A DNA stretch of 64,000 nt from Spartobacteria bacterium LR76. GTDB lineage: Bacteria; Verrucomicrobiota; Verrucomicrobiia; Chthoniobacterales; Terrimicrobiaceae. Location of the stretch: positions 1,054,001 through 1,118,000 of the forward strand of contig QAYZ01000016.1 in the NCBI GenBank assembly GCA_003054655.1. Reading direction: 5' to 3'. The translations under genes and the position numbers were made by a program. The notes beneath the pieces are model-generated. The model was not told the origin of the DNA. It saw nothing but the letters and a program-made list of their open reading frames with translations, and made no database searches. Positions 1 through 64,000 of this stretch are shown piece by piece (positions within the stretch are counted from its first letter, which is position 1; the number at the start of each line of letters is the position of its first letter).

Positions 1-1
1 G

Positions 2-1558
<1,557 letters not shown>

Positions 1559-1591
1559 CGCTGTTAGGCAAGCAGAATTAGGAATTGCAAC

Positions 1592-1625
1592 GAATCTGTT
1601 ACGCAACTCATAGCGTAACGGATTC
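1592..1625 (+). terminator. Hairpin after thiC
   Basis: GAATC-T-GTTACGC (1592-1604) pairs with GCGTAAC-G-GATTC (1613-1625) across an 8-base loop, giving a 13-bp stem with one U-G pair. It begins 33 bases after the thiC stop. No U-tract follows, so it may be a 3'-end stabilising hairpin or a weak terminator rather than a classical intrinsic one. Confidence 0.5.
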
Positions 1626-1670
1626 TTAACAATCCGGGGGTAGGCAATTCCCGGCCTGCCGCGTATCTCA

Positions 1671-1696
1671 GCGCGCTTTCATCGATGAAAGCGCGC
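1671..1696. promoter_or_regulatory. Perfect 26-bp palindrome spanning a start codon
   Basis: The arm GCGCGCTTTCATC (1671-1683) is followed directly by its exact reverse complement (1684-1696). The ATG of the PEP-CTERM gene is at 1685-1687, inside the right arm. In RNA it could form a hairpin that hides the start; in DNA it could be a dimer operator. No Shine-Dalgarno sequence is visible just upstream. Confidence 0.6.
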
Positions 1697-3625
1697 CTTC
1701 TCCTTCCGACTCTCGCCGCCCTCTCCGCGGCAATCTCCGCCACCGAGGCGGCAACGTTCAACATCAGCACGGCCTCGACCTCGGCCCAGACGCTTTCGAG
1801 CGGGCAGACAGGCACCGTCACATCGACCGGCTCGCTCACGGTCAGCGGATCGACCGTTGCCGTTACGATCTCCGGCAACTCCACCCTCACCAATAGCGGC
1901 CAGATCAAGCAGACCGGGTCCGGACGGGCGATCAGAGACAATACAGGCGGTCTCACGCTTACGGTCACGAACAACACAGGCGCTCTGATGCAAACAGCGA
2001 ACGCCGACGTGATCCAGATGAACGTATCGAGCAGCAACATCAACTTCTACAATTACGGAAGCGTGATCTCGCTAAACTCCTCCGCTGGCGGCAATCAGTC
2101 CATCGATTTCGGCGCCATCACATCGGGCACAAACTCCCTGTACAACTACTCAACCGGCATCATTAAAGCGACAGCCGCCGACGCCGTACGCCCAGGCGTC
2201 AACGGCTATATCGAAAACGCCGGCACCATCGAAGCGATCCCGGTCGTCGAGGGCAGCTCCCCAAGTCGCAATGCCAGCAGCAGCGACGGCATTGACTTCC
2301 AGTCAAACTCCGGCGGGCAGGTCGTCAACAGCGGCAGCATCTCCGGGCGCCATGGCATCACCGGCGGCGACACTGCCACTGGATTTACCGTCAGCGTCAC
2401 CAACAACCTTGGCGGCACGATCACCGGAAAAGACGGCTCCGGCATCAACATCGATGGAGCGACCGCGTCACCCGGCTCCGCGACCGTCGTCAACCACGGC
2501 ACGATCACCGGCAATTTCGACAGCACCAAATACGACATCGGTGACGGCGACGGCGTCGACGTGGACGGCACAGTCAATATCTCCAACTACGGCAGCATCA
2601 TCGGCAACGGCGCGTCCGTCGGCAACAACTCCGAGGGTGTTTCCATTGGCGGCGGAACCATCACGAACTATGCCGGAGCATCAATTTACGGCCAGAACAA
2701 CACGGGCACAGCGTCTGCAGGCAACGGCATCCTCGTAGATGACTCCAATGGCGGAGCGGCTCATGCCGCCACGACGGTGACGAATTCCGGCACCATCCGC
2801 GGCTACAGCGGATTCGGCATCAAGATGATCGGTTCCTACAACGACACAATCACCAACAACGCAGGCGGCATCATCCGCGGCTCAGGCACGGGCGCAGCCA
2901 TCCAGACCGGCGACGGCAGCGACACCGTGACCAACTCAGGCTCAATCGTCGGAGACAATGGCTCCGCCATCGACCTTGAAGGCGGCAACGATTCCCTGAA
3001 GATCCAGGGGGGCAGCGCCAGCATCACCGGCGATGTCTCCGGCGGCACGGGTACGAACACCGTCGAGATCGACCTCGGCAGCGGCAACTCGTTTGCCTAC
3101 GCCGGATCGCTCTCCAACTTCTCGACCGTCCAAGTCAAGAGCGGCACCACCACCCTTACCGGGGCCAATGCCTACACCGGCACGACCCAGGTCACCGGCG
3201 GCACGCTCGTGCTCGATGGGAATGGCCGCTTGAGCGACACCAGCACGCTGAATCTGGATGGTGGCCGTCTGGAACTTTCCGACAACTCGGCCCAGACCTT
3301 TGCGAGCCTCTCGCTCACCGCCAATTCGGTGATCGACCTCAACAGCGACACCGTCCTCACGCTCTCCGCACTGGGGACCATCAATGGCGCATCGACGCTT
3401 TCCGTGATCAACTCCGGCGGCTCCACCTTCCGGTTCCTCGGTGATCTCACCTCCGACGTGAATTTCCAGACGCTGCTTGGCAACACCACCGTCAATGGCG
3501 GCGCAGCGACGGCCAGTTACGACGGCACATACACCACGGTGGTTCCCGAGCCGGGAACCGTCGGCCTCATCGGCCTCGGCATCGCACTTGCCATCGGCAT
3601 GGCCCGCCGCCGCAAGTCTTCCTAA
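1685..3625 (+). CDS. PEP-CTERM sorting domain protein with autotransporter-type strand repeats
   Basis: This 646-residue secreted protein has a signal peptide (about residues 1-22, basic n-region and Ala-rich h-region). A long Ser/Thr/Gly/Asn-rich passenger carries irregular repeats of the type NSGSI, TNSGTI and NYGSI, typical of beta-helical surface proteins. Around residues 490-535 there is an autotransporter-associated beta-strand unit (LTGANAYTGTTQVTGGTLVL). It ends in VPEPGTVG, a hydrophobic segment and the basic tail ARRRKSS, the PEP-CTERM signal read by an exosortase. No exosortase or glycan cluster lies in this window. The role is unknown; extracellular matrix or surface display is an inference. 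The start codon lies in a 26-bp palindrome. Confidence 0.9.
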   Translation: MKARLLLPTLAALSAAISATEAATFNISTASTSAQTLSSGQTGTVTSTGSLTVSGSTVAVTISGNSTLTNSGQIKQTGSGRAIRDNTGGLTLTVTNNTGALMQTANADVIQMNVSSSNINFYNYGSVISLNSSAGGNQSIDFGAITSGTNSLYNYSTGIIKATAADAVRPGVNGYIENAGTIEAIPVVEGSSPSRNASSSDGIDFQSNSGGQVVNSGSISGRHGITGGDTATGFTVSVTNNLGGTITGKDGSGINIDGATASPGSATVVNHGTITGNFDSTKYDIGDGDGVDVDGTVNISNYGSIIGNGASVGNNSEGVSIGGGTITNYAGASIYGQNNTGTASAGNGILVDDSNGGAAHAATTVTNSGTIRGYSGFGIKMIGSYNDTITNNAGGIIRGSGTGAAIQTGDGSDTVTNSGSIVGDNGSAIDLEGGNDSLKIQGGSASITGDVSGGTGTNTVEIDLGSGNSFAYAGSLSNFSTVQVKSGTTTLTGANAYTGTTQVTGGTLVLDGNGRLSDTSTLNLDGGRLELSDNSAQTFASLSLTANSVIDLNSDTVLTLSALGTINGASTLSVINSGGSTFRFLGDLTSDVNFQTLLGNTTVNGGAATASYDGTYTTVVPEPGTVGLIGLGIALAIGMARRRKSS

Positions 3626-3642
3626 AAAGAAGGAGAAAAGGT

Positions 3643-3680
3643 CAGGCGGTCGTCCCGTGAGGCGACCGCCTGTCTCTTTT
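3643..3680. terminator. Terminator between PEP-CTERM gene and fabF
   Basis: CAGGCGGTCG (3643-3652) pairs with CGACCGCCTG (3663-3672) across a 10-base loop, followed by TCTCTTTT on the plus strand. A run AAAAG precedes it, giving a short U-run for the opposite strand, so it may serve both convergent genes. Confidence 0.8.
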
Positions 3681-4920
3681 AGTCGACGAACTCCTTCACG
3701 ACGATGGAGGCATTGTGTCCGCCGAAGCCGAAGGAGTTGTTTAAAGCCGCCCGCACCTTCATTTCCCGCGCAGTGTGCGGCACGTAATCCAGGTCACACT
3801 CGGGGTCGGGATTATCGAGATTGATCGTCGGCGGGACCACCCCGCGATTCACTGCCAGCACACACGCGGCAAGCTCAATGGCACCGGCCGCTCCGAGGAG
3901 GTGACCTGTCATCGACTTGGTGGAGCTGACCGCCACCTTCCGGGCATTTTCGCCCAAGGCGCGCTTGATGCCGTTCGTCTCGCAAATGTCGCCGATCGGC
4001 GTCGAGGTCGCGTGGGCATTGATATAATCCACCGTCTCGACACCGGCATCCTGCATGGCAAAGCGCATGGCGTTCGCCACCTCCTGCCCCTCGGGGTGTG
4101 GCTGCGTCAGGTGCCAGGCATCCGCTGACTGCCCGTAGCCTCCGAGCTCGGCATAGATGCGTGCGCCGCGCTTCTTCGCATGCTCGAGTTCCTCCAGCAC
4201 GATGATGCCCGATCCTTCGCCCATGACAAAACCATCGCGGTCGCGATCAAAAGGCCGCGATGCCTGCTCCGGACTGTCGTTTCGCAAGCTCACCGCCCTC
4301 ATGGCGGAAAATCCCGCCATGGCCAGCGGAGTCACAGTGGCCTCGCTTCCCCCCGCCACGCAGACGTCGGTAATGCCATCGCGGATCATCCGACTGGCCT
4401 CGCCGATGGCATGCGCCGAGGTCGCGCAGGCGCTCACCGGACAGTAGTTCGGCCCGCGCAGACCAAACTCGATCGACACCAGCGCTCCCGCAGCATTGGC
4501 CATCATGCCGGGAATGACAAAGGGGGAAACACGCGACGGGCCCTGCGCGATCAGTTTACGCGCGGCCTTCTCCAAAGTGTCCAGTCCTCCGACGCCCGTT
4601 CCAATGATGACGCCGATGCGGTTGAGGTCTTCTTTATCAAGCTCAAGACCGGAATCCTTCATCGCCATCGTCGAAGCGGCCATCGCGAAATGGACAAAGC
4701 GATCCGTGCGCCGGAGCAACTTCGAATCCTTGAAATACGGCTCCGGGTCAAACCCGCGAATCTCGCCTCCGATGCGGCAGGGATACTCCGAGGTATCAAA
4801 ACTCTCGATAGTCCGCACCCCGCTGCGTCCGGCGATCAAGCTCGCCCAGTACTCCTCCGTATTCAGCCCGTTGGGAGCGAGTATGCCGAGACCCGTAATT
4901 GCAACGCGTCGCCTGCTCAT
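3679..4920 (-). CDS. fabF: Beta-ketoacyl-ACP synthase II (KAS II)
   Basis: FabF condenses malonyl-ACP with acyl-ACP in the elongation steps of type II fatty-acid synthesis in the cytoplasm. The 413-residue length is normal. The nucleophile Cys lies in VSACATSAHA (about residue 165). The two active-site His lie in NAHATSTPIGD (about 305) and KSMTGHLLGAAGA (about 342), giving the KAS I/II Cys-His-His set. The N terminus MSRRRVAITGLGILAPNG is standard. It is monocistronic here; fabD lies 55 kb away and no acpP or fabG is adjacent. Confidence 0.97.
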   Translation of the reverse strand: MSRRRVAITGLGILAPNGLNTEEYWASLIAGRSGVRTIESFDTSEYPCRIGGEIRGFDPEPYFKDSKLLRRTDRFVHFAMAASTMAMKDSGLELDKEDLNRIGVIIGTGVGGLDTLEKAARKLIAQGPSRVSPFVIPGMMANAAGALVSIEFGLRGPNYCPVSACATSAHAIGEASRMIRDGITDVCVAGGSEATVTPLAMAGFSAMRAVSLRNDSPEQASRPFDRDRDGFVMGEGSGIIVLEELEHAKKRGARIYAELGGYGQSADAWHLTQPHPEGQEVANAMRFAMQDAGVETVDYINAHATSTPIGDICETNGIKRALGENARKVAVSSTKSMTGHLLGAAGAIELAACVLAVNRGVVPPTINLDNPDPECDLDYVPHTAREMKVRAALNNSFGFGGHNASIVVKEFVD

Positions 4921-5062
4921 CTGTTGTGATCCTTTCGATTCATGATGTTCACGGTTTTAAAATTTGCTTCGGCAGCAGCGTCGGGCAACGCGGGGTTTCC
5001 CGCGCTTGTCTTCACTCCATTCAAGCTATTGGACGAAGATCATAATTCAAAGGCTTTCTGGC

Positions 5063-5372
5063 ATGCGATACGACAACGACCATAAGGAGCGCTCCTGCTG
5101 TCCTTGCAGCGGCTCTCCCAGAGCTTTCGGCGGGATGGATTTACCGGAGCTGAGATTGACTCGCTGATGAAGGATGCCAGGCTCACCCATGGCGGTTTCT
5201 ACGGTCATTTTCGTTCAGGCAGGCTCTTGTCGAGGCGGTACTCAGCGAAGGGGTTGAGGATACTCTGCACCATCTTGAGACGGTCGCCACCGATATCGAG
5301 TCGCTGGTCGATTTTTATGCTCCGGCCCGAGCATCGTGAGAACCGCTCCGATAGGGGACAGACAGGGAGTCT
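5063..5372 (+). pseudogene. Frameshifted TetR-family regulator remnant
   Basis: Fragments in shifting frames match the TetR N-terminal half in order. MRYDNDHKERS is at 5063, then in another frame SQSFRRDGFTGAEIDSLMKDA and LTHGGFYGHFRS (the helix-turn-helix, about 5120-5215). ALVEAVLSEGVEDTLHHLE, in a third frame, follows to about 5320, and then RPEHRENRSDRG. At least three frameshifts are needed and no ligand-binding C-terminal half follows. The divergent neighbour is fabF, so it may once have been a local regulator; that link is an inference. Confidence 0.72.
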
Positions 5373-5456
5373 CACCCTTGTGACATGGCAGGCATTTACC
5401 CTAAAATATCGCCTCGTCGCACCTGCCCTGACCGCGCATCTCTTCAGGCCGGGCAG

Positions 5457-5897
5457 CTAAGCTGCCGTATTGCCATTTCCCGCCGCCCCCTCGATCTTGG
5501 GCACCGGATTTTTGGCTTTCCGCTTGGTCGTCTTTTTCTGTTTCCGGGAGTTTGCCACGCTGAGCGCGAGTTCGTGCTCGAGCTCCGTCATCTTGTCGAC
5601 AAAGGCGTGTTCGATGTCGATGCCGAGACGGTTCGAGAGAGAGAATACCCACCAGAGGCACTCAGCCAGCTTGACCTCCAGTTGATTGCGGACGTCGTCG
5701 GGTGCCATCCAGCGCCCCTCAGCGCCCATGACGAGGCGGCCGAGTTCCCCGACATCGCTCTGCAATCCCACGACGTCCTCCTGTTTTGACCAGCGTGTGC
5801 CGTGATGCACCTCTTCGAGCTGATGGTATAGCTGGCGAACCCGCGAGGCTTGCATCGCGGCCTGGGCCAGCCCGACATGGATGGGGGTGTTGGACAT
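5457..5897 (-). CDS. MazG-like nucleotide pyrophosphohydrolase domain protein
   Basis: This 146-residue protein starts at MSNTPIHVGL (ATG at 5897), two bases after the stop of the upstream small gene. The helical core resembles MazG-like NTP pyrophosphohydrolases: GLQSDVGELGRLVM, then KLAECLWWVFSLSNRLGIDI and AFVDKMTELEHEL. The usual acidic metal ligands (ExxE...ExxD) read here as DxxE and KxxE, so activity is uncertain. The last 40 residues are a Lys/Arg-rich tail (RKQKKTTKRKAKN) that could bind nucleic acid. A role in nucleotide-pool housekeeping is an inference from the family. Confidence 0.7.
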   Translation of the reverse strand: MSNTPIHVGLAQAAMQASRVRQLYHQLEEVHHGTRWSKQEDVVGLQSDVGELGRLVMGAEGRWMAPDDVRNQLEVKLAECLWWVFSLSNRLGIDIEHAFVDKMTELEHELALSVANSRKQKKTTKRKAKNPVPKIEGAAGNGNTAA

Positions 5898-5899
5898 AG

Positions 5900-6169
5900 T
5901 CAGTTTTCCGGTTGTCCGCCCGTGCAGGCATCGAGACGGAGCATATGATGGTGCGAGCAGGTTTTGCGAAAGAGGTCGACCGCCTTGGTTTCCGTGCGGG
6001 CGAGGCAATCATCCCGGACGACAAACCAGAGCCTGTCGGAGTCTTCCGCGACCAGCATGTCGGGATCGGGTGCCGCTCCGGCAGATGCCGGTGACGTCAC
6101 GAGGCTGGCAAATACCAGACACGTCACCAACGGCCATAGGAGGAAGTCAGATGAATCGGGCGACCGCAC
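5900..6169 (-). CDS. Small secreted protein of unknown function
   Basis: This 89-residue frame with a GTG start has a convincing signal peptide (LLWPLVTCLVFASLVTSPASA, about residues 10-30). A short mature part contains three Cys (DDCLART, KTCSHHHM, LDACTGG). I do not recognise a family. Its stop sits two bases before the MazG-like start, so the two are probably translationally coupled. The start could also be the TTG codon 13 codons downstream. The spacing and the signal peptide are the main support. Confidence 0.5.
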   Translation of the reverse strand: MRSPDSSDFLLWPLVTCLVFASLVTSPASAGAAPDPDMLVAEDSDRLWFVVRDDCLARTETKAVDLFRKTCSHHHMLRLDACTGGQPEN

Positions 6170-6270
6170 GGCAAGACACTATCTCGCCGCGGGGACATGC
6201 GGAAAGCACGATTACCGGGCGGCGACGGCCCATATCGCCGCCAGCCCTGATCAGCAAAGGATCGCCAAGC

Positions 6271-7065
6271 TTAGAAATGAACAACATTTTTTGCGATGAC
6301 ATACAGCGAAACGCAAATAACGCTGATCCCGAAAATGACATTCAGAGTCCGGGCCGTCAGAAGCGACTTGGTCCACACCCCTGCGGTCATGCCCAGGGCC
6401 GATCCTCCGAGAAACCACAGCGCCAATCCTCCCACTCCGGAAGAAAGACTGCCGGCATTCGCCGCAAATCCGGAGGCCGCGATCAAGACGATGCCCACGA
6501 GCGAAGTCGCAAGAGCCCGCTCGATGCTGATACAGGCGACGACGATGAGCGCCGGAACGATCAGAAACCCTCCCCCGACTCCAAATATCCCGGAGAGAAT
6601 GCCCGACAGCGCCCCGGCGGAGAACAGTTTCGCCGCACAAGCCCAACTGAAATGAGGCCGGCCATCCGTACCGCGCCGACAGCGCATCCAGGAGTGAGGC
6701 GGGATCTCGGCATCCCCCGCCTGACGCAGCATGCGGATGCCAATGAATATCATCAACGCCGCAAACAGGAGCAAAGAGAGTCGCTGCGGCATCTGCGCTC
6801 CGATCCAGGCACCAAAGGGAGCTGCAATCACACCCCCCATCCCCAGGACCAGGCCTGCGCCCCACAACACGTGTCCGCGGCGAGCCTGCAAGACTGCGCC
6901 ATACGCGGCAGTCGCGCCGACGATGGCGAGGGACAATGCCACGGCCTCGCGGAAGTCCAGTCCCAACCCGTAGACCAGCAGGGGCACGGCAAAGATCGAG
7001 CCTCCCCCGCCGGTCAGGCCGAGGGAGAGTCCCACGATCGCACCATACACCAGCGCGGAGGACAT
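6271..7065 (-). CDS. TauE/SafE family sulfite/sulfur-anion exporter
   Basis: This 264-residue integral membrane protein has about eight hydrophobic segments. It carries the two Gly-rich repeats of the TauE/SafE (DUF81) family: GLSLGLTGGGGSIFAVPLLVYGLG near the N terminus and ALSGILSGIFGVGGGFLIVPAL near residue 160. The family exports sulfite, sulfoacetate or related anions. Its ATG follows directly on the stop of the MBL-rhodanese gene. In this operon it is expected to remove sulfite or thiosulfate made by persulfide oxidation, which is an inference from context. Confidence 0.9.
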   Translation of the reverse strand: MSSALVYGAIVGLSLGLTGGGGSIFAVPLLVYGLGLDFREAVALSLAIVGATAAYGAVLQARRGHVLWGAGLVLGMGGVIAAPFGAWIGAQMPQRLSLLLFAALMIFIGIRMLRQAGDAEIPPHSWMRCRRGTDGRPHFSWACAAKLFSAGALSGILSGIFGVGGGFLIVPALIVVACISIERALATSLVGIVLIAASGFAANAGSLSSGVGGLALWFLGGSALGMTAGVWTKSLLTARTLNVIFGISVICVSLYVIAKNVVHF

Positions 7066-8502
7066 TCAGGAAGTCACTCCCTCCGCCCGTGCGATGCGTT
7101 CACATTCCTCGCAGACGCCATCGACGTGTACCGCATCGTAGCCGGCCGAGCGGAGGTACGAGGCAGCCAGCGAAGCCCGCTTGCCGGTGCCGCAATGAAT
7201 GAAGAGTCGACGCTCCTTGGGCAGCTCGCCCAGATGCGTCTTCAGCCGCGTGTAGGGAAACGACCGTGCGCCAGCCAGGTGCCCGTGCTGAAACTCGCTC
7301 GTGGTGCGGACATCGATGATCTCCCCCTCCACGATGGCTCTCGCCGGGTCAAAGGAGGAAAAGTCGATTCGCGGCTCAGCAGCCAGCAGCAGACGCGCCT
7401 TCCGGGCCTCGTCCACCGTGATCCAGCCGGCCACATGATCGAAGCCGATGCGATAGAGCTGGCGTACAGCGAGCTCCACATCATCCGCGCTCTCGAGCAC
7501 GAGCAGAATCTCGTCGTTTTCCTCCAGATAGGAACCTGCCGAGGTCGAGAAGAACGGCGAGTGCAATGGCGCGTGAATCGCTCCCGCCACATGAGCCGCA
7601 TCAAAATCCGCACGGTCGCTGCGCGTGTCGAGGATGCGCACTCCGGTATCGGCGAGGCGCTGGGCAAACTGCGCTCCGTCGAGATGGGCTGCTACAGGTA
7701 CTCCGCCCGTCACCGCGATGCCATCGCGGTTCACGCGTTTCATCGTGGCAAAGTAGAGGGGCGGTTCCGGTTGCCCGGCGAGGATTTCCTTCACGAACGC
7801 CTCACGATCGGCCATGGCAAGCTTGAGTGCGCCGTTGAAACGTCGCTCGTATCCCAACGTCGTCACAGGCACCGCCCCCAGGGCTTTGCCGCAGGCGCTT
7901 CCCGCCCCGTGCGCTGGGAGGATCTGGAGATAATCTTCATAAGGAGCGAGTCGCTCCCGCAGGGACTCCTGCAATCGCCGTGCCGAAGGTTCCATCACCC
8001 CCTTCTGCCCGGCGGCCGACTCCAGCAGATCGGGTCGCCCGACATCACCGACGAAGACGAAATCCCCCGTCGCCAGTGCGATGGGCTGATCGGCACCTCC
8101 CCCGATGTCCGTGATAAGATAGCTCAGGTGTTCCGGTGTATGACCCGGCGTATGCACTGCCTCCACCCGGATATTTCCCACCATGAAATGGTCGCCATGC
8201 TTGAGCAGATGGGTATTGGGCCTGCCCTTTGACCACTGATAGGTCCAGTCGGGGCCGCCCTCTGCCGAGAGGTAAAGATGCACGCTGGCATCCTGGGCAA
8301 ACTCGCGTCCACCGCTCACGAAATCCGCATGGATATGGGTTTCCGCCACCGCCGTGATGCGGAGTCCATTTGCCGCGGCCAGTTCGCGATACCGGTCGAT
8401 ATCGCGCTCGGGATCGATAATGAGAGCTTCACCCGTGCGCTGGCATCCGATGAGGTACGCGTATTGGGCGAGAGAGGGATCGAAGACTTGTCGGAGAAAC
8501 AT
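7066..8502 (-). CDS. MBL-fold persulfide dioxygenase-like protein with two rhodanese domains
   Basis: This 478-residue fusion starts at MFLRQVFDPSLAQYAYLIG; I prefer this ATG because the longer frame overlaps the upstream gene. Residues 1-240 are an ETHE1/Blh-type metallo-beta-lactamase fold with ETHIHADFVSG, HTPGHTPEHL and FVGDVGRPDLL, expected to oxidise glutathione or other persulfides to sulfite. Two rhodanese domains follow. The first (about 255-355) lacks a catalytic Cys (LVLESADD); the second has it in HCGTGKRAS (near residue 445). The layout resembles CstB-like enzymes. It is the middle gene of a sulfide-detoxification operon. Confidence 0.88.
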   Translation of the reverse strand: MFLRQVFDPSLAQYAYLIGCQRTGEALIIDPERDIDRYRELAAANGLRITAVAETHIHADFVSGGREFAQDASVHLYLSAEGGPDWTYQWSKGRPNTHLLKHGDHFMVGNIRVEAVHTPGHTPEHLSYLITDIGGGADQPIALATGDFVFVGDVGRPDLLESAAGQKGVMEPSARRLQESLRERLAPYEDYLQILPAHGAGSACGKALGAVPVTTLGYERRFNGALKLAMADREAFVKEILAGQPEPPLYFATMKRVNRDGIAVTGGVPVAAHLDGAQFAQRLADTGVRILDTRSDRADFDAAHVAGAIHAPLHSPFFSTSAGSYLEENDEILLVLESADDVELAVRQLYRIGFDHVAGWITVDEARKARLLLAAEPRIDFSSFDPARAIVEGEIIDVRTTSEFQHGHLAGARSFPYTRLKTHLGELPKERRLFIHCGTGKRASLAASYLRSAGYDAVHVDGVCEECERIARAEGVTS

Positions 8503-8516
8503 GGTCGTAAAAGGGG

Positions 8517-9092
8517 TTAGCGGGATGCGGAGCAGCACGTTCCGATTTCGGTCCGGCGGCGATTATTCCATGGCATCCGTGCGATCAGCATTCCCATGCC
8601 GCAGGTGTCGGTGATCCCGGCAAATACGAGTCCTGCGCCAACGAAGGCACACAGCCCGATCCATGCCGGACTGACGAAGAACCCCAGCACCGCCCCGGTG
8701 AAAACCAGCGCTCCGGCGGCTATGCGCACCTGCCGCTCCAGCGACATCATTTTTGCACCGCGATTCAGAGGGAGACCGGCGGCCTCCCACGCAAGCACGC
8801 CGCCTTCGAGGACTTGCAGGTTCCGAATTCCCTGCGCCACAAGCTTTTCCGCCGCCTGACGAGCCCTGTTTCCCGAGCGGCATATCACGACGCAGGCGCT
8901 TTTCCCTTCCGACATCGCCTTCACTTCACCCGGGGATAATTCGCTCAGGGGGTGAAGGATCGACCCCTCGATGTGCGCTTCCTCAAATTCCGCCGGGGTC
9001 CGCACATCCAGCAAGAGCGACCCCGGTGTTTGCAACTGGGTGGGAGAGATATTGCCAATAGCTCCCTGAGAATCATTTTTTGCCTCATTCAT
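8517..9092 (-). CDS. Rhodanese with C-terminal membrane anchor (YgaP-like, DUF2892)
   Basis: This 191-residue protein has an N-terminal rhodanese domain (residues about 12-110) with the active-site loop VVICRSGNRAR. A C-terminal DUF2892 part follows, with two membrane segments (IAAGALVFTGAVLGFFVS and WIGLCAFVGAGLVFAGIT). This matches the E. coli YgaP layout of a membrane-bound sulfurtransferase that handles persulfide sulfur. It is the first gene of the operon with the MBL-rhodanese (14-base gap) and TauE/SafE genes. An AT-rich inverted repeat lies 6 bases upstream of its ATG. Confidence 0.9.
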   Translation of the reverse strand: MNEAKNDSQGAIGNISPTQLQTPGSLLLDVRTPAEFEEAHIEGSILHPLSELSPGEVKAMSEGKSACVVICRSGNRARQAAEKLVAQGIRNLQVLEGGVLAWEAAGLPLNRGAKMMSLERQVRIAAGALVFTGAVLGFFVSPAWIGLCAFVGAGLVFAGITDTCGMGMLIARMPWNNRRRTEIGTCCSASR

Positions 9093-9396
9093 TTCTTAAT
9101 TACTATATCGCTATTTAGTAATTTCAATATATTTTCGGTATCGGCTCTGCGCGAGATGGTGGAGGCAGCAGGTATCTCGCACGAGCTGAGCACCTTGGAA
9201 CGAGTCAGAAAACCCTGACGCGCCCGCTCGGTGGCCGACCCGCCCGCAGGAGACGGTTCAGCCGGGTTGCACCATCTGAATCCTCCCGAACTCCTCCGCC
9301 ACCCTGATTTCCCGGTAGGAAAATCCATTGTCCAGCCAGGGCATCACATCCACCCCCACAAAGAGACCCGAATTACCGAAAGCACCCACCATGGTC
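9093..9396. other. 304-base gap between rhodanese operon and DUF3008 gene
   Basis: The left end holds the AT-rich inverted repeat. Short open frames exist on both strands, for example the plus-strand reading ALREMVEAAGISHELSTL ending near 9218, but none has a complete domain or a good start. I see no regulator gene here. Confidence 0.5.
9098..9127 (-). promoter_or_regulatory. AT-rich inverted repeat and possible promoter of the sulfide operon
   Basis: AATTACTA (9098-9105) and TAGTAATT (9116-9123) are perfect 8-bp arms around 10 bases. On the minus strand TTGAAA (9127-9122) is a plausible -35 and AGTAAT (9104-9099) a weak -10 with 17-base spacing, so the repeat would overlap the promoter. ArsR-family persulfide sensors such as BigR and SqrR use AT-rich palindromes at equivalent operons; assignment here is an inference. 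Confidence 0.45.
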
Positions 9397-9576
9397 ATGC
9401 CAGCGAAATCCAAAAAACAACAAATGGCCGCAGGCGCAGCCCTGTCGGCAAAACGTGGCAAGCGCAAAGAATCCTCGCTCAAAGGCGCTTCCAAGGAGAT
9501 GGAGAAATCCATGTCCGAAGGGCAGCTTCGCGAGCTTGCAAAAACCGGTCGCAAAAAACTCCCTACGAAAAAATAA
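9397..9576 (+). CDS. DUF3008 family small basic protein
   Basis: This 59-residue Lys-rich protein, MPAKSKKQQMAAGAALSAKRG followed by LKGASKEMEKSMSEGQLREL, matches DUF3008. These small proteins are often found in genomes rich in stress and plant- or soil-associated genes; their function is unknown. I chose the ATG at 9397 because family members start with MPAKSK; another ATG lies six bases upstream. It stands alone between the sulfide operon and the DUF2383 gene. Confidence 0.8.
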   Translation: MPAKSKKQQMAAGAALSAKRGKRKESSLKGASKEMEKSMSEGQLRELAKTGRKKLPTKK

Positions 9577-9721
9577 ACGGACGCTTTTCTTTGGGATCAG
9601 CCAATACCATCCATTCCCCTCAAGAAACGCCGGCACAAAGACAGTCCAAGTGATTCCCTGATTCCAGCCTCAGGCCGCAGACCATCCCATCCGTTCCAGG
9701 GTGAAGCGACGATTCCCGGAC

Positions 9722-10156
9722 ATGAACACGCACCACTGTATCGAAGTCTGCAATCGTTTGCTCCGCGGAGAACAATCCGCCGTCGAGGCCTACACCAAAG
9801 CCATTTCGACGCTTGAGAAGGAGTACGCTGTCCCCAATACTCTCGTCACGGTCCAAAAGGATCACGAGGAAGCAGTCGCCGCGCTGTCCGAGAATGTCCG
9901 CTCCATGGGAGGCACTCCCTCCACCGACGCCGGCGCCTGGGGAGCATTCACCAATTTCGTCCAGGGCACGGCGAACCTGATGGGAGACAAGTCGGCACTG
10001 GCGAGCCTCCGCGCTGGTGAAACCGCAGGAAAAATGGATTACGAAGCAGCGCTCCAGGATGAAGACGTCATGTCGTCCTGCAAGGAATTGATCCGAACGG
10101 AACTCCTCCCGACCACGGAACGACACATCGAAGCCCTCGATACCTTGAGAATCTAG
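9722..10156 (+). CDS. PA2169/DUF2383 family ferritin-like four-helix protein
   Basis: This 144-residue protein starts at MNTHHCIEVCNRLLRGEQSAVEAY. It has the two halves of the DUF2383 family: an N-terminal helical pair with GEQSAVEAYTKAISTLEK, and a C-terminal pair with LRAGETAGKMDYEAAL and LLPTTERHIEALDTL. The Glu/His spacing resembles ferritin-like bundles, but no metal or partner can be shown from the sequence. Proteins of this family are usually general-stress associated. The upstream ATG-like extension (MKRRFPD) is not conserved-looking, so the internal ATG is used. Confidence 0.75.
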   Translation: MNTHHCIEVCNRLLRGEQSAVEAYTKAISTLEKEYAVPNTLVTVQKDHEEAVAALSENVRSMGGTPSTDAGAWGAFTNFVQGTANLMGDKSALASLRAGETAGKMDYEAALQDEDVMSSCKELIRTELLPTTERHIEALDTLRI

Positions 10157-10234
10157 AAGGTACGGAAGGCCGTCTTTACAGGCGCGAGGCGAGCCGATCT
10201 TTCGAGATCGCAAGAATGCGGATTCCCAAACTGA

Positions 10235-10310
10235 CTCCTGAGGTAGGATTCGAACCTACGACCAATCGGTTAATCCCGACAGTTGTCGGGACTCTACCAC
10301 TGAGCTACTC
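10235..10310 (-). pseudogene. Remodelled tRNA-Asn-like copy
   Basis: This is identical to the tRNA-Asn at 10578-10652 over the 39 bases of its 3' part (10235-10273) and 19 bases of its D-arm (10292-10310). The 10 bases of the anticodon-stem region are replaced by the 18-base inverted repeat TCCCGACAGTTGTCGGGA (10274-10291, plus strand). The 5' acceptor strand reads AGCGAG instead of TCCTGAG and cannot close the stem, and the terminal CCA is TCA. It is therefore not a functional tRNA. The stop codon of the GIY-YIG gene lies inside it. Confidence 0.85.
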
Positions 10311-10562
10311 GCTGCAACCAAGAAGCTTCGTCCGAATCATTCGCGCCGACTTCCAGGACTTGATCTGCCGCTCTCGGACCATTGCTGATGACCTTGTCAG
10401 ATGAGACTCCTTCCACACCAACTCCCATGGACCGTTCTTGCGAGTGAACTTCCCTTCACTTACGTCGCAACGGTTGTGGTCGGCAACTCGAGCATCCAAG
10501 CTGGAACTTTGCCCAACGTAAAATTTGCCGTTCGCGTTTCGGAGAAGATAGACCCAATACAT
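10305..10562 (-). CDS. Small stand-alone GIY-YIG nuclease
   Basis: This 85-residue protein is made almost wholly of a GIY-YIG domain: YWVYLLRNANGKFYVGQSSS carries the GIY/YIG strands, DARVADHN the catalytic Arg helix, and VRERQIKSWKS the conserved Glu region. The ATG lies 15 bases downstream of the CCA end of tRNA-Asn. The TAG stop (10305-10307) falls inside the D-arm of the remodelled tRNA-Asn copy. By eye its codons are less GC-rich than those of its neighbours, which suggests acquisition. It could be a homing-type endonuclease; no other mobility gene is present. Confidence 0.85.
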   Translation of the reverse strand: MYWVYLLRNANGKFYVGQSSSLDARVADHNRCDVSEGKFTRKNGPWELVWKESHLTRSSAMVRERQIKSWKSARMIRTKLLGCSE

Positions 10563-10577
10563 GGGTTCTTGAAAAAC

Positions 10578-10652
10578 TGGCTCCTGAGGTAGGATTCGAA
10601 CCTACGACCAATCGGTTAACAGCCGACCGCTCTACCACTGAGCTACTCAGGA
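10578..10652 (-). tRNA. tRNA-Asn (GTT)
   Basis: The minus strand folds as a complete cloverleaf. The acceptor strands are TCCTGAG and CTCAGGA with discriminator G and an encoded CCA (10580-10578). The D-arm is GTAGCTCAGTGGTAGAG, the anticodon loop CTGTTAA with GTT, and the T-arm contains GGTTCGAATCC. A GIY-YIG gene and a damaged second copy follow downstream. Confidence 0.96.
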
Positions 10653-10892
10653 ATTCGTCTTTGAGAGCGGGTAAAGAAACTCTGTCGGGCACCTTCATGC
10701 AAGCTTTTTTGCAAGATTCTCGTCCATGCCGATGGAAAGAGATTCTCTCCGCAAAACTCACCGCTGGCCGTTTTGGGAACTTTCCCGATAAACACTGGAC
10801 AGATGGAAAGGAATTCCTGCCCCTTACCGCAATGAAGCCTTGGTAACTCCAGGCTGGCGAAAATCCGTGAAGTCCCGCTAAAGTCCGCCTCG

Positions 10893-11438
10893 ATGAGCAC
10901 CGCAACTCCCTCCCATCACGGGCACAGCAAAAGCTGGCTGATCTTCTCGGGCATCCTGTCCCTCGTTCTTGGCTTCCTTGCGATTACGTTCCCGTACTTC
11001 TTTTCGCTCATCGTCACCCAGGTCATCGGTATTTTCTGCCTGGTGAGTGGATTCGTTTCCCTCGGTCTGGCCATTTCGGGCAAAAAGCCGGATCACCGGA
11101 TTCTCAATGCCATAGCCGCCCTCATCCGCATCGGAGTGGGCGTCGCCCTGCTGCTTTGCGCAGCCTCGGGAATGAAGATCATCACCCTGATCTTTGCCGT
11201 CTTTCTGATCCTGGAAGGTATCGTCACGACGATCAGCGCCTTCCGCCTCCGCGGGCACGGCGGTTGGGGATTTTTCGTTTTTTCCGGTGTGATCGCGCTC
11301 GTCCTCGGTGTGATGATCTACTTCGAGTGGCCTGCAAACAGCGGCTGGGTGATCGGCACCTTTTACGGGATCAATTCGATCTTCTCCGGTGTCTCGCTCC
11401 TCGGCCTCGGGTTCTCAGCTCCCAAGGCCTCGGCCTGA
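10893..11438 (+). CDS. HdeD family (DUF308) membrane protein
   Basis: This 181-residue protein has six hydrophobic segments arranged as three hairpin repeats (WLIFSGILSLVLGFLAITFP, IIGIFCLVSGF-type and GVIALVLGVMIYFEWP blocks). This matches the HdeD/DUF308 family, named from an E. coli acid-resistance membrane protein. A His-containing soluble N terminus (ATPSHHGHSKS) precedes the first segment. It is encoded alone and converges on the LOG-family gene nine bases away. The molecular function of the family is not well defined; envelope stress is the usual association. Confidence 0.88.
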   Translation: MSTATPSHHGHSKSWLIFSGILSLVLGFLAITFPYFFSLIVTQVIGIFCLVSGFVSLGLAISGKKPDHRILNAIAALIRIGVGVALLLCAASGMKIITLIFAVFLILEGIVTTISAFRLRGHGGWGFFVFSGVIALVLGVMIYFEWPANSGWVIGTFYGINSIFSGVSLLGLGFSAPKASA

Positions 11439-11446
11439 GCCGCGGA

Positions 11447-12469
11447 TCAATCCTGAATTTCCGCTGCGTTGATCGCGTTGATCAGCGCACGGATACCGCC
11501 GAAATCGTGCTTGGTCGGCGTGAGCACGATGCGCGGCAGGTCGGCCAGTTGCACCTCGGCAGCCTCCTCCGGCAAAGCAGCGCCTTGCGTGATCGAGCCA
11601 CCTGTAAGCAGGTAACCGAAGTCGCGATTGATTTGCTCCAAGGCGGCATCCGTCACCCGATGGCGGATGCGGATCACCATCGCCTCCCGCACCCAGCGGT
11701 AGGAGTGGAAGTTCTTGTAGAATTGCAAAATCTCCGCCTCGGCCTCCTCGATGCTGTGGGTGATCTTGAAGAGATTGAGGTCCGACGCCGAGATGAGCCC
11801 CTGCTGGAGCAAATCCAGCGAGACGAAACGCCGCCATGTCTCCCAGTAGTGGCCATTGGGACGGTCGACGAAGACAATCGGCACGATGGCGCTCTTGCCC
11901 GTCTGCATGAGCGTGAGCACCTCAAAACCCTCGTCATGCGTGCCAAACCCTCCCGGGAAGAGCACGAAGGCGTGGGTTTCCTTCACGAAATGCAGCTTGC
12001 GGGTGAAGAAATAGCGAAAGCTGATGAGCTTCGGGTCGCCGTCGATTACCTCATTGGCGCGCTGTTCAAAGGGGAGCCGGATATTGAGGCCAAAGCTTTT
12101 TTCGGCCCCCGCCCCCTCCTGCGCGGCACCCATGATGCCATCGCCGCCACCGGTGATGATCATGTAGCCGTGCTGGACGATGCGCCGGGCAAACTCCCGG
12201 GCAAGTTGATACTCCTGGGCATCGCGCTTCGTCCGGGCGCTACCGAAGACAGCCACCTTGCGAATGCCGTGATATTTGCTGAAGACGCTCGTGGCGTAGC
12301 GAAGCTCGCGCATGGCGCGGCTGTAGAGCTTCAGGTCGGCGATACCGGCACCGTCGCGTCCGAAACGCAGGACGGTTTCCACCATTTCCTCGAGCAGCTC
12401 GGCCTGGCGGCCTTGAGCGACATCGGAAATGAGGCTTTTTATCAGGTCTGCTTTCTCTTTATCTTTCAT
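11447..12469 (-). CDS. LOG family (TIGR00730-type) nucleotide phosphoribohydrolase-like protein
   Basis: This 340-residue protein has a Rossmann-like core carrying GGGDGIMGAAQEGA (about residues 125-140) and the signature PGGFGTHDEGFE (about 193-204). These define the LOG/lysine-decarboxylase-like family, whose members cleave nucleoside 5'-monophosphates to base and ribose phosphate. An extra N-terminal helical region of about 90 residues and a C-terminal tail make it longer than plant-type LOG proteins (about 190 residues). The substrate cannot be told from the sequence. It is divergent from aroF, with only 70 bases between them. Confidence 0.85.
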   Translation of the reverse strand: MKDKEKADLIKSLISDVAQGRQAELLEEMVETVLRFGRDGAGIADLKLYSRAMRELRYATSVFSKYHGIRKVAVFGSARTKRDAQEYQLAREFARRIVQHGYMIITGGGDGIMGAAQEGAGAEKSFGLNIRLPFEQRANEVIDGDPKLISFRYFFTRKLHFVKETHAFVLFPGGFGTHDEGFEVLTLMQTGKSAIVPIVFVDRPNGHYWETWRRFVSLDLLQQGLISASDLNLFKITHSIEEAEAEILQFYKNFHSYRWVREAMVIRIRHRVTDAALEQINRDFGYLLTGGSITQGAALPEEAAEVQLADLPRIVLTPTKHDFGGIRALINAINAAEIQD

Positions 12470-12540
12470 GGCGTACCGAGTTGCTCAAACATCTTCCCTC
12501 ATCTGCCTTTAGACGCTGAATCCCTCAATTACTGGAAACC

Positions 12541-13560
12541 ATGATCATCGTTCTTCGACCCCACGCCAGCAAGGAACAAATCGACCAGGTGCTTCACGAG
12601 GTCGAGGTGCTCGGGTACACTCCCGCCCCCATCCACGGAGCGACGCAGACCGTGATCGCCGCCATCGGTGACGAGCGCACCCACGCCAATCTGGAGTCGC
12701 TCACCGCCTTTCCCCAGGTCGAAAGCGTCCTGCGCGTCCAGAAGCGCTACAAGCTCGCCAGCCGCGAATCCCACCCCGCCGATACGATCATCAATGTCGA
12801 TGGCGTACAGGTCGGCGGCGGAAAATTCGGCCTCATGGCCGGTCCCTGTTCCGTGGAAAGCGAGGAGCAGCTCATGAAGACGGCCCACGCAGTGAAGGCG
12901 GCGGGGGCGACCATCCTGCGTGGTGGTGCCTACAAGCCGCGCACCTCCCCCTATGAATTCCAGGGCCTCGGCAAGGAAGGCCTCCGCCTCCTCGCCCTCG
13001 CCCGCAAGGAAACCGGCCTCAAGATCATCACCGAGGTCCTGAGCGAGCGCGATGTCGAGCACGTAGCGGAAACCGCCGACATCCTGCAAATCGGCGCACG
13101 TAATGCGCAGAATTACCAGCTCCTCATCGAGGCGGCCAGGAGCGGCAAAGCCGTCCTGCTGAAACGCGGCATGAGCGAGCGCATCGAGGAATGGCTCCTC
13201 GCCGCGGAGTACCTGCTCGCCCACGGCAACCCGAATGTCTTCCTCTGCGAGCGCGGCATCCGCACATTCGAAACCTACACCCGCAACACGCTCGACCTCG
13301 CCGCCGTGGCCATCGCCAAGAAAGAGAGCCACCTCCCGGTCATCATCGACCCGAGCCAGGGCTGCGGGCGCGCCGATCTCGTGATCTCACTCTGCATCGG
13401 CGCTGTCGCCATGGGTGCGGACGGCCTCCTCATCGAGGTGCATCCGAACCCGGCCGAAGCCCTCAGCGACGGCCAGCAGCAGGTGGATTTCGCCGGATTC
13501 CAGAAACTCGTGGCATCGATCCAGCCCTTCCTCCAGGCGGTGAACAAAGCCGCCGCCTAG
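12541..13560 (+). CDS. aroF: 3-deoxy-7-phosphoheptulonate synthase (DAHP synthase, type I beta)
   Basis: This is the first enzyme of the shikimate pathway, condensing PEP with erythrose 4-phosphate. The 339 residues comprise an N-terminal ferredoxin-like regulatory domain (residues 1-70, MIIVLRPHASKEQIDQVL) and a TIM barrel. The barrel carries LMAGPCSVESEEQL, LRGGAYKPRTSPYEFQG, LLKRGM, CERGIRTFE and DPSQGCGRADLV. This is the Thermotoga/Bacillus-type layout in which the N-terminal domain binds Tyr or Phe for feedback control. The following gene starts on the base after its TAG, so it leads a co-directional gene run. Confidence 0.95.
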   Translation: MIIVLRPHASKEQIDQVLHEVEVLGYTPAPIHGATQTVIAAIGDERTHANLESLTAFPQVESVLRVQKRYKLASRESHPADTIINVDGVQVGGGKFGLMAGPCSVESEEQLMKTAHAVKAAGATILRGGAYKPRTSPYEFQGLGKEGLRLLALARKETGLKIITEVLSERDVEHVAETADILQIGARNAQNYQLLIEAARSGKAVLLKRGMSERIEEWLLAAEYLLAHGNPNVFLCERGIRTFETYTRNTLDLAAVAIAKKESHLPVIIDPSQGCGRADLVISLCIGAVAMGADGLLIEVHPNPAEALSDGQQQVDFAGFQKLVASIQPFLQAVNKAAA

Positions 13561-15099
13561 ATGAATCGCCTCCACGCCTGGCTGGCGCGCCATCCGCTGG
13601 TGCGCGACGCGATCATTTTCTGCATCCCGGCCCTGCTTTTCGGAGCAGCGCTGCGGTTGATCCTGCTCTATTATTCGCCTCTGGCCTTCTGGAACGCCGA
13701 CTCGCGCTCCTTCATGGGGTTCACGAATGGCGTGATGACGGAGTGGTACTTCAGCATCAATGAAAAGCGACGGTATCTTTACCCGATTTTCATGCTGCCC
13801 ATTTCTCTCCTGCCTGGCGGCACGCTGCGGTGGTTGAGCTGGATTCAGGCTGCTATCGGGCTGCTCACCGTGCTGCCCATGGCGTACATCGTCCGCCGGG
13901 TCTTCGTGGGTTGGAAATGGTGGATCATCCCGGTCACCGTGCTGTACGCGGGAATGCCCGTGCTGATCTGGTATGAGCACGAGTTACTCGCGGATACCCT
14001 GACCTTTAACTACACGGTCTGGATCATGGCCGGCTGGGTCGCGTGGACCTCGCAGAAAAACCCGGTTCGCGCCCGCCAGCTCTGGTGGTGGTTCTTCGTT
14101 CCCTTTGCCATGTTCCTGCTCACCAAGCCATCCGGAAAATTCCTCTGGCCGGGCCTGGCCATCGGCATTCTGCTGGTCTTGGGCTGGCGTGTCCTGAGGT
14201 GGCCGCAGTGGGCCGCCATCGGCGCTCTCTTTCTCGTCAGCCTCACCATCGGTGATGAGGACCAGAGTTCCTGGCTTCTCTACACCTCCAACTTCCCCCT
14301 CACCCGGCTCGATACTCCGCTCCATGCCGAGTACAAGGCCGAGATCAAGGATTGGGTGCAAAAGACGCGCGACCGGCTTGATCACTATCACCGGGATGAA
14401 ATGGACGTGCATGATTTCCTCCGCAGCCCGGAGGATCACCCGGAGTACCCGCTCTGGCAAAAGCTCGCCAAGGAAAGCGATGAAAAGCTGAACCAGCTCT
14501 ACCATGACCTCTCCAAGGAGGCACTCACCTCCAGCCCTCATCTTTTCCTTTATATCGCGCTCACCCGTCTCGCCGGGTCTGCCAACCAGACGGATTTCGA
14601 CACGGATCGCTTTGAGACATCCTACTACGACCAGAAATTCGAAAAACAGTACGGATCGAAAAGAAACACGCCGAGCATGCTGCGCATCGCCCTGGGTATT
14701 CCCAAGGATGAGCCAATGCCGCCGTACTCGACCGTACGCACATGGATCAATCCTCATCCCGATTTTGCCGGAGCCCGATTCCTTGTCGCCTATTCCGACG
14801 CCTATCAGCGTGCGGGCGACCTGATTTATCGTCCCAATGGCAAGCCCTCCACCATGCTGGAATCCCGCCCGAGCCTCCTCGGCTGGTGGGTGGTCCTCGG
14901 CACGATCATGTCGCTCTTCAGCCCGTGGCGGAACACCCTCGGGGTGTGGGCCATCGCCCTGTGGGGCTACGGACTGGCGGTGTTCCTGCTCGGCGTGGAG
15001 TTGCACCGTTACTTCACTCCGCTCTGGGCGTTGATTCTCCTGCTCCTCGCCATCCCGCTCGACAGTATTTATCGGCTGGTCTTGCGGCGGTTTTCGTAA
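13561..15099 (+). CDS. GT-C type integral membrane protein, putative glycosyltransferase
   Basis: This 512-residue protein has about ten hydrophobic segments. The first extracytoplasmic loop reads FWNADSRSFMG, with an Asp placed as in lipid-sugar-dependent GT-C glycosyltransferases. A soluble part of about 190 residues (roughly 240-430) sits between the seventh or eighth segment and the last three. Its ATG directly abuts the aroF stop. No sugar-lipid synthesis genes are adjacent, so donor and acceptor are unknown. The assignment to GT-C rests on topology and the loop acid only; a transport role is not excluded. Confidence 0.6.
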   Translation: MNRLHAWLARHPLVRDAIIFCIPALLFGAALRLILLYYSPLAFWNADSRSFMGFTNGVMTEWYFSINEKRRYLYPIFMLPISLLPGGTLRWLSWIQAAIGLLTVLPMAYIVRRVFVGWKWWIIPVTVLYAGMPVLIWYEHELLADTLTFNYTVWIMAGWVAWTSQKNPVRARQLWWWFFVPFAMFLLTKPSGKFLWPGLAIGILLVLGWRVLRWPQWAAIGALFLVSLTIGDEDQSSWLLYTSNFPLTRLDTPLHAEYKAEIKDWVQKTRDRLDHYHRDEMDVHDFLRSPEDHPEYPLWQKLAKESDEKLNQLYHDLSKEALTSSPHLFLYIALTRLAGSANQTDFDTDRFETSYYDQKFEKQYGSKRNTPSMLRIALGIPKDEPMPPYSTVRTWINPHPDFAGARFLVAYSDAYQRAGDLIYRPNGKPSTMLESRPSLLGWWVVLGTIMSLFSPWRNTLGVWAIALWGYGLAVFLLGVELHRYFTPLWALILLLLAIPLDSIYRLVLRRFS

Positions 15100-15704
15100 C
15101 GCTCTTCCTGCTGGTGCCAGAGAGTCCGGCCCAGCAGAGCACCAAGTACGTTCCGGCCGCGGTCTCCAGCATCGAGTCCTCCGAGATTGCGGACTTTGAG
15201 ACCTATCCTCCCAACATTCAGAAGCTGATCGAGTCGGCCCTCGCCTTGACGCGGAAAAACCTCGGCTATCTTTACGGATCAGCCGATCCCGCGCAGAAGG
15301 GAATGGACTGCTCCGGCGCGGTGTACTACGTGCTGCGACAAAACGGCATCAAGGAACCGCCTCGATCTTCCGCCGCCCAGTATGAATGGACGAGAAAGGC
15401 AGGCACCTTTCATCCCGTGACCGCCACGGATCTCTCCGCGCCGGAGTTTGCCGACCTCAAGCCCGGCGACCTGCTCTTCTGGAATGGTACGTACGATGCC
15501 GGGAAAGACCTTCCGGCCACTCATGCCATGTTTTACCTCGGCAAGGCAAAATCCGACGGCCTGCCGCTCATGGTGGGTTCCAGCGACGGGCGGCGATACC
15601 GCGACAAGCGCCGCGATGGCGTCAGCGTTTTCGACTTCCGCCTGCCCAAACCCGGCAGCAAGAGCCGGTTCATCGGTTATGCACGCATCCCGGGCTTGCA
15701 ATAG
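14961..15704 (+). CDS. NlpC/P60 family secreted peptidase (start uncertain)
   Basis: The mature region from QQSTKYVPAA (15132 onward) is an NlpC/P60 cysteine peptidase. The catalytic Cys is in MDCSGAVYYVL, the His in LPATHAMFYLG, and GDLLFWNG lies between them; such enzymes cut peptidoglycan stem peptides. A secretion segment, LAAVFVTLFLLVPESPA, directly precedes it. The reading frame has no ATG there. The nearest upstream start is GTG at 14961, inside the 3' end of the GT-C gene in another frame, giving 247 residues. An internal GTG would remove the signal segment. The domain call is firm; the start is not. Confidence 0.75.
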   Translation: MGLRTGGVPARRGVAPLLHSALGVDSPAPRHPARQYLSAGLAAVFVTLFLLVPESPAQQSTKYVPAAVSSIESSEIADFETYPPNIQKLIESALALTRKNLGYLYGSADPAQKGMDCSGAVYYVLRQNGIKEPPRSSAAQYEWTRKAGTFHPVTATDLSAPEFADLKPGDLLFWNGTYDAGKDLPATHAMFYLGKAKSDGLPLMVGSSDGRRYRDKRRDGVSVFDFRLPKPGSKSRFIGYARIPGLQ

Positions 15705-15744
15705 GACTTGCAAAGTTGCGCCCAAACCGACGTATCATCGCCGG

Positions 15745-16104
15745 GTGTTTCAGGTAATTTTCAACTCGATCAGCGCCGCCGAGATGGCAGCCCTTCCCAA
15801 GGAGCTGCAGCTCGACCTGCTGGCGGAGTTTCATTTCCTCCCGAGTGATCTGGAGGATCTCGACCGCAGCCGCTTCGGGAAGGTGCGTCGCGATGGCCGC
15901 AGCCTCCACCGCTACCGCGCGACCGATTACCGGATTTATTTCGAGAAACACCCCGACGGCATCCTGATCCACCGCGTGCTCCATAAGAACACCATCCGCG
16001 ACTTTCTCTATCGCTCCAATCTCCCGGTCGACGAAGAAGACGCCCAGCTTGGCGAGGCCAAGGAATTCTGGAAGCTCATCGAGGAGGCGGAGAAAAAAGC
16101 GTGA
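15745..16104 (+). CDS. RelE/ParE-like toxin-fold protein
   Basis: This 119-residue protein starts at GTG 15745 (MFQVIFNSISAAEMAALPKE). It has the RelE-type core FGKVRRDGRSLHRYRATDYRIYFE followed by ILIHRVLHKNTIRDFLYR, typical of ribosome-dependent mRNA interferases and their relatives. A C-terminal extension of about 25 acidic residues is unusual. No antitoxin gene lies on either side. The stop overlaps the GTG of the aminotransferase (GTGA), so it is co-translated with a metabolic gene. It may be a tamed or regulatory RelE homologue, which is an inference. Confidence 0.75.
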   Translation: MFQVIFNSISAAEMAALPKELQLDLLAEFHFLPSDLEDLDRSRFGKVRRDGRSLHRYRATDYRIYFEKHPDGILIHRVLHKNTIRDFLYRSNLPVDEEDAQLGEAKEFWKLIEEAEKKA

Positions 16105-17255
16105 GCATCTTCGCCAGCGAAGCCGAGCGTCAGGATTTCTTCCCCGTCGCCCGCCACCAGATTTTCCTCGGCCACGGCGGCGTGACCGCCCTGCCCCGCT
16201 GCGCGGCGGATGCCATGATCGCGCACGTGCACGCGAGCTGCCAGAATCACCAGGAATTCGGCGAGGTTCTGCGCGACATCGACGCCTGCCGCGCTCTCTG
16301 CGCCCGCACCATCGGTGCGGACAAGTCCGAGATCGCGCTCCTCGGCCCCACCTCGCTCGGGCTCAGCCTGTTTGCCAATGGCCTCAAGTGGGAAGCCGGC
16401 GACGAACTCGTCTGCTACCAGGACGACTACCCCTCCAATGTCTACCCGTGGACGGCTCTCCGTGAAAAGGGAGTCATCGTTCGCTTCGTCCAGCCCGACC
16501 GGCCCGGCCATATCACGATCAGCGATGTCGAGGCTGCTCTCACCGAACGCACAAAGCTCGTCGCACTCGCCTCCTGTCATTTCCTCACCGGCTGGCGCAT
16601 CGACATCAATGCCATCGGCCAGATGCTCCACTCCTGCGGCATCCTGTTTTCCGTCGACGGCATCCAGACCATCGGCGCTTTCCCGACGCCGGTGGAGCAT
16701 GTCGATTTCCTGAGCGCCGACGCTCACAAGTGGATGCTCGGACCCATGGCCATCGGCATCGTATATGTCGCGAAGCGCAACTTCGCGATCTGCCAGCCCA
16801 CGCTCCTCGGCGCGTGGAATGTGCGCTCGCCCAATTTCCTCACCCAGCCCGACCTCAGCTTCCCCGAGACTGCGCAACGCTACGAGCCCGGCGTGCTCAA
16901 TGCCACCGGCATGTACGGCATGTACGCCAGCCTGAAGATGCTGGAGGAAGTCGGCGCAGAAACCGTCTCTCGACTCATCCTCGACGTGCGCGACTATCTG
17001 GAGACCGGCCTGACGCAGCTCGGCTTTGAATTCCTCTCCCCTCCGGCCTCCGAGCCGATGCGCAGCGGCATCGTCACCGCGAGGCACGCCAAGGTCAAGG
17101 GAGCGGAACTCTTCTCGGCTCTCGAGAAAAACCGTATTACCGCGTCCCTGCGCATGGAGCGCAACTCCGGCGAGTGGCTGCGCTTCAGCCCGCACTTCTA
17201 CAACACCCGGGCCGAGATGGACCGCGTGCTCGAGGTGCTCAGCGCATCGCTGTAG
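16101..17255 (+). CDS. Class V aminotransferase (PLP-dependent)
   Basis: This 384-residue fold type I enzyme has an N-terminal FPVARHQIFLGHGGVTALP. The PLP-binding Asp is in FSVDGIQTIGAFP and the Schiff-base Lys in SADAHKWMLGP (about residue 210). The family covers cysteine desulfurase-like, isopenicillin-N-epimerase-like and kynureninase-like enzymes. No catalytic Cys loop typical of IscS is seen, so desulfurase activity is unlikely. The substrate is unknown. The GTG start overlaps the RelE-like stop by four bases. The 3' end overlaps the convergent photolyase gene by 17 bases. Confidence 0.85.
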   Translation: MSIFASEAERQDFFPVARHQIFLGHGGVTALPRCAADAMIAHVHASCQNHQEFGEVLRDIDACRALCARTIGADKSEIALLGPTSLGLSLFANGLKWEAGDELVCYQDDYPSNVYPWTALREKGVIVRFVQPDRPGHITISDVEAALTERTKLVALASCHFLTGWRIDINAIGQMLHSCGILFSVDGIQTIGAFPTPVEHVDFLSADAHKWMLGPMAIGIVYVAKRNFAICQPTLLGAWNVRSPNFLTQPDLSFPETAQRYEPGVLNATGMYGMYASLKMLEEVGAETVSRLILDVRDYLETGLTQLGFEFLSPPASEPMRSGIVTARHAKVKGAELFSALEKNRITASLRMERNSGEWLRFSPHFYNTRAEMDRVLEVLSASL

Positions 17256-18648
17256 CGCCCTGGTACTCTGCAAACATCTCCAGCGTCCGCTCCCGCTCCG
17301 TCGCGTGATCGACCATGGGAATAGGATAGCCACGCGCGATCGGCAGGCCGGATGCAGGCGCTACGTGGAGCTTCTCCGCCGGGAGATCTCGAAGCTCCGG
17401 CACCCATTGCTTGATGTAAGCCGCATCGGGATCGAAGCGCGCTGATTGCGTCCACGGATTCTGGATGCGGAAATACGGTGCGGCATCCGCCCCGGTTCCC
17501 GCGCTCCACTGCCAGCCGCCGTTGTTGCTGGCGATTTCGCCATCCGTGAGCTGCCGCATGAAATACGCCTCCCCCTCGCGCCAGTCGATGTGCAGATCCT
17601 TGGTCAAAAACATCGCCGTGATCATACGGGCGCGATTGTGCATGAAGCCCGTCTGCGCCAGTTGCCGCATGGCCGCATCCACCACGGGAAACCCCGTCTC
17701 GCCCGCACGCCACCGCTCAAAGGCCGCAGGATCGCTTTTCCAGCGCATGCCGCGAAACTTCGGATTAAACGAATCCTCCAGCACCTCCGGATAATGCCAG
17801 AGGATCTGCTGGTAAAACTCCCGCCAGATCAGCTCGCCGACATACTTGGCGGCGTTGTCACGCTGCACCGCAGGGAACGTCTCCATCCTCTCCCGGCATC
17901 GCTCGAAAAGCTCGCGGATGGAGATCAGTCCATACCGCAGATCCTGGGAGAGCCGCGACGTTCCCGACAGGTCGAGCCGGTCGCGCACCGCCCCGTAGGA
18001 GGCAAGACTGGATGCGATAAAGGCCGTCATGCGTTTCCGCGCCGCCTCCTCGCCCGCCGGAACAATCTCCGCATCCATCTTGATCCGCCATGTCTCCAGG
18101 GATGGCATGGGCTCGCTGCGGATGCCCCCGGGTGTCCTCAATTTTGAAACTCTCGCGACGGGCTGGTCTTTCGGCAGCTTCGCCCAGGCCCGGGAATACG
18201 GTGTGAAAACCCGGTACGGCTCCGCCGACCCCGTGAGCACCTCGCCCCGCTCGTGGAGACACGCATCCTTGCAGGACTTCACGACGAAACCCTGAGCCTC
18301 GCCGACGCGGGCCAGTTCCTCCTCCACCTCCCGGCCAAAAGGATCGGGATCGCGGTTGAAATAAACCGCTTCCGCCCTGGTCTCCTTCACCAGCAGAGCC
18401 AGTTCCCGCACGGCATTTCCCTGCCGGAAGATGAGCTTTCCGCCCGCCTGCTCGATCCGCGCCGCCAGCTCTGCGAGCGACTGGCAAAGGAACTCCTGCC
18501 GGTTCGCCCCCGTCCAGCGATGCGCTCCCTTCCATTCCGAGACGATATAGATGGGAATAACCTCCGCCGCCGAATCCACCGCCTGACGCAGGGCCGTATT
18601 GTCATGCAGGCGCAGATCGCGCCGGAACCAGTGGAGAACTCGCTTCAT
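17239..18648 (-). CDS. phrB: Deoxyribodipyrimidine photolyase, class I
   Basis: A light-driven DNA repair enzyme that splits cyclobutane pyrimidine dimers using FADH- and an antenna chromophore. The 469 residues start at MKRVLHWFRRDLRLHDNTAL; 12 further upstream codons exist but are not family-like. The N-terminal antenna domain spans residues 1-130. The FAD domain includes ELIWREFYQQILWHYP, AMRQLAQTGFMHNRARMI, LTKDLHIDWREGEAYF and NNGGWQWSAGTGADAAPYFR, the last being the Trp/FAD region. The length is close to E. coli PhrB. It is encoded alone, convergent with the aminotransferase. Confidence 0.95.
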   Translation of the reverse strand: MKRVLHWFRRDLRLHDNTALRQAVDSAAEVIPIYIVSEWKGAHRWTGANRQEFLCQSLAELAARIEQAGGKLIFRQGNAVRELALLVKETRAEAVYFNRDPDPFGREVEEELARVGEAQGFVVKSCKDACLHERGEVLTGSAEPYRVFTPYSRAWAKLPKDQPVARVSKLRTPGGIRSEPMPSLETWRIKMDAEIVPAGEEAARKRMTAFIASSLASYGAVRDRLDLSGTSRLSQDLRYGLISIRELFERCRERMETFPAVQRDNAAKYVGELIWREFYQQILWHYPEVLEDSFNPKFRGMRWKSDPAAFERWRAGETGFPVVDAAMRQLAQTGFMHNRARMITAMFLTKDLHIDWREGEAYFMRQLTDGEIASNNGGWQWSAGTGADAAPYFRIQNPWTQSARFDPDAAYIKQWVPELRDLPAEKLHVAPASGLPIARGYPIPMVDHATERERTLEMFAEYQGATAMR

Positions 18649-18682
18649 ATCCCGGTTACGCTTCCAGCCTGCATCGGGAGAC

Positions 18683-18716
18683 AAAAAAAGCGGGGCCGCT
18701 TTTTACACGGCCCCGC
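18683..18716 (-). terminator. Intrinsic terminator of the group 2 sigma factor gene
   Basis: GCGGGGCCG (18690-18698) pairs perfectly with CGGCCCCGC (18708-18716). On the minus strand the stem is followed by seven T (18689-18683). It lies 35 bases past the sigma gene stop and just before the photolyase start. Confidence 0.9.
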
Positions 18717-18750
18717 CTCTCTCATCACCAACCAACTTTACACCAAAAAC

Positions 18751-19596
18751 TTACACGAGAGCCTCGACTTTCGGACGCTCCTTCTTGCTGAGCGCACGGC
18801 GCAGCTTGTGCAGCGCGATATTCTGCAACTGCCGGATGCGCTCGCGGGTCACGCCAAACTTCTCGCCCACTTCCTCCAGCGTCTTCGGCTTCTGGCCGTC
18901 GAGCCCGAAGCGGGAGTTGATGATCTTGCGTTCGCGGTCGTCAAGGATGTCGAGCAGTTCGCCCACTTCTTCGCGCATGTCCTTGTCGCGCAGGGTCTCG
19001 AACGGATCGTCCGCTTCCGCATCGCCCACCATTTCGCCAAATTCCGTCGAATCATCGTCGCCGATCGGCTGGTCGAGGGAGGCGGGACGCACCGCCGCAC
19101 TCTTGAGCTGCGTGACCTTGGACGAGGAAAGGCCGATCTCCTCCGCGAGTTCGTCGTCGGTCGGTTCCCGGCCGAGTTCCTCGGTCATCTGCATCGCGAC
19201 GCGGCGCATCTTGCCGATCTTGTCGACGAGGTGAACTGGCAGACGGATCGTCTTGCTCTGGTTCGCCAGGGCGCGCTTGATCGACTGCTTGATCCACCAC
19301 GCGGCGTACGTGCTGAGTTTTCCACCTTTCTTCGGGTCGAAGCGCTCCACCGCCTTCATCAGGCCGATGTTGCCTTCGGAAATTAAGTCGAGTAGCGGCA
19401 GGCCCAGATTCGCGTAGTCGCGCGCGATCTTCACCACGAGGCGAAGGTTGGAGCGCACCATCTCGGATCGAGCCGCCTGGTCGCCCTTTTTGATCCGGCG
19501 CGCGAGTTTGACCTCCTGCTCAGGGGTGAGCAGGGGAAACTGGGCGATTTCGCGCAGATAAAGCTGAAAGCCGGTCTCGTTGTCTTCTACAGCCAT
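18751..19596 (-). CDS. RNA polymerase sigma factor, sigma-70 group 2
   Basis: This 281-residue sigma factor lacks region 1.1. Region 1.2 is FQLYLREIAQFPLLTPEQEV. Region 2 includes NLRLVVKIARDYANLGLPLL and AWWIKQSIKRALANQSKTIR. Region 3 contains IGKMRRVAMQMTEELGREP, and region 4 ends with [20 protein letters not shown]. It is RpoS/SigB-like in size and probably serves an alternative, stress or stationary-phase programme beside the housekeeping RpoD at 28.5-30.5 kb; that role is an inference. It has its own terminator. The upstream region carries AT-rich DNA without a convincing consensus promoter. Confidence 0.92.
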   Translation of the reverse strand: MAVEDNETGFQLYLREIAQFPLLTPEQEVKLARRIKKGDQAARSEMVRSNLRLVVKIARDYANLGLPLLDLISEGNIGLMKAVERFDPKKGGKLSTYAAWWIKQSIKRALANQSKTIRLPVHLVDKIGKMRRVAMQMTEELGREPTDDELAEEIGLSSSKVTQLKSAAVRPASLDQPIGDDDSTEFGEMVGDAEADDPFETLRDKDMREEVGELLDILDDRERKIINSRFGLDGQKPKTLEEVGEKFGVTRERIRQLQNIALHKLRRALSKKERPKVEALV

Positions 19597-19845
19597 GGTA
19601 TTTGGTCCTCTATTGTAAGTAACGCTGGGTCCAAGGGTTTCGGTTCGTTTTTTTTGGTCCTTCGCATTACTTAACTCACTTAACTATTTGACACGGCAGC
19701 CGCTCAGACGTTCAAAAAAGAAGCGGGTTCGTTCAACAAATTGTTGCTTTTCCGTAACACGCTCTCCAACAGATGCTTAAAACCGAAAATTGCCTACAAT
19801 AATAGGCTGGAGCGAAAAGAAAAAAAACGATTCAACAGGGTCTGC

Positions 19846-20808
19846 ATGGCGAGGAATTTTTCGGAACTGACGGAACAGGAGATTTTGGCCCTGGCGATCT
19901 CTCTGGAAGAGGACGACTCACGCATCTACGGAGACTTCGCGGATCGGCTCAAGGCCAGCTATCCCGATACGGCGAAGCTCCTGACCACGATGCAGCAGGA
20001 GGAAATCGTCCATGCCCGCCGCCTGATGGAGATATTCAAGAAAGCCTACGGCGAGCACATACCATTTGTGCAACGCGATGCCGTCAAAGGGTTTATCAAG
20101 CGAAAGCCAATCTGGCTCAATAAAGTCCTCACCGTGAACCAGGTCCGCCGCGAGGTGGAACTCATGGAGCACGAGTCGCTCCATTTTTACCAAACCGCAG
20201 CCAAACGCACCACCAACCTCGACGTCCGCCGCCTCCTCGACGATCTCGCCAGCGCCGAGCAGGACCATGAGGACCTGGCGGTCAAGCTGACCAACGAGCT
20301 TTCCGCCTCCGGCGCTCTCAAGGAGGAAGAGGCGACCAATCGCCGCGCCTTTGTCCTTCAGGTCATCCAGCCGGGTCTGGCCGGGCTGATGGACGGCTCG
20401 GTTTCCACGCTCGCGCCGGTCTTTGCGGCCGCTTTTGCCACCGGGCAGAGCAAGGACGCTTTCATCGTCGGCATGGCGGCCTCCCTTGGAGCCGGCATCA
20501 GCATGGGCTTTGCCGAGGCGTTATCAGATGACGGCGTACTGAGCGGGCGGGGCCGCCCGTACATCCGCGGCGTAGTGTGCGGGCTGATGACCACCATGGG
20601 CGGCATCGGGCATACCCTGCCCTTCCTCATCGAGGACTTCCGGCTGGCCACGTTTGTCGCCATTCTCGTGGTGGCGGTGGAGCTCGCCGCCATCTCGTGG
20701 ATTCGCCATAAATACATGGATACCCCGCTCATGCAGGCCGCATTCCAGGTGGTCGTGGGCGGCGTGCTGGTATTTATCACCGGAATTCTCATCGGTTCGG
20801 CGGGATAA
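19846..20808 (+). CDS. mbfA: Ferritin-like/VIT1 fusion, MbfA-type iron exporter
   Basis: This 320-residue membrane protein joins an N-terminal erythrin/ferritin-like four-helix domain to a C-terminal VIT1/CCC1 transporter. The ferritin-like part (residues about 1-150) has metal ligands in [27 protein letters not shown] and [10 protein letters not shown]. The transporter part runs from [21 protein letters not shown] to the end and has five hydrophobic segments. Related MbfA proteins of alpha-proteobacteria export ferrous iron and limit H2O2 damage. The start is the ATG of [14 protein letters not shown]. It lies 15 bases upstream of the CbiX-like gene and is likely co-transcribed with it. Confidence 0.88.
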
Positions 20809-20823
20809 AGCGTATCGTCCTTC

Positions 20824-21663
20824 ATGTCTGTCTCCACCCTGCCAGCCCTGAGTGATTCCGCCCTCGTCATCGTCGGTCATGGCTCGACGCTGAACCCCGA
20901 CTCCAGCGCGCCGACCTACGATCATGCCCGCGCCATCGCCGAAAGAGGCATCTTTCACGAGGTCCATACCTGCTACTGGAAAGAAGAACCCTCCATGCGG
21001 GAAGTACTCTGGAAGGTCGAGAGCGACGAGATTTTCATCGTTCCCAATTTCATCAGCGAGGGGTACTTCACCCAGACCGTGATTCCTCGTGAGTTCAACC
21101 TCACCGGCCCAGTCACGGAGCGCGATGGCAAGGTCATCCGGTATTGCCAGCCGGTGGGCAGCCATCCGCACATGACGGATGCCCTCCTCCATCGGGCCCG
21201 CGAGGTGGCTCCTGGCGTACTGGCCAGGGAAACCAGCCTTTTCATCGTCGGCCACGGCACGAACCTCAACGACAATTCCGCCAAGGCGGCCAAGGACCAG
21301 GTGCGCATGCTCTCCTCGCTCGGTGAATACGCCGAGGTCATTTCCTCATACATGGAGGAAGCCCCTCTCATCTCCGACTGGGCCACCCTCGCCAGCGCCC
21401 CCAACGTGGTCGTCGTCCCGTTTTTCATCTCCGACGGGCTGCATAGCTATGAGGATATCCCCGTCCTGCTCGGCATCGAAAAGGAGGGCGGCGTAGCCGC
21501 AAGTCAGGCCGAGGTTTTTCGTCGCAATCCATATCATCTCCACGGCAAACAGCTCTTCTATGCGAGCGCCATCGGCACGGAGCCGCTGATCGCCGAGGTG
21601 ATCCTCGATCAGGTCCAGGCATGGTACGAGGTCAAAGACGGATTGAGCCGCGCGAGCTGTTGA
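20824..21663 (+). CDS. CbiX/SirB-type sirohydrochlorin chelatase-like protein
   Basis: This 279-residue protein has two CbiX halves. The first begins ALVIVGHGSTLNPDSSAP with FIVPNFISEGYFTQ; the second has LFIVGHGTNLNDNSAKAA and VVVPFFISDGLHS. The His in each GHG and the second-half His/Glu positions fit class II chelatases, which insert Co or Fe into sirohydrochlorin. No cobalamin or siroheme genes are nearby. The partner is an iron exporter immediately upstream, so iron handling is a plausible context (inference). The metal preference cannot be read from the sequence. Confidence 0.82.
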   Translation: MSVSTLPALSDSALVIVGHGSTLNPDSSAPTYDHARAIAERGIFHEVHTCYWKEEPSMREVLWKVESDEIFIVPNFISEGYFTQTVIPREFNLTGPVTERDGKVIRYCQPVGSHPHMTDALLHRAREVAPGVLARETSLFIVGHGTNLNDNSAKAAKDQVRMLSSLGEYAEVISSYMEEAPLISDWATLASAPNVVVVPFFISDGLHSYEDIPVLLGIEKEGGVAASQAEVFRRNPYHLHGKQLFYASAIGTEPLIAEVILDQVQAWYEVKDGLSRASC

Positions 21664-21677
21664 ATATCTTACCCCTC

Positions 21678-22262
21678 ATGCACCGGCTCCTCCTCTGCTC
21701 CCTCTTCCTCGGCCTGACTCTTCCCGCGTTGGCTCAGGACGAAAAAGCCCGACCTCAGGAGGTGACGAAACTCGACGGAAAGAAGCTCTTCGGCATTGTC
21801 GAAATCACCGACGACTACACCATCCGCATCTCCAGCGACACAGGACTGCAGAAAATCCCGATCGCGCTGCTTTCCCAGGAGGATTTTGAGAAATACGCCA
21901 GAACCAAGGACCGCAGCCAGGATGGCCGTCTCTGGTCGGAGCGAAAGGACGCTCTGGAGGATAACAAATCGCAGAACAAGGAAAAATCAGCCGACATTGA
22001 GATCCGCCTCGGCGAGATCTCGGCCTTTCAACCCGCCATCGACGCTTACGAGAAGACCCTGGCGGACAAGAAGAAGCCGTCCGAAAAACCGGGGTCCGGT
22101 GCGGAGAGCACCAGCCTCCAGGCTCCCGTCCAAAGTCTCTTTTCCGGTCCCGGCACCACCCTTGGCGGCGTACCCGGCACTGGAGCGGCTGGTTCCGTGA
22201 TTGCGCCTGCAATCTCCACCGGCGCAGGAGCGCTGCAATCGCTCGCGCCGACCGCTCCCTAA
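21678..22262 (+). CDS. Secreted protein of unknown function
   Basis: This 194-residue protein starts at MHRLLLCSLFLGLTLPALAQ, a clear signal peptide with cleavage expected after ALA. Residues 25-80 (EVTKLDGKKLFGIVEITDDY, LQKIPIALLSQEDFEKY) resemble the short SH3-like/SHD1-type segment common in Planctomycetes and Verrucomicrobia exported proteins. The middle is charged and helical. The C-terminal third is a Gly/Ala/Ser/Pro-rich low-complexity tail. It begins 14 bases after the CbiX-like stop and overlaps the convergent regulator gene by four bases. I cannot assign a function. Confidence 0.7.
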   Translation: MHRLLLCSLFLGLTLPALAQDEKARPQEVTKLDGKKLFGIVEITDDYTIRISSDTGLQKIPIALLSQEDFEKYARTKDRSQDGRLWSERKDALEDNKSQNKEKSADIEIRLGEISAFQPAIDAYEKTLADKKKPSEKPGSGAESTSLQAPVQSLFSGPGTTLGGVPGTGAAGSVIAPAISTGAGALQSLAPTAP

Positions 22263-23140
22263 ACTTCCTGGGCGGATCTCCGAAACTCCGTGGGCGACTG
22301 CCCGGTGAGCACGCGGAACTGACGATTGAAATGGGTCAGTGACTGAAACCCGACCTGATAAGCGATTTCGCTGATCCGGAGATCGGCATGGAGCAGCAGG
22401 GCCTTGGCCTTCTCGATCCGGACACGACCGAGATAGTCCGTGAACGTCATCCCGGTTGCCTTCTTGAACATCTTGCAGAAGTAAAATGTGGAGACATGCA
22501 GCGTCTCCGCGAGCTTTGTCAGGGTAAGCGGGTCGGAGTGATTGTCGTTGATGTAAGTCCTCGCCCGCCGAACCATCGGAGGCTCCTTCTCCTCCTCGAT
22601 CAGCACGAGCTGATTGGCCACTTCCGAGAGATGGTTGGCAAAAATCTCCAGCAGACGGATCATCGATTCGTACTGCGTCTTTTTCAGGACCCGGGAATGA
22701 TAGTAGGCCTCGTGCAGCTTGCCGAGATCCACATCCGACCCCCATTTGATCAACTGCTCGGTGATCTTCTTGAACTTGCCGCTACTGGGTTCCTGCATGG
22801 CGATCTGGCCCGTCTGCAAGTACCCGACAACCTTGTCGCCCACCCGGATCGGCACCGCCGTATCGTACAAACCGGCAAAGCACTTCACCGTGCGGCTCTC
22901 TTCACCAGTCGGATCACAGATCAGGTCCTGACTCTGCAAGCATTGCGCACAGGCCTTGCTCGAGTCCGCCAGCAGCGCGCAAAACGGGTTCTCCTTCGGC
23001 TTGCCGTGCAGGAAGAACTTCCAGCCGTCGCGGGCTCGCAATGCGAGGGGAAGATCCGTCGCCTCGCTAAAAGCGCGCTCATAATCCCGGTAGATCCTGG
23101 ACCTACTGAGTTTTTGCAAAACCTCCTGAGACGGCAACAT
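22259..23140 (-). CDS. PocR-domain AraC family transcriptional regulator
   Basis: This 293-residue regulator has an N-terminal PocR ligand-sensing domain (residues about 15-165) with Cys-rich stretches NPFCALLADSSKACAQCLQS and VKCFAGLYDTAVPI. A short coiled linker and a C-terminal AraC DNA-binding domain of two helix-turn-helix motifs follow (LTLTKLAETLHVSTFYFCKM and RISEIAYQVGFQSLTHFNRQF). PocR-type sensors often respond to small hydrocarbon or polyol derivatives. It diverges from the AspT-type transporter across 154 bases, so regulation of that gene is a reasonable inference. Confidence 0.9.
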   Translation of the reverse strand: MLPSQEVLQKLSRSRIYRDYERAFSEATDLPLALRARDGWKFFLHGKPKENPFCALLADSSKACAQCLQSQDLICDPTGEESRTVKCFAGLYDTAVPIRVGDKVVGYLQTGQIAMQEPSSGKFKKITEQLIKWGSDVDLGKLHEAYYHSRVLKKTQYESMIRLLEIFANHLSEVANQLVLIEEEKEPPMVRRARTYINDNHSDPLTLTKLAETLHVSTFYFCKMFKKATGMTFTDYLGRVRIEKAKALLLHADLRISEIAYQVGFQSLTHFNRQFRVLTGQSPTEFRRSAQEV

Positions 23141-23294
23141 TCCCGAAATCTACTTCCCGTTTCGTCGCGGATCAAGCGGCGAAGGGCAAGGCATGGCTGA
23201 CAAGCGCCAATCCATGTGGAGAAGAAAGCTGCCGTTCCCCGGTAGCGTCAAAACGCTCTAACCCCTTAACCCCTTGCCTCTGAATCCCTCCTAA

Positions 23295-24959
23295 ATGAGT
23301 TCCTGGATCAGTCACTTCTCGACCACCCACCCTGTCCCGTTCACCATTCTTGCCCTGAGCGTAGCCTGCTTTGTCGGTATCCTGATCGGAAACATTCGGA
23401 TCAAGGGCCTCAGCATGGGCATCGCAGGCGTCCTGTTCTCAAGCCTCATCCTGGGGCATTTCGGAGCCACTCCCAATGCGCATATCCTGGAATTCGTTCG
23501 AGACTTCGGACTGGTACTGTTCGTCTATGCCATCGGCATCAAGGTCGGCCCCGGCTTTTTCCGTTCCCTTCGCAAAAGGGGACTGGTTCTTAACATCCTG
23601 GCCGTCACCATCGTACTCTCCGGAGCCGGGATCGCTGTCCTGATCAGCAAGGTCCTTGGCGTCGACATCGTCGCCGCCGTCGGCATCTTCTCCGGTGCCA
23701 CGACCAACACGCCGTCCCTGGGTGCCACCCAGGAGACGCTGAAGACCCTCGCCATTGTCGGTGACCGCGCCACGCTTCCCACTCTCGGCTACGCCGTCTG
23801 CTATCCCTTTGGCATCGTCGGCATCATCCTCGTGATGATGATCCTCCGGGCTCTCCGCAGAGTGAACCTCGAAGACGACATCGCGGAGGTCACCGAGCAG
23901 GACAAGCTTGCCGCCGCCCTGGAGCGCCGGAATGTCGAGATTACCTCCGTCCCCGCCGAAGGCATCAGCGCTGAAAAGGTCTCACTCAAGTACCAGATCA
24001 CCATCTCACGCATCCTTCTTCCCGGCGAGTCCTCCCCGACCGTCGTCACCTCCGGCACCATGCTCCATTCCGGTGCCGTGGTACTCGCCGTCGGCACCTC
24101 GGAAAAACTCGATGGCTTCGTTTCCTCTACTGGCAGGAAATCCGAGACGGATCTCATGAGCATGCCGGGTCCCGTGGTGTTTCGCCGCATGGTGGTCACC
24201 CGTGAGGATCTCTCGGGCAAGACCCTGGGCGAACTCCGCCTCGAGTACGGCGACGACGTCACGATCACCCGCGTCCAGCGCCAGGACATTGAAATCGTCG
24301 CCCACCCGCTGCTGAAGCTGCAATTTGGCGACGTGATCCAGGCCGTCGGTCATGAGGAAAATCTCGCCGTGGTCGAGCGCGTCATCGGCAACTCCAAGGA
24401 GGCGCTCAATCACCTGAACCTCGTGCCAGTCTTCATCGGCATCACCATCGGCGTGTTAATCGGGATGATCCCCGTGCCGGTGCCCGGCGTGCCCTCCCCG
24501 ATCAAGCTCGGCCTCGCCGGAGGCTCGCTCGTCACAGCGTTGATCTTTGGCCACTTCGGCTGCATCGGGCGCATGTCATGGACCATGCCCGCCGCAGCGA
24601 ACAACGCGCTCAAGGATCTCGGCATCACCCTGTTCCTCGCAGCGGTGGGCCTCAAGGCAGGCGGTCGCTTTATCGAGACACTCATGGACGGCGAGGGCCT
24701 GCTTTGGATGGGCTGCGGGGCGATCATTACCTTCGTCCCTCTCTTCGTCGTGGGTCTCTTCGCCTCCGTCGTCCTCAAGATGAACTTTGTTCGCATCTGC
24801 GGCCTCGTCAGCGGCAGCATGACTGATCCCCCGGCTCTTTCCTTCGCCACCTCGATGACGAAGAGCGACACCCCGGTGATCTCCTACGCCACAGTGTACC
24901 CCATCACGATGATCTGCCGCATCATCATCGTCCAGGTCATCCTGCTCGTCTTCGGATAA
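23295..24959 (+). CDS. AspT/YidE/YbjL-type transporter with RCK_C domains
   Basis: This 554-residue membrane protein has two homologous membrane halves: residues about 10-190 with GLVLFVYAIGIKVGPGFF and GATTNTPSLGATQETL, and about 375-554 with GITLFLAAVGLKAGGRF and SGSMTDPPALSFATSM. Between them lie two cytoplasmic TrkA-C/RCK_C domains (about 205-370). This is the aspartate:alanine exchanger (AspT) superfamily plan; the substrate is unknown and may be a dicarboxylate or amino acid. The divergent neighbour is a PocR-AraC regulator. It ends in a long intrinsic terminator. Confidence 0.88.
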   Translation: MSSWISHFSTTHPVPFTILALSVACFVGILIGNIRIKGLSMGIAGVLFSSLILGHFGATPNAHILEFVRDFGLVLFVYAIGIKVGPGFFRSLRKRGLVLNILAVTIVLSGAGIAVLISKVLGVDIVAAVGIFSGATTNTPSLGATQETLKTLAIVGDRATLPTLGYAVCYPFGIVGIILVMMILRALRRVNLEDDIAEVTEQDKLAAALERRNVEITSVPAEGISAEKVSLKYQITISRILLPGESSPTVVTSGTMLHSGAVVLAVGTSEKLDGFVSSTGRKSETDLMSMPGPVVFRRMVVTREDLSGKTLGELRLEYGDDVTITRVQRQDIEIVAHPLLKLQFGDVIQAVGHEENLAVVERVIGNSKEALNHLNLVPVFIGITIGVLIGMIPVPVPGVPSPIKLGLAGGSLVTALIFGHFGCIGRMSWTMPAAANNALKDLGITLFLAAVGLKAGGRFIETLMDGEGLLWMGCGAIITFVPLFVVGLFASVVLKMNFVRICGLVSGSMTDPPALSFATSMTKSDTPVISYATVYPITMICRIIIVQVILLVFG

Positions 24960-24986
24960 ACCAGCGGGCAAGCGGCTATATAATCA

Positions 24987-25020
24987 AAAGGCCCGGCCTT
25001 CGAAGGAAGGCCGGGCCTTT
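24987..25020. terminator. Bidirectional terminator after the AspT-type gene
   Basis: AAAGGCCCGGCCTTC (24987-25001) pairs with GGAAGGCCGGGCCTTT (25005-25020), a stem of about 14 bp with A/T flanks on both sides. It lies between the convergent transporter and the pyridoxamine-oxidase-fold gene and can serve both. Confidence 0.9.
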
Positions 25021-25039
25021 GTGTATGGATAGATTTTGA

Positions 25040-25564
25040 TTAAGCTTCCTGCTGCGCGAGATCCTTCACGCTCACCTGCCAGCGCAGGCTGGATTGCGGA
25101 ATGCAGCACTCGATGCACTCGACCACCGTACGCACCACGGTCACACCGGGACGCTCCGTAAAGTTATTCAGGAAATACGCGTGCGTCTTGTCTTCGATCG
25201 AGCGCCAGATCTTCTTGATGACCGTCGTATCGACCACCACATCCGCCTTGCCCGTGAGATTAAGGATCAGGCTGAGATCCGAATTTGAGAACATCCAGTT
25301 CACATAGGGATTCTTCTCGATATGCCGGAGTTTTCGACTCTTCGGGGCCGTGAGAGTATAAATCTCCGGAAAGTTGTCGAAAGACGTTGTCGCCATCCAG
25401 CGGGCTCGCGGGACACCATGTTCGTCCACCGTGGTAAGGATGCCGGGGTGATTTCCGTCGATCAGTTGGCGAGCGATACCCAGCACATCGTCGCTGTCCT
25501 CTATATTGAAGTTGCCTTCTTTTTCGGGCTTCCAGGTCGACAGGGGGTAAATGGGATCTTTCAT
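25040..25564 (-). CDS. Pyridoxamine 5'-phosphate oxidase-fold protein
   Basis: This 174-residue protein has the split-barrel FMN-binding fold of the general-stress-protein-26 type: ILTTVDEHGVPRARWMATTSFD, YTLTAPKSRKLRHIEKNPYVNWMFS and NLTGKADVVVDTTVIKKIWR. The family includes flavin reductases and many proteins of unknown role. True PNPOx substrate residues are not evident, so vitamin B6 metabolism is not claimed. A Cys pair near the C terminus (ECIECCIP) is unusual. It is encoded alone, with a shared terminator downstream. Confidence 0.78.
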   Translation of the reverse strand: MKDPIYPLSTWKPEKEGNFNIEDSDDVLGIARQLIDGNHPGILTTVDEHGVPRARWMATTSFDNFPEIYTLTAPKSRKLRHIEKNPYVNWMFSNSDLSLILNLTGKADVVVDTTVIKKIWRSIEDKTHAYFLNNFTERPGVTVVRTVVECIECCIPQSSLRWQVSVKDLAQQEA

Positions 25565-25733
25565 ATGCCGAGTCCTCTAAAGGAATATTACTGCTCCCAC
25601 GGTAATAAGCCAATCACAGATTGACCTGGAAAAGCCGCGGCAAGGCAGAAAATCACAAAAAAACCGCCTCACGGGGTGTACACACAGTTGCCAAGTCGCG
25701 CCGCCTGAGGTATACAAACCCCTCCCCTGTAAA

Positions 25734-25821
25734 GGATGGGTGGCAGAGTGGTCGATTGCGCACGCTTGGAAAGCGTGTGTACCGCAAGGTACCCAGGGTT
25801 CGAATCCCTGCCCATCCGCCA
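25734..25821 (+). tRNA. tRNA-Ser (GGA)
   Basis: The acceptor strands are GGATGGG and CCCATCC with discriminator G and an encoded CCA (25819-25821). The anticodon stem-loop is CACGCTTGGAAAGCGTG with anticodon GGA. A long variable arm (TGTACCGCAAGGTACC region) identifies the serine class. The T-arm contains GGTTCGAATCC. Confidence 0.96.
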
Positions 25822-25866
25822 GTTTGCTCTCACCATCATCGCCGGAAAGCTTCCTCCGCCGACCGC

Positions 25867-26430
25867 TTAGTCTCCCGCAGCCATGGCGACATGGCCGTCG
25901 CCGAATAGCACGTTCGATTTTTCGTTGTGAAGATTGGTGTAATCGAAGGCTACCAGCAGTTGGCTCAGCTTGATGTCTCCCGCCATATTGGCCCAGTTCA
26001 GCTTCACCGCCTGGAGGCTTTGCCCATTGGCCATGGGACACCACTGATAACTGCTGCCCTCCCTGGCCAGATAGTTCGGACCGGTCGCGTCCACCCGGCA
26101 GGTCACGGCAGCTTTCGTCAATCCATACGGCCCGAGAGCGGCGAGGATGGTTTTTGCATTGTCCTCTGCGGCGTAAACGGGATCGGACGGCCAGGGTTCG
26201 ATCACGGGCAGCTTCTGATCGTTCTCCGCTGAGTATTGCAGACCGCAAAGGCCGATCGTCCGCAGATTTCCGGCACAGGCAACGACCTTCGCCCGGTCCT
26301 GGATCTTTTGGATACCGGGCATGAGAAGGCTCGTCAGGCAGGCGATGATGGCAACCCCGATCAGGACCTCGATCAAGGTAAACCCATTCCGGTTCCCGCG
26401 TCTAAACTGATGTCGAAACTTGGTTGTCAT
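25867..26430 (-). CDS. Type II secretion/pilin-like protein with prepilin N terminus
   Basis: This 187-residue protein has a prepilin cleavage/methylation site, RNGFTLIEVLIGVAIIACLTS (cleavage after Gly, Glu at +5). The C-terminal region with VLFGDGHVAMA is the H-X9-DG type seen in the very large DUF1559/pseudopilin-like families of Planctomycetes and Verrucomicrobia. The middle has CAGNLRTIGLCGLQYSAEN. Such proteins are numerous in these genomes and few have known roles. Its ATG overlaps the stop of the upstream gene (ATGA), so the two are translated together. Confidence 0.88.
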   Translation of the reverse strand: MTTKFRHQFRRGNRNGFTLIEVLIGVAIIACLTSLLMPGIQKIQDRAKVVACAGNLRTIGLCGLQYSAENDQKLPVIEPWPSDPVYAAEDNAKTILAALGPYGLTKAAVTCRVDATGPNYLAREGSSYQWCPMANGQSLQAVKLNWANMAGDIKLSQLLVAFDYTNLHNEKSNVLFGDGHVAMAAGD

Positions 26431-26993
26431 TGCTGGCTGGCGGAGGCCTTCTGAGAGTTGGCGATTTGCTGATCCATTCCTCGGCGAACCGATGGTTCCG
26501 GAAGTCGGCTGGGGCCTGAGCCGTCGGGAGTCCGATCCTTCCTCCCGCCTTCTCCCTCCCCGTCTGAGGATGAGGAGTTCCCTCCATTGCCATTCTCACC
26601 AGGACCACCCGGGCCTCCGGCCATGCCAGGCGGTGGGCCCATCTTTTCCATTCCCGGGATCTGAGGCGGGGGATTGTTCGCAAAGTGCTCCTTCATCTTT
26701 TCTCGACGCTCCGTCTCGGAAAGGGTCTTCAGCGAATCGAAGAACGCCCTGTCCGCCTCCATCCGCGCCTGAATAGCCGTCCGCTGGGCCTCCGGCAGTT
26801 TCGCGAGGGCAGCCTCCATTTTCGCACGCATCTCTGCGGGCGGCTGTCCACCTGGCCCTCCCGGAGGCGCTCCCGGCGGACGATCTGCGGCCGTTTTCCG
26901 CTCGGCCCAGGGCCAATGAACAGCCAGATTAACAATGAGCAGCCCGAGCAGCACGGCAATCCACAGGCGGCGTTGGCGAAGTAATGATCTCAT
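26427..26993 (-). CDS. Membrane-anchored low-complexity protein, unknown function
   Basis: This 188-residue protein has an N-terminal membrane anchor (LWIAVLLGLLIVNLAVHWPW), a Pro/Gly-rich linker and a charged helical segment (residues about 55-100, MRAKMEAALAKLPEAQ and SLKTLSETERREKMKEHF). The latter recalls periplasmic Spy/CpxP-type helices. A long Gly/Asn/Ser/Pro-rich tail follows. No family is assigned. It overlaps the pseudopilin-like gene by four bases, suggesting a paired role at the envelope. Low complexity makes homology inference weak. Confidence 0.65.
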   Translation of the reverse strand: MRSLLRQRRLWIAVLLGLLIVNLAVHWPWAERKTAADRPPGAPPGGPGGQPPAEMRAKMEAALAKLPEAQRTAIQARMEADRAFFDSLKTLSETERREKMKEHFANNPPPQIPGMEKMGPPPGMAGGPGGPGENGNGGNSSSSDGEGEGGRKDRTPDGSGPSRLPEPSVRRGMDQQIANSQKASASQQ

Positions 26994-27040
26994 CTCATAG
27001 AGAAAGACTCCTCGCGGGCCGAAAAGTTGCGCAGCATTTT

Positions 27041-27080
27041 AAAAAAAGAGCGCGGGAACCGCCTTCACGATTCCCGCGCT
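27041..27080 (-). terminator. Intrinsic terminator of the PfkB kinase gene
   Basis: AGCGCGGGAA (27049-27058) pairs with TTCCCGCGCT (27071-27080). On the minus strand the stem is followed by CTTTTTTT (27048-27041). It sits 20 bases past the kinase stop. Confidence 0.88.
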
Positions 27081-27100
27081 GGAAGAGCAAACCCGGCCGC

Positions 27101-28012
27101 CTAGTCGAGCGACGAGATGCGCTGGAAGAGCGCCTTGCGCTCGGCAATCTGCTCTTGGGTAACGGTCTTGAGGCGCTCCAGGCTGAATGCCTCCACGTTG
27201 AAGCTCGCGAGCACGCTGCCATGCACCACAGCGTTTTTGATCTCTGAGAACGTGATTTCCGTACCGCCCGACTTCGCGAGATAGCCCGCGAGGCCGCCAG
27301 CGAAGGTGTCACCCGCGCCCGTAGGATCATGGATATCCTCCAGCGGATAGGCCGGGCAGCTAAAGAACTGGCCGTCATCACCGAAAAGGAGGCAGCCGTG
27401 CTCGCCCTTCTTCACCGCGACATACCGGGGGCCGAGCTCCTGGAGCTTGCGACCGGCCTTGATCAGGCTGGTGAGGCCGGTGAGCTGGCGCGCCTCCCCG
27501 TCATTGAGGATGAGCATGTGCACACGCGAAAGGAGCTCGATCAGGCGTTCCTTGGCGATGTTGATCCAGAGGTCCATCGTGTCGGCGATGACGAAGCGGG
27601 GAAGCTTCACCTGGTCGAGCACGTGATGCTGGAGATCGGGCGCGATATTGGCGAGGAGGATGATCGGCGTTTCCTTGTAGGAATCCGGCAGAGTGGGGGT
27701 GAAGTGCTCGAAGACATTGAGCGCCACCGACCGGGTCTCTCGGGTGTTCAGATCCCAAAGGTACTCGCCCGACCAGCGGAAGGTCTGGCCGGGAACGCGC
27801 TGAAGACCGGCGAGATCGATGGAGCGCTTTTCGAAAAGCTCCACATGCTCGGCCGGGAAGTCATCACCGACGATGCCGACGAGATTTACCGGGCTGGAGA
27901 AGCTCGCCGCCACGGCGGAATAGGACGCGGAACCGCCAAGGAGATTGGCATGTTCCTCCACAGGAGTCTTGATGTCATCAAGCGCTATCGAACCAACGAT
28001 CAGAACGGACAT
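27101..28012 (-). CDS. PfkB family sugar/nucleoside kinase
   Basis: This 303-residue ribokinase-fold kinase has the N-terminal substrate-site motif LLGGSASYSAVAASFSS (about residues 24-40). The C-terminal PfkB signature DPTGAGDTFAGGLAGYL (about 233-249) holds the anion hole and catalytic Asp. The protein is shorter and more adenosine-kinase-like than fructokinases, but the substrate cannot be fixed. It lies 66 bases downstream of the YbjQ gene on the same strand and ends at its own terminator. Confidence 0.9.
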   Translation of the reverse strand: MSVLIVGSIALDDIKTPVEEHANLLGGSASYSAVAASFSSPVNLVGIVGDDFPAEHVELFEKRSIDLAGLQRVPGQTFRWSGEYLWDLNTRETRSVALNVFEHFTPTLPDSYKETPIILLANIAPDLQHHVLDQVKLPRFVIADTMDLWINIAKERLIELLSRVHMLILNDGEARQLTGLTSLIKAGRKLQELGPRYVAVKKGEHGCLLFGDDGQFFSCPAYPLEDIHDPTGAGDTFAGGLAGYLAKSGGTEITFSEIKNAVVHGSVLASFNVEAFSLERLKTVTQEQIAERKALFQRISSLD

Positions 28013-28078
28013 AAGCCCGGGAGATTGCCCAGAATCCCCCGGGAAGCGCGAGGAAAAAGCGCCCGGTGAACCTTGCCC

Positions 28079-28405
28079 CTATCGGGGCACGATCACGACC
28101 GCCGTGCCGTAGCAAAGCACCTCGGTGGCTCCGCCCTGGGTGCCCACCTCGGAGGATTCGTAGCGGAGCCCGACGACCGCGTTGGCTCCGAGTTGCGAGG
28201 CATGGGCCACGAGTTCGTCGTAGGCGTGCTGCCGGGCCTGCTCGCACATCTCGATATAGGCGCCGATCTTGCCGCCGATGATGCTCTTCAGACCGCCTAC
28301 GAATCCCTGGGCAATAGTGGGAGTGCGAACGGTGATGCCGCGGACGAGGCCCTTGTATTCCGCGATGCGGTAGCCATCGATGTCGAAAGTGGTCGTGGTG
28401 ATCAT
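28079..28405 (-). CDS. YbjQ family (DUF74) heavy-metal-binding-type protein
   Basis: This 108-residue protein starts at MITTTTFDIDGYRIAEYKGL (ATG at 28405). It has the YbjQ/UPF0145 pattern GLVRGITVRTP, then ARQHAYDELVAHASQLGANAVVGLRYES, and ends in a VLCYGTAVVI strand. These proteins form pentameric or decameric rings; a metal-binding role was proposed but the function is open. It lies between rpoD and the PfkB kinase, same strand. The longer frame upstream runs into the rpoD terminator and is rejected. Confidence 0.85.
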   Translation of the reverse strand: MITTTTFDIDGYRIAEYKGLVRGITVRTPTIAQGFVGGLKSIIGGKIGAYIEMCEQARQHAYDELVAHASQLGANAVVGLRYESSEVGTQGGATEVLCYGTAVVIVPR

Positions 28406-28479
28406 AGGGTGGAACGGATTGGGGCGACTTGTACCCGGCTCGCGGACTTTCAACAACACAGGAATCGCGTCGTTTCGTA

Positions 28480-28513
28480 AAAAGAAAAAGGGGCCTTGGA
28501 TCACCAAGGCCCC
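28480..28513 (-). terminator. Intrinsic terminator of rpoD
   Basis: GGGGCCTTGG (28490-28499) pairs with CCAAGGCCCC (28504-28513) around a 4-base loop. On the minus strand CTTTTTCTTT follows the stem. It is 17 bases past the rpoD stop. Confidence 0.9.
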
Positions 28514-28530
28514 CTTCAAATCGCGGTCTC

Positions 28531-30468
<1,938 letters not shown>

Positions 30469-32310
30469 GGATTTGTTTACTGAGTTCTGCAATAAGGCCT
30501 TGGAGGCGGATTTGCTCCTCCAGCCCGAGGCCAGCTTCCCGGAGGCGAATCTTGGTCGCCTCACGCTTCGCCACGAGGGAATGCGAGGCCAATCCCACCC
30601 ATCCGCTGCGCACGAGTTCCGCGGTGTTCTCGGGCAGACGATCCAGGTCGAGCGTATTGATTGTCGCCTCCTCGGAGGCATCCAACTGGGCGGTAAAGAC
30701 GGCCCGGCTGGCAGGGTTCTCAATATCCTGGGACGCAAACACGATCTTTTCCAGGATGTCGCCCCCCTCGCCCAGTTCCCGGAGCGGCGGCGTGGTCTGA
30801 CCTTTCAGCCACGTCCGGATATCCGGAGACGCCATCGCGAGCCGGGCCAGCATGCGGATACCCTCGGCCATCTCGCGAGGCCTCACGGCAGCGCCTTCGG
30901 AAGGCGTCTCGGGAGCGGCTTGCGGTGCCGGGCCGCTTTTCATGTGGGAGGAAAACGCCGCCTCCGTGATCCCGATGCGGCTGCAAATCTTCCGCGCAGT
31001 GGATTCCCGCAGTACCGCGTCGGAGATCATGGCTACAAAAGGCCCCAGCTTGCGCGCGGCGGCCGTGATCTTGGCCGGATCGAGCATGGCCCCGCTCTCG
31101 GCCATCCGCTCCAGGGCATGATCAAAGTAGTTCAGCGCCCCGCCGATGGCGCTCTGAAAGGCCTCGGCTCCCTGCTTCCGAATCATCGAGTCAGGGTCCT
31201 CCCCGGAGGGCAACCGGGCCACCCTCACATCCATGCCACAATCCAGCAGCGCCGGGAGTGACCGGGTCACCGCCTCCTGCCCTGCCCGGTCGGAATCGAA
31301 GCACAACGTCACGCTTTCGACGAAACGACGAAGCAGTCGCGCCTGATCCGGGGTAAAAGCGGTTCCCTGCGGCGCGATGACATTCTGGACGCCGTTCTCG
31401 TAGGCGCTGATCAGGTCGATCTGGCCCTCGCAGACTATCGCCGAACCCGCCTCGATCAGGGCGCGCTTGGTCTTGTGCAAGCCGTAAAGCACCTTGCCCT
31501 TGATAAAAAGCGGGGTCTCCGGCGAGTTCACGTACTTGGCGGTTTTCGCCTCGGCATCAAGGACACGGCCGCTGAAACCGATCACCTCGCCGTAGTCGCT
31601 GTAGATCGGGAACATGACGCGCCCGCGAAAGCGCGCGTAAAAATGCCCATCCCCCTCACCGTTCTCGTCCTCGCGGCTGGAAACGAGTCCGCTCTGCGCG
31701 ATCTCCTCGACCGAGTAACGCTTTTCCTTCAGAAAATAGATCAGGGCGTCCCAGGAGTCCGGGGCAAACCCGAGCTGCCAGGATTTTGCGATCTCGCCGT
31801 TGATTCCGCGCGATTTCAGATAGTCCCTGGCCACCTGAGCCGAGGGAGTCTTCAGCAGATGGTGATGAAACCACCCTGCCGCATCGGCATGCATGGCGAG
31901 CAGCCGCTTCCGCAGATCGGCCCGGCGATCATCCTCCGGGCCGCCCGCCTCCTCCACGATCGGCACACCGGCCCGCTGAGCCAGCCGCCGCACAGCGCTC
32001 GGGAAGTCGATGTGTTCGTAATCCATGACGAAGCGGAAGACATTCCCCCCCGCCCCGCAGCCGAAACAATGAAACGTCTGCCTCTGCGGATTCACATGGA
32101 AAGACGGGCTCTTCTCCTTGTGAAACGGGCAGATCGCCCGGTAACTCGTACCCGCGCGCTTGAGGGGAAAGTAGGAGCCGATGACCTCGACGATGTCACA
32201 TGTCTCGGCAACACGCTGGATGGATTCTTCGGCAATACGGGGCACCGCTCCAGAATGCCGGGGCCGCCGGGAAGGAAAAGGGGAATCTACGGGAACCTGC
32301 AACTTCCCCT

Positions 32311-32353
32311 CGGGAGAAAAAGAAACGGGCCGGCAGATCGCTCCGCCGGCCCG
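32311..32353 (-). terminator. Intrinsic terminator of the sugar porter gene
   Basis: CGGGCCGGC (32326-32334) pairs with GCCGGCCCG (32345-32353). On the minus strand TTTCTTTTTCTCCC follows the stem. It separates the sugar porter from the dnaG-rpoD unit. Confidence 0.85.
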
Positions 32354-32374
32354 AAAACATCAGGCTCTCAGGAC

Positions 32375-33841
32375 CTATCGGCCGATCTTGCGCAGCGGCA
32401 GACCCGAGAGGAGGTTGCGCTCGATCTTCTCAAGCGACACTCCCTTGGTCTCCGGCACGAAGAGCAGGAAGAAGATGATGAACAGGACGTTCATTCCACC
32501 ATACAGGAGGAACGTGTTGCCCGGTCCCGCAGTATTGATGAGCGTAAGGAACGTCATGCCTACGATGGCGTTGACGACCCAGTTCGTACCAGTACTGAAC
32601 GTAACACCCAGATCGCGGCCAGCCAGCGGGTAGATTTCCGAGCAAAGCACCCAGATGATCGGACCCGCGCTCATGGCGAAGCCCACGATGAAGATCAGGA
32701 GGGCAAAGATCGCCGGATAGGCGAGGTTCGGATTGGTCAACACCGTGACGGTCTCCATCACGCCGGCGGCATTCGGAGCCGAGTGAGACTGCCCGCCAAT
32801 CGCAAAGAGAGTGCCAACGGTGAGCAGCGCGGCGCCCATCGTGACAAAACCCGCATACATGATCGGCTTGCGGCCGAGGCGGTCGACGAAGGCAATGGCG
32901 ATGAAGGTAGCCAGCACATTGGTAACGCCCACGATCACCGTGCCCCACATCTGCTCATTCGTACTTTCAAAACCCGCCATGCCGAAAATGCGCGGCGCGT
33001 AGTACATGATGACGTTGATGCCGGTGAGCTGCTGGATGATCTGCAACCCGACGCCGAGCGCGATGGCGCGGCGGAAGTTGCCATTGCTCATGAAGAGCTC
33101 GAAGCCATTCTGCTTCACCTTCACGCTATCCTCGATCTCCTGCACCTCGGCGGCGATTTCCGCCTCATCGAGCTTCATCTTGCGAAACACATCCTTCGCC
33201 TTTTCCTGGAAGCCCTTGAGGAACAGCCAGCGCGGACTCTCCGGTAGGAAGTAGACACCGGCAAACATGATGGCAGCCGGGATGGCGATCACGCCCAGCA
33301 TGACGCGCCAGTGACCGCCGGTCACTCCGTCAAACGTCGCATAGGTCGCCAGCCAGGTATTGCTTAGAAACGCCAGGACGATGCCGATCGTAATCATAAG
33401 CTGATACATCGAGATCATCGACCCTCGCACGATCTGCGGAGAGATTTCGGAGAGGTACAGCGGTGCGGTGAAGGAAGCCACGCCGACAGCTAGGCCCAAC
33501 AGGAACCGGGCGCCGATAAGGACGTGCGGATTCGGCGCATAAGCACAAAGCAAAGAGCCGATCACGAAAATCACGGCACTGATGAGGATCGTCTTGCGCC
33601 GCCCCAGGTGACTCGACAGGATGCCGCTGCCAAGCGCGCCCGCCGCAGCGCCCCAGAGAAGCGAACTGACGATGAACTCGATGATTCGATCCGTCAGATC
33701 AAAGTCCTTTTTGATGAACCCCTCGGCTCCAGAGATGACGCCGACGTCCAGGCCAAATAACAGGCCGGCCAGCGCCGCGGTGAAACCAATGAAGTATACG
33801 ATGGGTTGTGTACGCCGACTCGGAGTAGGGGAGGATGTCAT
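32375..33841 (-). CDS. MFS sugar porter family transporter
   Basis: This 488-residue protein has twelve hydrophobic segments and sugar porter signatures: GLLFGLDVGVISGAEGFI in the first segment, LGRRKTILISA after the second, PLYLSEISP, PESPRWLFLKG before the central loop, QQLTGINVIMYY, and PETKGVSLEKIE at the C terminus. This matches XylE/GalP-type proton symporters for xylose, glucose or related sugars; the exact sugar is unknown. The start is MTSSPTPSRR (ATG 33841). It is divergent from the cyclic-nucleotide-binding gene and has its own terminator. Confidence 0.92.
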   Translation of the reverse strand: MTSSPTPSRRTQPIVYFIGFTAALAGLLFGLDVGVISGAEGFIKKDFDLTDRIIEFIVSSLLWGAAAGALGSGILSSHLGRRKTILISAVIFVIGSLLCAYAPNPHVLIGARFLLGLAVGVASFTAPLYLSEISPQIVRGSMISMYQLMITIGIVLAFLSNTWLATYATFDGVTGGHWRVMLGVIAIPAAIMFAGVYFLPESPRWLFLKGFQEKAKDVFRKMKLDEAEIAAEVQEIEDSVKVKQNGFELFMSNGNFRRAIALGVGLQIIQQLTGINVIMYYAPRIFGMAGFESTNEQMWGTVIVGVTNVLATFIAIAFVDRLGRKPIMYAGFVTMGAALLTVGTLFAIGGQSHSAPNAAGVMETVTVLTNPNLAYPAIFALLIFIVGFAMSAGPIIWVLCSEIYPLAGRDLGVTFSTGTNWVVNAIVGMTFLTLINTAGPGNTFLLYGGMNVLFIIFFLLFVPETKGVSLEKIERNLLSGLPLRKIGR

Positions 33842-34041
33842 GGGAAGAGATTCCAAGAGAACGATGTCACTCCCTTGGCAAAGAAACAAGGCGGAAGCGC
33901 CCCTAAGGGAATCATTTTTACGATCTGGAAAGCTAAAAATCCACCGGCTATTGAGACTCTCCCAGCAACAAGAGCAAACGGGAGCCAGTGTTGGACAATC
34001 CGGGAGAAGCTCAGGGCTACAAGAAGGAGCATTGTTTCTCC

Positions 34042-34521
34042 ATGAGTATTCTCTCCCCGATTCAAACCATGTCGACCGTGCTGACCCAGCACCCGTTCTG
34101 GAAAAACCTGCCTTCGCAGTTTTTCCCGATCCTCGAGGAACATGCCACGTATCAGGATTTCCGCGCCAAGGAGAAGATGTTCTCCAAGGGGCAGAATGCC
34201 GACTACTTCTATCTCATCATTGAAGGCCGCGTGACCATCGAAACGCCCTTCGTCCCCGGCGAGGGTGTGATCTCGGTCCAGCACGTCGGGGCCGGCGAGC
34301 CGCTCGGCTGGTCCTGGTTCTTCCCGCCCCACAAGTGGCACTTCACCGCCCGCGCCGTCGAGCCGACCCGCTGCATCGTCTTCGATGCCGCCCGCCTTCG
34401 CCAGCTCGCCGACGCCGACCCGGCCTTTGGCTACCAGCTCGCGATGCGCGTGGGCACCCTGGTCACCGAACGTCTCCAGGCCACCCGGTCGCGCCTCCTC
34501 AATATTTGCGAGGTGGTCTGA
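34042..34521 (+). CDS. Cyclic nucleotide-binding domain protein without output domain
   Basis: This 160-residue protein starts at MSILSPIQTM with a good Shine-Dalgarno AAGGAG at 34024-34029. It consists of one CRP-like cyclic-nucleotide-binding beta barrel (EKMFSKGQNADYFYLIIEGRV and VGAGEPLGWSWFFPP) and the start of a dimerisation helix (VTERLQATRSRLLNI). No helix-turn-helix follows. Similar single-domain proteins occur next to redox or transport genes. The phosphate-binding cassette reads GEPLGWSW instead of the cAMP-type GELAL-RA, so cAMP may not be the ligand. Confidence 0.82.
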   Translation: MSILSPIQTMSTVLTQHPFWKNLPSQFFPILEEHATYQDFRAKEKMFSKGQNADYFYLIIEGRVTIETPFVPGEGVISVQHVGAGEPLGWSWFFPPHKWHFTARAVEPTRCIVFDAARLRQLADADPAFGYQLAMRVGTLVTERLQATRSRLLNICEVV

Positions 34522-34552
34522 CCCAGACCCGTCAGTTTCCCCGCCCAGAAAG

Positions 34553-34595
34553 CAAGAGCGGCTGGACTTTCCCGAGTCCAGCCGCTGCTCTTTTT
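34553..34595. terminator. Terminator between CNB gene and class II aldolase gene
   Basis: AGCGGCTGGACT (34557-34568) pairs with AGTCCAGCCGCT (34575-34586) around a 6-base loop, then GCTCTTTTT on the plus strand. The preceding AAAGCAAG gives a weak U-run on the other strand. Confidence 0.88.
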
Positions 34596-34619
34596 AAGGA
34601 CGAACCGCTTTTGTACTGA

Positions 34620-35915
34620 CTACACCCCAGGGAAGGCGGCGAGGAGTTCCTCGATCACGCTGTCCGGCATCGGCTTGATCGCGCCAAGAGCCCGGCTGCG
34701 GATGATGGCAGCCGCCGTCGACTCCAGCACCTCCAGGCGGTCAAAGGCATCGAGCGCCGTGCGCCCGGCCACCATGACTCCATTGTTCTCCAGGAGGGCG
34801 ACAGGGTTCTTCACGCTGAGGACCGAGGCTACAGCCTCGCCGTCGCCATACACGTCATCGAAGGCGATTTTCGGCACATCCTTGAGGAAAAGGTAGCTTT
34901 CCGGAATCGTGCGGGTATCGAGAGGAAAGTCGCTCGCGCTAAAAGCCGCTCCATGCACAGGCAGGGCATTCACGATGGCGTTCACCTCCGGGTGCGCCTG
35001 ATAGATCGCCCGGTGCAGACGCGCAACGCGGCTGGGATACTGCCCCGCCGCACGGCGGCCGTCACGGATGACCACCAGATCGGCAAGATCCAGCTCGCGC
35101 CGATCGACATGCTGCGGAGTAATGATAAAGGCATCCTCATCCACACGGGCGGAGAAGCTCCCCCACCCGCTGTTCATCAGACGATGCGCGTAGGCGCGAT
35201 GAACAAAATCCACGATGTCCTTGCGCGCCTCCTTGCCCACGCTGGTCGGGCGGAAGGGATCGTACTCCTCCAGCGCCTGATGTTGCGGCTCATGAGCCTT
35301 TTCCAGCTTCGCTGCATCGAGATACTTCACGCTGCCGAGCTGATTCGCATGCACCAGCGCCTGCGCGGTAAACTCCAGGGTTTCAAATCGACGGAAGGCC
35401 GCGCCAAGATCCTCTCCCGCCACCACGACTCCGTGGTTTTCCAGGACCACGCAGGTCGGCTTGGCATCTTTCGCAAATTGCTCGGCAATGCGCTCGCCCA
35501 GCTTCTTGCTGCCCGGCAAGGCGTAGGGAGCAAAAGCCACCTCGCCGCAGAGATCGAAGGATTCAGGAAATACACGCGTATCCGGCACCTGGCCGCACAT
35601 GCTGAAGCTCACCAGCGCTCCCGGATGCGCATGGATCACCGCCTTCACGTCCGGCCTGGCCTCGTAAATCGCGAGGTGAAAAGGGAACTCAGACGATGGC
35701 GGATGAATGCCATCCTTGCTGCCATCGGGGCGGATGCGAACGACATCCTGTCGCCGCAGGCTCCCCTTGTCGACACGGGCCGGGGTGATCCAGACATCCC
35801 CGTTCTCGTCTTTCACCGAGATATTACCGCCCGACGTGGTGGTCATGTCGTGGGCGTAAATACGGTCCATGGTGGCTACGATCTGGTCTCGGGGATGAAG
35901 GAGAGCGAATGACAT
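34620..35915 (-). CDS. Tandem class II aldolase/adducin-domain protein
   Basis: This 431-residue protein contains two class II aldolase (FucA/AraD-like) domains. Domain 1 (residues about 5-205) keeps the zinc site: PPSSEFPFH Glu, VIHAHPGAL with HxH, and VVLENHGVVVAG with the third His. Domain 2 (about 220-425) has VNALPVHG in place of HxH and LLENNGVMVAG in place of ENHG, so its ligands are lost. Expected chemistry is retro-aldol cleavage or epimerisation of a sugar phosphate by domain 1; the substrate is unknown. It is monocistronic. Confidence 0.85.
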   Translation of the reverse strand: MSFALLHPRDQIVATMDRIYAHDMTTTSGGNISVKDENGDVWITPARVDKGSLRRQDVVRIRPDGSKDGIHPPSSEFPFHLAIYEARPDVKAVIHAHPGALVSFSMCGQVPDTRVFPESFDLCGEVAFAPYALPGSKKLGERIAEQFAKDAKPTCVVLENHGVVVAGEDLGAAFRRFETLEFTAQALVHANQLGSVKYLDAAKLEKAHEPQHQALEEYDPFRPTSVGKEARKDIVDFVHRAYAHRLMNSGWGSFSARVDEDAFIITPQHVDRRELDLADLVVIRDGRRAAGQYPSRVARLHRAIYQAHPEVNAIVNALPVHGAAFSASDFPLDTRTIPESYLFLKDVPKIAFDDVYGDGEAVASVLSVKNPVALLENNGVMVAGRTALDAFDRLEVLESTAAAIIRSRALGAIKPMPDSVIEELLAAFPGV

Positions 35916-36165
35916 AAGTGTATTTCGTTGAGATTGACTGAACCCAACCTACGCTGAAATCCATGCCCGATCTGCTCTGAATTTGAGAAAAACCACCCAC
36001 AGATTGGTCATTTTCAAATAGAAAACGATCAATTCGGACACAAACACAGCTCGCAAAACCCGAGAAACTCCCAAGGAAATATAAAAGCTGACGGTCGCCA
36101 GAAACAATTGACCTCGTCCCCATTTTTTGGCGGAGAGCCGTTACTTTGCCGACCTACCCGGAGAC

Positions 36166-36180
36166 GCTGATTCTATCAGC
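36166..36180 (-). terminator. Short hairpin downstream of tRNA-Pro
   Basis: GCTGAT (36166-36171) pairs with ATCAGC (36175-36180) around 3 bases, 8 bases past the tRNA-Pro 3' end. There is no T-tract. It may be a weak terminator or a processing signal. The rest of the 273-base gap up to the aldolase start is AT-rich and holds no gene I can support. Confidence 0.35.
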
Positions 36181-36188
36181 TTCCGAAG

Positions 36189-36265
36189 TGGTCGGGCCGG
36201 CGGGATTCGAACCCACGACCTCTTGAACCCCATTCAAGCGCTCTACCAAGCTGAGCCACGGCCCG
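36189..36265 (-). tRNA. tRNA-Pro (GGG)
   Basis: On the minus strand the acceptor strands are CGGGCCG and CGGCCCG with discriminator A and an encoded CCA. The D-arm is TGGCTCAGCTTGGTAGAGC, the anticodon stem-loop CTTGAATGGGGTTCAAG with GGG, and the T-arm contains GGGTTCGAATCCC. All arms pair fully. Confidence 0.96.
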
Positions 36266-36359
36266 TAACGGAAGGGAGAAGATGCTCAAAGTGCGTTCAG
36301 GTTTCAAGAGATAAGATTTCCGCTTTGAAAAAGATTGGCGGTCGATACGCTTGGCCAGA

Positions 36360-37388
36360 ATGACTGACGTAGCAATAGTTGGCGCCAATGGATACTCGGG
36401 AGAGGAGCTTTGCTCGCTTCTCGCCCGGCATGGTGGCGTGCGGATCGCAGGGGTAACCTCCCGGCAGCATGCCGGCAAGCCGGTGGGCAGCATCCTGCCC
36501 CGCCTGAAGGGCCATCCCGCCATCCGAGACCTCGCGTTTTCCAACGCCACGGCTGAGGACGTCATCCAGACCGGCGCGAAGTATGCCTTTCTCGCCCTGC
36601 CACACGGACTCGCGGCGGAGTTTGCGCTGCCTCTGCTCAATGCCGGGCTGAAGATCGTCGACCTGAGCGCGGATTTCCGGCTGCGGGAGGCGGATGTATT
36701 TCAGGAATTCTACGGTGAGGCGCATGCCGCGCCCGAGTTGCTGGCCCACGCGGCCTACGGAATCCCGGAAATCTGGCGGGAGAAAATCAAGGACGCAACG
36801 CTCGTGGCCTCGGCGGGGTGTTATCCCACAAGCATTCTCCTGCCCCTGGTGCCCGTTCTCCGGGCCGGCCAGTTGATCACCGACAGTATTGCCGTGTCCA
36901 GCGCGAGCGGGGTGAGCGGTGCAGGCCGGAAGGCCGATGTCGCCTATCTCTATGCGGAGTGCAATGAAAGCCTGCGCGCCTACGGGCTGCCCAAGCATCG
37001 GCATCTTTCCGAGATCGAGCAGGAATTGACTTTTGCTGCGGGCGAAAAGGTGGTCATCACCTTTGTCCCGCACCTCGCTCCGATGACCCGGGGCATTCAT
37101 ACAACCATTTTCGCCAAGCCGAAGGCGGGCGTCTCCCTTGCCGCCATCAAGGAAACCCTGGCGCAGGCTTACGCCAACGAGCCATTTGTCCGATTCGGCG
37201 ATACGTTGCCCGATACGAAGAACGTTGTCGGCACCAACTTCTGCGATATCGCCGTGCGGCTCGATGAACGCACTGGCCGACTCATCCTTCTCAGCGCCGA
37301 GGACAATCTGGTAAAAGGCGCGGCGGGCCAGGCCGTGCAGTGCTTCAACCTCATGGCAGGCTTTCCCGAGACTCAAGGACTTTTATGA
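36360..37388 (+). CDS. argC: N-acetyl-gamma-glutamyl-phosphate reductase
   Basis: This is the third step of arginine synthesis: NADPH-dependent reduction of N-acetylglutamyl phosphate. The 342 residues start at MTDVAIVGANGYSGEELCSL, where the Rossmann glycine motif sits at residues 8-13. The catalytic Cys is in VASAGCYPTSILLPL (about residue 149). Other conserved parts are SSASGVSGAGRKA and FVPHLAPMTRGI. The TGA overlaps the argJ ATG (ATGA), so argC, argJ and argB form one operon. Confidence 0.96.
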   Translation: MTDVAIVGANGYSGEELCSLLARHGGVRIAGVTSRQHAGKPVGSILPRLKGHPAIRDLAFSNATAEDVIQTGAKYAFLALPHGLAAEFALPLLNAGLKIVDLSADFRLREADVFQEFYGEAHAAPELLAHAAYGIPEIWREKIKDATLVASAGCYPTSILLPLVPVLRAGQLITDSIAVSSASGVSGAGRKADVAYLYAECNESLRAYGLPKHRHLSEIEQELTFAAGEKVVITFVPHLAPMTRGIHTTIFAKPKAGVSLAAIKETLAQAYANEPFVRFGDTLPDTKNVVGTNFCDIAVRLDERTGRLILLSAEDNLVKGAAGQAVQCFNLMAGFPETQGLL

Positions 37389-38566
37389 TCGAACAAATTC
37401 GTGGCGGCGTGACAGCCGCGGCTGGCTTCCTCTGTGGAAGCACATCGGCTGGAATCAAGAACCCGCAGGCTCCTCGCGAGGATCTCGCGCTGGTCTACTC
37501 GGAGCTGCCCGCCGTGGCGGCCGGCACCTTTACGACCAACCTCGTCAAGGCTGCTCCCGTGCGCGTGTCGATGGAGCACATCGCCTCAGGAGAAGCCCGC
37601 GCCGTGGTGCTCAACAGCGGCAATGCCAATGCCTGCACCGGCCCCGATGGCCTCAAGGATGCCCGCCGGATGGCGGTGAGCGCCGGACTCGTCCTTGGTG
37701 TCGCCGGTGAGGAGGTTCTCGTCTGCTCGACTGGCCGCATCGGCGTACGCATGCCGATCGCTCGCATCGAGGAGTCGATTCCACGCATCAAGCTCTCCAA
37801 CACAGCGAGCCTGAAGTGCGCCAAGGCCATCATGACCAGCGACACCTTCCCGAAGGAAATCGCCGTGCGCGTCGAGACTCCGAAGGGCGTCTTTCACGTC
37901 GGCGGCATCGCCAAGGGCGCAGGCATGATCGATCCCAACATGGCCACCATGCTGTGCGTGATCACGACAGACGCAAAGGTCTCGCAGGCTGATCTCAAAA
38001 AGGTCCTCGGCGGCGCGGTGGAGGATTCCTTCAACCGCATCACCATCGACGGTGACATGAGCACCAACGACACCGTGATCGCCCTGGCCAACGGCGCATC
38101 CAAGGTGCGCCCTCCCCTCGCCCTCCTGCGCGAGGCCTTTGACGCTGTCGCCCAGACGCTGGCCCGCATGATCGTCAAGGACGGCGAAGGCGTGACAAAG
38201 TTTGTCGAGATCGCCCTTACCGGCGCGGCCTCCAAGGAAGACGCTCGCAAGGCCGCCGAGGCCATCGCCAACTCCACACTCGTGAAATGCGCCTGGGCAG
38301 GTGGCGACCCAAACTGGGGCCGCATCATGGACGCCATGGGCTACTCGGGCGCGAAGCTGGTGGAGGAAAAAGTCTCCATCGACTACGAAGACCTCCCGCT
38401 CGTGCGCGGCGGTCTGGTCACCGATACGCCTTGGAAAAAAGTCCAGGCCGTGGCGGCCCGGAAGGAATTCCGCATCGGTGTCGATCTCGGACTCGGCAGG
38501 TTTTCCCACACCGTGTGGACGACCGACTTGACCGAGGAATACGTCCGGCTGAATCTCGGGGAGTAA
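37385..38566 (+). CDS. argJ: Bifunctional ornithine acetyltransferase/N-acetylglutamate synthase
   Basis: ArgJ recycles the acetyl group between N-acetylornithine and glutamate, giving the cyclic arginine pathway. The 393 residues start at the ATG overlapping the argC stop. The autocleavage site is in KGAGMIDPNMATMLC (about residues 180-194); the Thr becomes the N-terminal nucleophile of the beta chain. GNANACTGPDG and SNDTVIALANGA-like blocks and the C-terminal CAWAGGDPNWGRIMDAMG are present. Whether it is bifunctional or only recycles cannot be told from sequence; no argA is seen in the window. Confidence 0.96.
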   Translation: MIEQIRGGVTAAAGFLCGSTSAGIKNPQAPREDLALVYSELPAVAAGTFTTNLVKAAPVRVSMEHIASGEARAVVLNSGNANACTGPDGLKDARRMAVSAGLVLGVAGEEVLVCSTGRIGVRMPIARIEESIPRIKLSNTASLKCAKAIMTSDTFPKEIAVRVETPKGVFHVGGIAKGAGMIDPNMATMLCVITTDAKVSQADLKKVLGGAVEDSFNRITIDGDMSTNDTVIALANGASKVRPPLALLREAFDAVAQTLARMIVKDGEGVTKFVEIALTGAASKEDARKAAEAIANSTLVKCAWAGGDPNWGRIMDAMGYSGAKLVEEKVSIDYEDLPLVRGGLVTDTPWKKVQAVAARKEFRIGVDLGLGRFSHTVWTTDLTEEYVRLNLGE

Positions 38567-38574
38567 TTTCATCC

Positions 38575-39456
38575 ATGAGCAGTTTGCTTTCACCCGAGGC
38601 CCGTTCCGAGACGCTGATCGAGGCGCTCCCGTTCATTCAGAAGTTCCGCGGCCAGACCTTTGTCATCAAGTATGGCGGCGCGGCCATGGAGGAGGAGCAG
38701 ATCGTCGAGCGGTTCCTCCGCGATGTAGTGTTTCTGGAGGCCGTCGGCATCAATCCCGTGCTCGTCCACGGCGGAGGGAAGGCCATCACCGCCCGCATGC
38801 GCGAGGCCGGTCTCAAAGCGCAGTTTGTCAACGGGCTTCGCGTTACCGACGCCGAGTCGATCAAGATCGTCGAGCAGACTCTCGATGGCGTGATCAACCC
38901 GCACATCGTCGACGTCATCAATCAGTATGGCGGCAAGGCGAAAGGCTTTTCCGGCAAGGATGTCTTTGTGGCAAAGAAGATGCGCCCGCAGCGTATCGAC
39001 TCCGGCGAGGAGATCGACATCGGTTTCGTGGGTGAAGCCGCCAAGATCAATCCCAAGGCCGTCAGCGACTGCATCCATCAGGAAATCGTCCCGGTCATCA
39101 GCCCGATCGGAGCCGATGCCAATGGCGTGGTGCTCAACATCAATGCCGATATTGCCGCCGCCGCTCTCGCCACAGCGCTCCAGGCGGCCAAGTTGATCTA
39201 CGTCAGCGATGTGCCCGGCATCATGCGCGACCCGAGCGAGAAAGACTCCCTTATTCCCTCGATTCATGCCTCGCAGATCGAGACGTTGATCAAGCAGAAG
39301 GTGATCGATGGCGGCATGATCCCCAAGGTCCAGTCCGCCGCCGGGGCGCTGAGCAATGGCGTGGGCAAAGTGCACATGATCGGCGGTCATATCCAGCACT
39401 GCCTGCTGCTGGAGATCTTCACCTCCGACGGCATCGGCACCGAGCTCACCTGCTAA
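38575..39456 (+). CDS. argB: Acetylglutamate kinase
   Basis: ArgB phosphorylates N-acetylglutamate, the second step of arginine synthesis. The 293 residues have the amino-acid kinase fold: FVIKYGGAAMEEEQ (about residues 28-41), VLVHGGGKAITARM, NINADIAAAALATALQAAKL and the C-terminal GGMIPKVQSAAGAL. The N-terminal helix (LSPEARSETLIEALPFIQKF) is typical of arginine-sensitive hexameric enzymes, so feedback inhibition is likely. It starts 8 bases after the argJ stop. A long terminator follows. Confidence 0.96.
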   Translation: MSSLLSPEARSETLIEALPFIQKFRGQTFVIKYGGAAMEEEQIVERFLRDVVFLEAVGINPVLVHGGGKAITARMREAGLKAQFVNGLRVTDAESIKIVEQTLDGVINPHIVDVINQYGGKAKGFSGKDVFVAKKMRPQRIDSGEEIDIGFVGEAAKINPKAVSDCIHQEIVPVISPIGADANGVVLNINADIAAAALATALQAAKLIYVSDVPGIMRDPSEKDSLIPSIHASQIETLIKQKVIDGGMIPKVQSAAGALSNGVGKVHMIGGHIQHCLLLEIFTSDGIGTELTC

Positions 39457-39471
39457 GCGCTCATCTCATCG

Positions 39472-39507
39472 CGTAAAAAGAGGAACTCTTTAGTTCCTCT
39501 TTTTACG
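39472..39507. terminator. Terminator after argB
   Basis: The perfect 16-bp stem CGTAAAAAGAGGAACT (39472-39487) and AGTTCCTCTTTTTACG (39492-39507) has a CTTT loop. Its AT-rich base gives a U-run in both directions. It closes argCJB and lies just before the histidine kinase frame. Confidence 0.88.
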
Positions 39508-39545
39508 TGAAATTCCATCGCGGTTCGTATTACGTATACACCGTC

Positions 39546-42500
39546 TTGGCGAAATCCAAAGTCAGGTTCCGGCAGTCCTTGCGGACAAAGACCCTCCTGC
39601 TTGCGGGCGGGATTCTTTTGGCTCTCGTCTTCCTGGGGGGGGCTCTGACGTCCTTTCAACTCCACTCGACGTTCGAAGCCCTGGAGGTTTCCCTCCGCCG
39701 GGAACAGATCGAGCGCATCACGGTCCAGTTCCGTCACATCGGAGAACTGCAAATGCTCCTCATCAAGGAGTGGGCAGAGTGGGACGAAGCCTACAACTTC
39801 ATGAAAGGCAGCAGGCCAGACTATCTTTCGATCTACTTCGATCCCGGCCAGAATACGACCGGCGAGGATGTTGTCCTGTTTTTCGATACGGAGAAAAAGC
39901 TGGTGGCCACCCGGTGGCTGAAAGCGGCGACCAATCTCACCGCCCCCCTGTCACCCGAGGCCCTTCACGCGATCACCGCAAGTTCCTTCCTCTCGACCGA
40001 GAGAAAAATGGGCATCGTGGCGGAAAACGGGCGCCTGATGTTGCTCATCGTCAGCCCCATCACCCATACCAATCAATCAGGCCCCCCCGAGGGCTGGACG
40101 GTCTTCGGACGCTGGCTCGACATCAAGTGGTTGAACGACACTTTTGACCTCGTGGGCACCCGGGTTGTGCAGCTTCGGTTGGGATCGGAATCTACGCTCG
40201 CCATGGACTCTGGCAGTCCGGTCCTCCCAGCGACTCCAACCCCTGACCTATCGCTTCGGGCTGTCCGGTACGATGAGTCGACCGACACCGTCACGTTTTA
40301 TATTCCCACGCTCTCCCCGAATGTCCTGGCCGAGATCGATTTCTCTGCTCCCGTGGAGATACTGGACTCGGCGCTGGTTGCTCGGAACAGGATTCTCTTC
40401 TGGGGAACCATCGGCGGTATCATTCTGGTGGTGCTGCCTTTGCTCGTCTTTGAGTGGTCGGTGTTGCGTCGCCTTTCCATCCTGGATCGGGACATTCAAG
40501 ATCTTTCCAAACCCGGCGCCCGCGAGTTGGACACCTCGGGCAATGACGAGTTCTCCCGGCTGGCAGCCTCGATCAACCGGCTGATGGCGTCCGAACGCTC
40601 GTACTCCGAGCGCCTGAAAGAAAGCGAAACCCGTTTCCGCGAGGCGATGGAACACTCGCCCGTGGGCATGGCCATCGTGGAACTCAATGGTCGCTGGCGG
40701 GAGAGCAACTCCGCTCTCCGCTCGTTTCTCGGATACTCTGTCTCCGAATTGGGTGCGCTCTCGTTTCAGGAAATCACCTTCCCCGAGGATCTGGAAGCCG
40801 ATCTTGCCAACGTGCAAAAGCTCATCGAAGGCGAAATCCCCAGCTATCAGATTGAGAAACGGTACATCCGCAAGGATGGCGTCGTCGTCTGGGCGCTGCT
40901 CGCCGCCTCCATCATTCGAGATGACGACGGCAAGCCAAAGTATTTCGTCTCGCAGGTGCTCGACATCGACGAAAGCAAGCGGACCGCCCGCATCCTGAGC
41001 GAAGCCCAGGCCAACGATCGCGCCATCTTTGAGGCGATCGGCGATCCCATCTTTGTCCATGAGTTCGACGAATATGGTGATCCCGGCAATCTGTCTTACG
41101 TAAACTCGGCCGCGTGCAGCCTGCTCGGGCTGTCCCGGGATCAACTGATGCAACGAAAGATCAGCAGCCTGGAAAACCTGCCGGATCACCGGAGCAAACA
41201 GATCTCTGCCGAGGTATTGACCACAGGCTCGGCCACCTATGAGACCGAGCTGGTTTCTGCGGATGCCGCCAGGATTCCCGTGGAGATCCACGCGAGCCTC
41301 ACCTCTCTCTCGGGAACAAAAGTCTGCATCTCCGTAGCCCGGTCGCTGGTATTCCGCAAAGCCATCGACGCCCAACTCCGGGCCTCAAAAGAGGCTGCGG
41401 AACGAGCCAACAAAGCCAAAAGCGACTTCCTCGCCACCATGAGCCACGAAATTCGCACTCCGCTCCATGGAGTCATCGGTTTCGTTTCCCTGCTCAAGCA
41501 GACCCGCCTTTCCGACGATCAACAGGAAATCGTCGGAAGCATCGAGCAAAGCAGCCGCCTCCTGCAGGCGCTCGTCTCCGATGTCCTCGACGTTTCAAGG
41601 ATCGAGGCGGGGCGGCTCGTTCTGGAGATGCGGCCGATCAACCTCCGGCGACATCTTGAAAGCATCTGCCGGGGAGCGGAGTTGGAAGCCAGGCAGCGTG
41701 GACTGGAGTTCCGCAGCGACTTCGATGCCTCACTCCCCGAGGTCGTCCTGGCCGATTCTCTCCGTATCAACCAGATCCTCGGCAACCTCATCGGAAACGC
41801 TCTAAAATTTACCGACCGGGGCACCGTCAGCCTGAGTGTTCGCGCGGTCTGCTCCCCTTCCCTTCCGGGCTGTGAACTGCTCTTTTCTGTTTCGGATACG
41901 GGCATCGGTATATCGCCCGCCCAGCTCCAGCGTCTTTTCCAACCCTTCACCCAGGCGGACTCCTCGCTGTCGCGCAAATATGGCGGCACCGGGCTCGGTC
42001 TGACCATCGTGCGAAGCCTTTGCGAACTGATGGGCGGCAGCGTCGATGTCGTAAGCACTGAGACCGAGGGCTCGACCTTCACCGCCCGGATCAAAGTTCA
42101 AACCGTGATCGAAAATGCGCCCGCCGACGAGGCATCTTGCGGGCCGTCACCCAACCTTTCCGACCGAACCCGGGGGATCAGGATTCTGATTACAGAGGAC
42201 AATCCCCTGAATCGAAAGCTCCTGAAGCGCATGCTCGAAAAGACCTCGGCCGAGATTCACACTGCGAGCAACGGAGTGGAGTGTGTCAAAACGATGGAAT
42301 CTTCACCTCACGACATCATCTTCATGGATGTCAGCATGCCCGAAATGGACGGCCTTGAGGCGACGCGGCTCATCCGCCGGCTCGAGAAAACCAGCCACCT
42401 GGCCCCGGTGGTCATCATCGCGCTCACCGCAGGCGTCTCCGAGGCTGACCGGGCGAGCTGTATCGAAGCGGGCATGGACCTGTTCCTGGGGAAACCCTTC

Positions 42501-42587
42501 ACCGGCGAGAGCCTGAATCAGGTCCTCACCGAGGCAATGGCCCGGCTAAGTCGAGAGCGCACCAGCAACGACACTCCCGGCACCTAA
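39546..42587 (+). CDS. Hybrid sensor histidine kinase/response regulator (CHASE4-PAS-PAS-HisKA-HATPase-REC)
   Basis: This is about 1013 residues from TTG 39546; GTG 39507 is also in frame but lies in the argB terminator. An N-terminal membrane segment ([21 protein letters not shown]) is followed by a CHASE4-like extracytoplasmic sensor ([13 protein letters not shown]), a second membrane segment ([18 protein letters not shown]) and a HAMP-like linker. Two PAS domains follow. The kinase core has [15 protein letters not shown] (His 634), and the ATPase domain has [15 protein letters not shown]. The receiver carries its phospho-acceptor in [13 protein letters not shown] (Asp 928). No DNA-binding output or partner regulator is adjacent. 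Confidence 0.9.
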
Positions 42588-43211
42588 TCACCCGGCAGAA
42601 GAGCTTCGTTCCCCCTTCACCACCTGGCGACCGGCGGCAACGAAAAGATTGCAGGCCTCCGCGCAGAGAAGAGGAAGACTGCCGCCAGGAGCCAGCCCGC
42701 CTCCATCTGGATCGAGCGGAGGTTCACCGGGCTCCAGGCCCCAGAGTTTCCTGCGCTGGCAGGGAACTGCCCCGCAGCAAAGCTGCGCAACCACTTCTCC
42801 GGCCTGATCATCGGTGATCTTTTTAACCACTGCATACATGCCGGTTTGCCGCTCCAGTGTCGCCCTCAAGGGCGTCGCCGCGAGTTTTCCAGCCTGCGCC
42901 GCGAACGCCATGGCCACGGCGGCGGGATAGAGAAAATCGAGAGCGGCAAGCACCTCCCGGCTGTCCGCGAGCCGCATCTGCCAGCCATGCCGGAGATTGG
43001 CCGCCGTCTTCAAGGGCCGATAACGGCCCTCATCGTCGTACCGGGCGATCTCCAAAGCCTGCCATGGATCAGTCGATACAGAGAGATCGTCCCTGCCGGC
43101 ATCCTCCCAGTGCGAGAGGGAAAAATCCGTTCCGACGCTAACCTCTCCGACACGGAGCGGACCCTCTCTGAGAAGGGAGGCTAGGTATTCAGCAAATTCC
43201 GACCTCGGCAT
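42588..43211 (-). CDS. Cys-rich protein resembling the DR2241-type 4Fe-4S domain
   Basis: This 207-residue protein has an N-terminal part (EGPLRVGEVSVGTDFSLSHW, DLSVSTDPWQALEIARYDDE, YRPLKTAANLRHGW) that resembles the stabilising domain seen in Deinococcus DR2241-type CbiX paralogues. Its C-terminal part carries Cys in QLCCGAVPCQRRKLWGL and LPLLCAEACNLFVAAGR, which fits their 4Fe-4S domain. The match is from memory and is tentative. A CbiX-like protein without this part is encoded at 20.8-21.7 kb. The gene is alone and convergent with the histidine kinase, with no gap. Confidence 0.55.
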   Translation of the reverse strand: MPRSEFAEYLASLLREGPLRVGEVSVGTDFSLSHWEDAGRDDLSVSTDPWQALEIARYDDEGRYRPLKTAANLRHGWQMRLADSREVLAALDFLYPAAVAMAFAAQAGKLAATPLRATLERQTGMYAVVKKITDDQAGEVVAQLCCGAVPCQRRKLWGLEPGEPPLDPDGGGLAPGGSLPLLCAEACNLFVAAGRQVVKGERSSSAG

Positions 43212-43279
43212 GGCAAAGCATCACTGTGGGATGAACACAAGGAACGTCGCCCGAGCCATGCCGGGTGCAACCTTCTTTT

Positions 43280-43299
43280 GCCGCCTGACTCCAGGCGGC
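43280..43299 (-). terminator. Hairpin at the end of the atp operon
   Basis: GCCGCCTG (43280-43287) pairs with CAGGCGGC (43292-43299) around ACTC. Flanking TTTT and AAAA can extend the stem past a small bulge. It lies 6 bases past the atpC stop. A U-tract is lacking on the minus strand, so termination strength is uncertain. Confidence 0.5.
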
Positions 43300-43305
43300 A
43301 GAAAA

Positions 43306-43716
43306 CTAAAACGACCGGCGGCGCTTGACGCGCAGTTGCGCGACAGACTTCTGAATCGAGGCTTGGAAAGCGGCGCTCTGCTCATCGCTGAGCGACTCGT
43401 CCTTCATGGCTTCTTCCGCCCGGCGCATGGCATCTTCCGCGGCGCTTTCGTCGATGTCGGACTCGCGGATCGCCATGTCGGTGAGGACGGCGACCATGTC
43501 ATCGGCCACCTCGACAAATCCCTCGCCCACGGCGAGACGGATTTCCTCACCGCCCTTGATCACGCGCAGTTCGCCCGGCTTTAACTGCGTGAGCAGAGGC
43601 ACGTGCTGCGGCAGGACGCCAAATTCACCTTCGACGCCGGGAATCACCACGGAATCCACATCATCGGAGTACGTCTTGGCCTCGGGCGTTACGATTTCGA
43701 GTCGGAGAGTAGACAT
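43306..43716 (-). CDS. atpC: ATP synthase epsilon subunit
   Basis: Epsilon is part of the F1 central stalk and an intrinsic inhibitor of ATP hydrolysis. The 136 residues comprise an N-terminal beta sandwich (LEIVTPEAKTYSDDVDSVVIPGVEGEFGVLPQH region, residues 5-40) and a C-terminal helical hairpin (DIDESAAEDAMRRAEEAM, SAAFQASIQKSVAQLRV). The length is typical. It is the last gene of atpBEFHAGDC, 72 bases after atpD. A G/C hairpin (GGGCGG and CCGCCC) lies in that gap. Confidence 0.95.
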   Translation of the reverse strand: MSTLRLEIVTPEAKTYSDDVDSVVIPGVEGEFGVLPQHVPLLTQLKPGELRVIKGGEEIRLAVGEGFVEVADDMVAVLTDMAIRESDIDESAAEDAMRRAEEAMKDESLSDEQSAAFQASIQKSVAQLRVKRRRSF

Positions 43717-43788
43717 AGCGCGCTTGTTTTTTCGGGACTGACAAGCGGGCGGCCTTCACGACCGCCCGGCCCATCACATCACGGCTTC

Positions 43789-46084
<2,296 letters not shown>

Positions 46085-46090
46085 GGCGGA

Positions 46091-47626
<1,536 letters not shown>

Positions 47627-47638
47627 GGAGTGACCGGA

Positions 47639-48031
47639 TTAAAGTTGTTGAGAAAGAGTGTTGAGACGATTGCGAACGCTGCCGTCCCAAACGTCGCTGC
47701 CGACCTTGATGCGGATGCCCGCGAGGAGGCCGGGTTGCACGCGGAATTCCGCGGTAATGTCGTTGCCGAAGCGGGTCTTGAGATCCGCAAGGATGCGGTT
47801 CGACTCATCCTCGGACAATGCCAGGGCGCTTTCGATGACGGCATGGCGATTGGCGAGTTCGAGGCGGACGAGACGCGTATATTCCTTGAGGATTTCCAGG
47901 AAGCTGCGGGGCTTCTCCGAGACCAGGCGGTCTGAGATGTCCTTGACCCGTGCAGTGTCCAAACGTCCGTCGACCAGGCTGAGACGGTACATTTCCCTGG
48001 CGGCGCGGCGAGCTTCCCGGCTGATTTTCAT
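47639..48031 (-). CDS. atpH: ATP synthase delta subunit, unusually short
   Basis: Delta is the peripheral-stalk subunit that links F1 to subunit b. It has only 130 residues against the usual 175-185. The C-terminal part is complete (IESALALSEDESNRILADLK, LLAGIRIKVGSDVWDGSVRN, ending LNTLSQQL). The N-terminal six-helix domain is shortened: REARRAAREMYRLSLVDGRLD leads almost directly to EILKEYTRLVRLELANRHA, so about 50 residues seem to be missing from the middle of that domain. The position between atpF and atpA confirms identity. No frameshift is evident, so this looks like a genuine compact form. Confidence 0.9.
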   Translation of the reverse strand: MKISREARRAAREMYRLSLVDGRLDTARVKDISDRLVSEKPRSFLEILKEYTRLVRLELANRHAVIESALALSEDESNRILADLKTRFGNDITAEFRVQPGLLAGIRIKVGSDVWDGSVRNRLNTLSQQL

Positions 48032-48036
48032 GGCAG

Positions 48037-48546
48037 TTAGGCTGCGATTTCCTTCGAGGTTTCCTCGGTGAGGCGCTTCTGATCCTCGGGAGTGAGCACC
48101 TTGCCCACGACCTTGGCCGTGGTGTTGACGACGAGACCGACCATCTCGTGCTTCACTTCGGAGATCATCTTGTTGCGCTCCTGCTCGATCGACTGGTTGG
48201 CCTTGGTGATGATATTTTCCGCGTCGCTGATGGCCTTCTGGAGCTGCTTCTGGGAAATGGCATCGCTACTGCGACGAGCCTCCTCGATGAGGTGGTTGGC
48301 CTCGTCGTTGGCCTTGCGGAGCACCTCCTGATAGCGGAGTTCCGCCTCGGCGAGCTGCTTCTTGATGCGCTCGGCATTGTGCTGGCCTTCCTCGATGCGG
48401 CGACGGCGCTCGTTGAGAACCTTCAGGATCGGCCCGAAGGCAAATTTGCTGAGCACGCCGTAAACGATGAGAAACAGGATGACCTGGGCAATAAACTTGG
48501 GCCAGGTAACGCCGAAATTCTCGAAAAGTTGAGTGATGATGTCCAT
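48037..48546 (-). CDS. atpF: ATP synthase b subunit
   Basis: Subunit b forms the membrane-anchored peripheral stalk. The 169 residues have one N-terminal membrane segment (WPKFIAQVILFLIVYGVLSKFAF) and a long charged coiled coil (RRRRIEEGQHNAERIKKQLA, AISDAENIITKANQSIEQER). The end TPEDQKRLTEETSKEIAA contacts delta. It lies 5 bases upstream of atpH. There is a single b gene and no b' homologue, so a b2 homodimer is expected. Confidence 0.95.
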   Translation of the reverse strand: MDIITQLFENFGVTWPKFIAQVILFLIVYGVLSKFAFGPILKVLNERRRRIEEGQHNAERIKKQLAEAELRYQEVLRKANDEANHLIEEARRSSDAISQKQLQKAISDAENIITKANQSIEQERNKMISEVKHEMVGLVVNTTAKVVGKVLTPEDQKRLTEETSKEIAA

Positions 48547-48566
48547 GAAAACGCGAAAACAAAGTT

Positions 48567-48599
48567 TACGGCGTCGCCCGAATCGCGGACGACGCCGTA
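48567..48599 (-). promoter_or_regulatory. Intercistronic hairpin between atpE and atpF
   Basis: TACGGCGTCG (48567-48576) pairs perfectly with CGACGCCGTA (48590-48599) around 13 bases. In the mRNA it follows the atpE stop by 10 bases and precedes the atpF start by 20. There is no U-tract. It could protect an atpBE transcript 3' end and raise subunit c output. Confidence 0.6.
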
Positions 48600-48609
48600 G
48601 AAGCGATTC

Positions 48610-48858
48610 TTAGCGACCGCCGAAGGCCAGGATCAGGGCGTAAATGGCGATGGCTTCCGCCAGCGCCATGCCGAGAATGGCCACGGTGAGCACGCGTCCG
48701 AAGGCTCCCGGATTGCGACCGACGGCTTCAGCCGCCTTCGCGCCGACGAGACCGACGCCGATACCGGCGCCAGCGCCCGCCATACCGAGGGTGAAGCTAC
48801 CGGTGAGGCCGCCGGCCTCGGCAGCAGCTGCCAGGATGGGAAGGATCATGCTTGTCAT
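48610..48858 (-). CDS. atpE: ATP synthase c subunit
   Basis: The 82-residue proteolipid of the rotor ring has two membrane helices. The first has the Gly-rich GMAGAGAGIGVGLVGAKAAEA packing pattern, the polar loop is GRNPGAFGRV, and the second helix carries the ion-binding Glu in LGMALAEAIAIYALIL. The Na+-type ligand set (Gln in helix 1, Ser/Thr after the Glu) is not seen, so proton coupling is likely (inference). It lies between atpB and atpF, with a hairpin just past its stop. Confidence 0.96.
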   Translation of the reverse strand: MTSMILPILAAAAEAGGLTGSFTLGMAGAGAGIGVGLVGAKAAEAVGRNPGAFGRVLTVAILGMALAEAIAIYALILAFGGR

Positions 48859-48930
48859 ACTTGGTTCTCTATTAGGTGTTTATGTTTTCCTCGGTCGCCC
48901 GCGAACTTGTACGGTCCCGACCGGAAAGGG

Positions 48931-49797
48931 TTAGTGTTCCTCTTCTTCGTCGTGGGTGGTGGAGAGCTGGATGTACACTGCGCAGAGCAGCGTGAACACC
49001 AGCGCCTGAAGAACACCGACGAGCAGCTCGAGGAAATAGAAAGGAATCGGCACGAGAACACTCATGCACATGGAAACCAGGTCGGGCAGCCCCAGATCAC
49101 GGCCCAGATTGATCATCGAGCTCAGGAGGTTTTCGCCCGCAAAGACGTTACCGTAGAGTCGCAGGGACAAGGACACCGGACGGAAGAGGATCGAGATCAC
49201 CTCGATGATACCCACAAAAAAGAAAATGGGAGCCAGCAGGAGCGCCGCGATTCCCTTGAGGCCGCCCTTGACTCCAAAGATGTGAGCCAGAAAGTTTTTC
49301 ACCCCGACCTCGGAGAGCGTCCAATAGATCCAGAAGAACATGAATACCGTGGCCATGCCCAGAGTCATGTTCAGATCCGCCGTGGTCGGACGCAGGAGCG
49401 GCACGGTAATGTCAAAACCATGCCCGCTGTGATCCTCATGCCCCCAGCCGATCGATCCCACGCCGGGGAGCAGACCGAACCAGTTGGCGATGAGAATGAA
49501 GATGAAGAGACTGGCCAGGAGGCTGAAGACACGCCCGACCATGTGCTTGCCGACGATGCCTTCCAGCATGTCGTAAAGGAACTCCACCACCGCCTCGAAG
49601 AGATTCTGTGTCGGTCCAGGAACGAGCTGCATGTTGCGGGTCGCCTGCCGGGCCCAGAAGACGATCGCTCCCACGACGATGAACGTGGCGAGGATCGAGT
49701 TGGTCAGCCACTCAAAATATCCGACGCCGAGTTCGGACTCGCTGAAGTTCGGAGCATTCAGCGTTAGCGAAGAGGCGATGATCAAATTCAATAGCAT
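48931..49797 (-). CDS. atpB: ATP synthase a subunit
   Basis: Subunit a forms the stator ion channel. The 288 residues have about six membrane segments. The essential Arg lies in RPVSLSLRLYGNVFAGENLL (helix 4 motif, about residues 206-225). The earlier FILIANWFGLLPGVGSIGWG segment and the His-rich loop GHEDHSGHGFD are present. The C terminus is acidic and His-rich (STTHDEEEEH). It is the first gene of the operon; no atpI or atpZ precedes it in the 148-base upstream gap. Confidence 0.95.
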   Translation of the reverse strand: MLLNLIIASSLTLNAPNFSESELGVGYFEWLTNSILATFIVVGAIVFWARQATRNMQLVPGPTQNLFEAVVEFLYDMLEGIVGKHMVGRVFSLLASLFIFILIANWFGLLPGVGSIGWGHEDHSGHGFDITVPLLRPTTADLNMTLGMATVFMFFWIYWTLSEVGVKNFLAHIFGVKGGLKGIAALLLAPIFFFVGIIEVISILFRPVSLSLRLYGNVFAGENLLSSMINLGRDLGLPDLVSMCMSVLVPIPFYFLELLVGVLQALVFTLLCAVYIQLSTTHDEEEEH

Positions 49798-49945
49798 GTG
49801 GGAGAAAGTGTTCGGCCCCGGGAGGAAACTGCGCGACAGAAATAGCGTGCAGCCTCCTCACGGGGCGGAAAGGTTTGTGGTAAACAGGCGTTAGATGGCC
49901 TGCAAGCAAAAATCGGAAAAGAAAATATTAATGACGTTTAGCAAG

Positions 49946-51001
49946 TCAGATTAACTCCCGCATCTGGTCGATGCCGACCAATCCGACAACCTGCCCCGAT
50001 CCATTAATGACCGGAAGAAAGGGTTCTTGGGACTTTTGCATCCTCTCCAAGACCTCATGCATCGAGGAATCTGCGCGGATCGGCCGGACATTGCGGCTGA
50101 TCGAATGCGCGAGGGCATGCTCGGGGAGCTGCCGCACGCCTTGCACCAGTTCCTCGCGCAGAGCGAGACCTCGATAGAGCATGTCTTCATCGGCAAAAAC
50201 AAAGACGTCCTGATTGCTGGTGAGCAGACGCGGAGCCAGTTCCCCCACCCGGATATCATCCGGCAGCACCTCAAACCGGCCCAGCATCGCATCCGCCACC
50301 CGCACCGACTGGGCCGATTGCCTTAACCGGGCAAAGTTCAACTCCTGCTGCGCGCCCATGAAGACAAACATCCCAATCACAAGGAGCATCGGAGAAGCCA
50401 GCTCGGTAAACGAAGCAACGACAAAAACGACGGCAAGCGCCTGCCCGATGCGTGCAGCGATCATGGTGGCCGTCGCGTATGGAAGCCAGGTGGCGAGGAG
50501 CGCCCGCACCACCCGCCCCCCGTCCATCGGGAAGGCGGGGATCATGTTGAACAAGACAAGAAAGACATTGATCCTCAGCAGCCCGGACCAGAAATCCGCA
50601 TCCATCCGGGGGTCAAAGATATCTCTGAGCGAATACCCGCGCACCACGCCGACCCAGAGGATCGCCGCGATGACCACATTCACCGCAGGCCCCGCCAGCG
50701 CGATCACCAGCTCATGCCAGGGAGAAGCCGGCATCCGCTCCAGCCGCGCAACGCCGCCGATCGGATAGAGCGTAATATCGGGCGTACGAATGCCATAGGC
50801 CCGGGCCGCAAAGGCGTGGCCAAACTCATGCAGCACAACACAGAAGAATAGAGCCAGGAAAAAGAGCGTACCAAAGACAGCCGCCTCCAGCCCGCCCTCA
50901 TTGGCAAAAAGCAGCGCAAACACGCCGAGGATCAGCAAAAAGGTGACGTGTATCCTCACCTCGATCCCGGCCACGGTGGCTATGCGAAACGACCACTTCA
51001 C
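49946..51001 (-). CDS. Site-2 protease family (M50) metalloprotease with CBS domains
   Basis: This 351-residue intramembrane zinc protease has the metal site VVLHEFGHAFAARAYG (HExxH, about residues 57-72) and a third ligand in NMIPAFPMDGGRVVRAL (about 156-172). Six hydrophobic segments span residues 1-215. Two C-terminal CBS domains (about 225-351), with VGELAPRLLTSNQDVFV and MQKSQEPFLPVINGSGQVVG, may sense adenine nucleotides. This is the SpoIVFB-like/CBS subclass; its substrate is unknown. It is upstream of the atp operon on the same strand but separated by 148 bases. Confidence 0.92.
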   Translation of the reverse strand: MKWSFRIATVAGIEVRIHVTFLLILGVFALLFANEGGLEAAVFGTLFFLALFFCVVLHEFGHAFAARAYGIRTPDITLYPIGGVARLERMPASPWHELVIALAGPAVNVVIAAILWVGVVRGYSLRDIFDPRMDADFWSGLLRINVFLVLFNMIPAFPMDGGRVVRALLATWLPYATATMIAARIGQALAVVFVVASFTELASPMLLVIGMFVFMGAQQELNFARLRQSAQSVRVADAMLGRFEVLPDDIRVGELAPRLLTSNQDVFVFADEDMLYRGLALREELVQGVRQLPEHALAHSISRNVRPIRADSSMHEVLERMQKSQEPFLPVINGSGQVVGLVGIDQMRELI

Positions 51002-51121
51002 GCCCGGAACCTTCGCCGATCAGCCCCGGCACTCAAGCCGAATTGGCGCAACCCCGCGGAAAAGCCGTCCAGCGCACCCGACGCTCTTCGCCGCTTGACG
51101 AAACAGACTTTCGCGCTTTAT

Positions 51122-51143
51122 TTAACCATACAGTTAATTAACT
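51122..51143 (+). promoter_or_regulatory. Possible ArsR-type operator upstream of the ArsR-SRPBCC pair
   Basis: TTAAC (51122-51126) and GTTAA (51133-51137) form an inverted repeat with 6-base spacing. It overlaps the perfect 12-bp palindrome AGTTAATTAACT (51132-51143). The region is AT-rich, 16 bases before the ArsR start, a usual place for autoregulation by this family. Confidence 0.45.
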
Positions 51144-51158
51144 AAAAGGTATTCCATC

Positions 51159-51524
51159 ATGCCAGACACCCTCAGCCTGACCTTTTCCGCACTGGCCGAT
51201 CCCACCCGCCGAGCCATGCTCGCCCGCCTTTCCCGGGGTGAAGCGAGCATTTCGGACCTCGGCAAGCCCTTCCGGAAACGGATGAGCCTCCCGGCCATCA
51301 CGAAGCACGTCAAAGTCCTCGAGCGTGCCGGACTGATCACCAAGGCCCGGCGCGCCCAGCAACGCCCCTGCAAAATCAACCCAGAGGCGCTGAAGGATGT
51401 GGCGGACTGGATGGAGCAGTATCGCCAGTACTGGGAGGAGAGTTTTGACCGGCTGGATGCCTACCTGAAAACCGTAACCGCCACCGAACCGAAAAAAGGA
51501 GACACCGATGAGCAGAGCAAATAA
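51159..51524 (+). CDS. ArsR family winged-helix regulator
   Basis: This 121-residue regulator has the pattern TFSALADPTRRAMLARLSRGE, the recognition helix region RKRMSLPAITKHVKVLERAG, and a wing AQQRPCKINPEALKDVADWM. It lacks the Cys/His metal site of SmtB-type ArsR proteins. Regulators of this subgroup are usually co-encoded with SRPBCC proteins, as here: its stop overlaps the next gene by 17 bases. Autorepression at the adjacent palindrome is likely by analogy. Confidence 0.92.
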   Translation: MPDTLSLTFSALADPTRRAMLARLSRGEASISDLGKPFRKRMSLPAITKHVKVLERAGLITKARRAQQRPCKINPEALKDVADWMEQYRQYWEESFDRLDAYLKTVTATEPKKGDTDEQSK

Positions 51525-52464
51525 TCCCAACGAACTGAAGATCACGCGAGTCTACGATGCCCCCGTGCGTGCCGTGTGGGAAGCCTGGACGGACCCCGCG
51601 CAGGTCGCCCAATGGTGGGGGCCGCGAGGCTTTACCATCACGACACACAGCAAGGATCTCCGCCCCGGCGGCCACTGGAGCTACACGATGCACGGCCCGG
51701 ACGGAACGGATTACGAGAACAAGACACTCTATTACGAGGTCGAGGAGTGCGCCAAGCTGGTCTACGACCACGGCGGCAACGACGACCGCCCGCCGCTCTT
51801 TCGGGTCACGGTCTTGTTCAGCGAAAGCGATGGAAAAACGACCATGGACATGACCATGACCCTCCCCAACCCGGAAGCCGCCGCCGAGACCGCCAGATTC
51901 ATCAAGAAGGCAGGCGGCAATGGAACCTGGGATCGCCTCGCGGAGTACATCGACAAGACGCAATCCGGGCGCGAAAGCTTCTTCATCACGCGAAGCTTCC
52001 AGGCACCAATCGACGTCCTTTTCGCCATGTGGACGAACCCCGGGCACTTCTCGCAGTGGCTGGCTCCGGCGGGATTCACGATGGAGTTCCTCGAGGCCGA
52101 CATCCGCCCGGGAGGCTCGACCTTCTACTCCATGACAAACGGCACCCTCACGATGTACGGACGGGCCGAGTACCAGCAGATTGAGAAACCGAGCCGTATC
52201 GTCTACACGCAGCAATTCTGCGACGAGCACGGCAATGTCTCACGCCATCCCCTCGCCCCGGTCTGGCCGGAGACCATGCGCACCGAGGTGCTCTTTACCT
52301 CCGAAGGACCGGACGAAACCCGCGTAACGGTGCGCTGGGAGCCTTGCGGCGAAGTAAAACCCGAGGAAATCGAGGTCTTCAAGCAGGCGCGGGGCGGCAT
52401 GACGCAAGGCTGGACCGGCTCCTTCGACAAACTCGAGGCCAGATTAGCCGAGTCGCAAAAGTAA
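51508..52464 (+). CDS. Tandem SRPBCC (AHSA1-like) protein
   Basis: This 318-residue protein contains two SRPBCC/START-like domains. Domain 1 (about residues 8-150) has VYDAPVRAVWEAWTDPAQVA and WWGPRGFTITTHSKDLRPGG. Domain 2 (about 160-312) has RSFQAPIDVLFAMWTNPGHF and DIRPGGSTFYSMTNG. Each is AHSA1-like with a hydrophobic cavity for a lipid-like or aromatic ligand. Fused double-domain forms arise by duplication. The ligand and function are unknown. It is co-translated with the ArsR regulator. Confidence 0.88.
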   Translation: MSRANNPNELKITRVYDAPVRAVWEAWTDPAQVAQWWGPRGFTITTHSKDLRPGGHWSYTMHGPDGTDYENKTLYYEVEECAKLVYDHGGNDDRPPLFRVTVLFSESDGKTTMDMTMTLPNPEAAAETARFIKKAGGNGTWDRLAEYIDKTQSGRESFFITRSFQAPIDVLFAMWTNPGHFSQWLAPAGFTMEFLEADIRPGGSTFYSMTNGTLTMYGRAEYQQIEKPSRIVYTQQFCDEHGNVSRHPLAPVWPETMRTEVLFTSEGPDETRVTVRWEPCGEVKPEEIEVFKQARGGMTQGWTGSFDKLEARLAESQK

Positions 52465-52572
52465 CCTACCGGCATCCGGTATTTCGCCGGGAAAGGCGTA
52501 CGGCAATTCCGTGCGCCTCCTCGCAAGCAGCTTTGACAGCGCGAGGGGTTCCCGGATATTCTGCAGGGCTCT

Positions 52573-54171
52573 ATGGAAATTCCCAAAGTCCTGGTAGCCG
52601 ACCCAGTTTCACAACGCGGCGTGGATGAACTCGCCGCCGGCGGCGCACTGGAGGTCGTCGTGAAGACGGGTCTCCCCGAGGCTGAAATCATCAAGATTAT
52701 CCCGGAGTTCTCCGCCCTCGTGGTCCGCAGCCAGACGAAAGTCACGGCCAATGTTCTCGAAGCAGCTTCCAAGCTGAAGGTAATCGGTCGCGCCGGTGTC
52801 GGCGTCGACAATGTCAACGTGGACGCAGCCACCAAGCGCGGTGTGATCGTGATGAACACCCCCGGCGGCAATACGATCTCCACCGCCGAGCACGCCTTTT
52901 CCCTCCTCGTCAGCATCGCCCGCAGCATCCCGCAGGCCGACGCCAGCATGAAAGCCGGCAAGTGGGACCGCAAGAAATACGAGGGCGTGGAGCTCTATAA
53001 CAAGAGCCTAGGCATCCTCGGCATGGGCCGCATCGGCAGCGAGATTGCCCGCCGAGCCATCGCCTTTGGCATGCGTGTGTTTGCCTACGATCCTTATCTC
53101 TCCTCCAGCAAGGCCCGCAGCCTTCAGGTCGAGCTCGTCGAGAACGTCGACGACCTGCTTCCTCATTGCGATTTCCTCACGATGCACATGCCTCTCACCG
53201 ACGAGACGCACCACATCCTCGACGAGCGCCGTCTCGGCCTCTGCCGCAAGGGCGTCCGCATCGTCAACTGCGCTCGTGGCGGTCTCATCGATGAGGCAGC
53301 TCTCGGCGTGGCTCTCCAGTCCGGCCAGGTCGCAGCAGCCGCCCTCGACGTGTACGAGGTCGAGCCGCCCCCGGCGGACTTCGCCCTGCGCAGCCTCCCG
53401 AACATCGTTTTCACCCCGCACCTCGGTGCCAGCACGGCGGAAGCCCAGGAAAACGTCGGCATCGAGATCGCCCAGGCGATCCGCGCCGCCCTCCTCGAAG
53501 GCGAGATCCGCAATGCGGTGAACATGCCCAGCATCGACGCCAAGACAGCGGCGGTCGTGAAGCCCTTCCTCACCCTCGCCGACAAGCTCGGCCGCTTCGC
53601 CGCGCAGCTCGCTCCGAAGCGCAATGACCGCATCGTCATCACCTACGGCGGCAAGGCCGTGGAACTCCCGACGGAAGGCGTCACCCGCGCCGCCCTCACC
53701 GGCTTCCTCAAGACCGCCGGCGGAGAAGAGGTCAACAGCGTCAACGTCCGCACCATGGCTGCGACCCTCGGCCTCCTCGTCGAGGAAGTGAAGTCCACGG
53801 AGCAGACGGATTTCAACGAATGGCTGCACGTGGCCGTCTGGAGCGGCGACTCGAAGGTCTCGCTCGGCGGCACCTTCTTCGGCGCGAAGAACGAACCCCG
53901 CATCGTGCGCCTCAATGGCCGCTCGATCGAGGCCGAGCCGGAAGGCGTGATCCTGCTGCTCGAGAATAACGACGTCCCCGGCATTGTGGGCAAGGTCGGC
54001 ACCATCCTCGGCAAGCACAAGGTCAACATCGCCTCCATGTCGCTCTCCCGCGACGAAGCGGGCGGCCAGGCGCTCACCGTGCTGAACCTCGACAGCGCAC
54101 CGGCCTCGGAAGTGATTCAGGAACTTCTTTCCCATCCTGAAATCTCTGCGGCACGTATCATACAATTGTGA
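52573..54171 (+). CDS. serA: D-3-phosphoglycerate dehydrogenase
   Basis: This is the first step of serine synthesis, oxidising 3-phosphoglycerate with NAD+. The 532 residues are the long type. The substrate domain contains GRAGVGVDNVNVDAATKRGV, the NAD site is LGILGMGRIGSEIARRA (about residues 145-161), and the catalytic Arg/Glu/His are in NCARGGLIDEAAL and FTPHLGAST. An intervening ASB domain follows. The C-terminal ACT domain (about 455-532, VPGIVGKVGTILGKHKVNIA) allows serine feedback. Its stop overlaps the opgG start (GTGA). Confidence 0.97.
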   Translation: MEIPKVLVADPVSQRGVDELAAGGALEVVVKTGLPEAEIIKIIPEFSALVVRSQTKVTANVLEAASKLKVIGRAGVGVDNVNVDAATKRGVIVMNTPGGNTISTAEHAFSLLVSIARSIPQADASMKAGKWDRKKYEGVELYNKSLGILGMGRIGSEIARRAIAFGMRVFAYDPYLSSSKARSLQVELVENVDDLLPHCDFLTMHMPLTDETHHILDERRLGLCRKGVRIVNCARGGLIDEAALGVALQSGQVAAAALDVYEVEPPPADFALRSLPNIVFTPHLGASTAEAQENVGIEIAQAIRAALLEGEIRNAVNMPSIDAKTAAVVKPFLTLADKLGRFAAQLAPKRNDRIVITYGGKAVELPTEGVTRAALTGFLKTAGGEEVNSVNVRTMAATLGLLVEEVKSTEQTDFNEWLHVAVWSGDSKVSLGGTFFGAKNEPRIVRLNGRSIEAEPEGVILLLENNDVPGIVGKVGTILGKHKVNIASMSLSRDEAGGQALTVLNLDSAPASEVIQELLSHPEISAARIIQL

Positions 54172-55754
54172 CACCCTTGCGGAATCTCAAGCGCCTCCTC
54201 GCCCTAAGCGTGGGGGCGTTTCTGCTCATGGACCTGCGTGCGGCGGATTCGGACCTGACCTACAGCGAACCCGTGCCGTTCAGCTTCGACACGCTCGTCG
54301 ATAACGCTCGCACGCTGGCCAAGAGCGAATACCAGACCCCGGAGATCCCCGAGGAGGATCTCGTCCACGCCATCGACTACCTGCAGCACGGTCGCATCCG
54401 GTTCAAGCAGGAAGACGACCTGTGGCTGGGACCGAACAAGCAGTTCGCCGTGTCGTTTTTCCACGTCGGCCGCTTTTTCCGCGTCCCCGTGCGCATGAAC
54501 GTGGTGGAAAAGGGTCAGGCTCGCGAGATGTTCGCCGGGCCAAACGCCTTTGAGATTCCCTCCGATTCCCCCGCCGCCCAGATGAAGGGGCAGCGACGCA
54601 TCGCGGGCTTCAAGATCCAGGAGGATAAGAACGGCAAGCTCGACTGGCGGTCGAACGACTGGCTCGCCTTTCTCGGTGTCTCGTACTTCCGCAGCATCGG
54701 CGAGCTTTACCAGTACGGCCTCTCCGCCCGCGGCATCGCTGTCAATACGGCGAACCCGAACCCGCCCTTCAACGAGGAATTCCCCATGTTCACCTCGTTC
54801 TGGTTTGAGTCGCCCACCGATCCCTCCACCTCGGTGACGATCTATGCGTTGATGGAAGGCCCGAGTGTGACGGGAGCATTCCGCTTCGACGTCTCCCGCC
54901 AGAAGGCCGTCATCATGAACGTGCAGGCCAAGATCTTCGTGCGCAAGAGCATCGCCCGCCTCGGACTCGCTCCCCTCACCTCGATGTTCTGGTACTCCGA
55001 GACCGCCCGCCTCCCGATCACGGACTGGCGGCCGGAGGTCCACGATTCCGACGGCCTCGCCATCGAGAAGAGCAATGGCGAAGTCATCTGGCGTCCGCTC
55101 AACAATCCCCCACGCCTTGCGATTTCCGCTTTCATTGACGAAAACCCGAAGGGCTTCGGCCTGCTCCAGCGCGACCGTAACTTCCACAACTATCTGGAAG
55201 ATGGTGCCTACGAACGCCGCCCGAGCCTCTGGGTCGATATCGACGGCAACTGGGGCAAGGGTGCCGTGCAGTTGGTCGAGCTCCCCACTGATGCCGAGGA
55301 CGAAGACAACATCGTGGCCTTTTGGGTGCCGGAGCAACCTGCCGAACCCGGCGCGGAGTTTGACCTCAAATACCGTCTCACCTGGGCAGCCGAGGAGCCG
55401 AATCACCCCAACCTCGCCCGCTGCGTCGCAACCCGCCTCGTCCGCGAACCGCAGAAACGCTGGCCCGAGAATCAACAGCGTTTCATGGTGGAGTTTCAGG
55501 GCGGCCCGCTGGCTGACCTGAAAGGAGGCGAGCTTCCGCAAGTCGATGTCTGGTCGTCCAAGGGCAAGATCTTCGGCACCTCGATCATGCCGCTTCCCGC
55601 CGCTGGGAAGAACTGGTACCGCGTGCAGTTCACGCTGGAAGACTTCCCAAAGGACCAGCCAACCGAGCTGCGCCTGACCCTGCAAAAGGACGGCAGGCAA
55701 ATCTCCGAAACCTGGCTCTATCAATTCTTCCCCGAATTCGTCGGGGGCCAATAG
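54168..55754 (+). CDS. opgG: Periplasmic glucan biosynthesis protein (MdoG/OpgG family)
   Basis: This 528-residue periplasmic protein has an N-terminal signal peptide (LKRLLALSVGAFLLMDLRAA). MdoG-family motifs follow: SFDTLVDNARTLAKSEYQTP, GRIRFKQEDDLWLG, SYFRSIGELYQYGLSARG, and the C-terminal Ig-like part with WAAEEPNHPNLARCVATRL. OpgG shapes osmoregulated periplasmic glucans made by the glucosyltransferase OpgH. No opgH is adjacent; the upstream neighbour is serA, with a four-base overlap. OpgD-type activity is also possible. Confidence 0.9.
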   Translation: MTPLRNLKRLLALSVGAFLLMDLRAADSDLTYSEPVPFSFDTLVDNARTLAKSEYQTPEIPEEDLVHAIDYLQHGRIRFKQEDDLWLGPNKQFAVSFFHVGRFFRVPVRMNVVEKGQAREMFAGPNAFEIPSDSPAAQMKGQRRIAGFKIQEDKNGKLDWRSNDWLAFLGVSYFRSIGELYQYGLSARGIAVNTANPNPPFNEEFPMFTSFWFESPTDPSTSVTIYALMEGPSVTGAFRFDVSRQKAVIMNVQAKIFVRKSIARLGLAPLTSMFWYSETARLPITDWRPEVHDSDGLAIEKSNGEVIWRPLNNPPRLAISAFIDENPKGFGLLQRDRNFHNYLEDGAYERRPSLWVDIDGNWGKGAVQLVELPTDAEDEDNIVAFWVPEQPAEPGAEFDLKYRLTWAAEEPNHPNLARCVATRLVREPQKRWPENQQRFMVEFQGGPLADLKGGELPQVDVWSSKGKIFGTSIMPLPAAGKNWYRVQFTLEDFPKDQPTELRLTLQKDGRQISETWLYQFFPEFVGGQ

Positions 55755-55776
55755 CCAGGATATTGCACATCGGAAT

Positions 55777-55798
55777 GGGCTGGAGGATATTCCAGCCC
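55777..55798 (+). terminator. Hairpin between opgG and the HNH gene
   Basis: GGGCTGGA (55777-55784) pairs with TCCAGCCC (55791-55798) around 6 bases. It ends at the base before the ATG of the HNH gene, with no T-tract. It may end opgG mRNA or mask the next start. Confidence 0.45.
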
Positions 55799-56098
55799 AT
55801 GCAAGGCCGGTGCAGTCTGTGCGAGCGCGAGGAGGTATTGACTCGTCATCACCTCATCCCCCGCTGCCGGCACCATAATCGCCGCAACAAGCGCGATGTG
55901 CCTCGCGAACTAGCCCACGAAACGATCGGCCTCTGCCCGCCCTGCCACAAGCAGGTCCACGCCCTCCTCACCGAGAAGGAACTCGAAAGGGAATGGAACA
56001 CGGTGGAGAAACTCCGCTCCCATCCGGAACTCAGCCGGTTCATCGTGTGGATACGCAAGCGGCCCGCAGGGTTCCGCTGCAAGGCCTACACGGGCTGA
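55799..56098 (+). CDS. Small HNH nuclease-like protein
   Basis: This 99-residue protein starts at MQGRCSLCEREEVLTRHHLI. It has the HNH layout: CSLC zinc knuckle, RHHLIPRCRH with the catalytic His, and GLCPPCHKQVHALLT with the second Cys pair and His. Such small HNH proteins may cut DNA, but several relatives appear to be housekeeping proteins of unknown role. The start is directly preceded by an 8-bp hairpin. Its 3' end overlaps the convergent VOC gene by 13 bases. Confidence 0.78.
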   Translation: MQGRCSLCEREEVLTRHHLIPRCRHHNRRNKRDVPRELAHETIGLCPPCHKQVHALLTEKELEREWNTVEKLRSHPELSRFIVWIRKRPAGFRCKAYTG

Positions 56099-56487
56099 AC
56101 CGGAAAGCCCTCGCAGATTTCCAGAGGCAACCCGTCCGGGTCCTGGAAAAACGTATACTTCCGCCCGGTTATCGGGTCGATGCGCACAGGCTCCACCGCG
56201 ATGCCTGCCGCGACTAAACGGGCCACATCCGCATCGAAATCATCGGAAGCAAAAGCCAGATGACGCAAACCGCAAGCCTCGGGCCTGCTCGGCCGTGGCG
56301 GAGTATCCGGAAACGAAAACAGCTCGATCTGCACGCCTCCGGGGATCGCAAGGTCGAGCTTATAGGAGCGTCTCTCCTCGCGATAGGTTTCCGCAACAAT
56401 CTTGAGGCCAAGGAGTTCTGCGTAAAACCTCTTCGAGCGCGGATAATCCGAGCAGATCACAGCGACGTGATGAGTTCCGGCAAACAT
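56086..56487 (-). CDS. VOC family (glyoxalase I-like, YaeR/GloA2-type) protein
   Basis: This 134-residue vicinal-oxygen-chelate protein is built of two beta-alpha-beta3 halves. The first starts MFAGTHHVAVICSDYPRSKRFYAELLGLKIV with metal-ligand His; the second has GLRHLAFASDDFDADVARLV and ends FFQDPDGLPLEICEG with the ligand Glu. It resembles the E. coli YaeR/SMU1112c subgroup, whose substrate is not established. I chose ATG 56487; a longer upstream reading lacks family similarity. Confidence 0.85.
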   Translation of the reverse strand: MFAGTHHVAVICSDYPRSKRFYAELLGLKIVAETYREERRSYKLDLAIPGGVQIELFSFPDTPPRPSRPEACGLRHLAFASDDFDADVARLVAAGIAVEPVRIDPITGRKYTFFQDPDGLPLEICEGFPVQPV

Positions 56488-56791
56488 GCTTCCTTTTAGA
56501 CGGCAGTTTCCGCCCCGGCAACCCTCTCCTCCAGAGAGAAAAGTGGGGTGAATCCGACATATTTCAAAAAAAACGCAGATTTCTGTTGCCATCCTAAAGA
56601 GATGTGGCAATGTTGAAACTGTTCTGGGGGGAACAGCAGGCCACCGTGGCAATCGTCGCGGTGGCCTGCATCATTTCTGGGATTTGTGATTCCGCGTTTT
56701 CCCCGTGAATTTGGCTTCCGTCCCGCCCGGGTTTATCTTGTGATGCAACCGAACCGCTCAGACAGTTCGTTACCTCCACGAATAACTCCAC
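56488..56791. other. 304-base divergent intergenic region with hairpin and short reading frame
   Basis: This gap between the VOC and DUF5069 genes should hold both promoters. It contains the perfect 10-bp stem GCAGGCCACC (56636-56645) / GGTGGCCTGC (56660-56669) with a 14-base loop. A short frame (56610-56708) could encode a small hydrophobic peptide. I see no tRNA or known riboswitch. Confidence 0.5.
56610..56708 (+). CDS. Possible 32-residue single-span membrane peptide
   Basis: This ATG frame encodes MLKLFWGEQQ followed by ATVAIVAVACIISGICDSAF and a short end, a charged/aromatic head and one hydrophobic span. It lacks a clear Shine-Dalgarno site and overlaps a 10-bp DNA hairpin, so the hydrophobic reading could be incidental. 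It is listed as a candidate only. Confidence 0.3.
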   Translation: MLKLFWGEQQATVAIVAVACIISGICDSAFSP

Positions 56792-57223
56792 ATGAAAACC
56801 TACGACCTCTCCAAGGAGCCCCCGCGCAGCCCGCGCGTCCGTCTTCGCGATTACGCCATCCTGGCTCGCGCCATCGACAAATGCCGTGCTCATCTGGCGG
56901 GCACGGAAGGCGAGTATCATTTCAACTGCCCTTTGGACCAGGAGCTCTTTTCCTTCAAGGGCATCGATCCCGAAGATTTCAAGCTGACCGTCGCCTCCAA
57001 CGACACGGATGATCCGATCGCGCTCTGGGTCGACCAGGCGGGCATCCATCGCACTCCGCACGAGATCGCCGATTGGAGCAACGACCTCGAAGAATACAAT
57101 CCCTCCCAGGACGCAGACAGAAAGGAATGGTTTGAGGGTGAATGCAAGAAGCTGGGGCTCGATCCCGCAACAACGACTCTTTTTGATTATCTCGAAGCTG
57201 ACGATACCGCGTCGTTCAAATAA
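56792..57223 (+). CDS. DUF5069 family protein
   Basis: This 143-residue soluble protein begins KTYDLSKEPPRSPRVRLRDYAILARAIDKCRA, the DUF5069 signature (about residues 2-33). FNCPLDQELFSFKGIDPEDF, then DDPIALWVDQAG and a helical C terminus follow. The family is common in Verrucomicrobia, Planctomycetes and Cyanobacteria and has no known role. Its 3' end overlaps the likely start region of the L,D-transpeptidase gene, suggesting co-transcription. Confidence 0.85.
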   Translation: MKTYDLSKEPPRSPRVRLRDYAILARAIDKCRAHLAGTEGEYHFNCPLDQELFSFKGIDPEDFKLTVASNDTDDPIALWVDQAGIHRTPHEIADWSNDLEEYNPSQDADRKEWFEGECKKLGLDPATTTLFDYLEADDTASFK

Positions 57224-58307
57224 TCCGGACCGGGCGTTTCTCGTCTTGGCCTCGTTTCTCATCTCCAGCTCCCTCGTCTTTGCCCAGCCGAGGGAGGTCA
57301 GCGCCGTGCCGCCGGATAAAGGTCCGCCGGATTCCGCAGAGCGCATGACCATGACGCGCCTCCAGATCTTCCTGGATCGTGCGAACTTTCGCCCGGGCAA
57401 GATCGACGGACTCGGCGGCGAGTTCACCCAGAAGGCGCTCGACCGGTATAATCAGGTCAACGGCAAGCAGCAAGGCGAACTCCCCGATCTCGCGAGCGTG
57501 CCGAATGCCTATCGCGAATACGTCATCGCTGAGGAGGACGCCAAATGGGTCGGCCCGCTGGCGAAATCCCCCGCCGAGCAGGAAAAGCTCAAGGCTCTGC
57601 CGTACTCGGATCTCTGGGAGCTGGTGGCGGAGAAGTTTCATTGCAGCCTGAATTTCCTTCACGAGCTGAACCCGCAACCTTCGGATCTGAAGGTCGGCGA
57701 CACGGTCAAGGTGCCGGATGCTCCCGAGTTTGCCATGGCGGCTGTCGTGGCCTTGGAAAAGCAGCGCCGCGACGAGAAAAAGCAAAAGGAACAGGCCGCC
57801 AAAGAAGCGGCTGCGGCAGCATCCGCTTCGCCGTTGGCCTCCCCGGATCCCTCAGCCACTCCGACGCCCACCCCGAGTCCCTCGCCCACTCCGGCTCCGC
57901 CGCGTTATCACCTGATCCTGCTCCGCCCCGAGCGCCTGATCGAGGTCTACGAAGGCGACAAGATGGTTGCCTGCGTCCCCTGTACCCCGGGTTCGAAAGA
58001 GGTTCCCGTGCCGACGGGAACATGGAAAGTGACCTCCAATATCCTCATGCCCTATTACCGTTGGGACAAATCCGTCCTGGAAAGCGGCAAGCGCAGCGAG
58101 AACTCCTTCAACCTTCCGCCGGGACCGAACAACCCGGTCGGCATCGTCTGGATGGGAATCAACCGCCCGAGCGTCGGCATCCACGGAACCACCTCGCCCG
58201 ACCAGATTGGCCGCAACGAGAGCCATGGCTGCATCCGCACCGCCAACTGGGATGCCTTCCTCCTGAGTCAGATGATCGAGAAAGGCACCCAGGTCGAGGT
58301 GCGGTGA
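57183..58307 (+). CDS. L,D-transpeptidase (YkuD) with Pro/Thr-rich linker
   Basis: About 374 residues from TTG 57183; the start is uncertain, with another TTG at 57246. A signal segment (AFLVLASFLISSSLVFA) leads to a peptidoglycan-binding-like domain (LQIFLDRANFRPGKIDGLGG). A LysM-like part (LVAEKFHCSLNFLHELNPQP, VGDTVKVPD), a charged coil and a Pro/Thr/Ser linker follow. The YkuD catalytic domain has VGIHGTTSPDQIG and SHGCIRTANWD (nucleophile Cys about residue 350). It forms 3-3 or lipoprotein cross-links in the periplasm. It overlaps the DUF5069 gene out of frame. Confidence 0.87.
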   Translation: MIISKLTIPRRSNNPDRAFLVLASFLISSSLVFAQPREVSAVPPDKGPPDSAERMTMTRLQIFLDRANFRPGKIDGLGGEFTQKALDRYNQVNGKQQGELPDLASVPNAYREYVIAEEDAKWVGPLAKSPAEQEKLKALPYSDLWELVAEKFHCSLNFLHELNPQPSDLKVGDTVKVPDAPEFAMAAVVALEKQRRDEKKQKEQAAKEAAAAASASPLASPDPSATPTPTPSPSPTPAPPRYHLILLRPERLIEVYEGDKMVACVPCTPGSKEVPVPTGTWKVTSNILMPYYRWDKSVLESGKRSENSFNLPPGPNNPVGIVWMGINRPSVGIHGTTSPDQIGRNESHGCIRTANWDAFLLSQMIEKGTQVEVR

Positions 58308-58314
58308 CCTTGTA

Positions 58315-58698
58315 TCAACGCCAGTAGCCGGAGTTCCAAACCCGGCCCTGCGGCGTGGTGTAGTACTGGCTGTTGACCCAATACGCATTCTGGCGGGGCC
58401 GCTCAACCCAGCGTCCGGGCACCCAGACCCAGTCGCCGCGACTCCACGCCCAGTAGCCGTCGACCCACACGGGATCGGCGTAGCGGCGCGGTGAAGGAGG
58501 CCGACGCTGGTTATACCGCTGCGGCGGCATATCTCGGGTGACGTAGTATTGCTGGGAAGAATAGCTCGGCGGCGGAGAACTGGTCCTGCCGAACAATGCC
58601 TGCCCGATGGGATCGGGCGGAACGAAATTGCCATACTGGTCTGTGCACCCGACGAGCCCGAGAGCCGCGCCGAGAGAAAGCAGGAGGGACTTTTTCAT
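58315..58698 (-). CDS. Small Tyr/Trp-rich lipoprotein
   Basis: This 127-residue protein has a lipoprotein signal: MKKSLLLSLGAALGLVGC ends in a lipobox Cys at residue 18. The mature part is Pro/Tyr/Arg-rich, then carries repeated aromatic units of the YXW type: VWVDGYWAWSRGDWVWVPGRWV and VWNSGYWR. These recall YXWGXR-type outer-membrane lipoproteins. The function is unknown. It is convergent with the L,D-transpeptidase (7 bases apart) and divergent from glycerate kinase. Confidence 0.8.
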   Translation of the reverse strand: MKKSLLLSLGAALGLVGCTDQYGNFVPPDPIGQALFGRTSSPPPSYSSQQYYVTRDMPPQRYNQRRPPSPRRYADPVWVDGYWAWSRGDWVWVPGRWVERPRQNAYWVNSQYYTTPQGRVWNSGYWR

Positions 58699-58799
58699 AG
58701 ATATAAAGACAACGTAAGAAACCGTCGTAAAGGTTGCCTGTCCGCTCTCGCACCGCCATTGCGATGCACCCCCGGTTCTGCCATGCTCGCGCTCCCCTG

Positions 58800-59915
58800 A
58801 TGCGCATCCTCCTGGCTCCCGATAAATTCAAAGGCTCGCTTTCTGCCGCCGAGGCAGCCGAGGCGCTTCAAAGAGGGTTCCGCAAAGTCTGGCCAACCGC
58901 CACCTTCGACTCCGCTCCCATCGCCGATGGCGGAGAAGGAACCGCCGAGGTGTTTCGCCACGATTTCGCAGGGGAGGAAATTACCGCTCCGGCCCACGAC
59001 GCTCTCGGGCGTCCGATTTCCGCCACCTACACCTGGCTGCCCGAGACCCGCACCGCAGTGATCGACATGAGCTCAGCCTCTGGATTGTGGCGTATCGCGG
59101 AGAGCGAGTTGTCCCCGACCACCGCCTCGACGTTCGGCACGGGCGAACTGATGCGTGACGCCATCCAGCGCGGCGCGCAAAAGATCATTGTCGGACTCGG
59201 CGGCAGCGCGACAAATGACGGCGGAGCAGGCATGGCGAGCGCCCTGGGCTGGCAGTTCCTCAATGAGAGCGGCAACCCCGTCTCGGTCGTTCCCGAAAAA
59301 TTCCGGGAGATTTCCGAAATTCGCCCTCCCAATGCTTGGTTTCCGGAAATTTCCGGGCTTTGCGACGTACGCAATCCTCTGCTCGGGAGCGAAGGCGCTA
59401 CCCCCGTCTACGGTCCGCAAAAGGGCGTGACGGCGGAATTGCAACCCCTCATGGAAGCCTCCTTGCTGCATCTCGCGGATGTCTGCGCGCGAGCCCTCGG
59501 CGTCGACCATCGCGACCATCGCGAGCATCGCGGCGCAGGCGCGGCGGGTGGACTCGGATTTGGCCTGCTCACCTTTGCAGGCGGTCGGTTGGAACCCGGT
59601 TTCGCCACCATCGCCCGAATGCTGAAACTGGAAGAGCGCATCGCCTCGGCCGACCTGGTGATCACCGGCGAGGGCCGTCTCGATACCCAGACCGCCCATG
59701 GCAAAGGACCTGCCGCTTTGGCTGAGCTTGCCCGGAGCCAGGGAAGGCCCATCCTCGCCTTTACCGGTTGCCTCGAGGACGAGTCGGAGGTATTTACCGC
59801 ATGCATTCCGATCGCCGACCGGCCATTGACGCTTGATGAAAGCCGGTCGCGTGCGTCACAACTATTGGAAGCCGCGGCTGCCCGGGCAGCGCGCCTGATA
59901 CAAATTTCCCTATGA
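58800..59915 (+). CDS. Glycerate kinase (GarK/GlxK type)
   Basis: This 371-residue kinase makes 2- or 3-phosphoglycerate from glycerate. It starts MRILLAPDKFKGSLSAAEAA, the conserved N terminus. APIADGGEGTAEVF, IVGLGGSATNDGGAGMASALG and the C-terminal LVITGEGRLDTQTAHGKGPA are characteristic. An unusual (D/E)-H-R triple repeat, VDHRDHREHRGAGAAGG, sits where the family has a GAGAAGGLG active-site loop; the DNA there is three 9-base units (59504-59530). Its stop overlaps the fabD ATG (ATGA). It could feed serine or glycolytic metabolism. Confidence 0.92.
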   Translation: MRILLAPDKFKGSLSAAEAAEALQRGFRKVWPTATFDSAPIADGGEGTAEVFRHDFAGEEITAPAHDALGRPISATYTWLPETRTAVIDMSSASGLWRIAESELSPTTASTFGTGELMRDAIQRGAQKIIVGLGGSATNDGGAGMASALGWQFLNESGNPVSVVPEKFREISEIRPPNAWFPEISGLCDVRNPLLGSEGATPVYGPQKGVTAELQPLMEASLLHLADVCARALGVDHRDHREHRGAGAAGGLGFGLLTFAGGRLEPGFATIARMLKLEERIASADLVITGEGRLDTQTAHGKGPAALAELARSQGRPILAFTGCLEDESEVFTACIPIADRPLTLDESRSRASQLLEAAAARAARLIQISL

Positions 59916-60847
59916 GTAAAAAAATCGCACTGTTGTTTTCCGGTCAGGGAGCTCAAGCCGTCGGCATGGGCCACGATTTGGCCGCCGAATATCCCTCCGC
60001 CGCCAGCCTCTTCCAGCAGGCGGATGAGATTCTGGGCTTCTCCCTCTCCAATGTCGCCTTCAATGGCCCGGCGGAGGAGCTGACCAAGACATCAGTCTGC
60101 CAGCCCGCGCTCTACGTGCATGGCCTCGCCCTGCTCGGCGCACTCAAGGAACGCGTTCCGGGTCTGGAGTTCCACGCCACGGCGGGTCTTTCGCTGGGCG
60201 AATTCACCGCGCATGCGGCGGCGGGCACCTTTGATTTTGAAACCGGCCTGCGCCTCGTCGCGAAGCGCTCCCAGGCCATGCAAGAAGCCTGTGAAAGCAC
60301 GGAAGGCGGTATGGCTGCGATCATCGGCGGTGAGGAAAACGACATCCGCCAGCTCGCCTCAGCCGCTGATGTCGACGTGGCGAACCTCAACAGCCCGGGC
60401 CAGATCGTTCTCTCCGGCGAAGCCGCGAAGATCGCCCTTTCCGTCTCCCTCGCCAAGGAATACGGCGCACGCAAGGCCGTGGAACTCCAGGTCGCCGGCG
60501 CCTTTCACTCCCGCCTGATGGAGAGCGCCTACGAGAAGCTCTCGATCGCGCTCGCCGAGACCGAGATCAAAAAGCCCGCCGTGCCAGTCGTCTGCAACGT
60601 CGACGCCTGCACCGTCTCTGATGCCGACACGATCCGCCGCTCCCTCGCCGACCAGGTGACGGGCAGCGTGCTCTGGACCCAGAGCATCGAGTACATGATC
60701 GACCATCTGCACATCACGCAGTTCATCGAACTCGGACCCGGCGGCGTGCTCGCCGGTCTGGTGGGCCGCATCCGCAAGGGCACTCCGGTGATTTCGATCT
60801 CCAACGCCGCCTCGCTCAACGACGCGGTGGCCGCCCTTTCAGCCTAG
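59912..60847 (+). CDS. fabD: Malonyl-CoA:ACP transacylase
   Basis: FabD loads malonate onto acyl carrier protein for fatty-acid synthesis. The 311 residues begin KKIALLFSGQGAQAVGMGHD. The catalytic Ser lies in TAGLSLGEFTAHAAAG (about residue 92; GLSLGE in place of GHSLGE). NLNSPGQIVLSG, VAGAFHSRLMESAYEKL (His about 201) and the C-terminal IELGPGGVLAGLVGRI are present. The His of the GHS motif is replaced by Leu, as in some other bacteria. It is co-translated with glycerate kinase; the other fab gene here (fabF) is distant. Confidence 0.95.
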   Translation: MSKKIALLFSGQGAQAVGMGHDLAAEYPSAASLFQQADEILGFSLSNVAFNGPAEELTKTSVCQPALYVHGLALLGALKERVPGLEFHATAGLSLGEFTAHAAAGTFDFETGLRLVAKRSQAMQEACESTEGGMAAIIGGEENDIRQLASAADVDVANLNSPGQIVLSGEAAKIALSVSLAKEYGARKAVELQVAGAFHSRLMESAYEKLSIALAETEIKKPAVPVVCNVDACTVSDADTIRRSLADQVTGSVLWTQSIEYMIDHLHITQFIELGPGGVLAGLVGRIRKGTPVISISNAASLNDAVAALSA

Positions 60848-60890
60848 GCGTCCGCTTGCCAAATCCCAGCGTTCCACCGATTGTTTACCG

Positions 60891-61829
60891 ATGGTTACTG
60901 TCGCGACCGACATCGTTGAAGAGATCCTTGCCCTCAAAAAAGAGCGCAATGCCGTCATCCTGGCCCACAACTACCAGGTGGGCGAAATCCAGGATCTGGC
61001 CGACTATGTCGGGGACTCGCTGGGATTGAGCTACCATGCCGCGGAGACCGACGCCGACCTGATCGTCTTCTGCGGCGTCCACTTCATGGGGGAGACGGCC
61101 AAGATCGTCAATCCCACGAAGACCGTGGTCATTCCTGACATGGACGCCGGATGTTCGCTCTCGGACTCCTGCCCCGCCGACAAGCTTGAGGCCTTTCTCA
61201 ACGAGAACAAGGAGAAGAACTACTACGTCATTGCGTACATCAACTGCAGCGCGGGCGTAAAGGCTCTCGCCGACGTGATCGTTACGAGTGGCAATGCGCT
61301 CAAGATCGTCGAGAGCGCACCGAAGGACCGCAACGTCCTCTTCGTCCCCGACCAGAATCTCGGCGCGTGGGTGATGGAGAAGACCGGTCGCAAGATGGAT
61401 CTCTGGCAGGGCAACTGCTACGTCCATGTCGAGTTCACCCGCGACAGCATCAATAAAATCCGCGCGGAGTATCCCGGCGCAGAAGTCGTGGCGCACCCGG
61501 AATGCACCTACGCCGTGCGCATGCTCTCCGACGAGGTTTGCTCGACGGAAAAGATGCTTTCCTACTGCCGCGACAGCAAGGCCGACAGCTTCATCATCGT
61601 GACGGAGAGCGGCATGCTGCACCGTCTGCGCCGCGAGGTGCCGGGCAAGACCTTCATCCCCGGCCCGACCGAGATTTGCGCCTGCAACGACTGCCGGTAC
61701 ATGAAACTCAACACTCTGGAGAAGCTGAGGGATTGCCTCGATTACCGTTCCCCGGAGATCATCATCCCGGAAGACATCCGCGTGAAGGCGGAGCGCTCCG
61801 TACGGCGCATGCTGGAGCTGAGCCGTTAG
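60891..61829 (+). CDS. nadA: Quinolinate synthase A
   Basis: NadA condenses iminoaspartate with dihydroxyacetone phosphate to quinolinate in NAD synthesis. The 312 residues contain [20 protein letters not shown] near the N terminus and three cluster-ligand Cys regions: [34 protein letters not shown] and [18 protein letters not shown]. The spacing fits the [4Fe-4S] enzyme. The 44-base gap to fabD suggests possible co-transcription. No nadB or nadC is in the window. The 3' end overlaps the convergent cusA-like gene by four bases. Confidence 0.96.
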
Positions 61830-64000
61830 TCCTCGATCATCCGGCCTTTCAGTTCCCGTCGGCGAATCCAGTAAAAGATCACCGGGGTCACCACGAGCAC
61901 GTGGAGCAGGCTGCTTACCATGCCGCCGATCACAGGCGTGGCCAGGGGCTTCATCACTTCGGCCCCCGTCTTCGCGCTCCACATGATGGGCAGCAAGCTC
62001 GCCACCACTGTCGCGACAGTCATCACCTTGGGACGCAGGCGCAGCATCGCGCCTTCCAGCACGGATTCCTTGAGATCGCTGAGTGAGAAATTCGCCCCCC
62101 TCTCCTCCATGCGGCGCTTCAGCGCCTCCTCAAGATAAACGACCATGACAACGCCCGTCTGGATGGCCGTACCAAAGAGCGCGATGTAGCCAATCCATAC
62201 CGCGACGCTGAAGTTATAGCCCAGCAGGTACTGGAGTAACACGCCACCCGTGAGAGCGAAGGGCACGGCGAGCAATACGTGCGAGGCTTCCAACGCGGAA
62301 CGAAACACGACCGTGAGGAGCATGAAGATGATCAGCAGGACGACCGGGACTATCATCGTCAGGGTACGCTGGGCGCTAAGCTGATTTTCGTATTGCCCGC
62401 TCCACTTGATCGTCACCCCCGGCGGGAGCTGGATTTTGTCCGCAATCCTTTGCTGCACTTCCTTGACGAAACCACCCAGGTCGCGTCCTTGGACATTGGT
62501 CTGCACGAAAACCCGCAGCAGCCCATCCTCGCTGGCGATCTCGCTGGGACCGGAAGCCCGTACGATCTGCGCCACCTGGCCAAGCGGCACGCTGCCGCCG
62601 CCCGGGCGCGGGACGAGGATATTGCCGAGATTCTCAATATCGTCGCGCTCTCCGCGATCCAGTCGGAGCTGAATCGGATACCGCTCGCGCCCTTCAATGG
62701 TCGTACTGACATTGACACCGCCGATGCCAATCTCAACCACATCCATCACCTCGCGAATGTTGAGTCCATACCGCGCCATGGCGAACCGGTCGGGGATGAC
62801 CTCGACGTACGGCTTGCCTTGAACCCGCGACGCCGCCACGCCGACCGCGCCTGGAATTTTCCGTACGAGTTGCTCCACATGGAAGGCGGTGCGTTGCAGC
62901 ACATCGAGATCCGAACCGAGGATCTTGATGCCCACCTGGGCGCGGATTCCCGTGCTGAGCATGAGGATGCGGTTTTCGATAGGCTGGAGGAAGCCGGGAA
63001 CGTAGCCCGGGATAACGCTGAGTTTCTCACTAAGCTCGGCGACGATTTTGTCCTTTGTCATTCCAGCCCGCCATTGCTCCTGCGGCTTGAGCATGATGGT
63101 CGTCTCGATCATCTCAACCGGGGCGGGATCGGTGGCAGACTCGGCACGGCCCAGCTTGCCCGCGGCGGACTCCACCTCCGGAACGGATTTGATCACGCGA
63201 TCCTGCCACGACATCACACGCTTCACCTCGGTCAGCGAAGTACTCGGCAGCAGGACGGGCATAAAAAGCAGGCTGCCCTCCTTGAGCGGAGGCATGAACT
63301 CGCTACCGATCCGCGAGGCGAGAAACAGCGCCCCGACCAGCAACGCGAAGGCAAGCATCAGCACGGTCCTGCCATGATGGAGCGCCCATCCGAGCACCGG
63401 GCGGTACAGCCCCATGAGAAACCGCATGACGATGTTTTCCTTTTCCGCATGAAACGGCCCTCTCACCAGCCATGTGCAGAGCACCGGCACGAGCGTCACG
63501 CCCAGGATGGTCGCGCCGACCATGGCGAAGGTTTTCGTGAAAGCCAGCGGATGGAAGAGCTTCCCCTCCTGCCCGGTCAGCGCGAAGACCGGCAGGAAGG
63601 CGAGGATGATCACCGCCATGGCGAAGAAGATGGGGCGTCCCACCTGATGCGCCGCCGTGCGCGTGACTTCCAGCGTCTCCAGGGCCGTCAGGCGCGAGCC
63701 TTTCCTGCGCTCCGCCTCCTCACAATGGCGCAGGACGTTTTCCGTCATCACGATGCCCGCATCGACCAGCACGCCAATGGCGATGGCGATGCCTGCAAGA
63801 GACATAATGTTTGAGCTAATCCCGAATTCCTTCATCAGGATGAACGAAATCAGGATCGAAATCGGCAGCGGCAGCGTGACGATCAGGATGCTGCGGAAGT
63901 GCCAGAGGAAGATGATATGAGCCAGCGTGACAAGGATGATCTCCTCCACGAGCGCATGCTTGAGCGTGTCGATGGTGCGCTCGATCAATCCACTGCGATC
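61826..64000 (-). CDS. cusA: CusA/CzcA-family RND metal efflux pump, Cu/Ag type (5' end outside window)
   Basis: This is the C-terminal 724 residues of a roughly 1040-residue inner-membrane RND pump; the frame is open to base 64000 ([20 protein letters not shown]). Membrane segments such as [20 protein letters not shown] and the relay region [20 protein letters not shown] are present. Three Met positions in [20 protein letters not shown] and [11 protein letters not shown] match the Cu(I)/Ag(I) triad described for E. coli CusA, so monovalent copper or silver is favoured over Zn/Co/Cd. The membrane-fusion and outer-membrane partners probably lie to the right. Confidence 0.92.

Follow-up and report, generated by a model that had tools for sequence, protein, structure and literature searches.

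Why should the gene of a small GIY-YIG nuclease lie between an intact tRNA-Asn gene and a remodelled copy of the same tRNA? The question was raised by the window, a stretch of 64,000 nucleotides from Spartobacteria bacterium LR76, in which the following features were found.

10578–10652, minus strand: intact tRNA-Asn(GTT), scored by Rfam as tRNA at 74.5 bits
10563–10577, minus strand: spacer of 15 bases from the CCA of the tRNA to the start codon of the nuclease gene
10305–10562, minus strand: gene for an 85-aa, single-domain GIY-YIG nuclease matching PF01541
10292–10310, minus strand: D-arm piece of the remodelled tRNA-Asn copy, identical to tRNA bases 5–23
10274–10291, minus strand: 18-bp palindrome TCCCGACAACTGTCGGGA with 8-bp arms, in place of canonical tRNA positions 25–34
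10235–10273, minus strand: displaced 3' part of tRNA-Asn, tRNA bases 34–72, identical at 39/39 bases

The coordinates, Rfam and PF01541 agreed with the preliminary description of this DNA, in which a GIY-YIG ORF had been placed 15 bases past the CCA of a tRNA-Asn at 10578–10652. Its further statements, that the gene ends in a second tRNA-Asn-like sequence (10235–10310) and that this copy shares 39 bases of the 3' end and 19 of the D-arm with an 18-base inverted repeat between them, were likewise confirmed. A TAG stop codon was located inside the D-arm of the copy, the two sequences had exactly 19 + 39 bases in common at a spacing of 346 bases, and the inverted repeat was a perfect dyad. The 39-base identical block started in the anticodon loop and ended with the discriminator base. 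The 5' acceptor strand had been described as lost; only tRNA bases 1–4 were missing, and part of the strand survives. The copy was a damaged tRNA by Rfam, with 30.0 bits against a cutoff of 29. Because it keeps tRNA pieces on one side only, the window unit is called the 3' form.

The window tRNA-Asn was the sole tRNA-Asn match across the assembly. The exact palindrome occurred once in the 4.75-Mb genome, as did TCCCGACANNTGTCGGGA, and a looser form of the dyad had a chance expectation of 0.12 occurrences in the window. A chance origin of the arrangement was rejected on the basis of the 58 identical bases, the perfect dyad and recurrence elsewhere, and a REP-like multicopy palindrome was rejected for this genome because the exact palindrome is single copy. 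When positions 9900–11100 were compared with Rfam, the matches were to tRNA only, with no intron or ribozyme family, and a group I intron, whose structure is absent here, was also rejected. A promoter-like site for the nuclease gene was looked for in the window and none was found; therefore, the gene is likely co-transcribed with tRNA-Asn.

The window ORF matched PF01541 (GIY-YIG) with 57.7 bits (cutoff 22.6, E 1.5e-15). Residues Y5, Y15, G17, R25, H29 and E64 were invariant in an alignment of 11 relatives, and the conserved Tyr, Tyr-x-Gly, Arg and Glu of the superfamily are all present. Judged from its sequence, the protein is catalytic-looking, with the GIY-YIG catalytic residues intact. Its predicted structure (pLDDT 82) gave UPF0213 and SLX1-type chains as the best matches, and the nearest phage family in PHROGs was named homing endonuclease. 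Compared with the L039 relative, dN was 0.29 and dS was 2.6, a saturated value; since dN is far below dS, the sequences fit purifying selection. The 85-aa protein lacks a separate DNA-binding domain. Its ORF is free-standing, outside any intron or intein, as in free-standing homing endonucleases of the SegB type, and it is the only one in the unit, so that the integrase characteristic of a tRNA island is absent. The PADLOC defence models gave zero matches to the window unit, and a known anti-phage defence system was rejected for it on that ground.

To place the unit among its homologues, loci were collected from 58 relatives and 289 genomes of the same phylum, from 247 genomes of the phylum of a deltaproteobacterial MAG, and, as a third set, from 118 genomes of the phylum of a Zixibacteria MAG. 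Among the 129 loci of the first two sets with an upstream stretch available, a same-strand tRNA or tmRNA lay within 250 bp upstream of the nuclease gene in 66 and at 250–500 bp in 6 more, with 0 in farther bins; the searches were seeded with tRNA-linked proteins, and these rates are valid for that part of the family rather than for all GIY-YIG genes. The third phylum showed a tRNA within 250 bp on either side in 22 of 30 loci, and the nuclease gene often preceded the intact tRNA. Fourteen tRNA identities were represented (Asn, Met, Pro, Ser, Asp, Ala, Arg, Gly, Lys, Gln, Leu, Cys, Val and Thr). The Met-linked units involved both initiator and elongator tRNA, and tmRNA was linked as well. Homologous elements are thus present in at least three bacterial phyla. 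Searches of plasmid and phage records returned distant relatives only, and in a rough comparison six such distant GIY-YIG genes had no tRNA nearby.

Several loci showed further arrangements. GIY-YIG genes were found near tmRNA genes at L023, L047 and L135, and tmRNA may be a further target of these units. Six GIY-YIG genes with no tRNA link (L017, L018, L028, L030, L032 and L034) had inverted copies of an interspersed repeat on both sides, TCATCCTGAGC...GAAGGACC, resembling terminal inverted repeats. At L134, the palindromes ATTCCCGC...GCGGGAAT stood on either side of the GIY-YIG gene.

The nuclease tree was compared with the identities of the linked tRNAs. For the first set, tRNA identity needed 28 changes on the tree versus 52.7 when shuffled; for 89 proteins from three phyla, the values were 30 and 60.3. 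With about 80 alignment columns and many weak forks, the tree allows this clustering to be claimed only as a whole. Asp-linked and Asn-linked proteins from different phyla clustered together. The nuclease lineage therefore tracks tRNA identity across phyla, and the clustering by isotype could be partly due to shared descent.

Homologues at random sites with no tRNA copies had been named in the preliminary description as evidence against its reading; most tRNA-linked homologues were accompanied by pieces of their own neighbouring tRNAs, and their sites were not random. Fragments of the neighbouring tRNA flanked the unit in 50 of the 68 tRNA-linked loci, and no fragment was detected at the threshold used in the other 18. 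The fragments were strongly polar. All upstream fragments reaching a tRNA end were 5' ends (29/29), all downstream ones were 3' ends (44/44), and 108 of 109 tRNA fragments were on the same strand. The exception in polarity was the array L234 in the third phylum. Displaced 5' halves were present upstream in 23 loci. In its full form, the unit consisted of a 5' half, palindrome, spacer, intact tRNA, nuclease gene, palindrome and 3' half, in that order, and shorter forms had the pieces of one flank only. The copies were mostly polar halves without one end, in some cases several per locus. Tandem arrays with three nuclease genes each were found at L050 (tRNA-Ala) and L074 (tRNA-Arg). The loci L046, L145, L220 and L234 consisted of arrays of palindrome-bearing tRNA fragments, in which the nuclease gene was not part of every unit.

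Because the 5' halves lie upstream, the 3' halves downstream and the intact copy between them or at one side, the arrangement points to insertion within the tRNA gene followed by restoration. The simplest reading is that the tRNA gene was split by an insertion that returns the missing half or a whole copy. The unit had been described as a minimal mobile element that inserts next to a tRNA and duplicates part of it. Targeting and partial duplication are strongly supported by the recurrence at many tRNA identities and in three phyla and by same-genus empty sites; the position has to be revised from beside the gene to within its body.

Genomes with and without the unit were then compared at the same locus. 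Two genomes of the window's genus (G001 and G002) contained the orthologous tRNA-Asn with the same upstream region and a tRNA sequence identical to that of the window, and no nuclease unit, which confirms that the arrangement is not a universal feature of related genomes. Downstream of their tRNA-Asn, including the region of the downstream boundary of the window unit, lay other, island-like DNA. In another genus, the same tRNA-Asn locus lacked the unit in G291, contained it in G215 and carried decayed remains of it in G282. The native promoter region in G215 abutted displaced 5' halves, and the intact tRNA stood about 155 bp further on, identical at 75/75 bases to the tRNA of the empty site. 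Polymorphism of presence and absence at the target locus, as expected of a homing endonuclease, was thus seen with G001, G002 and G291. Presence was patchy within genera, and related genomes carried units at different tRNAs.

Other loci bear on the history of the units. At L178 (G282:C38), tRNA-Asn was preceded by the remains of a GIY-YIG gene and followed by a tRNA 3' end with a palindrome; this locus is a decayed element. In L007, L117 and L111 (G006:C22:1862-10074), a nuclease gene or its relic followed an orphan tRNA-Asn 3' end; about 8 kb separated it from the intact tRNA-Asn, which suggests the later entry of an island between the two. A 125-bp inverted-repeat, MITE-like element was scattered over the genome of G227 (L191–L207), with one copy directly upstream of the tRNA-Ala array. 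G093, compared for the tRNA-Ala array L050, had rearranged flanks and yielded no clean empty site.

These results are probably best explained by a homing-type, minimal one-gene mobile element that targets tRNA genes, splitting and restoring them. The target of the nuclease would be a tRNA gene of the matching identity that lacks the unit, with the cut usually falling within the anticodon arm or close to it. Recombination repair through the tRNA halves would then place the nuclease gene inside that tRNA gene. A minimal unit such as that of the window would contribute the missing half and a full-form unit an entire tRNA copy, so that the host would retain a working tRNA. The displaced half would be left behind with a palindrome at its break, and tandem arrays would result from repeated rounds or unequal recombination.

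Several findings count against homing: the protein lacks a DNA-binding domain of its own, 18 tRNA-linked loci show no fragment, the array L234 departs from the polarity rule, and the isotype clustering could in part be a matter of descent. The chief difficulty is that the rebuilt tRNA in occupied genomes has the same sequence as in empty ones. Donor alleles are usually cut poorly by free-standing GIY-YIG enzymes, according to the SegB paper (PMC13096335). Since the rebuilt tRNA equals the tRNA of the empty site, self-cutting must be avoided some other way. The earlier suggestion that the element leaves a target resistant to its own nuclease was accordingly not upheld for the intact tRNA, and only the broken copies differ. 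Most likely, the palindrome is either a site that the enzyme, or its dimer, acts on, or an immune scar, in which the target has been exchanged for a sequence that escapes cutting.

A total of 93 palindrome junctions were recorded in 36 loci. Most breaks were in the anticodon arm, where the palindrome replaces the missing piece, and the break points were typical of the lineage: mostly 24/35 in Asn, 38/47 in initiator Met, and about 27/43, the whole anticodon arm, in Ala, Arg, Lys, elongator Met and Pro. In some copies, palindromes replaced pieces of the D-loop or T-arm, and the T-arm was destroyed in some. The Asn break was identical in two phyla, and the palindromes there differed. Whether homologues share the inverted repeat of the window had been posed as a question; palindromes at the breaks do recur, and their sequences differ between copies.

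The palindrome arms of 13 Asn copies showed 16 two-sided changes versus 1 single-sided change, in copies chosen for at least 5 paired outer bases, so that the paired fraction is partly a product of that choice. Their covariation was far above that of shuffles and slid controls, with one G-U in the stems. Palindrome arms of at least 9 bp were present in 39% of the tRNA-linked loci versus 5% of control stretches. The ends YCC...GGR were found in 46 of 56 distinct junction palindromes across isotypes when up to two extra outer bases were allowed. At the tRNA-Gly loci L215, L224, L228 and L230, the junction dyads were very short, e.g., TCC-N3-GGA, which suggests TCC...GGA as the palindrome core.

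The shared dyad speaks for a rival reading in which the palindrome, and not the tRNA, is the substrate of the nuclease. The enzyme would then be structure-specific in the manner of SLX1 and would mobilise short palindromes, the system would resemble REP/RAYT, and the hairpin arms of tRNA genes would be favoured landing sites. The pieces replaced in the D-loop, anticodon and T-arm are indeed hairpin-forming spots, the nearest solved relatives are SLX1 and UPF0213, and some GIY-YIG loci away from tRNA genes likewise adjoin palindromes or inverted repeats. However, a nuclease lineage that tracks tRNA identity would be needless for a palindrome-only target, the flanking fragments represent halves of the adjacent tRNA in fixed polarity, and the window genome holds its exact palindrome in single copy. 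We consider this explanation unlikely.

The system might instead work at the RNA level, with RNA as the substrate of the nuclease or of the tRNA-like transcript. The remodelled copy would then serve either as a decoy or antitoxin RNA for an anticodon nuclease or as a processing signal in the nuclease mRNA. It still scores as a tRNA, its fold was more stable than shuffles (z -2.5), its hairpin occupies the former place of the anticodon arm and would lengthen the anticodon helix, and the nuclease gene probably shares the tRNA promoter. GIY-YIG enzymes are known as DNA nucleases, however, and the nearly complete two-sidedness of the stem changes, with a single G-U, is as for a DNA palindrome. Furthermore, most copies are one-ended halves and some have lost their T-arm, which indicates that a tRNA-like fold is not conserved. 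A role at the RNA level is accordingly quite improbable.

Copies of tRNA 3' ends are the standard attR of integrated islands, and the window copy could in principle be the attR of a lost tyrosine-recombinase island with the nuclease gene as leftover cargo. The same-genus genomes do contain different DNA right after tRNA-Asn that is apparently recombinase-bearing, as judged by eye from the translated sequence. An island remnant does not account for the recurrence of tRNA, nuclease and palindrome as a unit at many isotypes in three phyla, or for the 5' halves displaced upstream, and to our knowledge attR copies do not have palindromes in the anticodon arm. We regard it as very improbable. A resident nuclease that aids tRNA gene duplication or repair without independent mobility would fit the purifying selection on the protein and its wide distribution, but deserves hardly any credence given the patchiness within genera, the empty orthologous site, the decayed copies and the different tRNAs occupied in related genomes.

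With homing into tRNA genes as the preferred reading, a broader proposal can be made tentatively; we see it as possible, although somewhat short of probable. The units would form a separate class of mobile element in at least three phyla, in which one GIY-YIG nuclease per tRNA identity breaks tRNA genes at their hairpin arms, rebuilds a functional tRNA from the copy it carries and marks the broken arms with an evolving palindrome as part of a transposition or immunity mechanism. The open literature that was searched, in which subscription papers and preprints are incompletely covered, contained no account of GIY-YIG units that are linked to tRNA genes and accompanied by tRNA halves with palindromes. 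If the reading is true, these units are among the smallest autonomous mobile elements known and reside inside essential tRNA genes of many bacteria, with nuclease lineages specialised on single tRNA identities. They would be a natural source of compact, site-specific nucleases whose targets are readable, and would account for false tRNA calls and for tRNA fragments dispersed over genomes. They would also represent a third route, besides splicing and recombinase integration, by which an essential gene is invaded and the host survives. The meaning of the palindrome is a new, testable question.

Known systems resemble the unit in different respects. UPF0213/YhbQ and SLX1 share its single GIY-YIG domain and are the closest solved structures; a term search of a GIY-YIG survey (PMC1564403) gave no link of UPF0213 or SLX1 to tRNA genes or palindromes. 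REP/RAYT systems also link palindromes to a small nuclease, but the RAYT fold is HUH, of the Y1 transposase type, and the fold here is GIY-YIG; the palindrome here is not multicopy and lies within pieces of tRNA. The enzyme fold is shared with those mobile group I introns that have GIY-YIG enzymes, and bacterial group I introns also invade tRNA genes, as stated in the abstract of PMC3984707; the tRNA here owes its restoration to a DNA copy that the element carries rather than to RNA splicing. Tyrosine-recombinase islands and phages likewise target and restore a tRNA gene and leave a displaced piece at the far end, and the window has the corresponding direct repeat of the tRNA 3' end at its far side (39 bases, spacing 346). 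The window unit differs in having no recombinase and one 85-aa nuclease gene within a 346-bp repeat unit. Its break, in the anticodon arm, carries a palindrome, and among the loci displaced 5' halves occur as well.

Among relatives that have been tested, SegB of phages T4 and T6 behaves most similarly; it is a GIY-YIG homing endonuclease whose free-standing gene lies in a cluster of tRNA genes. In the available portions of PMC13096335 and PMC2988022, SegB is described as cutting within tRNA genes at the motif RAWTSGAAC, which we read as the T-loop consensus on the other strand, and its cutting as driving recombination and amplification via short homologies. SegB resembles the window unit as a free-standing GIY-YIG nuclease beside tRNA genes. 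It is a phage protein acting on a tRNA array, whereas the lineages here mostly have one tRNA identity each, and the split tRNA, restored copy and break palindrome are not part of the SegB account in those portions. The units described here are akin to free-standing homing elements, with a fair chance of being a class of their own.
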